DNA from: Acidimicrobiia bacterium
GTDB taxonomy: Bacteria > Actinomycetota > Acidimicrobiia > Acidimicrobiales > Poriferisodalaceae
NCBI GenBank assembly: GCA_022820505.1
Contig: JAJEFK010000019.1
Location: 1 to 48,506, forward strand
Reading direction: 5' to 3'
Length of the DNA: 48,506 nt
Shown here: one piece after another, positions 1 through 48,506 of the stretch
How the letters are laid out: the number at the start of each line of letters is the position of its first letter
Numbering within the stretch: position 1 is the first letter of the stretch
Translations under genes and position numbers: made by a program
The notes under the pieces: generated by a model
Databases searched by the model: none
What the model saw: only the letters and a program-made list of their open reading frames with translations
What the model was told of the DNA's origin: nothing

Positions 1-1
1 G

Positions 2-262
2 TCGCCCGGCCCGATTCTGGACCGCACCACCGAACACCTCAGCCCGACCGATGTCGGCATCCGTACCCATCGCCGCATGTACCTGGCCGCTCTCCGCCGG
101 CCCGACGCGGACACGCTCATCGGCGCCGCTCACCCCGGTGGGCTCCGCGGCCCCGGCGCCATCGACGGCGTCACCACCGGCGACGATTTCGACACCGCGT
201 GGCGCAACCTCGAAACCCAACGACGCGAAGCCTCAGGGTGGGCTCCCGCGCTGGCGGACTGA
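2..262 (+). CDS. Rieske aromatic-ring oxygenase, C-terminal end (partial)
   Basis: The reading frame is open from the window edge and ends at a TGA at 260-262; the start lies outside. The visible 86 residues contain the stretch SPGPILDRTTEHLSPTDVGI followed by THRRMYLAALRRPD. This is the typical tail of phthalate-dioxygenase-type Rieske oxygenase alpha subunits (consensus 'QGPIxDRxxEHLGxSDxxIxxxRR'). The Rieske and iron-site domains are not in view, so substrate cannot be judged. A glutamine-synthetase-like gene begins three bases after the stop, so the two are probably co-transcribed. Family assignment rests on this tail motif only. Confidence 0.7.
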   Translation, partial: SPGPILDRTTEHLSPTDVGIRTHRRMYLAALRRPDADTLIGAAHPGGLRGPGAIDGVTTGDDFDTAWRNLETQRREASGWAPALAD

Positions 263-265
263 CCA

Positions 266-1672
266 TTGCTCGACGCACCGAGTTTGGAAGACCGCTGGGA
301 CGCGGACTGGTCCGACGCCGCGGCGCGAGTGGAGGACCAGGTCCGCAGCCTGGGGCTGCGCAGCGTTCGGGTCTCGTTCGCCGACCAGCACGGGTTGCTG
401 CACGGCAAGGTTCTCGATGCGGCGCAGATCCCCCATGCGCTGCGCAACGGCGTCTCGTTTCCGGGCTCGCTGCTCACCAAGGACACCGGCCGGCACTACG
501 CCTTCAAGCTCTGGGAACCCGACGGCGGCCCGACGCTCGCCTCGGTCATGGGCGCGCGCGACATGCTCATGGTTCCCGACCCCACCACGTTTCGCGTGCT
601 GCCGTGGCTGGAGGGGACCGGGTGGCTGCTCAGTGACCTGTACAGCGTCGAGGGTGCTCCGATCGAGCTGTCGACGCGCCGGATCTGCGGCGAGGCGCAC
701 CGGAAGCTGACGGATCGAGGGCTACGGCTCCGGGCGGGCCTCGAGATCGAATTCCACCTCTACAGCGTCGATGAGGCCTCCGGAGAACACCAACGCATCC
801 ACGAGGGATGGGACCTTCTTGCTGAGAGCTACTCCGATCAGATCGAACCGCTGCTCGAGCCGATCCAACGCCACCTCACGGAGCTGGGCCTGCCGCCGAG
901 GACCATCGAAACTGAGCAGGGTCCCAGTCAGGTCGAGCTCACGTTCCCCCCTGCCGACGGCATCGAACTGGCAGATCAAGCGGTCCTGATCCGCGCCGCA
1001 GTCAAACAGGTCGCGAGGAGACACGGCCTCCATGCGACGTTCATGTCCAGGCCAGGACGTGACGACACCTTCCCGAGCGGCTGGCACATCCACCAGTCGA
1101 TCGTCAGCGTTGACGACGGCCGCAACCAGTTCGCGCCAACGGTGCCGGGCGAGACGCTCTCGAAGATGGCGACGCACTACCTCGGTGGGCTCCTCGACCA
1201 CGCCCCCGAGTCGTGCCTGCTCACCACGCCGACCATCACCGGCTACAAGCGCTACCAGCCCTACAAGGTCGCTCCCGACCGGATTGTGTGGAGCCGCCAG
1301 CACCGGGGCGCCATGCTGCGCGTCATCGACGAGCCGCCCGGAGCCGCGACAAGGATCGAGAACCGCGCCGGCGACCCCGCTGCGAACCCGTACCTCTACC
1401 TCACATCCCAGATTCTCTCGGGGCTCGACGGCATCGATTCGAGAATCGAGGCGCCACCTCCCACTGAGATGCCGTACGAGGCCGAGGCGGGGCCGCTGCT
1501 GCCTCGCACCCTCGGCGAGGCCATCGAGGCGTTCGACCGCAGCGGCTTCTACCGCAACACGCTCGGCGACGAGATCGTCGACTACCTCGTCACCCTCAGG
1601 CGGTCGGAGTGGACGCGCTTCCAGGCGGCAGTGACCGACTGGGAACAACGCGAGTACTACGACACCTTCTAG
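266..1672 (+). CDS. Glutamine-synthetase-family ligase (gamma-glutamyl-amine synthetase type)
   Basis: A 468-residue glutamine synthetase fold protein. Recognisable family motifs are EIEFHLYSV (metal site), EQGPSQVEL, SGWHIHQSI (ATP/glutamate site) and RIENRAGDPAANPYLYL near the C-terminus. Length fits the GlnA-III / gamma-glutamylpolyamine synthetase group, and the C-terminal adenylylation motif of housekeeping GlnA is not evident. Members of this group ligate glutamate to amines, as PuuA does with putrescine, IpuC with isopropylamine and AtdA1/TdnQ with aniline. The only start that uses the whole conserved N-terminus is TTG at 266, three bases after the upstream Rieske gene; no strong ribosome site is seen. 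That pairing favours an amine-activation role over nitrogen assimilation. The amine is unknown. Confidence 0.85.
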   Translation: MLDAPSLEDRWDADWSDAAARVEDQVRSLGLRSVRVSFADQHGLLHGKVLDAAQIPHALRNGVSFPGSLLTKDTGRHYAFKLWEPDGGPTLASVMGARDMLMVPDPTTFRVLPWLEGTGWLLSDLYSVEGAPIELSTRRICGEAHRKLTDRGLRLRAGLEIEFHLYSVDEASGEHQRIHEGWDLLAESYSDQIEPLLEPIQRHLTELGLPPRTIETEQGPSQVELTFPPADGIELADQAVLIRAAVKQVARRHGLHATFMSRPGRDDTFPSGWHIHQSIVSVDDGRNQFAPTVPGETLSKMATHYLGGLLDHAPESCLLTTPTITGYKRYQPYKVAPDRIVWSRQHRGAMLRVIDEPPGAATRIENRAGDPAANPYLYLTSQILSGLDGIDSRIEAPPPTEMPYEAEAGPLLPRTLGEAIEAFDRSGFYRNTLGDEIVDYLVTLRRSEWTRFQAAVTDWEQREYYDTF

Positions 1673-1730
1673 TCAGCGAATTCAGCCGTACGGCCGGGAA
1701 GGCCGGCGATCGTTCGTCGCTGGATGGGAG

Positions 1731-2390
1731 CTACGACGCGGGCGGGGCGATGGAGCCGATGAACCGCGCGAGGAGCTGGTTCCATTCCTCCGACGTGGGC
1801 TGCCCGCCGCTCCGGGGCTCTGCCGCTGCTGCGAGCCGCACGCCGAGGCTGAGCGACTGGCATGCAAGAACGATGGCCTCGGTGCTGAGTGTCTCGTCGA
1901 TCTCGCCCGATGCCTTGCCGTGGGCGATGACCTCGGTGAGAACGGACGCCTCCACATCGAGCGCCCGTGCGATGTCGGCCTTCAGCGAGGAGTCGCGCCG
2001 AGCGATGACGCACGCCTCAAGCAAGAGGTTGCGCGCTTGGTCGTCCTGATCTGCCGAGAGCAGCCCGCCGCCGAGCAGGGCCAGCTTCTCTGGCACGGAC
2101 AAGTCGGCGCGTGTGGACACGGACAGCGTGTTGTGCGCACCTCGCCGCTCGACCGCAGCGAGGAACAGTTCCTGTTTGGTCAGCCATCGCGAGTAGATCG
2201 CCCCGGTCGACATGCCGCACCGGCGGGCGACATCGGCAACCCGGGCGGCTTCGTAGCCCTGCTCGCCGAACACGCGCGCCGCCGAGTCCAAAATGCGCTC
2301 CCGCACCTCGCGCGTGTCACGGGTGCTTCGTGGCTGTTCGGCCGTGTCTCGTGATTGCTCAGCCGTTGCCGTCGGGGGATCCTGCATCAA
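1731..2390 (-). CDS. TetR-family transcriptional regulator (first of a paralogous pair)
   Basis: A 219-residue TetR repressor. A charged leader (1-28) precedes the DNA-binding domain: RERILDSAARVFGEQGYEAA, then the helix-turn-helix VADVARRCGMSTGAIYSRWL at about 51-70, a canonical TetR signature. The ligand domain (about 90-219) is clearly homologous to that of the neighbour at 2443-3123; both share EKL..., EAS...GK(A/S)(S/A)G(E/D)I(D)..LST.AIVL and a W near the end. It is the last gene of the leftward operon starting at 9038, so it probably provides feedback control of that operon. Confidence 0.9.
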   Translation of the reverse strand: MMQDPPTATAEQSRDTAEQPRSTRDTREVRERILDSAARVFGEQGYEAARVADVARRCGMSTGAIYSRWLTKQELFLAAVERRGAHNTLSVSTRADLSVPEKLALLGGGLLSADQDDQARNLLLEACVIARRDSSLKADIARALDVEASVLTEVIAHGKASGEIDETLSTEAIVLACQSLSLGVRLAAAAEPRSGGQPTSEEWNQLLARFIGSIAPPAS

Positions 2391-2442
2391 GGAGCAACGA
2401 TAGCTCTAGCTACTAGCGCGATTGTGTGCGCGCGGCCCGGCT

Positions 2443-3123
2443 TCAGAACTCTTCGGGCGGCGGAGGCCTGAGGCCCTCGATCAGCCGCTCGACGAGGCCG
2501 TGCCAGCCTGCCGACGCCTCCTCGGAGAGGCGGCCCTGCCGGGCACGCAGCAGCAGGTGGCTCCCGATGCCGAGGGAATGGCACAAGAGCACGATCGCCC
2601 TGGTGCTCAGCGCGCTGTCGATGTCGCCGGCCGACTTTCCCTCCTCGATGATCTCTGCAATGTCGGAGGCCTCGGCGTCGAGCGCCGCCGACACCTTCGG
2701 GCGCCAGTCGTCGTCACGCAGCGCGAGCGCAAGGGCCTCGATCCACAGGTCGCGTGGGGTGTTGCGCTCGGAGGAGAGCAGGTTGGCGCCCATCATGGTG
2801 AGCTTCTCGGCTGCCGGCACGGGTGCGGCCTTGATCAGCAGGCTCATGCGCTGTGCGACGACGCTCTCGAATGCGGCTTCGAACAGCTCGTGCTTTCCCT
2901 CCCAGCACTTCTCGACGTCCTCCGCCGGGCTACCGGCGCGCTGCGCCACATCGAAGAGCGATCCCGCCTCGATGCCCAACTCGCCGAAGACCTCGACCGC
3001 CGCATCCACCAGGCCGTGCGTGGATGCCAAGAAGTCAGCATCACCCTCGTCGGCCGCCCCCGGCTCTGGCGGCTCTCCTTGTCCTGGATCTCGCACTCGA
3101 TAGATCGTAGTCGTAACAACCAC
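2443..3123 (-). CDS. TetR-like regulator with degenerate DNA-binding helix
   Basis: A 226-residue paralogue of the downstream TetR gene. The C-terminal domain aligns with the neighbour over nearly its whole length, e.g. EKLTMMGANLL, DAEASDIAEIIEEGKSAGDI and STRAIVLLCHSLG. The N-terminal domain keeps the TetR framework (LVDAAVEVFGELGIEAGSLF, DVAQRAG). However, the recognition helix, normally 'S.GA.Y..F.sK..L', reads SPAEDVEKCWEGKHELFEAA, so the usual glycine, aromatic and DNA-contacting residues are replaced. It may bind an unusual site, act only as a heterodimer partner, or be an effector sensor. The GTG start at 3123 is the longest option; a GTG about nine codons downstream is possible. It lies 47 bases after the molybdenum hydroxylase large subunit on the same strand. 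Confidence 0.8.
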   Translation of the reverse strand: MVVTTTIYRVRDPGQGEPPEPGAADEGDADFLASTHGLVDAAVEVFGELGIEAGSLFDVAQRAGSPAEDVEKCWEGKHELFEAAFESVVAQRMSLLIKAAPVPAAEKLTMMGANLLSSERNTPRDLWIEALALALRDDDWRPKVSAALDAEASDIAEIIEEGKSAGDIDSALSTRAIVLLCHSLGIGSHLLLRARQGRLSEEASAGWHGLVERLIEGLRPPPPEEF

Positions 3124-3170
3124 TATTGACTAAGTCCTCGAAATTGCCGTTGAGCCGCCTGACGGCGCCG

Positions 3171-5534
3171 TCAGCCGCCGGCTTCTCGAATGAGGCGTGA
3201 CAGCAGCGCGGGCCGGAGCGGCTTGGTGTTGACGTTGACGTCGAGATCTGACAGCGCGTCGGCGACGGCGTTGACGAGCGCAGGCACGGCGCCGATCAGG
3301 CCGCCTTCCCCCACGCCCTTGAACCCGCCGACGGTGTCGATCGACGGCGACTCGATGTGGGCGATCTGGAAGTTGGGAACGTCCACCGAGCTGGGCAGGA
3401 GATAGTCGATCAGCGTCGCCGTGCGCACCTGACCGTCCTCGTCGTAGACGAATTCCTCCATCAGCGCCTCGCCGACGCCTTGCGCCACACCGCCCATCAC
3501 CTGACCGTCGACGATCATCGGGTTGATGACGCGACCGCAGTCGTGCACGACGACGTAGCCCTCGATGTCGACGGTGCCGTCACCGGCATCGACAGCCACC
3601 TGCGCAATGTGGGTGGCATTGGCCATGGTGACCAGGGGCGGGTCGTAGAAATCGGTCTCCTCGATGCCGAAGCTCTCGCCTTCAGGGAGGTCGCTCGTGT
3701 TCATGGCGTACGCGGTCTCGGCGACCTCTTGGAACGAGAGGGTTCGGCTCGGCACGCCGGCGACGTGCATCTGGCCGTCGGATACCACGATGTCCTCCGG
3801 TGTCGACTCGAGCATGAACGCGGCGATCCGCGCCAGCTTGAGCCGGGCTTTCTCCGACGCTCGTATCAGTGCGCCGCCGCCCGTGACCGCGCTGCGGCTG
3901 GCAAAGGTGTTCGTGCCGTAGGGCCCAGCGGCGGTGTCGCCTTCCACGACCGTCACATCTTCCAATCGGGCCCCGAGCGCGTCGGCGACGACCTGCGCAA
4001 AGGTGGTGAAGTGGCCCTGGCCCGAATGGGCGTGGCTCACGAAGGCCGTCACCTTGCCGGTGGGCTCCACCTTCACCGTCCCGCTGTCGAACCCGGGCAG
4101 GCGGGTCAGCCCGCGGGCACGCCAGCCCGGGGCGCCGGTGCCGCTCACCTCGGTGAAGCTGCAGATGCCGATGCCCCGGTACTTGCCGTCGACGAGTCGG
4201 CCTTGCGCCTGGCCGGCGCGGAACTCGTCGTAGCCGGCCATCTCCATCGCCAGCTCGAGCGACTCGACGAAGCTGCCGGTGTCGTAGCGGACACCGACGA
4301 TGTTGGTCCACGGCAGCTCGGCGGTGGGCACCATGTTCCGCAGCCGGACCTCGGCTGGATCGAGCTCGAGCCGGCGGGCAATCCGGTCCATGATGCCCTC
4401 GATCGCCATGAAGCAGACCGGCTGGGCCACGCCCCGGTAGGCCAGCACGGGCGCAGTGTGGGTTGCGACGGCGGTGGCCGTGTACTCGTATTCGGTGATG
4501 CGGTACGGCCCGACGATCATGCGGGCGCCGCCGGTGGTTTCGAGGGTGCAGCCGAAGGGCAGTGCCGAGTAGGCGCCGCCGTTGGTCCGGATCTCGGCCC
4601 GCAGCGCGAGCACGATGCCGTCGTCGTTGATCGCGGCCTCCACCCGGTAGTGGTTGTCGCGGGCGTGCACGTCGGTGAGCAGGGCGCCGTAGCGGTCCTG
4701 GATCCACTTGACGGGTCGGCGCAGGCGCAGCGCGAGCGCGGCGCAGACGAACTCTTCGGGGTACAGGGCGGCCTTGATGCCGAAGCCGCCGCCGACGTCG
4801 GGCACCACGACCCGCAGGTTCGACTCCGCGACGTCGAGGAACTCGGCCAGGGCCGTCCGCAGCAGGTGGTGTATCTGGGTGGAGGAGTAGAAGACCAGGT
4901 TGCTCGGCTGCTCGGGAACGGCAAGGCACCCGCGGGGCTCGATCGGCACAGCGGTCACGCGCTTGGAGTGGAAGTCCTCGGTGATGACATGGGCCGCCGC
5001 TTCGAAGCCGGCCGCAACGCCCTCGGTGGCGAATCGGCCCTCGAAGTAGACGTTGCCCGGCACGGTCGGGTTGACTTGCGGGGCGGCGGGATCGGTGGCT
5101 GCGTGGATGTCGGTGATCGCGGGAAGCGACTCGTAGTCGACTTGGACCAGCTCCATGCCGTCTTCGGCGAGGTACGGGCTCTCGGCCACCACCACGGCCA
5201 CCGCCTCGCCTGCAAACCGCACCTCGTCCACTGCGAGCACGTCGCGGGTGTTGAAGCTGTAGCCGGGCAGCTCGATCTGGGCAGCGATCGGCTTCACCAT
5301 GGCCGCGAGATCCGCTCCGGTGAGCACGTCGACCACGCCGTCGAGAGCAAGCGCCTCGCTTGCGTCGATCGAGGTGATCCGGGCGTGGGCGTAGGGACTG
5401 AGCACGAAGGCGAGGTGCAGGGTGCTGAGCGGCGTGGGCAGATCGTCGACGAAGCGGCCCTGGCCTCGCAGGAGGTAGTCGTCTTCCCGGCGCAGCACGC
5501 TTTGCCCGACCGCGCCGTTCTGGTCGACGCTCAT
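3171..5534 (-). CDS. Molybdenum hydroxylase large subunit (CoxL/XdhB type)
   Basis: A 787-residue molybdopterin-cytosine-dinucleotide-binding subunit of the xanthine oxidase family. The N-terminal domain (SVLRREDDYLLRGQGRFVDD) is typical. The cofactor domain shows VGGGFGIKAALYPEE, AYRGVAQPVCF, SGQGHFTTFAQ and the C-terminal GVGEGGLIGAVPAL, whose glutamate (about residue 743) is the catalytic base. The AYRCSFR active-site loop of true CO dehydrogenase is absent (AYRGVAQP instead), so CO oxidation is unlikely. Hydroxylation of an aromatic or N-heteroaromatic ring, as in nicotinate, quinoline or isoquinoline hydroxylases, is more plausible. The start overlaps the stop of the iron-sulfur subunit (ATGA), giving the usual medium-small-large order. 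Confidence 0.93.
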   Translation of the reverse strand: MSVDQNGAVGQSVLRREDDYLLRGQGRFVDDLPTPLSTLHLAFVLSPYAHARITSIDASEALALDGVVDVLTGADLAAMVKPIAAQIELPGYSFNTRDVLAVDEVRFAGEAVAVVVAESPYLAEDGMELVQVDYESLPAITDIHAATDPAAPQVNPTVPGNVYFEGRFATEGVAAGFEAAAHVITEDFHSKRVTAVPIEPRGCLAVPEQPSNLVFYSSTQIHHLLRTALAEFLDVAESNLRVVVPDVGGGFGIKAALYPEEFVCAALALRLRRPVKWIQDRYGALLTDVHARDNHYRVEAAINDDGIVLALRAEIRTNGGAYSALPFGCTLETTGGARMIVGPYRITEYEYTATAVATHTAPVLAYRGVAQPVCFMAIEGIMDRIARRLELDPAEVRLRNMVPTAELPWTNIVGVRYDTGSFVESLELAMEMAGYDEFRAGQAQGRLVDGKYRGIGICSFTEVSGTGAPGWRARGLTRLPGFDSGTVKVEPTGKVTAFVSHAHSGQGHFTTFAQVVADALGARLEDVTVVEGDTAAGPYGTNTFASRSAVTGGGALIRASEKARLKLARIAAFMLESTPEDIVVSDGQMHVAGVPSRTLSFQEVAETAYAMNTSDLPEGESFGIEETDFYDPPLVTMANATHIAQVAVDAGDGTVDIEGYVVVHDCGRVINPMIVDGQVMGGVAQGVGEALMEEFVYDEDGQVRTATLIDYLLPSSVDVPNFQIAHIESPSIDTVGGFKGVGEGGLIGAVPALVNAVADALSDLDVNVNTKPLRPALLSRLIREAGG

Positions 5535-6019
5535 GTAGGGCTCCTCCGTCGCAGCTCCACCGCGGCCTCGGCCACCGCATCCACGATGTTGGCGTAGCCG
5601 GTGCAGCGGCAGACGTTGTTCATCAGTGCCTCCCGGATGGCGGCTTCGTCGGGGTCGGCGGTGCGCTCAAGCAGCTCGACCGTCGTGAGGAGGAAGCCCG
5701 GCGTGCAGAACCCGCATTGCAGCGCATGCTTCTGGTGGAACATCTCCTGGATCGGATGGAGTTCGTCGAGATCGGCCAGATCTTCGACAGTGCGGATGTC
5801 GGACCCGTCGACCGCCACGGCGAAGTGCAGGCAGCTGCGGGCGGTGCGACCGTCGAGCAGCACCGTGCACGCGCCGCACACCCCTTGCTCGCAGCCGATG
5901 TGGGCCCCCGTCAGGCCGAGATCGTGTCGCAGGTAGTCGACGAGCAGCCGCCGGGGCTCCAGCCGGGCTTCCCGGCGTCGCCCGTTGACGGTGACGGTCA
6001 CTTGGACTTCATCGCTCAT
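5531..6019 (-). CDS. Molybdenum hydroxylase small [2Fe-2S] subunit (CoxS type)
   Basis: A 162-residue protein. The N-terminal plant-ferredoxin-like domain has IGCEQGVCGACTVLLDG with cysteines at about 43, 48 and 51 plus C63. The C-terminal helical domain has QCGFCTPGF (C102, C105) and NNVCRCTGY (C137, C139) for the second cluster. This is the complete eight-cysteine set of the family, so it should pass electrons from the molybdenum centre to FAD. The frame stays open far upstream, but the start is set at ATG 6019: it overlaps the preceding subunit's stop (ATGA) and the protein then has standard length. The upstream extension would be antisense-like sequence inside the FAD subunit gene. Confidence 0.95.
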   Translation of the reverse strand: MSDEVQVTVTVNGRRREARLEPRRLLVDYLRHDLGLTGAHIGCEQGVCGACTVLLDGRTARSCLHFAVAVDGSDIRTVEDLADLDELHPIQEMFHQKHALQCGFCTPGFLLTTVELLERTADPDEAAIREALMNNVCRCTGYANIVDAVAEAAVELRRRSPT

Positions 6020-6873
6020 GGTGCCTCGCCTTCCAGCAGGCCGCGTTCGAGCAGCACGCCGACCAGGTGTCGCCGGTAGTCGGCGTCGGCGTGGATGTCG
6101 CCGGTCGGGTTGACGGCAGCGCGGGCCGCCGCGACGGCGGCGGCGATTGCCTCGGAACCGAGATCGGAGCCGACCAGCGCATTCTCGGCGTCGACCAGGC
6201 GCTGGGCCACCGACCCCACGCCGAACGCCGCGATGCGTGCCATCGTGCAGACGCCGTCCGCGCTGGCCCACCGCAGCGCCACGCCGCCCACCGGGAATGC
6301 GTGGCCCCCGTTCGAGACCTCGTGCAGGGCGCTTCGCTCGCTTGGGTCCTGGCGACTGAACGCGACTGCCGAGACGACCTCGCCCGGCTCGATGCAGGTG
6401 GTCATGTCGGTGACGAAGAAGTCGTGGGCCGGCACCCGACGTTCGCCGGCGGCACTCGTGAGCACCAGCTCGGCCTCCAGCGCGAGCGCCACGGCCGGCA
6501 GCTCGGCCAGCGGGTCGCAGTGGGCCAGGCTGCCGCAGACGGTGCCGCGGTTGCGCGTGGCGGGCAGCCCGACGTGGGGGAGCGCCGCGGCCAGCAGGGG
6601 GCACTCGGCTCGCACCAGCGGGCTGGTCTCGGCATCGATCTGGCGTACGAGCGCACCCACGACAAGGCGATCATCCGCACGCCGGATGTAGTCGAGCTCG
6701 TGACAGCGGTTGATCGACACGAGCACCTCGGGCCGGGCCAGTCGGAGGTTCATGAGCGGAACCAGGCTCTGGCCGCCGGCCAGGATCCGGGCGTCGTCGC
6801 CGTGCTCGGCGAGCGCGCTCACTACCTCGTCGAGCGATTCGGGGGCGACAAACGAGAACGGGGCGGGTTTCAT
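6016..6873 (-). CDS. Molybdenum hydroxylase medium FAD subunit (CoxM type)
   Basis: A 285-residue FAD-binding subunit. The FAD pyrophosphate-binding motif AGGQSLVPLMNLRLARPE lies at about residues 32-49. A second motif near 100-125 reads GLPATRNRGTVCGSLAHCDP, matching the family's 'IR..GTIGGSLAHADP'. The C-terminal CO-dehydrogenase flavoprotein domain runs to the end. It is the first of the three overlapping subunit genes and begins only six bases after the M29-like gene, so it sits inside the same operon. It carries electrons from the iron-sulfur clusters to an external acceptor that is not identified here. Confidence 0.94.
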   Translation of the reverse strand: MKPAPFSFVAPESLDEVVSALAEHGDDARILAGGQSLVPLMNLRLARPEVLVSINRCHELDYIRRADDRLVVGALVRQIDAETSPLVRAECPLLAAALPHVGLPATRNRGTVCGSLAHCDPLAELPAVALALEAELVLTSAAGERRVPAHDFFVTDMTTCIEPGEVVSAVAFSRQDPSERSALHEVSNGGHAFPVGGVALRWASADGVCTMARIAAFGVGSVAQRLVDAENALVGSDLGSEAIAAAVAAARAAVNPTGDIHADADYRRHLVGVLLERGLLEGEAP

Positions 6874-6879
6874 GGCGAC

Positions 6880-7908
6880 TCAGCCGACGACGGGCTGCAG
6901 CTCGGCCGCGAGGGCCACCAATGACTCAGGGCCCACGATGGCGCCGTCTTCGACGACCCGCTGGCCGTCGATGTCGATCGTGTGCATGAACAGCACAGCG
7001 TCGGGATGGTTCTCGCCCCCGCCGGGATCCCACCACGGCATGCCCATGCCGATGGCGTTGTTGCCCTGGGTACGGGTGTCCTCGATGAACGAGTCGCCGG
7101 TGACTCGGGCCGTGGGATGGATGCCATGGGTGAAGTGGATGACGTAGCCGTAGTTGCCGTCGGAGCCCGCTCGCCGCAGCGCCCGGTCGGCGACGGTGCG
7201 CTCGTTGCCGCCGCCGGAGATAGCCCGGATGCGGCCGTCGATCTCGAGGGTCATGGGTGCAGGCAGCCGGGTGTAGTACTCGTGGAAGATGGCGCCGATC
7301 TCGATGCGCCCCTTCACCGATTCGACCTCAGGGAACAGCGTGCATTGCCCGGGCACCAACACCGTGCCTGGCTTGTCGGCTCGTCTCGGCTTGGAGAATC
7401 CACGCGGCCCGAGCGTGAAGCTCACGTCGGTGCCGCCGCCGTCGGTGATGCGCACGGGCTTGCCCTCAGCGTCGTTCACCAGCGCGTCGAAGGCATGGTG
7501 CACTGCGAAGTAGCGGTCGAGATCGACCCGCCCGAACAGCCTCAGCAGGCCCCCGGCGTTGAGGTCGGCACCCAGCAGGTAGCGGATGTGGCCGCCATCC
7601 ATCGCCTGATCGTGCAGCTCAGAGCCGGCGAGGTACGGGAACGTGAGATCGATCCACACATCGGCGGCCAGCGCCGCGGCCGACACGGCCGGCGTGAGGT
7701 ACGGGTCGGCGAGACGGCCCTGATACGGCAGCGGCGGGATCAACAGCACCGATGAATTGGCGTCGGCGAGCAGAGATGCCCGGTGTATCGCCTGCCACAC
7801 TTCGGAGTCGCTGTCGGTGTCGGCGGTGATCACTACGGTCTCGCCCGGCTCCAACGCCATGTAGTCGCGCATCAGCACGTCGGCTGCGCCCGCAACCGTC
7901 GCGGTCAT
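6880..7908 (-). CDS. M29-like metalloprotein (aminopeptidase T / 2,5-dihydroxypyridine dioxygenase superfamily)
   Basis: A 342-residue protein. ALEPGETVVITADTDSD, GTDVSFTLG and the C-terminal FIEDTRTQGNNAIGMGMPWW fit the thermophilic metallopeptidase M29 superfamily. That superfamily also contains the iron-dependent ring-cleaving NicX (2,5-dihydroxypyridine 5,6-dioxygenase). The expected C-terminal H-x-D metal motif appears as MHTID (H-x-x-D), so the metal site may be altered. Being fused by a four-base overlap (ATGA) to a Rieske gene and followed by a molybdenum hydroxylase, a catabolic oxygenase or hydrolase role is more likely than peptide digestion. The start at ATG 7908 is set by that overlap; the longer open frame upstream lies inside the Rieske gene. 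Ring cleavage is inference. Confidence 0.7.
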   Translation of the reverse strand: MTATVAGAADVLMRDYMALEPGETVVITADTDSDSEVWQAIHRASLLADANSSVLLIPPLPYQGRLADPYLTPAVSAAALAADVWIDLTFPYLAGSELHDQAMDGGHIRYLLGADLNAGGLLRLFGRVDLDRYFAVHHAFDALVNDAEGKPVRITDGGGTDVSFTLGPRGFSKPRRADKPGTVLVPGQCTLFPEVESVKGRIEIGAIFHEYYTRLPAPMTLEIDGRIRAISGGGNERTVADRALRRAGSDGNYGYVIHFTHGIHPTARVTGDSFIEDTRTQGNNAIGMGMPWWDPGGGENHPDAVLFMHTIDIDGQRVVEDGAIVGPESLVALAAELQPVVG

Positions 7909-9038
7909 GGGGTCGCCCCGTCGACAATGCGGTCCAGGTAGCCGTTGAGGTAGTTGTGAATGCCCTTCTCCAGGGTGCTCATGCGCCCGGGCCGGTAGGC
8001 GGGCGAGCTCATCGCCTGCTGCATCGACTCGATCATCAGCCGGTCCTCTTCCAGCACCAGGATCTGGTAGTCGTGGTAGATCTTCAGCGTCTCGTCGAAG
8101 TCGGGCCGGTCGAAGAACTCCTCGGGGAACAGGTGGTAGATGGCCACCCGGGTGTGGCCCTCGTCGATTGGCCACGCGATCATCGGCCGGATGCAGTCGA
8201 TGCGGCCGAAGAACGTCAGGTTGGGCGCCCTGAACGCAGTGCAGGCAAAGCTGTGCGGCCGGTCTTCCAGCCACGGCATCTTGCCCAGCAGCGGCTCGGC
8301 CCCCGGGGTGGGCGGGCCGGCGTTGTAGAAGATGGACAGGCCGCCGTCGGGCTTGATGTTCACGTGGTCGGGCTCGAAGCTGAAGTTGGCGCCGAAGCTT
8401 CCCGCGTGCAGCACACCGACGTGGTAGAAGTCCATCAGGTTCTCGTGCACGAACTTCCAGTTGCACGCCAAGTCGATGTCGATCTTGTTGCCCAGGCGGC
8501 ATTTCTCCCACCCGAGGAATGAGAACTCCTCGTCGAGCACGGCCATCGCGTCGGTCAGCGGCTTGGCGTCGGGGTCGAAGTTGATGAACATGTTGCCCCG
8601 CCACACATCGAGCCGCAGCGGTGTCAGGGCGCAGTCGGCGACGTCGAAGTCCTTGGAGTCGGCCATGTAGGCGGCGCCCTTCAGCTGGCCGTCGAGACCG
8701 TAAACCCAGCCGTGGTACGGGCAGCTGAAGGCCTTGAGATTGCCCGATCCGTACGCAACCTCGACGCCCCGGTGGACGCACATGTTGTAGTTGGCGTGGA
8801 GTTGACCGTCTCGATCACGTGAGAGCAGCACCGGCTCGCCGACCAGTCGCAGCGCGAGGTAGTCACCCGGGTTGGCCAGTTCCTCGACCCGCCCGACGTA
8901 CAGCCACTCGCGCTTGAAGTACTCGTCCACCTCGCGGCGGAAGATCTCCGGGCTGGCATAGATGGCACCCGGCGCATGGCTGGCCTCGTCGAGCACGGCC
9001 CTGGTTCCCCGCGGATCCAACTCGGTCGAATCCGACAT
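7905..9038 (-). CDS. Rieske non-heme iron oxygenase alpha subunit
   Basis: A 377-residue ring-hydroxylating oxygenase. The Rieske [2Fe-2S] ligands are C87 and H89 (CVHRG) and C106 and H109 (CPYHGW). The mononuclear iron site is ENLMDFYHVGVLH, with bridging D203, H206 and H211. The conserved VHENLMDFYH supports an active enzyme. Start ATG 9038 is preferred over one 13 codons upstream because a GAGAGGGGG ribosome site lies just ahead of it. First gene of the leftward seven-gene operon, divergent from an FAD monooxygenase. No ferredoxin or reductase partner is adjacent. Substrate unknown; O- or N-demethylation and ring hydroxylation are both possible for this alpha-only type. Confidence 0.93.
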   Translation of the reverse strand: MSDSTELDPRGTRAVLDEASHAPGAIYASPEIFRREVDEYFKREWLYVGRVEELANPGDYLALRLVGEPVLLSRDRDGQLHANYNMCVHRGVEVAYGSGNLKAFSCPYHGWVYGLDGQLKGAAYMADSKDFDVADCALTPLRLDVWRGNMFINFDPDAKPLTDAMAVLDEEFSFLGWEKCRLGNKIDIDLACNWKFVHENLMDFYHVGVLHAGSFGANFSFEPDHVNIKPDGGLSIFYNAGPPTPGAEPLLGKMPWLEDRPHSFACTAFRAPNLTFFGRIDCIRPMIAWPIDEGHTRVAIYHLFPEEFFDRPDFDETLKIYHDYQILVLEEDRLMIESMQQAMSSPAYRPGRMSTLEKGIHNYLNGYLDRIVDGATP

Positions 9039-9106
9039 CGCGTCCCCCTCTCTCCGGTAACGCAGTACGGGATTCACTCCGCTCTCTGGAAACTAACAGG
9101 GCACCG

Positions 9107-9148
9107 TCCGGCGGTCCTTCGAGACGCATCGAGCGTCATTCCGGCGGT
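9107..9148. promoter_or_regulatory. Candidate operator in the divergent catabolic promoter region
   Basis: The 127-base gap between the Rieske operon (leftward) and the FAD monooxygenase (rightward) holds a perfect dyad, GACGC-ATCGA-GCGTC (9123-9137). It is flanked by two direct copies of TCCGGCGGT (9107-9115 and 9140-9148), 33 bases apart, close to three helical turns. Such an arrangement suits binding by one of the two TetR regulators encoded at the far end of the operon. That link is inference; no footprint or consensus is known to me. Confidence 0.35.
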
Positions 9149-9165
9149 TGGGTCTTGTCGCCAGA

Positions 9166-10326
9166 ATGGACGCCGTGACCGTTGATCGGGTTGTTGTAGT
9201 CGGCGGTGGGATCGGCGGTCTGTCGCTTGCGCTGGCGTTGCAGCGCCGGGACATTGCGGTGACGGTGTATGAGCGGGCGAGCGAGCTGCGCGAGATCGGC
9301 GCAGGCATCGTCATGCAGCCCAACGGGCGCAACGGGCTCATCGACCTAGGTGTGAACGATGCGGTCACGGCGGTGTCGAGCTGCCCTGCAGCGGTGCACG
9401 CCTGCGACTACGCCACCGGCGAGGTCATCGCGGCCCTGCCCAATGCCTGGCTCGAAGAGAATTTCGGGCTGCCGTTGTTGGCCGTCCATCGAGGCGACCT
9501 GCACAGCGTGCTGCTCGCAGCAGTGCGCGACAACGACCCGACTGCGGTGCACGCAGCGCACGAGTTCGTTGCGCTCGACCAGGATGCTGACAGCGTCACG
9601 GTCCGCTTCGCCAACGGTGCGACGGACACCGCTCCGCTCGTGATCGGCGCCGACGGCAACGGCTCGGCGGTGCGCTCGTTCGTGTTCGGAGGGCCGCCGG
9701 CGCGATTCAACGGTCAGGTGGCGTTCCGTGCGGTGCTGCCGGGCGAGGCTGCCCCGGCAGTCACGCGTGAGCGGGAGCTCGCCATGCACCGTGGGCCCGG
9801 CCGCTACCTGCTCTACTACTCGCTGCAGGGCGGCGAGTTGATGAACCTCATCGGCTGCGGGCACGCCGACACGTGGGAGGAGGAGGGCTGGTCGATCCCA
9901 GCGACGGCCCAGCAGTTCCTCGATGCCTACGCCGACTTCGCGCCCCACCTGCTGGATCTGATCCGTGCTGTGCCCGACGATGCGCTGTTCAAGTGGGGCC
10001 TGTACGACCGCGAACCGCTCGACGTGTGGACGTCGGGGCGGGTCGCGATCCTGGGTGACGCTGCGCATCCCATGACACCGTTCCTCGGCCAGGGGGCGTC
10101 CATGGCCGTCGAGGACGCGGTGGTGCTGGCCCGCTCGCTGGAGGCGTCGAGCACCGTCGGCGAGGCGCTGGACATCTACCAGAACGTGCGCTGCGAGCGG
10201 GGCAACAACGTCGTCTTGTGGTCGGTGGAGGAGGGCCGCGCCCTGCAGGACCCTGACCTGCCCACCCAGGGCACCTTCCGCCCCGAGCTGCTCAACTACA
10301 ACCCCGCATCCGTCCCGCTCCGCTGA
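9166..10326 (+). CDS. FAD-dependent aromatic monooxygenase (salicylate / 6-hydroxynicotinate hydroxylase type)
   Basis: About 386 residues with the three motifs of class A flavoprotein hydroxylases: the N-terminal dinucleotide fold VVVVGGGIGGLSLALALQRR (GxGxxG near residues 13-18), the middle DG motif VIGADGNGSAVR, and the GD motif AILGDAAHPMTPFLGQGAS. The ATG at 9166 is preferred over TTG 9148 because it begins the usual short leader to the Rossmann fold. Relatives hydroxylate salicylate, 6-hydroxynicotinate (NicC) or similar phenolic acids using NAD(P)H. It diverges from the Rieske/molybdenum hydroxylase operon and probably shares its regulator and pathway. Confidence 0.9.
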   Translation: MDAVTVDRVVVVGGGIGGLSLALALQRRDIAVTVYERASELREIGAGIVMQPNGRNGLIDLGVNDAVTAVSSCPAAVHACDYATGEVIAALPNAWLEENFGLPLLAVHRGDLHSVLLAAVRDNDPTAVHAAHEFVALDQDADSVTVRFANGATDTAPLVIGADGNGSAVRSFVFGGPPARFNGQVAFRAVLPGEAAPAVTRERELAMHRGPGRYLLYYSLQGGELMNLIGCGHADTWEEEGWSIPATAQQFLDAYADFAPHLLDLIRAVPDDALFKWGLYDREPLDVWTSGRVAILGDAAHPMTPFLGQGASMAVEDAVVLARSLEASSTVGEALDIYQNVRCERGNNVVLWSVEEGRALQDPDLPTQGTFRPELLNYNPASVPLR

Positions 10327-10403
10327 GCCAAATCAGTAATCCACAATCTCGGCGAAGCCGTTCCTGTCAGCAGGCGCTGGCGCGAGGATGGCTTCGAGGA
10401 CGA

Positions 10404-11234
10404 CTACGACTCTGCGCCCACCTCGACAGGGCGGGGCGCGAGGACCGAGCGGTCGTAGAAACCGAGGGCGTTCTCGTAGTCCATGTCGAACCCGAGGCGA
10501 CCGCGGACGGCGTCAGGGAGTTCAAGCACATCGGCGAGGGGAATCGACACGTGCTGGTTCTCTTCTTGGCGGAGCCAACCGAGGTTGTAGGTGAGCACGA
10601 TGCCGTAGCGCCAGTCCTCAGGGGTGCTGTTGGCGCCGGCGCCGTGCAGGGTGCCGCCGAACCAGTACAGCACCGAGCCGGCTGACATCTCGGCGCGCAC
10701 GACCTCGTCGGGTGCAGCTTTGCGGTCGGCGTCCCAGCGGTGGCTGCCGGGCACGAGCTGCGTACCGCCGTTGTCAGCGGTGAAATCCGACATGGCCCAC
10801 ATCGAGGCGAGGATCAGGTTGGGGCGGGGGAGCGGGAAGTACGGGTAGAGGTCTTCCTCGCGGTGCAGCACCTGGTCGCGGGCGCCGGGCCCGACTTCGA
10901 GTGCGGCGGTGACGTTCAGGGTCCACTTGGAGCAGTTGGGCAGCAGGTGGCGGTCGGCGAGCTGCTCGGTGACCGGGTGCATCATCAGCTCGCGCATCGT
11001 CGGCGAGCGGTGCATGAGCGCCACCACCCGGCGGGTGATGCCGGGGTAGAACGCGTCCGGCTTGTCGTCGGCCACCTTGGCGGTCGCCATCTGATCGGCA
11101 AGTTCGCCACGGACCGTGGCCACCTGGGCAGGACTCGCCATGTGGTGCACGACAAGGCAGCCGGCGCCGTCCAGCTTGGCGTACATGGCATCGGGATCAT
11201 CGCTTGCCGAGCACGTCGGAATGGTTGTCGACAT
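10404..11234 (-). CDS. Phytanoyl-CoA dioxygenase (PhyH) family Fe(II)/2-oxoglutarate oxygenase
   Basis: A 276-residue protein with the PhyH facial triad. The proximal motif is LHREEDLY (H124, E126), the distal histidine lies in GTLHGAGANST (H197), and the probable 2-oxoglutarate-binding arginine lies in EDWRYGIVLTYN (R209). NGGTQLVPGSHRWD is a strong family signature. Using E rather than the commoner D in the HxD/E position is tolerated in the fold. Start ATG 11234 is chosen because AAGGGGGACG precedes it; the open frame extends 30 codons upstream without a better site. Convergent with the FAD monooxygenase. Substrate unknown. Confidence 0.88.
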   Translation of the reverse strand: MSTTIPTCSASDDPDAMYAKLDGAGCLVVHHMASPAQVATVRGELADQMATAKVADDKPDAFYPGITRRVVALMHRSPTMRELMMHPVTEQLADRHLLPNCSKWTLNVTAALEVGPGARDQVLHREEDLYPYFPLPRPNLILASMWAMSDFTADNGGTQLVPGSHRWDADRKAAPDEVVRAEMSAGSVLYWFGGTLHGAGANSTPEDWRYGIVLTYNLGWLRQEENQHVSIPLADVLELPDAVRGRLGFDMDYENALGFYDRSVLAPRPVEVGAES

Positions 11235-11425
11235 GGCGTCCCCCTTGGCGTCGAATGGTGGGGCGGCGATGTATCGCTGCGCCGACGATCGTCGACCGTC
11301 TCGGCACGATGCTGCCGAGAACACTAGATGCGTTCAAGTCCTGCCGATCTGTCCCGGGTCTGTGACTATGTGTCGGCTGCCGAGGAACTCGGTCCGCGAA
11401 ACACGGCTATCGGGAGAGGAACCGC

Positions 11426-12109
11426 ATGCCGTCACCGCTGCATGATTCTGCGCTCGAAGGGCTGCTCGACCGGTTGCACGCCCAGAGCGACGAACAAGTT
11501 GCTGAGACGTCGGCGTTCACTGCGGAGCAACGGCGCTTGAGCGGTCAGGACCGGAGCCAGCGCGGCTTCGACGACAACATGCGGCGGTTCTTTAGCGACA
11601 AGCTCGTCGCGCTGGATCGCGACAAGGCGACGTTCTGCTATCAGGTTTGCCGTGCTCTGGGTGCTCGCCGTGTCGTAGAGGCCGGCACGTCACACGGCGT
11701 GTCCACGCTGTACTTGGCGGCCGCTGTGCGCGACAACGGCCATGACGATGGCGTGGTGATCGCCACCGAGTACGAGCCAGCCAAGGCTGCCATCGCTCGG
11801 GCCAACTTCTCCGAAGCGGATCTCGCGCCGTGGATCGAGCTTCGCGAGGGCGATCTGCGTGAAACGCTCGTCGACTGCGGGGGACCGGTCGATTTCCTGC
11901 TCGTCGACATCTGGCACGTCGCGCTCGACGCGCTGGAGCTGGTCGCCCCAGCCCTGCGTCCCGGAGCGGTCGTGGTCACCGACAACACCATCGCGTCCGC
12001 TGAGGGCTACGCGCCCTACTTCGAGTTCCTCAATGACCCCGCCAACAAGCTCCGCACGATGACCTTGCCCTTCACGGGAGGCCTCGAATTCACCGTCCGC
12101 ATCGACTAG
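11426..12109 (+). CDS. Class I SAM-dependent O-methyltransferase-like protein
   Basis: A 227-residue protein. VVEAGTSHGVSTLYLAAA (about 83-100) is SAM motif I, VVIATEYEPAKAAIARANF the post-I acidic loop, and VDFLLVDIWHVALDALEL motif III/IV. The arrangement resembles the cation-dependent O-methyltransferase (COMT/YrrM) family. A good ribosome site, GGGAGAGGAA, lies seven bases before ATG 11426. It is divergent from the PhyH gene. Substrate unknown. Confidence 0.82.
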   Translation: MPSPLHDSALEGLLDRLHAQSDEQVAETSAFTAEQRRLSGQDRSQRGFDDNMRRFFSDKLVALDRDKATFCYQVCRALGARRVVEAGTSHGVSTLYLAAAVRDNGHDDGVVIATEYEPAKAAIARANFSEADLAPWIELREGDLRETLVDCGGPVDFLLVDIWHVALDALELVAPALRPGAVVVTDNTIASAEGYAPYFEFLNDPANKLRTMTLPFTGGLEFTVRID

Positions 12110-12153
12110 CGGATCTCGGCCCCAAACGCCAACCTAAACATTTGCTTTCAAAG

Positions 12154-12201
12154 TTAAGGTAACTACTGTTAACCTTACATATACTGTTCCGGTGTTAAGG
12201 T
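12154..12201 (+). promoter_or_regulatory. Fic promoter with operator-like TTAAGGT repeats
   Basis: The gap before the Fic gene is markedly AT-rich for this genome. TTAAGGT occurs directly at 12154-12160 and again at 12195-12201, with an inverted copy (AACCTTA) at 12171-12177. A -10-like TATACT lies at 12180-12185 between them. The repeats therefore straddle the promoter and abut the start codon, an arrangement expected for an autoregulator. The Fic protein ends in a helix-turn-helix-like domain that could bind here; this is inference. Confidence 0.5.
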
Positions 12202-12214
12202 GCGGAGGCGGCAA

Positions 12215-13486
12215 GTGTCCCGATGGCTGGCAGCGCAATTCCAGACCGCCACCGTGGAGAACGAGCTGTGGCGGTCATGGGACGACGAGAGCCCGCGCAC
12301 TATCACGGTCTCCCAGACCGTGCCCCCGCACATCGGCAATCTTGCGATTCCCGCACTTGAGCCAGCGACGGGTGAGGCGCTGGTCGAGGCAACGCGGGCG
12401 GTGAGCGACCTTCGTGACCGCGCCGCCGAAACGACCGGTGTGCTCGGGCATCTCAGCGCTGTGCTCATCCGAGCCGACGCAGTCGCCTCGTCACAAATCG
12501 AGCACATCACGACCTCCAGCGAATCACTGGCGGTCGCTCTCGCCGATCTCGGCGGCGACGATGCCGACCGGAGCCCGTACCCGGTCGCGACCGAGCTGGT
12601 CGCTGCGAACGTCACCGTTGCGCTGAGCGCTCAACGTGGCGGCGAGGATCTGACCGAGGATTGGTTCCATCGTCGGCACCGCAGCTTGCTCTCGGCGGAT
12701 CCGGACATTGAGCGGCGATACCTCGGCGCGTGGCGGGACTGTGCGGTGTGGATCGGTCAGACCCGCCAGAGCGCCGAATTCGAAGGCCCGCCGTGGGAGC
12801 AAGTTCCCGCGTTGATGGCCGACCTTGTGCGCTTCGCCGCCCGCAGCGACGTGCATTCCGTAGTGCACGCTGCCATCGCGCACGCTCAGTTTGAAACGAT
12901 CCACCCGTATGTCGACGGCAACGGCCGCGTCGGTCGGCTGCTGATCCACCGGTTGCTCGAAGCTAGGCCCGCAGCGGCGACGGCACCGGTGCCGGTCGCG
13001 CATGGCCTGCTGCACAACCCAGATGGCTACGTCAGCGGCCTGACCGCGTACCGCCGGGGCGATCTTGACGACTGGATCAGCGTGTTTGCGACAGCGGTGA
13101 TCGACGGGGCACACGCCGCTGTCCGTCTCGTTGACCGAATCTCCGGCATCGCGCGCGACTACCGCCAGCGGGTTCGTACCCGCCGGGGGTCCGCGGTTTC
13201 GCAGATCCTCGACGGGCTGCTGCACACCCCCGCGATCACGGCAGGCGAGATCCAATTCAGCTACAAGCTGACACCGGCCCGCGCCTCACAGATCCTGCAC
13301 CAGCTCGCTGATGCCGGAATCGTGCGGCGCAGCGAGCACCGCGTCGGTCGATCCCGCGTGTGGGTGGCCCACGACGTCATCGACGCAATCGACACCATCA
13401 ACGCCACCATCCCCCGGCGCCTCATCGACACCCCCGACCCCAACGACCCCGATTCCGCGGGAGCAAAAGGGTTGGGTGATGGATGA
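12215..13486 (+). CDS. Fic-family AMP-transferase with C-terminal winged helix
   Basis: About 423 residues. The catalytic Fic motif is HPYVDGNGRVGR (H about residue 230), matching HxFx(D/E)GNGRxxR. An N-terminal inhibitory-helix-like motif, ASSQIEHI, resembles the class II (S/T)xxxE(G/N) switch, with H in place of the last residue. The C-terminus (LTPARASQILHQLADAGIVRRSEH) looks like a winged helix. Fic enzymes AMPylate hydroxyl side chains of target proteins; targets of this self-controlled stand-alone type are mostly unknown. The GTG at 12215 is preferred to GTG 12200 because GGAGG sits six bases ahead. The AT-rich upstream region contrasts with the neighbouring coding DNA and hints at horizontal arrival. 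Confidence 0.92.
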   Translation: MSRWLAAQFQTATVENELWRSWDDESPRTITVSQTVPPHIGNLAIPALEPATGEALVEATRAVSDLRDRAAETTGVLGHLSAVLIRADAVASSQIEHITTSSESLAVALADLGGDDADRSPYPVATELVAANVTVALSAQRGGEDLTEDWFHRRHRSLLSADPDIERRYLGAWRDCAVWIGQTRQSAEFEGPPWEQVPALMADLVRFAARSDVHSVVHAAIAHAQFETIHPYVDGNGRVGRLLIHRLLEARPAAATAPVPVAHGLLHNPDGYVSGLTAYRRGDLDDWISVFATAVIDGAHAAVRLVDRISGIARDYRQRVRTRRGSAVSQILDGLLHTPAITAGEIQFSYKLTPARASQILHQLADAGIVRRSEHRVGRSRVWVAHDVIDAIDTINATIPRRLIDTPDPNDPDSAGAKGLGDG

Positions 13487-13510
13487 CGAGCGGGCGTTGT
13501 ACCGGCGGGC

Positions 13511-14146
13511 TCAGAGGACGCCGGCGAGCCACTCGCGGGCGTCGACCATCATTTCGATGGTCTGGCTGTGAGCCATGTCGTAGGCGTGGTGCCGCAGGTT
13601 CCACCCGCCGTCGCCGAGGGCTGCGATCACCTCTTTGGGCTGCTCCTGGCCGATGAATATGTCGCGGGTTCCCCACTGGAACAGCGCCGGCCGGCCGTCG
13701 CCGTTGGACAGGTCGAGTTCGAGCCCGGGTGCGCTCGGCCGGCCGCAGCAGATGGCCCACACGCCGGCGTAGCGGGGCGCACCAGCCCTGCCCGCAAGCG
13801 CCAGCGACAGGTAGCCGCCCTGGCTGAACCCGCCCACGATGCAGCGCTCGAGCGGCACGCCTGCCTTGCCGGCCTCGTCGGCGATGAACGACTCGAGCAT
13901 CTCGAGCGAGGGCATGAACTGCGAGATGTCCTGTTCGAACGTCTCGAGATCGATCGACCACCAGCCCGCGCCGTCGCCGTCGGGCATGTCGATCGGTCCG
14001 CGCGGCGCGATGGCGGTGAAGCGCTCGTCTGGGTCGACGAGCGGCACATACGACGCGAGGTGGTGCTGCTCGGCGGTGTAACCGTGCATGAGAAAAAGGA
14101 GACGGTCTGCGCCGTCGCGGTCAATCCGGTACTGGGTCAGTGACAT
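13511..14146 (-). CDS. Alpha/beta hydrolase, carboxylesterase/phospholipase type
   Basis: A 211-residue hydrolase. LLFLMHGYTAEQHHL supplies the oxyanion loop (H21, G22) and VGGFSQGGYLSLAL the nucleophile elbow with S108. GTRDIFIG holds the likely acid and HHAYDMAHSQ the likely histidine. Length and GGFSQGG match the small serine carboxylesterase/phospholipase group (EstB-like). AGGAG lies about ten bases before ATG 14146. It converges on the Fic gene and is divergent from the uridine phosphorylase. Substrate not predictable. Confidence 0.88.
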   Translation of the reverse strand: MSLTQYRIDRDGADRLLFLMHGYTAEQHHLASYVPLVDPDERFTAIAPRGPIDMPDGDGAGWWSIDLETFEQDISQFMPSLEMLESFIADEAGKAGVPLERCIVGGFSQGGYLSLALAGRAGAPRYAGVWAICCGRPSAPGLELDLSNGDGRPALFQWGTRDIFIGQEQPKEVIAALGDGGWNLRHHAYDMAHSQTIEMMVDAREWLAGVL

Positions 14147-14271
14147 GGGACGGAACGCTCCTGTGCTGTTCGTTCGATGAACCTATGCGCGCACCGCAAC
14201 TGCGGCACGGATCGAGTGCGAAAGATCGAGCAGCGCCGGTGTCGTGTGCGGCTGAGACATAGGGTCGGGCG

Positions 14272-15063
14272 ATGAATGACGAGCGGGTGATGCACCTGGG
14301 GGTGACTGCTGCTGATCTGGGCGGGGCAACGCTCGCGATCGTGCCGGGCGACCCTGCGCGGGTGGCTCGGATCGCCGAGACGATGGACGAGCCGGCGCAG
14401 TTGGCCTCCGTGCGGGAGTTCACCACCTGTCGAGCGTCGATCGAGGGCCAGCCGGTGGTGGTTTGCTCGACCGGCGTCGGCGGGCCGTCGACCTCGGTCG
14501 CAGTCGAGGAGCTGGCGCAGCTCGGCGTGCGGACGTTCCTGCGGGTCGGCACCACCGGGTCGATCCAGCCGGATCTGCGGATCGGTGACCTGGTCATCAC
14601 CCAAGCGGCGGTCCGTCTCGACGGTGCGAGCCGGCATTTCGCTCCGCTGGAGTACCCGGCCGCGTCCTCGTTCGAGTGCACCCGGGCCCTGGTCGATGCC
14701 GCGGTCGCCCTCGACGCCTCCCATCAGGTGGGGATCACGGCATCGAGCGACACCTTCTATCCCGGCCAGGAGCGCTACGACACCGTGGCCGGCGATGTCG
14801 TCGGGTGGCTGCGGGGCAGCCTGGCCGAGTGGCGCCGGATCGGCGTGCTCAACTACGAGATGGAATCGGCGACGCTGTTCACGATGTGCGCGGCCAACAG
14901 CTGGCGGGCTGGGTGCGTCGCCGGGGTGATCGCCCAGCGCACCGAGTCCGAAGCCGTCGTCGACGAGGCCCGCATCGCCGTCACAGAGGAGCGGGCAGTC
15001 GGCGTGGTCGTCGAAGCGGCTCGCCGCCTGCTGCAACAGGAATCTCAGCGAGGTGAACCATGA
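14272..15063 (+). CDS. udp: Uridine phosphorylase
   Basis: A 263-residue nucleoside phosphorylase. The match to E. coli Udp runs the whole length by eye: HLGVTAADLGGATLAIVPGD, VVCSTGVGGPSTSVAVEELA, FLRVGTTGSIQP (phosphate site), RLDGASRHFAPLEYPA, SSDTFYPGQERYDT and NYEMESATL (ribose site). It should catalyse phosphorolysis of uridine to uracil and ribose-1-phosphate in the cytoplasm. Its stop overlaps the start of an enolase-superfamily gene (ATGA), so the two are translationally coupled. That partnership is unusual for pyrimidine salvage and may mean a modified nucleoside substrate. Confidence 0.93.
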   Translation: MNDERVMHLGVTAADLGGATLAIVPGDPARVARIAETMDEPAQLASVREFTTCRASIEGQPVVVCSTGVGGPSTSVAVEELAQLGVRTFLRVGTTGSIQPDLRIGDLVITQAAVRLDGASRHFAPLEYPAASSFECTRALVDAAVALDASHQVGITASSDTFYPGQERYDTVAGDVVGWLRGSLAEWRRIGVLNYEMESATLFTMCAANSWRAGCVAGVIAQRTESEAVVDEARIAVTEERAVGVVVEAARRLLQQESQRGEP

Positions 15064-16223
15064 GCAAGATCAGCCGCATCGTCGTTCAGGCCTACACGTA
15101 CCAGCTCCGCGACGTCGGTCCGACGATCTGGACCTACTCGCCTGGGGCAGAGACGAGCGTCTCGAAGTTCGTCGTGTCGATCGAGTCCGACGACGGGCTC
15201 ACGGGCAGCTACGCACCCCACTACGGCGCAACCGAGCACGCCATGGCGCAGGTCTGCGACATGGCGCCGCTGCTGATCGGCAGAGACCCAGAGCAGCGCG
15301 AACGGATCTTCGAACTCCTCAAGATCCAGTTCCGGCACTTCGACAAGGTCGGCATCGCAGCGCTGGACACCGCCCTGTGGGACCTCGCGGGCAAGAAGTA
15401 CGGCGCCTCCATCAGCCAGTTGCTGGGCGGGTACCGGGAGCGGCTGCCGGCATATGCGAGCACGACTCCGGGACAGCAGACGCCCGGCGGCCTCGACAGC
15501 ATCGAGAAGTACGCAGACTTCGCCGAGGAATGTCAGCAGCGCGGCTTGCCGGCGTACAAGATTCACGGCTTCTTCGACGGCAGCGTGAGCAACGAGATCG
15601 GCATCATGACAGCGGTTCGCGAACGCGTCGGGTCCTCGATGAAGCTGATGACCGACCCCGCATCGTCCCTGGAGTCGTTCATGGACGCCGTAGAAGTCGG
15701 TCGGGCGTGCGACGACTTGGGATTCTTCTGGTACGAAGACCCCTACCGCGATGCCTCCTCGAGCGCCGCCGCACACCAGCGCCTGCGGGAGTTCATCCGC
15801 ACGCCGATGCTCATCGCCGAGCACATCCGGGGATTCGAGCAGAAGGCCGACTTCGTGCTGGCTCGTGGCACCGACATCATGCACGTCGATCCCGAGCTGG
15901 ACGGCGGCATCACCGGCACGATGAAGCTGGCCCACTTCTGCGACGCCATCGGCATGGAGGTGCAGCTCCACACGGCCGGCCCGATGCACCGGCACTGCAT
16001 GTCGGCCATTCCCAACACGCTGTTCTACGAACTCGGCCTGGTCAATCCCGACACATCGCAGAACTGCCTGCAACCGCCGATCTACGCCGACGGGTACGGC
16101 GATGGCCTCGACGATGTGGGCGCCGATGGATGCGTCGCAGTACCCACCGGCCCGGGGCTGGGCGTGGAATACGACTGGGACAAGATCAACGCCTGGGAAA
16201 CAGCCAGGCGCACCTTCGAGTGA
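15060..16223 (+). CDS. Enolase-superfamily acid-sugar dehydratase/racemase
   Basis: A 387-residue mandelate-racemase/muconate-lactonizing-type enzyme. The capping domain (1-120) contains GIAALDTALWDLAGKKYG, a family signature. The barrel supplies metal ligands at D199 (LMTDPASS), E226 (WYEDPY) and E254 (IAEHI). Candidate acid/base residues are K167-x-H169 (YKIHG) and H304 (VQLHTAG). KxH plus a late histidine is the pattern of several acid-sugar dehydratases rather than mandelate racemase (KxK). It abstracts the alpha proton of a carboxylate. It is coupled to uridine phosphorylase by a four-base overlap. The substrate is unknown. Confidence 0.88.
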   Translation: MSKISRIVVQAYTYQLRDVGPTIWTYSPGAETSVSKFVVSIESDDGLTGSYAPHYGATEHAMAQVCDMAPLLIGRDPEQRERIFELLKIQFRHFDKVGIAALDTALWDLAGKKYGASISQLLGGYRERLPAYASTTPGQQTPGGLDSIEKYADFAEECQQRGLPAYKIHGFFDGSVSNEIGIMTAVRERVGSSMKLMTDPASSLESFMDAVEVGRACDDLGFFWYEDPYRDASSSAAAHQRLREFIRTPMLIAEHIRGFEQKADFVLARGTDIMHVDPELDGGITGTMKLAHFCDAIGMEVQLHTAGPMHRHCMSAIPNTLFYELGLVNPDTSQNCLQPPIYADGYGDGLDDVGADGCVAVPTGPGLGVEYDWDKINAWETARRTFE

Positions 16224-16241
16224 CCCGACTCACCGTTCGTC

Positions 16242-17414
16242 TCAGCGACTTGGCTGTTGAGGGTGAGGCGTTGGAGGCTCGGTGCCGAGGCTTCGCCCGC
16301 CGGGCTCGGGCGCGCGGCCGACGGGAACGTGCTGGAACTCGCGGTTCACCCTGCGGACAGCCGGTGTGATGGCCACGGCGTAGCCGACCAGAGCGAGGAG
16401 GACCCGGCGAGCCGGCAGGAGCACGAAGCAGATGGCCCACGCCGCGGCGAACCCAATGAGTCGTGGCTTCATCGCGGATATGCGAGCGGACGGCTTGTCG
16501 TCGGGTCGGCCGAGCGGGAATCGCTTCGGCTTGACGAACCATCCATGGGCGAACAGCTGAGCGACGAAGTACGGCCAGAAGGCCTCTGGGGCGTCGAGTG
16601 GGGGATCGGTATCCCAATCGGCGTCGGTGTCGCTGGCTAGCCCGTCTCGGACGCGAGACCACACATGCGACGCGGTGACTCGACCAGAGGCGCCACCGCG
16701 GTTCTGGTGAGTCGGGCGACAGTGCCACCGGTACAGCACCCGTCGGTCCTCAGTGAGGGCCAGTATCCCGGCCTGAAAGATGCCGTTCGGATGCGACGAC
16801 CAGTGCCGCTCGAGTACCCCGGTGTCGCCGATGTAGAGATCGAACCGGCCATTCTCACGGCAGTCTTCGAGGATCTCGTGGTGCGGGTCGCCTGCCGCTT
16901 GATATTCCAGTTCCCACGCGTCCTGCGCTTCGCTCGCAAGACTCTGGGGCTCACTGGTGACGGCGAAGATCTCGCCTCCAGCAGCCCGGATCTCCTCGAC
17001 GACTCCCGATCTTCCAAAGCCGCGCAACTCGCGGCGGCATGGAGGTCACCACAACCCGCGGTAAAACACCAACACGACGAACCTGTGCTTGTCGAGTTGG
17101 GCGTTGAGCCATCCGGCGCGTATCCCGATCGGCGGGTCGAGCAGCGGCGGGATCAGCGGATCGTCAACTTCGGCGGCCGACACGCGAAAGCCCTCGGCTG
17201 ATCGTTCGACCACCACCTGCCCACGGGCACAGACGTCGCCGTCGCACAGCACCAATCCCAGCTCGAAGGACCCTGCTCGCGCTCGTGCCACGGTGTCTTC
17301 GGCATCGATGACCCCGGTGATCTCGAAGTGCGCTTCTTGCGTTGCGTTGATCCACTCGAGAGCGGCCTCCGAAGCAGCCTGAAGCTCAGTGGGGGTTTCC
17401 TCGCTCACGTTCAT
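16242..17414 (-). CDS. Predicted selenoprotein: peroxiredoxin/thioredoxin-like with UGA at the catalytic cysteine
   Basis: Two open stretches in one frame, 17414-17049 and 17045-16242, are separated by a single TGA (17048-17046) and together encode 390 residues. Around the TGA the protein reads FVVLVFYRGLW-[TGA]-PPCRRELRGF. AhpC/TSA-like 'peroxiredoxin-like' proteins carry FYRGxWCPxCxxEL here, so TGA falls exactly on the first redox cysteine (Sec123), giving UxxC with C126. The sequence after it (VVEEIRAAGGEIFAVTSEPQ) continues the redoxin fold. A SECIS-like hairpin follows directly. The N-terminal 115 residues are an extra domain I do not recognise; the C-terminus has a hydrophobic segment (LIGFAAAWAICFVLLPAR, then VLLALVGYAVAI), suggesting a membrane anchor. 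The alternative is a nonsense-mutated pseudogene, but no other lesion is visible. SelA/SelB/SelC are not in this window. Confidence 0.85.
17013..17043 (-). promoter_or_regulatory. Bacterial SECIS-like hairpin
   Basis: Beginning two bases after the in-frame UGA, the mRNA folds as follows. UCCA pairs with UGGA (outer stem, 17043-17040 with 17016-17013), followed by a small U/UU internal loop. GCCGC then pairs with GCGGC (17038-17034 with 17023-17019), followed by a single bulged C and two more pairs (GC with GC). The five-base apical loop is GAGUU (17030-17026). The loop lies about 15 bases after the UGA and begins with G. Known bacterial SECIS elements have a short apical loop with a G in its first positions roughly 16-37 bases downstream, so position and shape both fit. 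Folding was done by hand. Confidence 0.75.
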
Positions 17415-17528
17415 GCGTCGCAGTGCCTCGGATTCCTCGAGTCGACGGCCGATCGTCGACCTTGATCGAAGGGCGGCCGATCACGCCAGTGTGAAGGTAC
17501 CCGGGACGCTGCGGCCTCGCAGTAACGG

Positions 17529-18641
17529 CTACCGGTGATTGTCGAGGAAGAGCCGGGCCGCGTCGATGGCGACCTCGGCGGCCAGCGCCATGGCCTGTGG
17601 CGTCGTCGCAGCGGCGGCGGTGTCGGCGGTGGTGTGGAACAGCGATGACCCGCCCAGGAACGACAGCACCGATGCGTCAGCCTCGAACCATGTGCCGCCT
17701 TCGCCGGGCCACGGATTCGCCTCGCGCAAGCGCCAGTTGGCTGCGAGCACCCGGCGGCCGATCTCGTCGCGGACCTCGCCGCTGGCCGAGGTGAGCACTA
17801 TCCGCTGATCACCGAGCCCGGCCGGGCCTGTCGAATCGGGCTCGATCGCCCCAACCGATGCGCCGAGATGGACGACCGGCCAGCCAGTCACGTCGCGGCT
17901 GGCGAGATAGTGCTTGAGACCGATGTGATCGATCTCGTGACCGCTGCACACCGAGAGCGTGACGTGGTGATCGGCGGCGAGATCGGCGGCCATCGCCATC
18001 GCGACCGCGAGCCCAGTGCCGCGTTCGCCGGCGGCGGGGGTCCAGCCAGTCAGCGGCGTGGTGATGTTGATCGCTGGCGCGTCGGCTGCGCCCAATGTGG
18101 CGATGACGTTGGCGCTGCGATCCGGTTCGGCTGTCGCCGCGAAGGTCAGTTCGGCATCGGCGCCCCGGACACGGTCGGCCCAGTTGCCCGGAATGATGAC
18201 GGCGGGCCGCCCCGGGGTTGCCGGCATCTGCGGCACCCGGTTGCACTGCACGGGGTGGTCGTCGAGTCCTCCGATGGCCATGACGAGCGCCGCCGCGTCA
18301 GGGTCGGTGTCGAGGTAGGGGTCGAGCCCGCGCGGGTTGCCGACGATGCCGACATCGACGTCAACTACGGAGAGATTCCTGGTCTGCCAGTTGCCCTTCG
18401 CGCAATAGAAGACGGGCAGCGCAGGCACCACTTGGCCGGTGATCCGCAGCTCGGAGGTACAGACGAACCGGTCGAACTCAAACCGGTCTTCGTGCACTGA
18501 GGCACCAAGGCTCCGGAGGACGTCGGTCAGCCAGGCGGTGGTCTGGGCATCGGCCGGGGTGCCGGTGTTGTGGTTGCCGAAGCTCGCGTAGGTCTCGACG
18601 ATCTCGTACAGCTCGTCGGCGCTGAACCTCGTGGTGGTCAT
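17529..18641 (-). CDS. M28-like peptidase-fold protein with altered zinc ligands
   Basis: A 370-residue protein. The opening (YEIVETYASFGNHNTGTPAD, WLTDVLRSLGASVHEDRFEF) is that of M28 aminopeptidases, and GHEIDHIGLKHYLASR and SSLFHTTADTAAAA near the end match the family's 'EE.GL.GS..Y' and 'H...DT' blocks. But the canonical 'HxDS...GAxDNxSG' segment reads TPLTGWTPAAGERGTGLAVA, and the catalytic EE pair reads HE. Several zinc ligands therefore appear substituted. It may be a non-peptidase offshoot. ATG 18641 is chosen because homology begins there; the frame is open upstream without similarity. No signal peptide is seen. Confidence 0.72.
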   Translation of the reverse strand: MTTTRFSADELYEIVETYASFGNHNTGTPADAQTTAWLTDVLRSLGASVHEDRFEFDRFVCTSELRITGQVVPALPVFYCAKGNWQTRNLSVVDVDVGIVGNPRGLDPYLDTDPDAAALVMAIGGLDDHPVQCNRVPQMPATPGRPAVIIPGNWADRVRGADAELTFAATAEPDRSANVIATLGAADAPAINITTPLTGWTPAAGERGTGLAVAMAMAADLAADHHVTLSVCSGHEIDHIGLKHYLASRDVTGWPVVHLGASVGAIEPDSTGPAGLGDQRIVLTSASGEVRDEIGRRVLAANWRLREANPWPGEGGTWFEADASVLSFLGGSSLFHTTADTAAAATTPQAMALAAEVAIDAARLFLDNHR

Positions 18642-18845
18642 CAGGCTCGTAGGTCCGCCAGTTGGTTCGCCATCTCGACCTCGGCCGCCCCCGTGGGCGA
18701 CCGCTTTGGCGTGTCCCACCCCGGCGTCGATTCGTGGACCGTGGTGCCAACCCTCGGTGTGCTCAACCGTGCACCTTCCCCCGCAGACCCGCGCCGACAC
18801 CAGTGCCCGCTTTCGGTGAGACCCTAGGTCAGCAACCCCCGCAAC

Positions 18846-19073
18846 TCAGGAGCGACCGAGCACGGTGATGCCGCCGATGGACTCAAGCTCGGCGACGGCT
18901 GAGAGCACGGCGTCTTGGAGGGTGTCAGCCTCGCGATCGAAATCGGCGATCTGGATACCGTCAACGCGGCCTACCAGAGCGTCGTCGCAGCCAGCCTCGA
19001 ACACTTCATCGACGAGTTCGTCTGCTTGGAGGTCGGGGCCGTCGATGATCAGGGTAAAGGTGTGGGTGGTCAT
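18846..19073 (-). CDS. Small conserved hypothetical protein
   Basis: A 75-residue acidic protein beginning MTTHTFTLIIDGPDLQADEL. It resembles small hypothetical proteins I recall from actinobacteria of the form 'HTFTL...G.DL..DE..D.LFEAGCDDA.....G....DFDREA'. The conserved AGCDDALVG and DFDREADTLQDAV blocks and the alternating hydrophobic pattern support a real gene. Function unknown. It sits next to the IetAS-like defence pair but on the opposite strand, and such small proteins may mark the left flank of the island. Confidence 0.65.
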   Translation of the reverse strand: MTTHTFTLIIDGPDLQADELVDEVFEAGCDDALVGRVDGIQIADFDREADTLQDAVLSAVAELESIGGITVLGRS

Positions 19074-19322
19074 AGTCAGGTGTCATTGTCTCGTTCGCGC
19101 ACGTGATTGCGTCGGTCCAGTGCTCATCGGATCTCGCGGGCATCGTTGTCGCAGCTGTGTGGCACCGCCGAGGACCTAACGTCGCCCTCAGGAGCCATGC
19201 CGCCCAGTGGACCCTCGGCTCAGTGAAAGACGCAGGTACCATCGTGACTCGACGTGCGTTGAACAGCAGTTGTCACACCCTCTGCTCATACTGGGGGGAG
19301 CGTCACTGAGAGGAGGCAGCGG

Positions 19323-20279
19323 ATGGCGCGTTCAGATCTGCTGTTGAATCTCGTCGAGGCCGAGCGTTCAGGGGACCGGCAGCGGTTCCTCATGGTGGTT
19401 GAGTCGGTCATCGCCGAAGAGCGCAAGAAGCAGCATCATCTTGTTGCAGACCGGCTCGAAGAGCTCATCTCGACTGCCGGATCCTCGGCGACTGCTCGCT
19501 ACCAAAGCCCGCCAGTAACTCAGGACGGTCTGCTGCTAGAGGTCGTGCCGAGGCGAAGGCTGGCCGATCTTGCTCTGTCTACCGAAACGGCCACATTGGT
19601 GTCGGAGGTCGTTGAGGAGCAGCGTCGACGGGATGTGCTGAGGACGCACGGGTTGGAACCCCGGCATCGGTTGATGCTGGTCGGACCGCCGGGCAACGGC
19701 AAGACGAGCTTGGCTGAGGCGATAGCGGCGGAACTCATGGTGCCAATGTTGGTGGCTTCATACGAGGCGCTGATCAGCAGTTATCTGGGCGAGACCGCCA
19801 GTCGTCTTGCCGCGCTGTTCGAATACGTTCGATCGCGCGAGTGCGTCTTGTTCTTTGACGAGTTCGACACGATTGCCAAGGAACGGGCTGACGATCATGA
19901 CACCGGAGAACTCAAGCGCGTGGTGTCATCCCTGCTGTTGGGCGTTGATCGACTCCCGAGCCATGTGATCTTGGTGACGGCATCGAACCACCCGGAGGTA
20001 CTGGACCGGGCTGCCGGGCGCCGGTTCCAGGTACACGTGACATTGCCGGCGCCGACCCAGGCACAGATTGGTCGGTTCGTCGAACGGCAAGCGGCCCGCG
20101 GCCACGGATTTGGGGTGACCCCTGAAACGATCGCAAGAAACATGGCCGGGGCGAGTTATTCCGAGGTTGAAGACCTCCTGCTAGATATTCGCCGGCGCTA
20201 TGTTCTCGGCCTCCCGGACGCCGACCTGAAACGGACAGCACAAGAACGGCTCGGTAGGTGGCGGAAGCAGAAGCAATAG
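19323..20279 (+). CDS. ietA: IetA-like AAA ATPase of a two-gene ATPase-subtilase defence system
   Basis: A 318-residue AAA ATPase. Walker A is GPPGNGKTS (121-129), Walker B CVLFFDEFD with D179-E180; sensor-1-like VTASNHPEVLDRAAGRRF and a C-terminal lid follow. The N-terminal 60 residues are helical and charged. A strong ribosome site (GAGGAGG) precedes ATG 19323. The next gene is a subtilase overlapping by 22 bases. AAA ATPase plus subtilase in this order is the IetA-IetS pair: a plasmid stability/incompatibility toxin-antitoxin system on Agrobacterium pTiC58, with related ATPase-protease pairs also reported as antiphage. IetA is the antidote there. Confidence 0.85.
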   Translation: MARSDLLLNLVEAERSGDRQRFLMVVESVIAEERKKQHHLVADRLEELISTAGSSATARYQSPPVTQDGLLLEVVPRRRLADLALSTETATLVSEVVEEQRRRDVLRTHGLEPRHRLMLVGPPGNGKTSLAEAIAAELMVPMLVASYEALISSYLGETASRLAALFEYVRSRECVLFFDEFDTIAKERADDHDTGELKRVVSSLLLGVDRLPSHVILVTASNHPEVLDRAAGRRFQVHVTLPAPTQAQIGRFVERQAARGHGFGVTPETIARNMAGASYSEVEDLLLDIRRRYVLGLPDADLKRTAQERLGRWRKQKQ

Positions 20280-22816
20280 CGCCGCCGTGGATGGTTCTTG
20301 AGGCGGCGCGCAAGGAGCCGATGCCTCCGGTGCCACCGAGGCCTCGCCCGCGCCTACACGTGCCTGGGCATGGCGATCAAACGACGCGTCGGGACGCGGC
20401 TTGGACTCTGCTGCGCAAGGCGTTCGAAGCCGAGCGGATGCGGGTTCAGACGACCGTCGGTTCCGAGGAGCCCGAGCTCGTCGTTGTCATTGAAGTAGCT
20501 CACTCGGTCGATGCGTTCCTCGACACGGTCGAGAGAATTGACGGCCTTGAGTTCCTATTCGAGGATGCCGACGACCGCCCGCCCGATGACGATTTTCACA
20601 CACAGCGCAAACCGAAGGGTTCCGATGAGTACCGGCGGACCGCTTCGACATCATTGGCGTCGACCGTGTACTTCGTGTTCACGGACGCAGCTGCGGTACG
20701 AGAGCTGCTGTCGATGTGGACGAGGTTCAAGGAGAACCCGTCCATCCGGCTTCCGCGGCCGTGGAGGAAGGTCTTCACTCAACAGGTTGCAGATGTGCGA
20801 GCGTGGGCGCCTCGAGATCGGTTGACGAAGTCACTCGACGAAGCCATCCAAGCTGCGGAGTGGGGGAGGGTCGAGCAGATCTCCGTCGAGGTCGAACTCT
20901 GGTATCGCCGGGACTCCGCGGCTCGTGAGGAGGCCAGTCGGCATGTCCGAGACCAAGCCGAGGCGTGCGGAGGGACCGTCCTCGACGAGTGCGTGATTGA
21001 AGGCATCGATTATCACGCGCTGCTCCTCGAGCTTCCAGTTCGGGAAGTTAAGTCCTTCTACTCGGAGGATCCAGGAGGATTGGTCAGCGCAAAGCAGGTG
21101 ATGCACCTACACCGAAGCACGCAGGCATCGGTAGTTCGTCTCGATGCCGTTGGCGAATCACCAGCGGTTGCCATTGATGCCCCACCGCCGACGGGATTGC
21201 CACGGGTAGCGCTGCTTGACGGGTTGCCCATGTCGAACCACGGCCTGCTCACGAACCGTCTCATCGTCGACGATCCGGACGAACGCGAGCGGTTTTATCC
21301 AGCGCAGCACCGCCAACACGGAACCGCGATGGCGTCCGTCATCATCCATGGTGACCTGTCAGCGGCACGCGACGCCCTGCGCCGTCCCCTGTACGTCCGC
21401 CCGATCCTGGAAGCGCCCGACCGCGTCGAAGCACCTGAGCGGTATCCCACCGCTCAGTTGATCTGCGACGTAGTGCATCGCGCCGTCGTGCGCATGTGCG
21501 ATGGCGACGGCGACACCTCGCCGGCCGCACCGAGCGTGAAGCTGGTGAACTTGTCGATCGGCGATCCAGACCGTCACCTAGAGCGTCGAGTCAGCCCGTT
21601 GGCTCGGTTGTTGGATTATCTCGCCTATCGGTACGACCTGCTCTTTGTAGTCTCCGCTGGCAATCATCCTCAAACAATCTCCTACGAGCCACGAACCGGC
21701 GATCTCGGCGCCGACGTTTGGCGGGCCATAGTTGACGAACTGAATGATCGACGGTTGCTGTCTCCGGCCGAATCGATCAACTCGCTGACTGTCGGTGCTC
21801 TCCATTCGGATCGCAGTAACGCAGTCGTGACGGCCGCAAACCGCGTAGAGCCAGCGGAGGTCGGCTCACCGGCGCTGTACTCGGCGGTTGGACGCGGCTT
21901 TGCCCGCTCTGTCAAGCCGGAGGTCTTCGCCCCAGGCGGTCGCCAGATCTACAGGGAAGGCTTCGACGAGGGCCAAGAAGTACGGGAACTACATCAAGCC
22001 AACAACGTGGTAACCGCGCCAGGTGTCCTAGTCGCCCAGCCCGGCTCGGATAGCTCGACGGTCTCAGCTCACTACTGGCGAGGCACGAGCCTCGCGACGG
22101 CCCACGTCACCAGGTTTGCATCTGATGTCCTTGACCGACTGGAACTCTTGCAAGGTGAACGTGGCGACGGTTCGTTACCCGACGAGTCTCTAGCGGTGTT
22201 GACGAAGGCGCTTGTCGTTCACGCTGCAAGCTGGGGCGAACCTATGGCTTGGGAGAACGGCGCAGAGGCCTCGGGGACAGCGCGCCGCAAGGGGCTAAGC
22301 CGACTGCTGGGTTACGGGCGAGCATCGCCGCTTTGGCTGTTTTCTGACACACCGCACCGGGCGACATTGGTGGCAACGGATGTACTCGGCGCCGACGAGC
22401 AGGCGTTCTTCGAGATCCCGCTGCCAGAGGGACTCCGATCGTCGACATACTGGCGCCGTCTCCGGCTCACCTTGGCATGGTTCTCGCCGATCAATTCCAG
22501 ACATCAGGGGTATCGGCGCGCTCGGCTCGCGCTTGAGGTTCCGCAAGTGAGCCGGACGTTGCTCGAGATCGACCGCGCCGAGGTTCACAGGGATGCAGCT
22601 GTGCGGGGCACTGTCCAGCACGAGCTTTTCGAAGGAACCGATGCACCGGTGTTCAGTGACGATGACAGATTCCAGGTCTCGGTGACGGCTCGCGCTGGTG
22701 CCGGAATCCTCGAGGAGGAAGTCCGATTCGGGCTCATTGCCACTCTGGAAGCCGCTGCGGAGGCGGGAATCGGTGTGCGGGAGCAAATGCGCGAGCGGGT
22801 GCGCGTACGTGCGTAG
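20258..22816 (+). CDS. ietS: IetS-like subtilisin-family (S8) serine protease
   Basis: An 852-residue protein. A 300-residue N-terminal region of unknown fold precedes the S8 domain. The triad is visible as VALLDGLP (D321), RQHGTAMASV (H354) and RGTSLATAHVTR (S611), with oxyanion N469 in VVSAGNH. A C-terminal jelly-roll-like domain follows. No signal peptide is present, so it is cytoplasmic, as expected for IetS, the toxic partner restrained by its ATPase. GTG 20258 overlaps the IetA gene and gives the full-length frame; ATG 20291 is a possible alternative. Base use is visibly less GC-rich than in the catabolic genes, consistent with a mobile island. Confidence 0.85.
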   Translation: MAEAEAIAPPWMVLEAARKEPMPPVPPRPRPRLHVPGHGDQTTRRDAAWTLLRKAFEAERMRVQTTVGSEEPELVVVIEVAHSVDAFLDTVERIDGLEFLFEDADDRPPDDDFHTQRKPKGSDEYRRTASTSLASTVYFVFTDAAAVRELLSMWTRFKENPSIRLPRPWRKVFTQQVADVRAWAPRDRLTKSLDEAIQAAEWGRVEQISVEVELWYRRDSAAREEASRHVRDQAEACGGTVLDECVIEGIDYHALLLELPVREVKSFYSEDPGGLVSAKQVMHLHRSTQASVVRLDAVGESPAVAIDAPPPTGLPRVALLDGLPMSNHGLLTNRLIVDDPDERERFYPAQHRQHGTAMASVIIHGDLSAARDALRRPLYVRPILEAPDRVEAPERYPTAQLICDVVHRAVVRMCDGDGDTSPAAPSVKLVNLSIGDPDRHLERRVSPLARLLDYLAYRYDLLFVVSAGNHPQTISYEPRTGDLGADVWRAIVDELNDRRLLSPAESINSLTVGALHSDRSNAVVTAANRVEPAEVGSPALYSAVGRGFARSVKPEVFAPGGRQIYREGFDEGQEVRELHQANNVVTAPGVLVAQPGSDSSTVSAHYWRGTSLATAHVTRFASDVLDRLELLQGERGDGSLPDESLAVLTKALVVHAASWGEPMAWENGAEASGTARRKGLSRLLGYGRASPLWLFSDTPHRATLVATDVLGADEQAFFEIPLPEGLRSSTYWRRLRLTLAWFSPINSRHQGYRRARLALEVPQVSRTLLEIDRAEVHRDAAVRGTVQHELFEGTDAPVFSDDDRFQVSVTARAGAGILEEEVRFGLIATLEAAAEAGIGVREQMRERVRVRA

Positions 22817-22984
22817 TCGACATAGTTGCGCTACGAACAACCCGGCCCGCGATGATCGCGTGACCGGCTCCAAGGAGTGCTACCGAGCGCACGTCTGCGG
22901 TTCGAGCACCCGAGCCCAGATGCGAGTCATCCATAGAGGGCGGACTATCCGCGTGGCAGTGGCCGGGTTGTTCGATTCCCCGTC

Positions 22985-24082
22985 ATGACAGAAGGATCGA
23001 GCGCCAGTCTGTTCAAGGCCATCGTCGATGAGCCGGCGCAACATCCGTCGTTTCGGGAGTTGTCGGTAGGTCCCGAGCGCTCAGGGGCGCGAACGCTGAT
23101 GCAGCAGACCTACGAGCAGTGGGGCGGCGCTGACCCTCATTTCGTACGTGAGTTTCAGACGGCGGGGTTTGATGCCCGGGTATTCGAGCTATACCTCGCG
23201 GCCACGCTGCGGAGTCTCGGCTGGACAGTCGGATGCGAAGGGGGCCGCCCGGACTTCCACTGCCGGGGACCGGATCTGGAGTTCTACGTCGAAGCTGGCA
23301 CAGCCAACTCTCCTGGCAATCCGGAACCGGTCGCCACACCTCAGGAGTATCTCAGGGGGTTCCGGTCGCAAACGCAGAATCGGGATGAGGTTGCCGTCAG
23401 ATTCGGCTCCGTGCTTCAGAGCAAGGCCAACATGCGATACCAGGACCTGCCTCACGTCGCGGGCAAGCCGATCGTGCTGGCGGTCCAAGCATTCTTCGGA
23501 CCTGGCGCGCTGCTCCACAATGAGCTCCCGCTCGTCCGCTACCTATACGACATGGCTCTCATCGAGGTGGACAGCGCTGGTGCTGCCGTGCCAACGGACG
23601 CAACAGTCGGTTGCCACGTCGGGGATACGAAAACGATCCCGTCTGGCTGGTTCAAAGATTCCGACGCTGCTCACATCTCGGCGGTGATGTGGTCCAACAC
23701 CGGAACTGTTGGCAAGTTCAATCGCATGGCCTCGGGCCTCGGCTTGGGCTCGCCGGATTGGGAGATCCACCGCTTCGGATCTGAGTTCGATCCTCGCCCT
23801 GGAGCGACGGAACCGATGCCGTTCATTGAGAGAGTCGAACCCGGCCGAGAAGTCTGGGAAGAGGGATTAGTCATCATGCACAACCCCGACGCGAATGTCC
23901 CGTTGCCAGCATCCGCATTTCCCGCGGTGACTCAGATTCACCGAGCCGGTACTGGTCTGTCTTTCGACTTTGTCGGCCGCCAGATTTACGAGCAAATGTC
24001 GATGCCGAACCTGGTGTCCGCCAGGGCAGAAGCTCTGACGTGGATCCACAAGCTCTTGAATGCTGATGAAGAAGACGGGTGA
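22985..24082 (+). CDS. Unknown defence-island protein with nuclease-like motif
   Basis: A 365-residue protein I cannot assign firmly. The segment RVFELYLAATLRSLGW (E68), CEGGRPDFHC (D90) and LEFYVEA (E99/E103) has the order E...PD...E-x-x of PD-(D/E)XK nuclease folds, but the last motif reads VEA, lacking the lysine. The pattern resembles the hypothetical 'putative glycosaminoglycan attachment site' proteins that recur in restriction islands. The C-terminal half has no motif I recognise. It lies between IetS (168 bases upstream) and an MmeI-like enzyme on the same strand, so a role in DNA defence is inferred from position. Confidence 0.7.
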   Translation: MTEGSSASLFKAIVDEPAQHPSFRELSVGPERSGARTLMQQTYEQWGGADPHFVREFQTAGFDARVFELYLAATLRSLGWTVGCEGGRPDFHCRGPDLEFYVEAGTANSPGNPEPVATPQEYLRGFRSQTQNRDEVAVRFGSVLQSKANMRYQDLPHVAGKPIVLAVQAFFGPGALLHNELPLVRYLYDMALIEVDSAGAAVPTDATVGCHVGDTKTIPSGWFKDSDAAHISAVMWSNTGTVGKFNRMASGLGLGSPDWEIHRFGSEFDPRPGATEPMPFIERVEPGREVWEEGLVIMHNPDANVPLPASAFPAVTQIHRAGTGLSFDFVGRQIYEQMSMPNLVSARAEALTWIHKLLNADEEDG

Positions 24083-24323
24083 GCAATTCAGTACCGATGC
24101 GGGCCGCAAGACGGTTGACCAGTGCTGCTGAAGTGGCCCGCATTTCGGCCGTGACGAGTCAAGGCCCTGCTGTGGCCGGTCTCAAGGGCACGCATGCCAC
24201 CGCTTTGCGCAAGGGCGGCCAGGCCGGCAGCCGAAGCGATCGGGAAGCTCCTCCAAGACGACAGACCCAACGCAGTCGAGAAAGGGTCGGCCCGATGGCC
24301 GACGGGATACTCTGAGCGATCGC

Positions 24324-27173
24324 GTGACGCCGTACGAGTTCATTAGCAAGTGGCGAGCATCCACGCTGACTGAGCGCTCAGCGTCGCAGCAGCATTTCCT
24401 CGATCTCTGCGAGTTGCTCGGCGAACCCAAACCGGCGGAGGTGGACCCGCACGGCGAGTCGTATTGCTTCGAGCGAGGGGCGCGCAAGGATTCTGGCGGA
24501 GACGGATGGGCTGACGTCTGGAAGCGCCACCACTTCGCTTGGGAGTACAAGGGCAAGCGGAAGGACCTTGACGCTGCGTTTGGGCAGCTCCGGCAGTACT
24601 CCCTGGCGCTGGAGAACCCGCCCTTGCTGATCGTCTCGGACATGGAGCGGTTCCGCATCCGCACCAATTGGACAAACAGTGTCAGCAAGGTCTACGAGTT
24701 CGACCTCGCGGATCTTGCAGACGCCGAGACGCGCGACCTACTCAAGCGGGCCCTCTCAGACCCTGAGCACCTGCGGCCGGACAACACTCGGCAAGCACTC
24801 ACCGAGCAGGCGGCGGATTCCTTCTCGACAGTTGCGCAGACGCTTCGGGGACGCGGACATGACCCGCACGAGGTCGCACACTTTGTCAACCGGCTCGTGT
24901 TCTGCATGTTCGCGGAGGATGTGGGGCTGCTGCCCGATCACATGTTCACGCGGCTGCTGAAGCAGGTGCGACGCACACCGGCGCAGTTTGCAGAGCTCGC
25001 TAGCGATCTATTCCGGGGGATGGCCACCGGCGGACGGATCGGCTTCGAGTCGGTCGCTTGGTTCAACGGCGGCCTGTTCGACGATGATGCGGCGCTGCCG
25101 CTGGAGGCATCCGACATCGACACCGTGCTGGCAGCGGCGAGTCTCGACTGGTCGGAGATCGACCCGTCAATCCTCGGCACGCTGTTCGAGCGTGGGCTCG
25201 ACCCGGACAAACGCGCCCAGCTTGGGGCGCACTACACGGACCGCGACAAGATCATGATGATCGTCGAGCCTGTCGTGGTCCGCCCATTGCTTGCGGAATG
25301 GGAAGCGGAGAAAGCGGAGCTCGCCGAGGTCTTGGAGCGCGCAGATGCGGCCGAGGCGGCGGCTGTCCGCACCAGGCGGCGGAATGAGGCGACACAGCGG
25401 TATCGCAACTTCTTGAACCGGTTGAGGGCGTTCACGGTGCTCGACCCTGCGTGCGGCTCGGGCAATTTCTTGTATCTGGCCCTGCAAGCGCTCAAGGACC
25501 TAGAGCATCGGGTGCAGTTTGAGGCGGAGACGCTCGGCTTGGAGCGCGCCTTCCCGGAGATCGGTCCGGCGAATGTGAAGGGCATCGAGATCAATCCCTA
25601 CGCGGCGGAGTTGGCGCGCGTGTCGGTGTGGATCGGCGAGATTCAGTGGATGCGACGCAACGGATTCGCAGAGTCGCGCGACCCGATCCTGAAGCCGCTT
25701 GACACCATTGAGTGTCGCGATGCGATCCTGACGCCGGACAGCACCGAGCCGGACTGGCCGGAAGCGGAGGTCATCATCGGCAATCCACCGTTCTTGGGCG
25801 ACAAGCTCTTGAAGGCCGGCTTGGGCGAGGACTACGTGGGGCGGATGTTCGCGACCTACGCCAGTCGCGTACCCGGCGGAGCAGACCTCGTTTGCTACTG
25901 GTTCGAGAAGGCTGGCCAGCAGATCGCGGCTGGCAAGGCGAACCGAGTCGGGCTTGTCGCCACCAACTCGATTCGTGGCGGTGCGAACCGCAGGGCGCTG
26001 GAGGCCGCGACGGAGAATCGGCGGATCTTCGAGGCATGGAGCAATGAGCCATGGGTGATTGACGGAGCGGCAGTTCGGGTGTCACTGGTCTGCTTCTCGC
26101 ATGCAGACGACAGGTTCGTGAGGGGTTCGCGGCTCGACGGAGCGGCGGTTGACGAGATCTACACAGACTTAACCGCGTCGAGCGGTGGGGTCGGCGTCGA
26201 CCTCACGAAGGCCCGCCGTCTCGCTGAGAACGACGGCGTGGCCTTCGTAGGCGACCAGAAGAGTGGTCCCTTCGACATCTCGGGCGAGCGTGCACGCGAG
26301 TGGCTCCGCTTGCCGGCGAATCCGAATGGCCGGAACAACGCTGACGTTCTCAAGCCGTGGGTCAACGGGATGGACCTGACCCGGCGACCTGCGGGGAACT
26401 GGATCATCGACTTCGGACTGAGCATGTCTGCGGGTGAGGCGGCGCTCTACGAAGAGCCGTTCCGGTGGGTGCAAGAGCACGTCCTGCCCACATGGGAGGA
26501 ACAACGAAAGGCCCGGCGACGAGATTGCTGGTGGTTGCATCATTGGCCACGGCCGAAGATGCGGGCAGCACTCGACGGACTGTCGCGGTACATCGCCACA
26601 CCTACCGTCGCTAAGCACCGGCTGTTCGTGTGGCTCGATACTCGTATCTGCCCAGATCATCAGCTGATCGTCGTCGCACGTGACGACGACACCACTTTCG
26701 GCATGCTGCACAGCCGCTTCCACGAGCTCTGGTCGCTTCGGCACGGAACGAGCCTGGAGGACCGACCGCGTTACACGCCCACATCCACCTTCGCTACGTT
26801 CCCGTTCCCGTCCGGCATGGCGCCGAACGTTCCGACGGCTGACTATGACTCCGATCCTCGTGCTGTGGCAATTGCAGCGGCGGCTCGGCGCCTCGTGGCG
26901 CTGCGCGACCGCTGGCTCAACCCTCCCGAATGGGTTGAGTGGATCGATGAGCCGGTCCCCGGGTATCCGAAGCGGCCCGTTCCCCGCAATGACGAGTCGG
27001 CGATCGCGATCAAGGAACGTACGCTGACCAACCTCTACAACGACCGCCCTCAGTGGTTGGCCGACGCGCACCACGCCCTTGACGCAAGTGTGGCAGCGGC
27101 GTATGGCTGGCCAGCTGACCTCTCGGATGATGAGGTTCTTCGCGAGTTGATGTTGCTCAACGGAGGTACTTAG
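24324..27173 (+). CDS. MmeI-like (type IIL) fused restriction endonuclease-adenine methyltransferase
   Basis: A 949-residue single-chain restriction-modification enzyme. The N-terminal nuclease shows GWADVWKRHHFAWEYKGKRK, i.e. D64-X9-E74-x-K76, the spacing known from MmeI. A helical linker leads to an amino-methyltransferase domain: motif I DPACGSGNFLYLAL (from D374) and catalytic motif IV NPPF (N487), typical of N6-adenine or N4-cytosine methylation. The C-terminal 350 residues are the target-recognition domain, and length is close to MmeI. One protein cuts at a fixed distance and methylates one strand. The frame is intact. The target sequence cannot be read from the protein by eye. Confidence 0.92.
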   Translation: MTPYEFISKWRASTLTERSASQQHFLDLCELLGEPKPAEVDPHGESYCFERGARKDSGGDGWADVWKRHHFAWEYKGKRKDLDAAFGQLRQYSLALENPPLLIVSDMERFRIRTNWTNSVSKVYEFDLADLADAETRDLLKRALSDPEHLRPDNTRQALTEQAADSFSTVAQTLRGRGHDPHEVAHFVNRLVFCMFAEDVGLLPDHMFTRLLKQVRRTPAQFAELASDLFRGMATGGRIGFESVAWFNGGLFDDDAALPLEASDIDTVLAAASLDWSEIDPSILGTLFERGLDPDKRAQLGAHYTDRDKIMMIVEPVVVRPLLAEWEAEKAELAEVLERADAAEAAAVRTRRRNEATQRYRNFLNRLRAFTVLDPACGSGNFLYLALQALKDLEHRVQFEAETLGLERAFPEIGPANVKGIEINPYAAELARVSVWIGEIQWMRRNGFAESRDPILKPLDTIECRDAILTPDSTEPDWPEAEVIIGNPPFLGDKLLKAGLGEDYVGRMFATYASRVPGGADLVCYWFEKAGQQIAAGKANRVGLVATNSIRGGANRRALEAATENRRIFEAWSNEPWVIDGAAVRVSLVCFSHADDRFVRGSRLDGAAVDEIYTDLTASSGGVGVDLTKARRLAENDGVAFVGDQKSGPFDISGERAREWLRLPANPNGRNNADVLKPWVNGMDLTRRPAGNWIIDFGLSMSAGEAALYEEPFRWVQEHVLPTWEEQRKARRRDCWWLHHWPRPKMRAALDGLSRYIATPTVAKHRLFVWLDTRICPDHQLIVVARDDDTTFGMLHSRFHELWSLRHGTSLEDRPRYTPTSTFATFPFPSGMAPNVPTADYDSDPRAVAIAAAARRLVALRDRWLNPPEWVEWIDEPVPGYPKRPVPRNDESAIAIKERTLTNLYNDRPQWLADAHHALDASVAAAYGWPADLSDDEVLRELMLLNGGT

Positions 27174-27230
27174 CCCGAGACGCAGCCTCCATCTGAGTGC
27201 TCAGGTTCCGGTGAGCTGACTTGCCGAACC

Positions 27231-28319
27231 TCAATCCTCGACGAGTGCCCAGATTCGTTTCAGCGGCAGCTCGGCTTGGAGCTCCTTGTCGAGCTTGTCG
27301 TAGTTGCGGAAGACGGCTTCGATGAGGTCATCGGCATCCCAGACCCGAACACGGAAGAACTGGCTGCGCATCTCCCTACGAGCAGGCCGGTTGACACCGC
27401 CCCAGGCAACTAGCAGGCCTTGGTCGGCATCTTGGCTGCTCAGCACGCCATTGAGCTCGCGGACGACTTTCACGTCTACCGGGGTAGGGCTGGACTTGAC
27501 CTGGACGATGACACGTGGGCTGTCGAGCCCGAGCGGTCCGCGTCCGGCAAAGACGTCGATTCCGCCATCCGGCCCCGGCGGTGCGGTGTCTACGGTGAAG
27601 CCCTCAGCCTTGAGAATCTCAGCCACCAGACGCGACAACTCGTGCTCAGCGAAGTGCTCGGCGATGTGTCGCTGGATGCGATCCTTGCCCACGCGCTCCA
27701 AGTCGACATCTGAATCTTCCGGCTCTTCCTCGTCGGGTTCAACCGAATCACGGTCGGCAGCGGAGTCGGTACTCGGCTGCCTTCTCGATTCCGCAGGTCG
27801 CGCGCCCGGGTCGCTGCCGGTCGCAAGCAGCTGGTGCAGTCGCCAGTTGCCGTCATTGCGGGTGATCGTGCAGATGGTGAGCGCTGAGCCCAGCGAATTC
27901 AGCAGGTCTTGCTTGACCGCAGTGCGCGGTACGTCAGTGCGCTTCCATGTAACGGAGACGACGTGCCGCCAGTCGGGCTCGGGGTCATCGCTATACCAGT
28001 AGGGCTGCGTCACGATGCCAAATGCGATTTGGGAGGTCGTCTTCAGCGGCAGCACCACAAGGTCACCGACGCGGACTCGACTTCGCAAAGTCCACAGTTG
28101 GTTGGCCTGCGTCAAGATCGACTTGTCGCGCGCCCCCGGCATCCCGTCACGGATGATTCGTTCGAGCTCGTCGCGGCTCGAGATGGTCCTGAGGTCGGGA
28201 ACGTCTGCCCAACCGAGGCTGGCAAGTCCGTGCTCGATGTTGAAGTCCTCGCGTTCGCCGGACTTTCCAGCACGAATCAACCACGCCGTCGCTGACGCAG
28301 TCTCGGTTGGATTCACCAC
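27231..28319 (-). CDS. Mrr-type type IV restriction endonuclease with N-terminal reader-like domain
   Basis: About 362 residues. The C-terminal Mrr catalytic domain has HELSRLVAEILKAEGFTVD, PGPDGGIDVFAGRG (D255) and RVIVQVKSS (Q273-x-K275), the D...QxK nuclease motif of Mrr enzymes. The N-terminal 150 residues (TAWLIRAGKSGEREDFNIEH, RVGDLVVLPLKTTSQIAFGI) look like an EVE/PUA-like domain, a fold that recognises modified bases. An acidic linker (DEEEPEDSDVD) joins them. Expected role: cleavage of incoming DNA carrying foreign methylation. GTG 28319 is preferred because GGAGGGG lies nine bases ahead; the open frame upstream has no similarity. It converges on the MmeI-like gene. Confidence 0.85.
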   Translation of the reverse strand: MVNPTETASATAWLIRAGKSGEREDFNIEHGLASLGWADVPDLRTISSRDELERIIRDGMPGARDKSILTQANQLWTLRSRVRVGDLVVLPLKTTSQIAFGIVTQPYWYSDDPEPDWRHVVSVTWKRTDVPRTAVKQDLLNSLGSALTICTITRNDGNWRLHQLLATGSDPGARPAESRRQPSTDSAADRDSVEPDEEEPEDSDVDLERVGKDRIQRHIAEHFAEHELSRLVAEILKAEGFTVDTAPPGPDGGIDVFAGRGPLGLDSPRVIVQVKSSPTPVDVKVVRELNGVLSSQDADQGLLVAWGGVNRPARREMRSQFFRVRVWDADDLIEAVFRNYDKLDKELQAELPLKRIWALVED

Positions 28320-28477
28320 TGGCTCATTCCCCTCCGACGAGGCGCTCAGGCACGTGCCATGTGAGCTAAACGCCTGCCCACTTGGGATTCGGGCGTTTCT
28401 AACACAACTGCTCGCTCCGGGATCAGTGCAGTTGACTTCGAGCTCCGGCCACCTGATGGGCGCGCTCGGCAACGGGT

Positions 28478-28926
28478 TCAGAAGACTGGGAAGACGGTTC
28501 CCGTGGAGCGTTCGGCTCGGGTCAGGGCGTAGAGGACGCCCCAGTCGCCATTGCGGTCTCGGGCGATGTTGATGCAGATCTCGATGATGATGGCTGCGCC
28601 CTCCGGGTCGGTGGCGGGACGGGGTTGGCTTGTGCTGACGGCGAGGTCGTCGAGATGCAGGAGCGCCGCGATCAGCCTGGTGCGGCAGAAGTCGTCGAGT
28701 GTGAGCAGCCGGCCTCCCAGCGCGGCGACGAGACGGTCATCGGGTTCCTCGGCCAGCCGTGTTTCGAGGTCGGTGGCCAATTGGCGGCACTTGACCGCGG
28801 TGGCTTCGTGACCGATGGCCGATTCGGCGGCGGAGACATCTTTGATCTGGTCGTGGATGGGAGAGTCGACCGCGGCGTGGAAGTAGGTGACCGCGGTGAG
28901 CAGGTCGCCGTCGGGACGGGGGTCTT
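28478..28926 (-). pseudogene. Truncated second copy of a maleylpyruvate-isomerase-like gene
   Basis: The segment encodes the C-terminal ~145 residues of the protein at 29985-30650, nearly identical, ending TVFPVF at the same position. Similarity stops abruptly near 28918, and a TAA in frame lies just beyond, so the N-terminal third including its metal-binding helix is missing. Over the last 99 residues only five amino acids differ, whereas the DNA shows many more changes, mostly synonymous. The copy therefore diverged as a working gene before truncation rather than by recent duplication. A short TTG-initiated product from 28780 could still be made. Confidence 0.8.
28480..28918. repeat. Direct repeat, copy A (partner 29987-30424)
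   Basis: About 438 bases aligned by eye without gaps against 29987-30424, in the same orientation, with well over 90% identity. Both copies start at the 3' end of the gene. Copy A ends abruptly at GTCGCCGTCGGGACGGG, where copy B continues into the rest of the coding region. The interval between the copies holds a dyad-rich stretch and one DUF1330 gene. Homologous recombination between them would delete about 1.5 kb. Confidence 0.85.
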
Positions 28927-29443
28927 ACACCCGGGCGTGCGGCGGCGGACCGCGCGGTCCGATATGGGGCGCACAACTTGCAGCCCTGCATTTGTGCAGG
29001 TCACAGGCTTGTAGCCTGTCGTAGCTTCGTGGGTTGTCGAAGCGTCGCGAAACTCGTGTCGTGAGCCTCTACGAATCCGTCGAGCAGCGTGGTCAGCCAT
29101 CAGCGAGTCTGGCTGGCCCTCGGCGCCGCAACCGAAGAGTCCTCTCTACTCAGCCCATGGTCATAGCGGACACTGATGCTCAAGAGCTGGAGGACGAGAT
29201 TCGTCGTCACGAGCAGCAAGGCACGGACCTGCCCACGGTTCCGCGAAGCGACCTGGAAGCCTGCTTTCCGGACAAGCCTGCCGACTAGCCGTCGCGGATG
29301 GTTGGGAGCGGCTTCCTGAGTCCCTTGAGCACCTTCGGCGCTTGGGCAATCGTCAACCCGAGTTGGTGAGACGCTGCGCCTGGAACGCTATGGATCGAGT
29401 GATGCGCTAGGCCAGTGTTGGTCGCCCGTGGGACCGCTGAGGG
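28927..29443. other. Non-coding stretch at the right edge of the defence island
   Basis: About 520 bases with no convincing gene. The first 100 bases are dyad-rich (listed separately). A possible 43-residue frame, ATG 29158 to TAG 29288 (MVIADTDAQELEDEIRRHEQ...), is acidic and helical but lacks a clear ribosome site or recognisable similarity. The remainder shows nothing I can name. It separates the truncated gene copy from the intact catabolic cluster and probably includes the junction between imported and resident DNA. Confidence 0.5.
28946..29019. repeat. Cluster of three perfect dyads beside the repeat breakpoint
   Basis: Three perfect inverted repeats lie within 75 bases. CGGACCGCGCGGTCCG (28946-28961) is a 16-base palindrome. 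CCTGCA-TTTG-TGCAGG (28985-29000) and ACAGGCT-TGT-AGCCTGT (29003-29019) are hairpins with 6- and 7-base stems. No T-run follows in either direction, so they do not look like simple terminators. Their position 28 bases from the point where the duplicated gene is cut suggests a recombination or element-end function. Confidence 0.55.
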
Positions 29444-29962
29444 TTACAACGTGGCTTTGAGTTCGTCGAGGCTTGAGTACTCGGTCAGGTCGTCGGATTC
29501 CCGAGCCTGTCGCAGGGCTTCGATGGTTTCGGCGGCGACGAATGGATCGCCGGCCAGGTGCAGCATGTGGTGTTTGGCGAGGCCTGCACGACGGTGCCGG
29601 GAGCTTGACTGGAACGCCGAGTCTGCGAGCATCGCCAGGAATGCCGAGCGTGTCGGGAAGTACATGACGGCAGCGATGTCGAAGTCGAGGGTGTCGGGAC
29701 CCATCATCACTTGGTCGACGGTGGTGCTGAACACGACTCTGCCGCCGAGATCCTTCAGCTTCGCTCCGGCCTCGGTTAGGTAGCGACCGAAGGCCTCTTC
29801 GCCGCTGACGTCAGCGAGTGGCGTGCCGAATTCTGGGTCTCCTGGCTGATACTGCGCTCGCTCGTTGAGCTTGAAGAGATTCAGCGCCGCGAGGGGCGCG
29901 TCCATGGGCAGAGATTTCAGTTGCGCCAACTGCGCCTCGGTGGGTGCGTTGCTCGAAGACAC
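29444..29962 (-). CDS. DUF1330-like protein
   Basis: A 172-residue protein of the ferredoxin-like DUF1330/dimeric alpha-beta-barrel type. Signatures are PLAALNLFKLNERAQY near the start, YLTEAGAKLKDLGGRVVF in the middle and DIAAVMYFPTRSAFLAML toward the end, parallel to the two other DUF1330-like genes at 32066 and 47426. Function of the family is undefined; members often accompany flavin monooxygenases. It is the last gene of the leftward cluster that starts with the DUF1330 gene at 32479. Confidence 0.8.
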   Translation of the reverse strand: MSSSNAPTEAQLAQLKSLPMDAPLAALNLFKLNERAQYQPGDPEFGTPLADVSGEEAFGRYLTEAGAKLKDLGGRVVFSTTVDQVMMGPDTLDFDIAAVMYFPTRSAFLAMLADSAFQSSSRHRRAGLAKHHMLHLAGDPFVAAETIEALRQARESDDLTEYSSLDELKATL

Positions 29963-29984
29963 GGGTGTTCCCTTCGGCTGGCGC

Positions 29985-30650
29985 CTAGAAGACGGGGAAG
30001 ACGGTTTGCGTTGAGCGTTCGGCTCGGGTCAGCGCGTAGAGGACGCCCCAGTCGCCGTTGCGGTCTCGGGCGATGTTGATGCAGATCTCGATGATGATGG
30101 CCGCGCCCTCTGGGTCGGTGGCTGGGCGAGGCTGGCCGATGCTGACGGCAAGGTCGTCGAGATGGAGGAGTACTTCGATCAGCCTGGTGCGGCAGAAGTC
30201 GTCGAGGGTGAGCAGCCGGCCTCCCAGCGCGGCGACGAGACGGTCGTCGGGTTCCTCGGCCAGCCGTGTTTCGAGGTCGGTGGCCAGTTGGCGGCACTTG
30301 ACCGCGGTGGCTTCGTGACCGATGGCCGATTCGGTGGCGGAGACGTCCTTGATCTGGTCGTGGATGGGAGAGTCGACCGCGGCGTGGAAGTAGGTGACTG
30401 CGGTGAGCAGGTCGCCGTCGGGGCGCCGATCTGGCGGGGTGCGGTCGAGGTAGGCGATCGTGGCTCCGGCGGCGCGTACGAGGTGGGCCGAGAGGGCCCC
30501 GACCGTCATGCCGTCGAGAGCGGACGGCTGATCCCACCGCTCGGCTGTGGCTGGGGTGGCGATGAGCTCGGCCGCTTGAGTGACGGCTTCGACCACGAGG
30601 GCCCGGACGCGGGCCGAGTCGTTCGACAGTTCGATGACGGGCGTACTCAT
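29985..30650 (-). CDS. Maleylpyruvate-isomerase-like (DinB-fold, mycothiol-dependent type) protein
   Basis: A 221-residue four-helix-bundle protein. MTVGALSAHLVRAAGATIAY (about 48-67) supplies the first metal-binding histidine in the usual 'W.....L..H' context, preceded by the typical A...W..PS.L motif. LLTLDDFCRTRLIEVLLHLD contains the later histidine. Relatives include mycothiol-dependent maleylpyruvate isomerase and other thiol-dependent transferases. Its stop and 3' two-thirds are duplicated at 28480-28918. It lies 12 bases after the LLM monooxygenase gene, so co-transcribed. Precise reaction unknown. Confidence 0.82.
   Translation of the reverse strand: MSTPVIELSNDSARVRALVVEAVTQAAELIATPATAERWDQPSALDGMTVGALSAHLVRAAGATIAYLDRTPPDRRPDGDLLTAVTYFHAAVDSPIHDQIKDVSATESAIGHEATAVKCRQLATDLETRLAEEPDDRLVAALGGRLLTLDDFCRTRLIEVLLHLDDLAVSIGQPRPATDPEGAAIIIEICINIARDRNGDWGVLYALTRAERSTQTVFPVF
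29987..30424. repeat. Direct repeat, copy B (partner 28480-28918)
   Basis: This is the 3' two-thirds of the intact maleylpyruvate-isomerase-like gene, matched by the truncated copy at 28480-28918 in the same orientation. The match ends at GTCGCCGTCGGG, after which only this copy continues in the coding frame. Confidence 0.85.
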
Positions 30651-30662
30651 GTCAGTTCTCCT

Positions 30663-32021
30663 TCAGCGGGGGCGGGGGTAGGTGGGGTGCAGGTGGCGCT
30701 GGCCGGGGCCGAAGAAGTTCTCCCGGAAGGTGGTGCCCTCGTAGCTGGTGCGGAACCGGTCTCGCCGCTGGAGCTCGGGAATGAGATAGTCGACGATCTG
30801 GGAGAAACCCCAGGGGACAGGTGCCGTCGTCACGTTGAACCCGTCGACTCCGGTGGTCTCCATGAATGCCTCCAGCTGATCGGCGACAGTGGTGGGTGAG
30901 CCCACGAACCCCAGCCCGCCGGCAGTGTCAGACAGCCGCCGGGCGACATCACCGACGGTCCAGACCTTGTCGGGATCCTCCAGCTTCCAGCGCTCGACCT
31001 GGGTGCGGATCGCGTTCGCCTCGATGTCATCGATCGGTGTGTCAGGCGGGTGACCGCCGAGGTCGATGCCCGTCCAGCCGCAGTACAGAGCCAGGTAGCC
31101 GTCGACCGAGAACAGCCGTGACCACTCGTCGCGCATCGCCCGGGCCTCGGCGTCGGTCTCGGCAACCACCACCCGCGCCACCTGCAATGCCTTGATGTGT
31201 CCGGGGTCACGGCCGGCTGCCGCGGCCTGCTCGCGCAGCGACGCCACGACGGCGGCGCCCTTGTCGTTGCCCGGCACCGACATGAACACGACCTCGCCGG
31301 TGTTGGCTGCGAACTCGACGCCGCGTGCCGAATTCCCCGCCTGGTACAGCACCGGCGTGCGCTGCGGGGAGGGCTCGACCATGTGCGGGCCTTGCACCGT
31401 GAACCATTCGCCGGAATGGTCGATCTCGTGCACCTTGGCCGGGTCGGTGAACGTGTCGGCCTCGGCATTGCGCACGATCGCCCCGTCGTCCCAGCTCTGC
31501 TCCCACAGCTTCAGGCAGACATCCACGTACTCGTCGGCCCGGTCGTACCGGGTGTCGTGGGCGAGGATCTGGCCGAGCCCCTGACGTTCGGCATCGGACA
31601 GGTACGAGGTCACGATGTTCCAGCCGACACGGCCTCCCGTGAGGTGGTCGAGGGTCGAGAACAGCCGAGCCGTGTGGTACGGCGCGTGGTGGCTGGTGGA
31701 GAAAGTCACGGCGAAGCCGAGATGCTCGGTGCACGCCGCCAGCGCCGGGATCAGCAGCGTGGGGTCGATGCCGGGAATCTGGACCGCGCCGCGCAACGCC
31801 GCCTCGCGGCTCGCCCCGTACACGTCATAGGTGCCCAGCACATCGGCGAAGAAGATCCCGTCGAAGCAGCCCCGCTCCAGGGTGCGCACGAGGTGCTGCC
31901 ACCAGCTCAGCGTCCGGTACCCCCACGACGTCTCGTCGGCAGGGTGCTTCCACATTCCCTTGATCTGATGATTCGGCGACGCCTGAATGAATGCGCTCAG
32001 ATGCATAGCGCCACGGTCCAT
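30663..32021 (-). CDS. LLM-class FMN-dependent monooxygenase (NtaA/SnaA/DszA type)
   Basis: A 452-residue bacterial-luciferase-fold enzyme. Signatures of the NtaA/SnaA/SoxA(DszA) group are HLSAFIQASPNHQIKGMWKH, GCFDGIFFADVLGTYDVYG, LTGGRVGWNIVTSY, RYDRADEYVDVCLKLWEQSW and RTPVLYQAGNSARGVEFAA. These two-component monooxygenases use FMNH2 supplied by a separate reductase, which is not in this window, to oxidise amine- or sulfur-containing chelates and heterocycles. ATG 32021 gives full length; ATG 32006 is an alternative. It is transcribed with DUF1330 and DinB-fold genes. Substrate unknown. Confidence 0.93.
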   Translation of the reverse strand: MDRGAMHLSAFIQASPNHQIKGMWKHPADETSWGYRTLSWWQHLVRTLERGCFDGIFFADVLGTYDVYGASREAALRGAVQIPGIDPTLLIPALAACTEHLGFAVTFSTSHHAPYHTARLFSTLDHLTGGRVGWNIVTSYLSDAERQGLGQILAHDTRYDRADEYVDVCLKLWEQSWDDGAIVRNAEADTFTDPAKVHEIDHSGEWFTVQGPHMVEPSPQRTPVLYQAGNSARGVEFAANTGEVVFMSVPGNDKGAAVVASLREQAAAAGRDPGHIKALQVARVVVAETDAEARAMRDEWSRLFSVDGYLALYCGWTGIDLGGHPPDTPIDDIEANAIRTQVERWKLEDPDKVWTVGDVARRLSDTAGGLGFVGSPTTVADQLEAFMETTGVDGFNVTTAPVPWGFSQIVDYLIPELQRRDRFRTSYEGTTFRENFFGPGQRHLHPTYPRPR

Positions 32022-32065
32022 CAGTGCGCCGGTTCGAACAGCGGGATTGCCATGGCGTGCCCCAG

Positions 32066-32479
32066 TCAGAGGTTGGCCACGGCGGGTCGTGTGGTCAGCA
32101 GGTCCTGGCAGAGCAGGCCGGCGTCGCGGTGGCGGTGCATCTCGGGGTAGTCGGCATGGTTGAGCGTCGCGATGAACGCAGCTCGGCTGGGGAAGTGCAT
32201 GATCAGCACGGCGTCCCAGTCGCCTTGCCCGATGAAATAGCGCTCGCCATGTCCGTAGAGCAGGCAGGTTCCGCCCACCTCGGCCGCGGCAGTTCGGAAA
32301 GCATCGACATAGCGCTGGTAGGCGGCAATGCCGGACTCGTCATTGGCGTGCTCGGGTTCATCTGGCCCGTACGCGGCCTTGACCCGGAACTTCAGCAGGT
32401 TGACCTGTGCGATGGGCCCGTCGTACGGGTCGTCGCGGAAGGCGCGGAATTGGTCGGCAGTCGGCTGCATGGCAGGCAT
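32066..32479 (-). CDS. DUF1330-like protein
   Basis: A 137-residue protein. DGPIAQVNLLKFRVKAAYGP, YQRYVDAFRTAAAEVGGTCL and DAVLIMHFPSRAAFIATLNH are the three conserved blocks of DUF1330-type ferredoxin-like folds. It starts the leftward cluster with the LLM monooxygenase, 44 bases ahead of it. Function unknown; a small binding or isomerising partner of the oxygenase is possible, inferred from repeated co-location only. Confidence 0.82.
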   Translation of the reverse strand: MPAMQPTADQFRAFRDDPYDGPIAQVNLLKFRVKAAYGPDEPEHANDESGIAAYQRYVDAFRTAAAEVGGTCLLYGHGERYFIGQGDWDAVLIMHFPSRAAFIATLNHADYPEMHRHRDAGLLCQDLLTTRPAVANL

Positions 32480-32742
32480 GGCACCTCGCTGTCGGTTCGG
32501 GGCAGTCGCACGGATCGTGCGAAGCGAGCCCCCTCAGTGAAGCGCAATGCGCCCGCCGCCGCTAGCGGGCCGACCTGCTGCGCCAGCACCACTTCAGCGA
32601 GGCGGGAAATTCGGGGCGGGGTGACCGTGGTCAGACACCCGCACGCAGCGGTTGGTCATGGTGCGGCCGCCTTCGACTGTAATGGTGATGACATCGCCGT
32701 CGGCAGCTAGCTGACTCCATGCCTACAGAGAAGGGAACCACC

Positions 32743-33651
32743 ATGGGCAACCATGACGGCGAAGTCGAAGCGCTGTGGAACGGCGATGTCATCAGGCATC
32801 GATTCTTCGAGGCGGCTGGCTTGAGCTGGCACGCCATCACGGCGGGCGATCCGGAGAACTCCGAAGTCACTGTCTTTCTGCACGGCTTCCCGGAGTCATG
32901 CATCGCTTGGCATCACCAGGTGGCCGGCCTCGCCAACGACTTCTTCACCATCGCGCTCGACCTCAAGGGCCACGGCCAGACCGACACCCGTCTCGACAGC
33001 GACTACGACTACGCGGCCCAGGCAGCCGAGCTGCCGTCAGTGTTCGACGCGTTTGGTCTCGATCGCTTCTACCTGGTCAGTCACGACCGGGGGACGGTGA
33101 TAGCCGACCACCTCTGCGCGGTACCCGGAATGTCACAGCGCATCCGGCGTTATATCCGCATGCAGCAGTCGGGCAACCGTCCGCATTCCGAGCCGCGTCC
33201 GCCACACGAGTTGTTCCGCAGCCCAATCGGCGCGGAGCTGCTCTCTCAGGGGGTCATCCAGCGGATGGCATTCGGGCTCGACCCATTGCCCCATGGGCTC
33301 GCTCTGATCGCCAAGCCGATCGCCCCGCAGGACATCGACCGCATCATTGACGAGACCACCCAGCCCGGTGTGCCCGAGGGCATGTCGGCCAGCTTCGTGT
33401 CCGCTGGCTTCGACCGTGAGCTTGAGGACCGGATGAACGGACTATTCGCCAGCATGACCATGCCGGTGCTGTTCCTTCAAGGCGCTGAAGACGCTGGCCA
33501 GCAGCCCCACGAGTACGAGACCGTCACTGACGAGGTCGCGAACGGGCACCTCCAGTTCCTGGAGCTGGGCCACTTCCTCCACTTGGAGGATCCGCCGGTG
33601 GTGAACGCCGCGATCCGCGAGTTTCTCACCCGCGACGACCTGCCCAGTTGA
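32743..33651 (+). CDS. Alpha/beta hydrolase, epoxide-hydrolase/haloalkane-dehalogenase type
   Basis: About 302 residues. HGFPESCIAWHHQV (oxyanion HGFP, 48-51) is the epoxide-hydrolase signature 'HGFPESW..WR'. The nucleophile elbow VSHDRGTVIAD carries aspartate D115 instead of serine, which fits ester-intermediate hydrolysis of epoxides or C-halogen bonds. The general base is H in LELGHFLHLEDP. ATG 32743 is chosen over 32719 because GAGAAGGGAA lies just ahead. It is divergent from the LLM cluster and convergent with the HsaA-like gene. Confidence 0.88.
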   Translation: MGNHDGEVEALWNGDVIRHRFFEAAGLSWHAITAGDPENSEVTVFLHGFPESCIAWHHQVAGLANDFFTIALDLKGHGQTDTRLDSDYDYAAQAAELPSVFDAFGLDRFYLVSHDRGTVIADHLCAVPGMSQRIRRYIRMQQSGNRPHSEPRPPHELFRSPIGAELLSQGVIQRMAFGLDPLPHGLALIAKPIAPQDIDRIIDETTQPGVPEGMSASFVSAGFDRELEDRMNGLFASMTMPVLFLQGAEDAGQQPHEYETVTDEVANGHLQFLELGHFLHLEDPPVVNAAIREFLTRDDLPS

Positions 33652-33672
33652 ACCGTCCGGTCGAGCGGCGCC

Positions 33673-34851
33673 TCACACCAGGAATCTGCTGGTGGGCTGG
33701 TCGAGCAGCAGGCGCCCGTAGTCGGCGTAGCGGACCTCGCGGTCGAAGATGAGGTGGTTGGAACCGGTCGAGATGTCGCGCAACGCCCGTTGGATGGGGT
33801 TGTCCAGCCGGTTGCCGCCGGCGCCGGTGACCGAGCAGATATCCCGCACGGCATCGCGGCACATGTACACGGCGTGGGTCAGGCGCGACAGCCAGATGCT
33901 GCGGGTCTCGAACGTTGCGCTGTTGCGCTGGGCCATCACGTCGGCGAGCACGTCGCGGAACATGAGCTCGGCCGCGTCGATCGACAGCGCGGCGCGTGCG
34001 GCGATCGCCGGCTTGCCCATGTCGCGTTCGGGCCCGCCGACTCCGGTGCGGTTCGCTTCGATCTTGGCCTTGGTCTGGGAGCGGTATTCCTCCAGCGCCA
34101 TCTGGGCCGCGCCGAGCATGGGCAGCCCCGCGGCGAAGCCGAGCACGGGAATGAGCGGCGTGCGGTACAGCTCTCCTGAGTGAACCCGGGTGGATTCGCC
34201 GGCTGCGTTCATCAGCCCGACCATCGAGACGACCCGATCGGCGGGCACGAAGACGTCGTCGACGCGGATGTCCCACGAACCGGTGCCGCACAGCCCCATC
34301 ACGTACCAGGTGTCGACAGGCTCGACGTCCTCAGGCGGCAGCGCGAAGAAGTTCGGCAGCACCCGCCCGTCGCCTTCGTCGATCATCGCGCCGACCAGCA
34401 CCCAGTCGGCATGGATGATGCCGGTTCCCCATTGCCACTGGCCGTCGAGCCGGTAGCCGCCCTCGGTGGGAGTCGCTCTGCCGCCGCCTGCGTTCAGCGT
34501 GGCAGGGGCCAAGATGAACTGGCGCTCGGCGAAGACTTCCTTCTGGAAGCTCTCCGGATAGCCGCACATCCAGAAGTTGTGCTCGATGTAGAACGAGATC
34601 AGCCAGCCCATCGAGGCGTCGGCGCGCGACAGTGTCAGCGTCACCTCGAAGTAGGTGTCGAGGTCGGCTTCGTGGCCGCCGTAAGCCTTGGGAACCATCA
34701 GTGCGAAGAGCCCGCTGTCTCGGACAGCGTCGATCACCCGGTCGAGCGGGCGTCGGGCCAGCTCCGCCTCGCGGGCGGTCTCGCGCAGCAGCGGAGCGAT
34801 CTCGTTCGCGGCGTCGATCAGTTCCGCAGAGCTCATCGGGGAGTTGGCCAT
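33673..34851 (-). CDS. Acyl-CoA-dehydrogenase-fold flavin monooxygenase (HsaA / group D type)
   Basis: A 392-residue protein. LAPLLRE-type helical N-terminus (EIAPLLRETAREAELARRPL), GLFALMVPKAYGGHEADLDT, ADASMGWLISFYIEHNF, YRLDGQWQWGTGIIHADWVL and GLCGTGSWDIRVDDVFVPAD match the oxygenase component of two-component flavin hydroxylases such as HsaA (a steroid-derived catechol precursor hydroxylase), rather than true acyl-CoA dehydrogenases: the catalytic glutamate context is missing. It needs a separate flavin reductase, not seen here. Substrate unknown; an aromatic compound is likely. Confidence 0.87.
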   Translation of the reverse strand: MANSPMSSAELIDAANEIAPLLRETAREAELARRPLDRVIDAVRDSGLFALMVPKAYGGHEADLDTYFEVTLTLSRADASMGWLISFYIEHNFWMCGYPESFQKEVFAERQFILAPATLNAGGGRATPTEGGYRLDGQWQWGTGIIHADWVLVGAMIDEGDGRVLPNFFALPPEDVEPVDTWYVMGLCGTGSWDIRVDDVFVPADRVVSMVGLMNAAGESTRVHSGELYRTPLIPVLGFAAGLPMLGAAQMALEEYRSQTKAKIEANRTGVGGPERDMGKPAIAARAALSIDAAELMFRDVLADVMAQRNSATFETRSIWLSRLTHAVYMCRDAVRDICSVTGAGGNRLDNPIQRALRDISTGSNHLIFDREVRYADYGRLLLDQPTSRFLV

Positions 34852-35072
34852 GTCGCGCCCCAGCGGTTCGTCTCAACCCTGCGATATCGACCGGGGTGCC
34901 CCTCGGCGACTCGCCCGGCCGACGCCGGTCACCGTAGCCGGGTGCGATTGCGAAGTCGCCGTGGTGTGACCGTCGGACCACTTCGTCTTCGCCCGCACGC
35001 CTGACAGACTGCGTCGGGCAAATCTGCACCGTGCCGTCTGCGAGGAACGCACGCGAGCGTTGGGACTGGACG

Positions 35073-35813
35073 ATGCTTGATCATTCGGAGCGAATTGCGG
35101 CGGCGCGGTCCGCCATCGACTACATCTGCGGGCGCAGCGACGAAGAGCAGGCCGTGCCGGTCCCGAACTGCCCGGGCTGGACGGTCTACAACGCGGCGTC
35201 GCACATCGGCCGGGTCGGGATCGCGTGGGAAGAGATGATCACGTCCACGCCCGACGACCCCGAGTCCCGGGCGCGGGGTTACGAGCGCGCCGGCCGCAAT
35301 CCGGCCGGAACATCTACGGCAGAACTCGCAGCGTGGGCCCACTCAGCCATCGATCAACTCACCGACGACCTCGACCGGCGCTGCTACTTCTCGATGACCG
35401 GCGGCGAAGGCAACCCTCGGCTGTGGGCGTGGCATGCGGCTTCCGAGCTCGGCATGCATCGCCTCGACGTCGAGGCGGCCCTGGGCCACGAGCACTCCAT
35501 GACGCCAGCGCAAGCACTCGACGCCGCCGACTACACGTGCCAGTTCTTCCTGCAGGCGATGCGCCGCGTCCTTGAGCGGGACCCCGGCGGGCTCACCGCA
35601 CGGCTCGTCGAAGTCGGCAGCGTGTCCATCGAGCCCCTGCCCGAGTCCGAGTCGCCTGCATCGGTGGCGATCGAAGGCCCGCCAGTCCAAGTGCTCCTCG
35701 CACTCTGGGGCCGCTCCCACGTCGGTGTCGAGATCACCGACGGCGACCCTCAGGTCTGGCAGCACTGGCAAGCCCTTCCCACCGAAGCCTTCCAGTTCGG
35801 CACCTGGGACTAG
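35073..35813 (+). CDS. Maleylpyruvate isomerase family mycothiol-dependent enzyme
   Basis: About 246 residues. [20 protein letters not shown] (H44) is the classic N-terminal motif of the actinobacterial mycothiol-dependent DinB proteins. [20 protein letters not shown] supplies the other metal ligands (E...H). The C-terminal MDMPI domain ends with VLLALWGR, a family landmark. ATG 35073 is preferred; the frame is open 14 codons further up without similarity. Mycothiol dependence is known for the family, which is why the host is thought to be an actinobacterium. Divergent from the HsaA-like gene and convergent with the sulfate-activation operon. Confidence 0.88.
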
Positions 35814-36466
35814 CCGCGTCGCAGCCCTTCCGACAGAGGGAGGGTGGCGAGGAGTTGGGCTAGGCAGTCGTGTAGGGGTTGGGTGGTGTCGATGGTGATC
35901 TCGGGTGCGGGCGGTGGTTCGTAGGGGGCGGAGATGCCGCTGAAGTCGGGGATCTCGCCGGCGCGGGCCTTGACGTAGAGGCCTTTGGGGTCGCGGGCCT
36001 CGCAGATTTCGAGCGGGGTGTCGACGAACACCTCGATGAAGGCGTCTTCGGGATGGATGGCCCGCACCTGGTCACGGTCGGCCACGTAGGGCGAGATGAA
36101 GGCCGTCAGCACGACGACGCCGGCGTCGGTGAACAGGCGGCATACCTCGCCGATGCGGCGGATGTTCTCTGTGCGGTCTTCGGGCGAGAAGCCGAGGTCG
36201 CGGTTGAGGCCGAAGCGGACGTTGTCGCCGTCGAGCACATAGGCGGCAACGCCGCGTTCCAGCAGCGCTGCTTCCAGGGCGAATGCGAGGGTGGACTTCC
36301 CGCTGCCGGAAAGCCCGGTGAACCACACCGTCACTGCACGGTGGCCGAAGTGTGCCTCGCGGTCGGCGCCGGTGACCTGTCCTTCGGCGCGCACGATGTT
36401 GCGCGAGACGGGTTCGTGCCCAGTGCCCGCGCCTCCGGCGCCGTCGTTCCCGGAGCCTGCGTTCAC
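35810..36466 (-). CDS. cysC: Adenylylsulfate (APS) kinase, stand-alone
   Basis: A 218-residue kinase. Walker A is GLSGSGKST (51-59) in [40 protein letters not shown] and [20 protein letters not shown] are diagnostic APS-kinase blocks. It phosphorylates APS to PAPS, the sulfonate donor. An N-terminal glycine-rich leader (residues 2-20) is extra. GTG 36466 overlaps the stop of the CysN-CysC fusion gene (GTGA), so it is the last gene of the operon. It is a second kinase beside the fused CysC domain; the two share the core motifs but differ in sequence. Confidence 0.9.
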
Positions 36467-38406
36467 GGTGTGCTCGGGCCTCGAAGAAAGCCACGCTCGG
36501 TCAGCATGCGCACGATCGCGTCGATGCACTCGTCGACGTCTTGGGTCGAGGTGTCGACGCGCAGGTCGGCATCGGTCGGCCGGTCGAAGTCGGCGGAGAC
36601 GCCGGGGAATCGGGGGATCTCGCCGCTGTCGGCCATCGCGTACAGGCCATGAGGGTCGCGCTCGCGGCAGACCTCGATGGGCGTGTCGACGAAGACCTCC
36701 ACATAGCGATCCACGCCCACTAAGTCACGGGCACGCTGCCGTACGTCACGATCGGGGGCCACCATTGCGGCGATCGCGATCAGGCCCTGGCCGTTGACGA
36801 GCCGTGCCACCTCCGACACCCGTCGCAGGTTCTCCGAGCGTTCCTGCGTGCTGAAGCCCAGGTCACGAGAGATGCCCATGCGCACGTTCTCGCCGTCGAG
36901 ACGGATCGACACCTTGCCCCGATCGAACAGCTCACGCTCCAGCGCTGTGGCAAGGGTGGATTTGCCGGCCGCCGTGAGCCCTGTCAGCAGGATGGTGCAC
37001 GGCTGTTGGCCGAAGCGGATCGCCCGCTCCGCATCGCTGATCTCCGAGCGCTGGCGAACGAGCGCCGCATCAGGCGTGCGGTCCCACGCAGACGCCGCGC
37101 CCATGATCATTCCTGCGGCCACGGTGGCGTTCGTGAGACGGTCGACGAGCACGAACGAGCCGGTCGCCCGGTTGGCGCTGTAGGGGTCGAAGGCGAGCTC
37201 CCGGTCTGAGGTGATGACGCAGTGCCCGATGTCATTGAGCCCAAGGCCCGGGGCCTGCTCGTGTGCGCCGGTATTGATGTCGATCCGGTGCCGGACGTTG
37301 CGGATGGTGCAGTTGGAGACCGTGTTGGCCGTCTGCAGCAGGTAGGAGCTGCCGGGCTCGGCGCCGGTCTCAGACATCCACACCACCATGGCGTCGAGGT
37401 CGTGTGCCCGCTGGGGTTCACTCCCTGGGGTCACCAGCAGATCGCCCCGGCTGACATCGATGTCGTCAACGAGTGTCACCGTGACCGCCCGTCCCGGCCC
37501 GGCTACATCGAGGTCGCCATCGAAGGTCGCAATCCGCTCCACCGCCGAGCCGAGCCCCGAAGGCAGCGCCACCACCTCGTCACCGGGACGGAGCACTCCC
37601 GAAGCTACGGTCCCGGCGTACCCGCGGAAGTCGGCATCGGGGCGGGAGACCAGCTGCACCGGCATGCGGAAATGCTCCAGCTCGACGCTGGCATCGATGT
37701 CCACCGTCTCAAGATGCTCCAGCAGCGGCGGACCGTCGAACCAGCCCAGATTGCCGCTGGCGTCGACGACGTTGTCGCCCAAGAGCGCGGACATCGGCAG
37801 GAAGTACGGCTGTCCAAACCCGAGCGGCTTGGCGAACGAGCGGTAGTCCTCGCAGATCTCGGTGAACCGATCCTGCGACCAGCCGACGAGGTCCATCTTG
37901 TTGACCGCCACCACCACCTGGCCGATGCCCAGCAGGCTGGCGATGTAGCTGTGGCGCTTGGTCTGGGGCAGCACGCCGTGGCGGGCGTCGATCAGGATCA
38001 CCGCCAGATCGCACGTCGAGGCGCCCGTCGCCATGTTGCGGGTGTACTGGGGGTGCCCTGGGGTGTCGGCGATGATGAACGTGCGGCGGGCCGTGGCGAA
38101 GTAGCGGTAGGCCACGTCGATGGTGATGCCCTGCTCGCGCTCGGCTCGCAGGCCGTCCATGAGCAGCGCCAAGTCGACCCCCTCGCCCGCCGAGCCGTGG
38201 GTAGCCGAGTCGGCCTCGAGGCTGGCGAGCACGTCCTCGTAGATCAACTGCGAGTCGTGCAGCAGCCGTCCAATCAGCGTCGACTTGCCGTCGTCGACGC
38301 TGCCGCAGGTCAACAGGCGCAGCAGGTCCTTCTGCCGATGCGAGGTCAGGTACGTCTCGACATCCGACATGGCGGGAGCGCCGCCGACGGTCTGCTCGGG
38401 GGCCAT
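36463..38406 (-). CDS. cysNC: Bifunctional sulfate adenylyltransferase large subunit / APS kinase (CysN-CysC fusion)
   Basis: A 647-residue fusion. The N-terminal GTPase has GSVDDGKST (35-43), the switch [18 protein letters not shown] and NKMD, as in CysN; beta-barrel domains follow. The C-terminal APS kinase has [13 protein letters not shown] (about 475-487), [20 protein letters not shown] and [20 protein letters not shown]. With CysD it makes APS from sulfate and ATP, driven by GTP, and the fused kinase turns it into PAPS. ATG 38406 shares one base with the cysD stop (TGATG). An alternative start is ATG 38370 ([10 protein letters not shown]). The frame is open into cysD but that part is not homologous. 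Confidence 0.95.
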
Positions 38407-39329
38407 CAGAAGTACCCCTCGCGCTTCTTCTGCTCCATGGATCCCGACTGGTCGAAGTCGATCACCCGGCCCTCCCGCTCGGAGCGGGTGGCCACCAGCA
38501 TCTCGCCGATGATCTCCGGCAGCGTGGCGGCCGTGGACTCGATGGCACCCGACAGCGGGTAGCAGCCCAGCGTGCGGAACCGGACCAGCCGCTGCTCGGC
38601 CACCTCGCCCTCGTCGAAGACGAACCGGTCGTCGTCCACCATGATCAGCACGCCGTCGCGTTCCACCACCGGCCGCTCGGCCGCGAAGTACAGCGGCACG
38701 ATCGGGATCTGCTCGACGTGGATGTACTGCCACACGTCGAGCTCGGTCCAGTTGCTCATGGGAAACACCCGGATCGACTCGCCCTGGTTGACCCGGCCGT
38801 TGTAGAGATTCCACAGCTCGGGCCGCTGGTTCTTCGGGTCCCAGCGATGATGGGCGTCGCGGAAGCTGAACACCCGCTCCTTGGCCCGCGACTTCTCCTC
38901 GTCGCGCCGGGCGCCGCCGAACGCCGCATCGAACCGGCCGGCGTCGAGCGCTTGGCGCAGCGCCTGGGTCTTCATGATGTCGGTGTAGTTCTTCGATCCG
39001 TGGTCGAAGGGGTTGATGCCCTGCGCAACCCCCTCGGCGTTGGTGTGCACGATCAGCTCGAAGCCGATCTCGTCGGCCATCCGCTGGCGGAACGAGATCA
39101 TCTCGCGGAACTTCCACGTGGTGTCCACGTGCAGCAGCGGGAACGGGATCTTGCCGGGGAAGAACGCCTTGCGGGCCAGGTGCAGCAGCACCGAGGAGTC
39201 CTTGCCGATCGAGTACAGCATGACCGGCCGCTCGCACTGGGCGACCACCTCGCGCATGATCCCGATCGCCTCGGCTTCGAGCTGCTGCAGATGGGTCAGC
39301 CGCAGCTCGGCGGGCAGCGTTGCGCTCAT
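38406..39329 (-). CDS. cysD: Sulfate adenylyltransferase small subunit
   Basis: A 307-residue PP-loop ATP pyrophosphatase. The PP-loop is [20 protein letters not shown] (S40-S46). [35 protein letters not shown] and [16 protein letters not shown] are conserved CysD blocks, and the C-terminus [11 protein letters not shown] is diagnostic. It adenylates sulfate with CysN. Its start overlaps the stop of the sulfotransferase-SDR gene (ATGA), so assimilated sulfate is physically linked in the operon to a sulfotransferase. Confidence 0.97.
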
Positions 39330-41677
39330 TGCAGGCCCCTCGATTGCTCCACCATGACCTGGCTGGCCTCCCACAGCTTGGCCCCGTGTGCGGCGTCCGC
39401 GGCGCTCTCGGACACCTGCTTGCGGTGCATCAGGTGCAGGTAGAGCCCGGTGGAGCTGCCGGCTTCGGGCGCGCAGCACAGCCAGGTGACGGGCTCGACG
39501 GCTTCTTCGGGCGACCGGAACAGCCGTCGAAGCACCAGGTCGACGAATGAACGGAGCGCCGCGGGCGCTCCGCGGGTGATGTTCGTGGCCACGCCTCCCG
39601 GGCACAGCGCATGCACCGCCACCTCGACCCCGTCGCTGTCGTCGCCAACGCCATCGTCGCCCTCGCTGGAGCGATGCAGCCGGCGCGACAACTCCGTGGC
39701 GTAGGTGCACAGCACAAGCTTGCTCAAGCCGTAGTGCCGCATGCTGTCCTTCATGCCGTAGGGGGCGAACTCGCCGAGGTGATCGAAGTCGATGGCTGCA
39801 CTGGATCGGTGGGCTTCCGAAGAGACGAACACGATCCGTGGCGGGTCACCCTCTGGAATTGCCGGAACAACGACACCGTCGGACAGCCAGCGGTCGATCA
39901 TCACCCGGTTCGCCAGGAAGTGGACTGCGAACATCTCGTCGTAGCCCTGCGCTGTCCGCCTCGCAGCGGGCGTCATGAGGCCGGCATTCATCAGCGCGAT
40001 GTCGATGCGGACCCCACGATCCCGTAACTCGTCGCAGCAGCGGTGCACCGATCGGAGATCGGCAAGGTCGACCTCGACCAGCTCCACGGTCTCCGAACCG
40101 GATTCGCGCTTGATCTCCTCGCAGATGCCGTGATGGCCGGGACGGCAGGCCAGGATCATGCGGCCGCCGCGCCGAGCGAGTTCTACGGCGGCTGCCCTGC
40201 CGAGGCCGCTGTTGGCCCCGGTCACCAGGCAGGTCTTGCCGTCGATCCTCACGTCGTCGGCGACCGGTTCGATGTCGGGCGCTGCCGGATTGCGAAGGTC
40301 GCGGACAGCTGTGGCCAAGGCACCGACGAAGCCGCGGTCGCCGATCCCGCGTTCCGGCTGTCCCTCGGCTGCAGGCTCCTCGCCCTCCGCCGACGGTGAG
40401 GGCGGGGCATAGACGCTCGCCGACTGGTGCCGGTCGTCTTCGAACGGGATCGCGTATGCCTCGCGGTACGCAGCGAACGCTGCGTCGATGCCCTGCTCGG
40501 TCAGTCCGAAGTCTTCGAGCTGGTAATCGTGCTTGCCGAAACGGTTCTGCGGATTCGCTGCCAGGTACTGCTCGGCTTGGCGTTCGGCCGTCCCGTCGAA
40601 GCCGACGCCGGCCGCCTCGCACACGCGCCGAGCTTCGCTGATCGGGTCGGTGATCAGGTCGTAGTACGAGACATCGACGAATTGATTGGCTGGTGACGCG
40701 GCTCGAGCCTGCATGGCTCGCTCCACCATCCGGTGCGTCTTGTAGTGCCAGTGCCGCCCGATCTCGCCGGCATCGACCGCATCGCTGAATATGCCGTGGC
40801 CGTGGGCGACCATGCTGCAGAACGAGGCCAACGTGACACGGGGGTCACGATGGGCCTGGACCACCGTGGCGCTCCCGAACGCCCTGCAGAACGCGTCGAG
40901 GAACTCCAGGTGGTGAGGAGTCTTGAGCACCCACGCGCTCGTGGGCCGCTGCCACGCCAGCACCTGCAGCACCCGGCGGAAGAACTCGTAGTTCTGCGTG
41001 TGGTCTTGATCTTCCAGCCAGCGGGAATAGCTGGGCACCGTCATGGTGGCCTCGGCTGTCTGGCTCATGAAGTTCAGGTCGAGCAGCAGGACGTCCTCTT
41101 CGGCCTGGTCGTGCCCCACCGGGTGGATCGCCTGAAAATCCGGCGCCAGGTACGAGACGGTTCGCTGCGCGAGCATCGCACGCCACCTGCGGGACCGCTC
41201 GGCCCGGTCGCTGTCCTGGCTGTCCGGCACAGGTACCAGCGCTTCGGCCCCGGAGATGCCGCGGACATCGGGGTGGGAGATCAGCAGGCGCTGCAGCAGG
41301 GTCGTGCCGGTGCGCTGCAAGCCGCTGATCACGATGATCCTGCCGAGATCGATGTCGACAATCTCGGGATGCCGCTGCAGCAGGTCTTCGATTCGCAAAC
41401 GCTGCACCAGCGCCCCGGTGAGCCTTGACTTCTGAATCAGGCGCCCGGCGGGGGTCAGGCGGGCTTCGGCGTTGATCGAGGTGACCAACACCTCGAGGGC
41501 TTCGGCGTGACCGTCGTCGCCGAAATCGCTGAGACCGGTCTTGCGTCGCGCCGCATCCCGAAGCGCGTTGACATCCAGGCGATCCGACAGCCCGAAGTTC
41601 GTGCCGGCCTCGCCGAGCCAGTTGAAGGCTCGCACCCCCAGCGGACGGTAGGGGTGCTCGTAGTCGGTGGAGGTCAT
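39326..41677 (-). CDS. Sulfotransferase-short-chain dehydrogenase fusion protein
   Basis: A 783-residue two-domain protein. Residues about 110-410 form a PAPS-dependent sulfotransferase: the 5'-phosphosulfate loop is [11 protein letters not shown] (R122-T126) and the 3'-phosphate site is [15 protein letters not shown] (R277, S285). A low-complexity linker (425-445) leads to an SDR domain: [13 protein letters not shown] (486-493), MNAGL (564-567), FVSS and the catalytic Y649-x3-K653 (HYGLSKL), retinol-dehydrogenase-like. ATG 41677 overlaps the DUF1214 stop (ATGA). The fusion suggests oxidation/reduction of an alcohol or ketone coupled to O-sulfonation of the product. I know of no described enzyme with this layout. 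Confidence 0.88.
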
Positions 41678-42861
41678 GACGATCGCAAGCTGGCGAGCTT
41701 GACCACCCGGCACGCCGGTTGGGGGTGCTCGTCGGCCCGAACCCAGCGGAAGCACATGGTGCCGAAGGCATGGCCGGCGGTCTGCAGCCAGTTGGGCAAG
41801 CCCGGGTCGTCGTGCGCAACGACGAGACGCACCGAGCCGTCGTCCTCGTACCGGGCGAGATGCATGTTGGTGTGGACGGTGAAGTGGCGATAATCCAACG
41901 ACTCCATCCAGTAGTTGTTCAGCTGGAAGTTCCAGTGTTCGCATTCCGGCGGCATGACCTCGATCAGCAGCGCCTCGTCGGCTTCCAGCGCCCAGTGGCT
42001 GTGGTAATAGGCGATATTCGGGTCGCCGCCCGCGGTCAACGACACGTCCGGGTCGAATCTGGGCAGCTCGTTGCTGTGCTTGGAGAAGTCACGGGCCCAC
42101 TTGGCGAACAGCAGCGGCGCGCCTATCACCAGCGCCCCGGCCTTGCCCAGACCTTCATCCAGCGCCGCTGCTGTGAGATGCGAAGGCTGGCCTTCCTCTG
42201 AGGTGCAATTGATGCGTTCGATCGACAGATCTGCCGGCGTCTCGGAGCTGCGGTCCCCGAAGGTCTGACGCACCACCAGGGCACCGGTCTCGGGAGTCAT
42301 CGGCAGCCAGTTGCCGTCCTGCTGGCTGCTGCTGAGCACCAGCTCGAACCGCCCGTCGGCGTCCATCTCGATCTCGTCGGATTCGACGTAGCCGGTGGGG
42401 GGCAGCCCGCCTCCCTGGCCGTAGTTGCCCGACTGGGTCCCGAAGCTCAGGTAGGCGATGGTGTTGCGCCGGCCGGTGATCCGGTAGTCGTAGTTCCCGT
42501 CGAGCGAAGCCGTCAGGTAGAAGTTGTCGGGATTGTCCGCTCCCATCTTGGTGTTCTCATTGACCACACGATGCAGCACGGGTGCCTTGGGGTCGGCGTG
42601 CTCGACAAAGGCCATCAGGCCTGCCCTCGTGATGCGGCTCAGGTAGCGGTATCCCTCCGCCTGGCTGAAGGGGTCCTGCGGCGCGCCCGGGAAGCTCAGC
42701 GCAGCGCCCGCTGCCTTGAGCGAGTCGCAGAACTCGTTCCACGACTGGCCGCTCGTGACGCGCCGCTCAGCCACGTCGTCGTCGGTGACGCCTCGAACCC
42801 GCCGCAGGAGCTGGGTGGCCTTCCGGAACGCGGCCAGCAATCCGATGACAATGCGTCGCAT
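41674..42861 (-). CDS. DUF1214 domain protein
   Basis: A 395-residue protein. MTPETGALVVRQTFGDRSSE and HWNFQLNNYWMESLDYRHFT, plus LVVAHDDPGLPNWLQTAGH near the end, are typical of DUF1214 proteins. The rest is a beta-rich fold (NPDNFYLTASLDGNYDYRIT). No signal peptide is clear. It is the first gene of the sulfate-activation and sulfotransferase operon. DUF1214 proteins often accompany hydrophobic-substrate metabolism; the role here is unknown. It is divergent from the HicAB module, sharing only about 60 bases of upstream DNA. Confidence 0.82.
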   Translation of the reverse strand: MRRIVIGLLAAFRKATQLLRRVRGVTDDDVAERRVTSGQSWNEFCDSLKAAGAALSFPGAPQDPFSQAEGYRYLSRITRAGLMAFVEHADPKAPVLHRVVNENTKMGADNPDNFYLTASLDGNYDYRITGRRNTIAYLSFGTQSGNYGQGGGLPPTGYVESDEIEMDADGRFELVLSSSQQDGNWLPMTPETGALVVRQTFGDRSSETPADLSIERINCTSEEGQPSHLTAAALDEGLGKAGALVIGAPLLFAKWARDFSKHSNELPRFDPDVSLTAGGDPNIAYYHSHWALEADEALLIEVMPPECEHWNFQLNNYWMESLDYRHFTVHTNMHLARYEDDGSVRLVVAHDDPGLPNWLQTAGHAFGTMCFRWVRADEHPQPACRVVKLASLRSS

Positions 42862-42897
42862 GGCGTAGGTCTACTGACAAATCCCTTTGCGTCGGTC

Positions 42898-42915
42898 GTC
42901 TAGGTTTGCCTAGAC
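42898..42915. promoter_or_regulatory. Perfect palindromic operator of the HicAB module
   Basis: GTCTAGG-TTTG-CCTAGAC is a perfect 7-base inverted repeat with a 4-base centre, ending seven bases before the hicA start. Toxin-antitoxin operons are autoregulated through such dyads by the antitoxin or the complex; that assignment is inference. The same site could also affect the divergent DUF1214 gene. Confidence 0.6.
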
Positions 42916-42922
42916 AACAAAC

Positions 42923-43144
42923 GTGCCGAAAAGGACCGAGCTAGTGCGCCAAGTCCGACGGCTCGCCGATAGATATGGCTGCACAGCAGTGATCCTGCGC
43001 CAAGGAAAGCACGAGATCTGGGAGTGTGCCGGCTTCAGGTTCCCGATTCCGAGGCATCGAGAAATTGCGGACGGAACCGCACGGACGATCCTTGGCAAGC
43101 TGGAAGAGCATCTTGAACAAGTGGCGCCGGGAGACAACTCATGA
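42923..43144 (+). CDS. hicA: HicA-like toxin (mRNA interferase)
   Basis: A 73-residue dsRBD-fold protein. VILRQGKHEIWECAGFRF has the catalytic histidine (H30) in the family's 'GSH..W' position, and FPIPRHREIADGTARTILGK is the HicA C-terminal signature. Starts at GTG 42923 directly after the palindrome. HicA cleaves mRNA and tmRNA unless bound by HicB. The antitoxin gene follows with a four-base overlap (ATGA). Confidence 0.88.
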   Translation: MPKRTELVRQVRRLADRYGCTAVILRQGKHEIWECAGFRFPIPRHREIADGTARTILGKLEEHLEQVAPGDNS

Positions 43145-43374
43145 GCGCACCATTCCGAGCAGTTGCAGCACAAAATGGTGACTGGTGGGAGATCGAGATC
43201 ATCTCGGGCCTGCCTCGCAATGTGCTTGGTGTCAGCCAGGCCCGCCGCAAGAGCGACGTAGAACGAGTTGCGCGAAGTGTGGTCGCCGAGCTGCTCGAAA
43301 TTCGGCCGGACGGCATCGAGATCGACATCGAATTCAGGCGGGCAACCGATCGCGGTACGACTGCGATCGCCTAG
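43141..43374 (+). CDS. hicB: HicB-like antitoxin
   Basis: A 77-residue protein. GDWWEIEIISGLPRNVLGVS followed by QARRKSDVERVARSVVAELL matches short HicB antitoxins ('GWWEIEVPELPGVVTQARRLDEV...AR..I...L'). It neutralises HicA; the DNA-binding domain often fused to HicB is absent, so the palindrome may be bound by the complex. Translationally coupled to hicA. Confidence 0.85.
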   Translation: MSAPFRAVAAQNGDWWEIEIISGLPRNVLGVSQARRKSDVERVARSVVAELLEIRPDGIEIDIEFRRATDRGTTAIA

Positions 43375-43444
43375 TAAACCCGACGCCGGCTTGGCCTCGT
43401 CCCAAGGGACATAGCCGTCCAAGACGGCAGCACAACAGTTGCTG

Positions 43445-44182
43445 TTACGGCGCTGGCCGGAGCTTGTGGGCGGCCATGGCGTCGTACAGCGGCAGGCTGC
43501 GCTCGTACATCTCAGCCAGTGGGGGCGAGTCGTCCAGCGGCGGGTACTCGGTGCGCGGCGGCGCGATGCCGGTGCTCTGACGCAGCGCGTCGTGCCACGG
43601 GCCGGTGCCCTCGCCGTACCAGCTCACCTCGGTGCGCTCGCCTGGTTCCCACGACAGCGCCTCGGGGATGAACTCGATGCCGACCGCTGCGCAATAGGCC
43701 CGGGTGGTGCCCTGGGGATCGCCGGTCAGGTCGGCGGCGTCGATGACCGGCGGGGGAACGCCGTCGCGCTCAGCGATGCGGCAGAACAGGCGGTGAAGCG
43801 ATTCGAAGCCGACCTCGTCCCACGTGCAGTCGGGCCAGTGATGGCCGAGACCCTGCACGACCCGCTCCGGGTCGCGGATGAGAAACGTGTGGGTCATGGC
43901 GGCGAGCTTGCGGTCGTCGAGGTCGTGCTCGACGGAGTAGGCGAAGTCCTTCACGAACACGTTGTGTGACTGCGAGAGCTCCGAGAGGCGGTTCCAGAGC
44001 GCCGCATAGGTGTGGCCGGGACGCGCCTCGACGTGGGCGTCGCGCTGCGACTGACGGTCTTCGCCGTAGTAGTAGAGCTCGTTCCACGGCTCGTGGAAGC
44101 ATTCGAAATCGCCCCGCTGGCGCATCATCCACTCGAACGCCGTGGAGACCGAACGAGGCGTGGCCCACAGCGTCAGGAACAT
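43445..44182 (-). CDS. Sulfotransferase-like protein
   Basis: A 245-residue P-loop protein. The opening FLTLWATPRSVSTAFEWMMR is the PAPS 5'-phosphosulfate loop of small sulfotransferase-family proteins, and DFECFHEPWNELYYYGE and HTFLIRDPERVVQGLGHHWP (3'-phosphate region) follow. It lacks the extra domain seen in the fusion at 39326. It could use PAPS made by the operon next door. It is transcribed with the hydroxylase-like gene upstream (about 50 bases). Acceptor unknown. Confidence 0.78.
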   Translation of the reverse strand: MFLTLWATPRSVSTAFEWMMRQRGDFECFHEPWNELYYYGEDRQSQRDAHVEARPGHTYAALWNRLSELSQSHNVFVKDFAYSVEHDLDDRKLAAMTHTFLIRDPERVVQGLGHHWPDCTWDEVGFESLHRLFCRIAERDGVPPPVIDAADLTGDPQGTTRAYCAAVGIEFIPEALSWEPGERTEVSWYGEGTGPWHDALRQSTGIAPPRTEYPPLDDSPPLAEMYERSLPLYDAMAAHKLRPAP

Positions 44183-44231
44183 CGAGCCGTCCTCCGTATC
44201 GCCATGTACGAACCCGGGTGCACCCGTGAGT

Positions 44232-45245
44232 TCAGGGGCTTTCGGTTCGCTTGCGGGAGCGATGGCCCAGCACCGCAGCGCCCTCTGGCGTTCCGTCGTG
44301 GAAGGCGCCGATCAGCTCGTCCAGCGGCGACTCGTAACCCCCGTAGTTGCATTCGATGAAGCGGTGGTGGATCTGGTGGTGGAAATCGCCCAGCTCGAAC
44401 CGGGCTTGGCGACGGGTCCGCGGCCCCAGCAGCAGGGCGTCGTAACCGGTGTGGGACAGGGGCGCCCCGAGGCCGTGGTGCATCATCATGAAATACAGGT
44501 GCAGCGGGTGCGACGGCACCAACAGCAGCAGCACCACGTCGGAGAAGAGCACGAGGTGCTCGACGGGGTGCATCGAGAGCCCAGACCACGGGCCGACGTT
44601 GGTGTTGCGGTGGTGCCACGAGTGGATGTGACGGTAAGCGGGGCCGGCGTGCAGCAGCCGGTGATGGGCTGAGAAATACAGGATCGACCACCACGGGATG
44701 ACCACCAGGAACAGCACGAACCAGACCGGGTTGCTGTCGAAGGTGATCAGGCGTGCGTGCCCATTGGCGTACGCCCACAGCAACAGCGACTCGAATCCGG
44801 TCCAGATCAGCACAGCCGGCACGAGCGTGAGGAAGACGTTCTCCCGCACCTGATTGCCGAACAGGAACACACGCTTGTTGCGTCCGAAAGGGCGGGAGTC
44901 GTAGCGCAGGCCGTCGCCCTGGCGACGCACGACGTAGAACCAGACGTGCAGCCCACCGGCGACGAGTGTCACCAGGATCAGGTTGCGAAGCCAGATTCCG
45001 AAGATCCAGCCGAATTCGAAGCTCTCGGTGCGTTCGAGCGACGGCATGAACCATGCCCAGACGCCGAACGCCACCGCCAGCATGAAGAAGCGGGACCTCA
45101 GCGGCAGCCATGTGCGCACCAGATGCTTCGCAATGGCGCCCGGAAGGGGAGGCCAGTGCAGGAACGGTGCCGTGCGCAGCGGCAACTCCGGCGCGAAGTT
45201 CCACATCGCGCGGCCGCCGTCAGGCGACGATGACGTCAAGGGCAT
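44232..45245 (-). CDS. Fatty-acid-hydroxylase / sterol-desaturase family membrane enzyme
   Basis: About 337 residues with several hydrophobic segments (e.g. SRFFMLAVAFGVWAWFM, LILVTLVAGGLHVWFYVV, ILYFS...). The di-iron histidine boxes are HHRLLH, HSWHH, and FHHQIHHRFIEC near the end, the classic set of the superfamily. It should hydroxylate or desaturate a lipid in the membrane. ATG 45245 is preferred because CGGGGGTGATG precedes it. It probably runs with the sulfotransferase gene downstream, suggesting hydroxylation followed by sulfonation of a lipid. Confidence 0.87.
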   Translation of the reverse strand: MPLTSSSPDGGRAMWNFAPELPLRTAPFLHWPPLPGAIAKHLVRTWLPLRSRFFMLAVAFGVWAWFMPSLERTESFEFGWIFGIWLRNLILVTLVAGGLHVWFYVVRRQGDGLRYDSRPFGRNKRVFLFGNQVRENVFLTLVPAVLIWTGFESLLLWAYANGHARLITFDSNPVWFVLFLVVIPWWSILYFSAHHRLLHAGPAYRHIHSWHHRNTNVGPWSGLSMHPVEHLVLFSDVVLLLLVPSHPLHLYFMMMHHGLGAPLSHTGYDALLLGPRTRRQARFELGDFHHQIHHRFIECNYGGYESPLDELIGAFHDGTPEGAAVLGHRSRKRTESP

Positions 45246-45365
45246 CGCATCACCCCCGAGCAACCCCACGCTGCTGCCGTCAGGCCTGTCAGCCTGCTAC
45301 CTACACCAGTGTATGTTCGGAAATGAGGTCGCCGACCGCCATATCACGGCCCGAAACGGGGCAGC

Positions 45366-45794
45366 ATGAGCGAGCCGCAGTTCAACGAGCACGGGGCCGA
45401 GGTCACGGGCCGGAGAATCTTCCGCTGGGACGAGCTCGACACGACGCGCTGGGACGCCGACCGGGTTGAGGCGCAGATCCTGACCGGCGAGCACATGCAT
45501 CTGATCCGGGCGGTGTACGAGCCGGGTGCGACCTACGAAATGCACAGCCATCCCCACGAGCAGTTCAGCCTGCTGCTGTCGGGCCGCATGCTCCTGACGG
45601 TGGGCGGCGAGACCCGCGAGATCGGGCCCGGCGACGGCTGGTACGCGCCAGGCGGCGTGCCCCACGGCGGCGAGGTGCTCGGCGACGAACCGGCCGTGTT
45701 CATCGACGTCTACTCGCCGGCGACCACCTGGATCCTCGACGTGTTCGCCCAAGGCAGGCGTGTCGACGGGGACCAGGCACCGCCTGCGGAGTGA
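45366..45794 (+). CDS. Cupin-domain protein
   Basis: A 142-residue single cupin. YEPGATYEMHSHPHEQFSLL is cupin motif 1 with the HxH...E metal ligands, and GDGWYAPGGVPHGGEVLGDE is motif 2 with the last histidine. It should bind a metal and act as an isomerase, dioxygenase or sensor; which one is not visible. Divergent from the hydroxylase gene. Confidence 0.88.
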   Translation: MSEPQFNEHGAEVTGRRIFRWDELDTTRWDADRVEAQILTGEHMHLIRAVYEPGATYEMHSHPHEQFSLLLSGRMLLTVGGETREIGPGDGWYAPGGVPHGGEVLGDEPAVFIDVYSPATTWILDVFAQGRRVDGDQAPPAE

Positions 45795-45844
45795 CTCAGC
45801 GGCTCACCGACCACCATTGAGCGAAAGTCTGAGAAGCTAGGGGG

Positions 45845-46234
45845 ATGGGCGAGCAGACGGCGCCGCAAGCCCAGCCGGTTGAGGGGCGCAGCTTTCCGAC
45901 CACGGCGCGCGGCGCCAGGCCGACGTTCTTCGATGACGATGGTGCGACTGATGCCATCTTGGCGATCGTGACGGCGCTCGCGGCCGAGGTGTGGGCGTTG
46001 CGTGAGCGGCAGACCACGCTCGAGGCAGTGCTTGCCGAGGCCGGCATCGATGCTGCCGCAGCGATCGAGGCGTACCGGCCCGACGGCGACGAGACCGCAG
46101 CCCGTGCTGCCGAGGCGGCGGCATTCGCCGGTCGCGTCTATCGCGTGTTCGAGGAGATGCGCGAAGAGGCACTGGCCGGCGACACGCAGGGCCGGTATCT
46201 CCAGATTGTCGATCGCGCATTCGCAGAGCTCTAG
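45845..46234 (+). CDS. Hypothetical helical protein
   Basis: A 129-residue, alanine-rich, mainly helical acidic protein (AILAIVTALAAEVWALRERQ, AARAAEAAAFAGRVYRVFEE). I do not recognise it. The helix AEVWALRERQTTLEAVLAEA could form a coiled coil. It ends one base before the longest possible start of the methyltransferase gene, so the two are coupled; it may be a partner or regulator of that enzyme. Confidence 0.65.
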   Translation: MGEQTAPQAQPVEGRSFPTTARGARPTFFDDDGATDAILAIVTALAAEVWALRERQTTLEAVLAEAGIDAAAAIEAYRPDGDETAARAAEAAAFAGRVYRVFEEMREEALAGDTQGRYLQIVDRAFAEL

Positions 46235-46249
46235 ATGGGGGACAGCCAG

Positions 46250-47380
46250 ATGAGCCAGCAAACACACCCGCTCCTGCCCACCGAGACGCACGACGAGAGC
46301 GCCCGGGAGGGCTTCGTGCAGGCGCTGAAGTCGCACATCGCGACCCGGGTCAGCCCCGGTGTGCGTGAGATCTACGACCGCCGGGTCCGCCAGCAGTGGG
46401 TGGACGAGCACGGCGACGAGCCGGCGGACCGGCACGAGGTCCGCGAAGCGCTGAGCTCTGACACCTACTACCGGCTGTGGAGCTCGGTGCGCCGATCCAG
46501 CCAGCACCTGCTGTGGAGCTCGGTCGGCGATGCCATCGCCCGCCAGGCGGGCGACCTCGCAGAACGCGCCCGCTCGGCCGATGCGGGGCTCGGTTCGTTG
46601 CGCCTCGATCCCGATCTGGAGATCCCCTGGTACAACGCCGAGGTCGACATCCACGCCATGCCGGGCGGCTACCGGGGCGAGTACATGGACGACGATGTCT
46701 CGGTCGGGGCGCTGTTCGACCGCGGCGTCTATGTGTACGCGATGGGCCAGATGGGCGCGCTCAACGACGATTACGGGCAGTCCGTCTGCCAGAACTTCCT
46801 AGCGGCCTCCCATCCCGAGTTCTCACCGCGGCGGATCCTCGACATGGGCTGCACGTCGGGCAACTCCACGCTGCCCTACGTCGATGCGTTCCCCGACGCC
46901 GAGGTCCATGCCATCGACCTGGGCGCACCCGTGCTGCGGTACGCGCATGCGCGCGCCGAGTCGCTCGCGCGGGCAGTGCACTTCTCCCAGCAGAACGCCG
47001 AGTGCACCGACTTCCCGGACGGGCACTTCGACTTGATCGTCTCGCACATCGTGATCCACGAGATGTCGCCTGCGGCGCTGCGCCGCATGTTCGCTGAGTG
47101 CCGCCGCCTGCTTGCGCCGGGCGGGCTCATGGTGCACGCCGACTTCGCCGGCTACGCGGGCGTCGACCCGGTCACCCAGGCGATGATCGACTGGGACACC
47201 TACTACAACCACGAGCCCTTCTGGGGCCCGATGCGCGACATGGATCTGGTGGCCGAGTCGGTCAGTGCTGGCTTCGACGACGGTGCGGTCGAGATCACGT
47301 CGGTACCGACGGGCCGGATGCTGCAGACAGGCAAGCAGCAGATGACGGGTCAGCTCACCCTTCTGGTCGGCCAGGCCTGA
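46250..47380 (+). CDS. Class I SAM-dependent methyltransferase
   Basis: About 376 residues. Motif I is RILDMGCTSGNSTLPYV (from D198), with motif II/III equivalents AEVHAIDLGAPVLRYA and FDLIVSHIVIHEMSPAALRR, as in the UbiE/methyltransf_11 group. A 190-residue N-terminal domain of unknown function precedes it and is unusual for the family. ATG 46250 has GGGGGAC ahead, favouring it over ATG 46235. Substrate unknown. Confidence 0.83.
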   Translation: MSQQTHPLLPTETHDESAREGFVQALKSHIATRVSPGVREIYDRRVRQQWVDEHGDEPADRHEVREALSSDTYYRLWSSVRRSSQHLLWSSVGDAIARQAGDLAERARSADAGLGSLRLDPDLEIPWYNAEVDIHAMPGGYRGEYMDDDVSVGALFDRGVYVYAMGQMGALNDDYGQSVCQNFLAASHPEFSPRRILDMGCTSGNSTLPYVDAFPDAEVHAIDLGAPVLRYAHARAESLARAVHFSQQNAECTDFPDGHFDLIVSHIVIHEMSPAALRRMFAECRRLLAPGGLMVHADFAGYAGVDPVTQAMIDWDTYYNHEPFWGPMRDMDLVAESVSAGFDDGAVEITSVPTGRMLQTGKQQMTGQLTLLVGQA

Positions 47381-47425
47381 CGCAGTTGACTGAAGGGCCA
47401 TTGCCCACGACAGGAGAGTGACCCG

Positions 47426-47848
47426 ATGGAGGTCGTCAACGAAGTGATGCCCACGGACCCCGAGCGCATCGACGAGATGATGCAGCCTGGGCCTGACGGG
47501 CCGATCTACATGGTCAACCTGCTGAAGTTCAAGGACAAGGCCGAGTATGAGGACGGTCGCGAGACCGATCTGACCGGTTTTGAGGCGTACCAGCTGTACG
47601 GCCGGGCGGTGTCGAGGATCATCCGCGACTACGGCGGCGAGATCCAGTTCGCAGCGAACGTGACGTTCCTGTCGCTCGGCCAGGTCGAGGAATTGTGGGA
47701 TGAGATCGCCATCGCCAAGTACCCGAACCGGGGAGCGCTGCTGGCGATGTCGTCGTCACCGGAATGGCGCGAGGCAGCGGTGCATCGCACGGCCGGGCTG
47801 GCCGGTCAGTTGAACATCGAGACGGTCGCCCAGTTCGTCCGCGAGTGA
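47426..47848 (+). CDS. DUF1330-like protein
   Basis: A 140-residue protein with the same three blocks as its two relatives in this window: PIYMVNLLKFKDKAEYEDGR, YGRAVSRIIRDYGGEIQFAA and EIAIAKYPNRGALLAMSSSP. GGAGAG precedes ATG 47426. It follows the methyltransferase on the same strand by 45 bases. Family function undefined. Confidence 0.82.
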   Translation: MEVVNEVMPTDPERIDEMMQPGPDGPIYMVNLLKFKDKAEYEDGRETDLTGFEAYQLYGRAVSRIIRDYGGEIQFAANVTFLSLGQVEELWDEIAIAKYPNRGALLAMSSSPEWREAAVHRTAGLAGQLNIETVAQFVRE

Positions 47849-47936
47849 GCCTGGGCCGGCCTCACCCGACAGTTCCTTGACGGCCTGCCCTGCGAGGCCT
47901 TCCTTCCGGCCGGAGGGTTCAACTTAGAGTGGCCAT

Positions 47937-48506
47937 GTGACCGCAGCAGCCGCTCGATCCGACTTGGCCATCGACGGGATGACGTGTGCCGCGTGCGCGA
48001 GCAGGATCCAGCAGCGACTGGATGAACTGGACGCCGTAGCGGCTGCGCAGGTGAACTTCGCCACCAGGCGGGCTTCGATCACCCACGACGGGTCGCTCGA
48101 CGAGGCGTTCGTTGCGGCGGAGATCGCTTCGCTGGGCTACGCGGTCATCGAAGAAGGCGAGAGCGAGGCGGCCGAGCGGCGCCGCCAGGCCGACCTGCTG
48201 GCCCGGCTGGTCACCGGAGCGGTGCTGACGGTGCCGTCGGTGCTGATCTCGATGATCCCGGCGCTGCAGTTCGGCGGCTGGGAATGGCTGGTCGCCGTGC
48301 TGGCGGCCGTGGTGATTGTGGGAGCGGGCTGGCCGTTCCATCGAGCCGCAGCGGTCAACCTGCGCCACGGCGCCACCACCATGGACACGCTCGTGTCGAT
48401 GGGGTCGATTGCGGCGCTGGCGTGGTCGCTGACGGTGTCGATCACCGGCATCGGCGACGGCCACGTGTACTTCGAGACCGGCGCCGTGATCGTCACGCTG
48501 ATCCTG
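47937..48506 (+). CDS. copA: Copper-type P-type ATPase, N-terminal part (runs off the window)
   Basis: The frame is open from GTG 47937 to the window edge (190 codons). It begins with a heavy-metal-binding domain: LAIDGMTCAACASRIQQRLD, with C17-x-x-C20. Hydrophobic segments follow (LVTGAVLTVPSVLISMIP, WLVAVLAAVVIVGAGWPF), then the family block NLRHGATTMDTLVSMGSIAA. The GMTCAAC metal site and that block are typical of CopA-type Cu(I) exporters. Catalytic domains lie outside the window. No CsoR-like gene is adjacent in view. Confidence 0.9.
   Translation, partial: MTAAAARSDLAIDGMTCAACASRIQQRLDELDAVAAAQVNFATRRASITHDGSLDEAFVAAEIASLGYAVIEEGESEAAERRRQADLLARLVTGAVLTVPSVLISMIPALQFGGWEWLVAVLAAVVIVGAGWPFHRAAAVNLRHGATTMDTLVSMGSIAALAWSLTVSITGIGDGHVYFETGAVIVTLIL

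Follow-up and report, generated by a model that had tools for sequence, protein, structure and literature searches.

The window, meaning the whole stretch of 48,506 nt that was analysed, is contig 18 of a 3.29 Mb host genome assembled in 61 contigs. Its minus strand carries a frame that starts with ATG and continues for 390 codons to a TGA stop (391 codons in all), interrupted by a single in-frame TGA at codon 123 (Table 1). The residues flanking this codon read FYRGLW-U-PPCRREL. An earlier note on this DNA had described one frame with a single TGA at codon 123 and the motif FYRGLW-x-PPCRREL but gave no strand, and we confirmed the description on the minus strand. The plus-strand reading of 16242..17414 was also inspected; its frame was unremarkable and held nothing of note. 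The same note had expected annotation to split the gene, and mechanical ORF calling indeed returned two ORFs, at 17414-17046 (122 aa) and 17027-16242 (261 aa). Immediately upstream, a 423-codon ORF on the minus strand (17529-18800) had no Pfam match at 1e-5. Further along, the plus strand encodes an AAA ATPase followed by a subtilase-family protease (19323-22816) and an MmeI-type restriction-modification protein (24324-27173).

Table 1. Features of the interrupted gene in window coordinates
Feature	Position	Strand	Basis or remark
Joined coding frame, 390 codons, ATG start	16245..17414	-	TGA stop at 16242-16244; conserved in relatives L009-L017
In-frame TGA, codon 123, probably read as Sec	17046..17048	-	TGA in the window and in 9/9 relatives; Cys in 12 homologues
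C126 codon, second position of the U-P-P-C motif	17037..17039	-	Sequence and comparison of N-halves
Candidate bacterial SECIS hairpin with a stem of 6 bp and the loop AGUUG, which lies 16 nt past the UGA	17019..17035	-	Model criteria as given in PMC13188914
N-terminal domain, residues 1-92, cystatin-like arrangement (marginal match)	17139..17414	-	No Pfam family
Conserved Cys pair C57 and C62 of the N-terminal domain	17229..17246	-	Invariant in alignment A6; pair in 75/75 sequences
Peroxiredoxin/thioredoxin-fold domain, residues 97-263	16626..17126	-	Pfam match, structure model, PDB fold matches
C-terminal hydrophobic helical hairpin, residues 312-361, predicted membrane anchor	16332..16481	-	Model helices 312-332 and 335-361; hydropathy maximum at windows starting 322-331

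When the two ORFs were joined, Pfam recognised AhpC-TSA (PF00578) at 38.3 bits, above the cut-off of 26. The match spans residues 109-183, and thus the TGA cuts through the domain; neither half alone matched a Pfam family at E <= 1. A Pfam search with the N-terminal domain found no family, and the middle domain is the one part of the protein that passes a Pfam cut-off. Against NCBIfam, neither the joined protein nor two of its Cys homologues reached the cut-off of any model. The earlier note had regarded the N-terminal domain and the C-terminal hydrophobic segment as unusual additions, but both are common to the aligned family and are its usual form. The spacing of the two cysteines in the N-terminal pair is eight residues in each of the 12 Cys homologues (P0007-P0036, P0185) but four in 62 of the 63 N-halves (P0122-P0184).

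The active site of a peroxiredoxin proper is PxxxT/SxxC. The site found here, GLW-U-P-P-C, lacks a Thr or Ser three residues before C126 and so departs from that motif. By its sequence, W-U-P-P-C is instead a thioredoxin-type motif in which the putative Sec is the first residue of UxxC, at the place where peroxiredoxins have Thr or Ser. The Sec forms of peroxiredoxin are given as TxxU in the 2026 review (PMC13188914). Weakly aligned to a thiol peroxidase (E 1.2), the protein has U123 opposite the Ser and C126 opposite the Cys of SxxC, which argues that the Sec would not be a substitute for the peroxidatic Cys of a peroxiredoxin. The claim that the TGA replaces the catalytic cysteine of a peroxiredoxin was therefore abandoned in favour of a thioredoxin-type UxxC.

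The enzyme could still be a peroxidase, that is a Sec peroxiredoxin with the same decoding of the TGA, and this is the main rival as to function. The nearest solved folds were peroxiredoxins and the Pfam family is AhpC-TSA. A common fold does not show function, however, and besides the departure of the site from the peroxiredoxin motif, ResA-, DsbE- and StoA-type models appeared among the NCBIfam matches, all of them far under cut-off, and ResA- and DsbE-type chains were also among the PDB matches. A PDB search with the A5 profile gave no match. Peroxidase activity is possible, but we rather doubt it. Thiol:disulfide reduction at the membrane is the most likely function, although we would hardly go beyond an even wager on it and hold it far less firmly than the decoding of the TGA.

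With the joined protein as query, 261 matches were obtained, of which the best 120 were examined. Among the 120 matches listed, 11 proteins were full-length (387-401 residues, with YRGFWCPPC), two were odd (P0006 and P0092), and the remaining 107, of 220-267 residues, lacked the part up to the TGA. The odd protein P0006 has CPP and then diverges from the family. When the first 122 residues were used as the query, 63 matches were obtained and 62 of these N-halves, the window's own among them, ended exactly in YRG[LFR]W; P0183 was the only one to end elsewhere than at the site. A third search with a Cys-form query gave 538 matches, of which the best 120 were examined, and among the matches listed there was one further Cys member, P0185, bringing the full-length Cys homologues to at least 12. 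Another protein, P0186, was full-length but odd, in that the motif was missing and the surroundings of the site were unlike the family. The earlier note had proposed a search for homologues with Cys at position 123; among the matches listed, all 12 full-length Cys homologues carry it at the equivalent of Sec123, and 62 of the 63 N-halves end there.

In one Myxococcota genome the two halves are MK489_14450 and MK489_14445. Among the other source names, Gammaproteobacteria stood for an N-half, Pseudomonadota and Hydrogenedentota for C-halves, and Saprospiraceae for Cys forms. Because predicted proteins of relatives that belong, by name, to several phyla end at the same active-site position, a whole family of such enzymes is likely filed as unrelated fragments. 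We infer that the stop at the site in the distant split members is also a TGA.

A candidate SECIS element lies directly after the UGA. According to the review, the bacterial model has a stem of 4-16 bp topped by a loop of 3-9 nt, with a G at either of the first two positions of that loop; the spacing is 16-37 nt, and the energy does not exceed -7.5 (PMC13188914). The hairpin GCCGCG-AGUUG-CGCGGC has an energy of -10.5 kcal/mol and a spacing of 16, at the low edge of the range. Hairpins that fit the model were present in 10/10 sequences (-7.8 to -10.5), yet 8.9% of ordinary codon positions also fit: among the 6495 codon positions of 12 window ORFs, 579 had a hairpin that fits the model with -7.5 or less, and 142 had one with -10.5 or less. 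Each of the six base pairs is kept in 10/10 sequences, and one of them runs through G-C, G-U and A-U; in L015, a different hairpin scores better. In 5000 synonymous shuffles, 885 reached -7.5 or lower and 466 reached -10.5 or lower, and the pairing score was reached in 143 of 500 column shuffles. Synonymous sites at the hairpin were not unusually conserved (87 of 383 windows were as low), and an Rfam search at the site gave no match. RNA folding returned a bulged variant of the hairpin as the minimum-energy fold, with z-scores of -0.89 (48 nt), -2.40 (36 nt) and -0.35 (77 nt). The hairpin lends weak support to a Sec reading without proving it.

The loop of this hairpin contains codon 130, a TTG, which would matter if the UGA were a true stop and the locus encoded two separate proteins, the second of them re-initiated at the TTG. 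In line with this, 65 of 108 C-halves are called from that position, starting with MRGY, MRSY, LRGY, MRGF, MRSF, LRSY or LRGF, and although TTG makes up only 11.8% of the Leu codons in the 12 window ORFs, it is kept in 10/10 sequences. Its position in the hairpin loop is, however, an equally good reason for its conservation. Furthermore, the split would sever both the redox motif and the fold, with neither half matching a domain alone, and the 12 Cys homologues are single chains. Re-initiation is thus improbable, and one continuous protein with Sec at codon 123 remains the preferred reading.

The host has the machinery that Sec at codon 123 would need. A tRNA-Sec on contig 36 scored 66.3 bits, above the Rfam cut-off, and ARAGORN reported it as tRNA-SeC with the anticodon tca. 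On the same contig, selA and selB are adjacent, and selD was found on a different contig (contig 8:48260-49213). The selD frame itself holds an in-frame TGA in GAGUACK, like known Sec-containing SelD. Within the family, 34 of 39 genomes had a tRNA-Sec match above cut-off, all 11 of the genus included, although the weakest of these matches could be other tRNAs. The earlier note had called for a search for selA, selB, selC and selD and had held that a host genome with no selB or selC would speak against Sec; since tRNA-Sec, selA, selB and selD were all found, that objection does not apply.

A conserved in-frame UGA needs some form of decoding, and it might also be read as an ordinary amino acid through suppression or a changed code. 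Homologues have Cys at this position, however, and the tRNA-Sec and selA, selB and selD are present. In addition, TGA is also the terminal stop of this very frame, both in the window and in six or more relatives, and thus TGA still terminates in the host. We consider ordinary readthrough very unlikely and Sec insertion the better account of the UGA.

The interrupted frame is well conserved among near relatives. In a scan of genome contigs, nine relatives that were 88-95% identical, in nine separate genomes of the same genus as the window, all kept the TGA at codon 123 and had no further stop up to the end of the frame or contig. These loci carried the titles Acidimicrobiia, Acidimicrobiaceae, Microthrixaceae or Acidimicrobiales, and their genomes were the same as those of the nine genus-level matches. 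Because 9/9 relatives keep the TGA at that codon in a frame that is otherwise open, the frame is more than chance. The mean dN/dS was 0.209 before the TGA and 0.144 after it (45 pairs on each side), which by sequence comparison places both halves under purifying selection. A pseudogene or a sequencing error, for which the internal stop by itself and the loss of the gene from one genome of the genus, G416, could be cited, can practically be dismissed, as the same TGA occurs in ten genomes with no second lesion and a dN/dS well under 1 on both sides.

A survey of the genus found the gene with exactly one TGA in 10/11 genomes, one copy being truncated where its contig stops. In G416, the match was confined to the final codons (L065), a 3' remnant beside a conserved enolase-family neighbour, and the flank aligned to the window up to position 16303 with 94.7% identity. 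This loss resembles a deletion more than decay through nonsense mutations. The earlier note had named nonsense or frameshift lesions in close relatives as evidence against a functional gene; there were none in the nine near relatives, and G416 has lost all but the 3' remnant. Outside the genus, a gene copy was absent from 28/28 other genomes of the family, save redox-site matches to another redoxin. Both this absence and the loss in G416 are points against the selenoprotein reading, as is the deviating end of P0183. In a phylum sample, 24 of 396 genomes matched, and in a class sample 18 of 395, with the full-length gene in the window's own genome alone and short redox-site matches in the rest. 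The gene was not found in the plasmid scan or in the scans of viral contigs.

The order in which Sec and Cys arose was explored with two trees. A tree of the C-terminal part with 119 rows, from which P0006 and P0092 were left out, placed the 11 Cys forms in one clade (100/100) amid the split forms. In a 205-row FastTree, built without P0006, P0092, P0186 and P0242, the Cys label had to change three times, P0185 was nested deep among the halves, and one half fell inside the main Cys clade; the midpoint root moved beside the main Cys clade. Split forms, in which Sec is presumed, are the majority of the matches listed and Cys forms the minority. At least one change from Sec to Cys is likely on these trees, although the root is not fixed. 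An ancestral Sec with Cys appearing later is favoured but not shown, because the trees nest Cys forms within split forms while the midpoint root moves. The wording of the earlier note, that Sec replaces Cys, may have the direction reversed.

Taken together, we give a probability of roughly 0.85 to the reading that the gene encodes one 390-residue selenoprotein, predicted to be anchored in the membrane, with UGA123 read as Sec in a U-P-P-C redox site. The decoding of UGA123 as Sec, taken by itself, is very likely. The central proposal of the earlier note, a TGA decoded as Sec in a redoxin-like protein, is accordingly upheld at the level of sequence by Cys or an exact end at this position in homologues, by the Sec machinery of the host and by the lack of decay in near relatives. 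In the mechanism that we propose, SelB and Sec-tRNA-Sec, aided by the hairpin right after the UGA, would insert Sec instead of terminating. Sec123 would then attack a disulfide (or peroxide) substrate, and C126 could resolve the Sec123 intermediate to a selenenylsulfide. The conservation of the C57/C62 pair suggests that it may supply this site with electrons, as an intramolecular dithiol relay, and the C-terminal helical hairpin is predicted to hold the enzyme at the membrane.

More tentatively, the gene may belong to a large uncatalogued family of membrane-anchored selenoenzymes in Actinomycetota, Gammaproteobacteria, Myxococcota and other bacteria, present in the form of hundreds of 'hypothetical' half-proteins, in which a cystatin-like dithiol domain would donate electrons to the Sec-x-x-Cys site and in which Sec would be ancestral and replaced later by Cys in the few Cys forms. 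Should Sec indeed be decoded, then a redox family is recorded as a pair of unnamed fragments wherever it occurs, which is why surveys of selenium use and of redox enzymes miss it. The family would also let Sec and Cys versions of one three-part enzyme be compared as they occur in nature, and would make it possible to test a selenoenzyme that combines its own dithiol domain with a membrane anchor.

The host encodes a second redoxin with an in-frame TGA, FYRSAVW-U-PPCRTQL (contig 37:22595-22801), which was seen with one TGA in 8/11 genomes of the genus (L068-L074 in the relatives) and is likely another selenoprotein by its sequence. It has the TGA at the same motif position in a redoxin domain and occurs in the same genus, but it can be aligned to the window protein only over about 70 residues with 39% identity, and its flanking domains are different. 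Other Actinomycetota redoxins have an in-frame TGA at FYRGDW-U-PYCNGQL or a near variant (L032, L035, L039, L040, L045, L049-L051 and L093); these are likely, from their sequences, a related group of Sec redoxins.

The 2026 review puts the number of families or subfamilies at 119 (PMC13188914). The three-part architecture was not found in the rows of its Table 1, where broad rows were compared by description, or in PMC2398784, PMC5029168 and PMC9312934, supplements apart. The best NCBIfam match of the joined protein was NF040769, the SelL-related redox proteins, over the redox-site region, but with 21 bits against a cut-off of 120 the protein falls outside that family. The nearest row in Table 1 is 'Prx-like thiol:disulfide oxidoreductase (PF00578, UxxC/UxxU)' (PMC13188914). 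Both have a PF00578-type domain and a UxxC motif, whereas the protein described here adds an N-terminal Cys-pair domain and a C-terminal hydrophobic hairpin, a comparison made with the description of the row and not with its representative WP_010940744.1. In the GOS study, the Prx-like 2 fusion joins an unnamed domain to a UxxC Prx-like selenoprotein, as is the case here (PMC2398784). Prx-like 2 was placed near pfam04592 (E > 0.001 according to its authors), which the joined protein did not match at E <= 1; compared by description, the two may nevertheless be identical.
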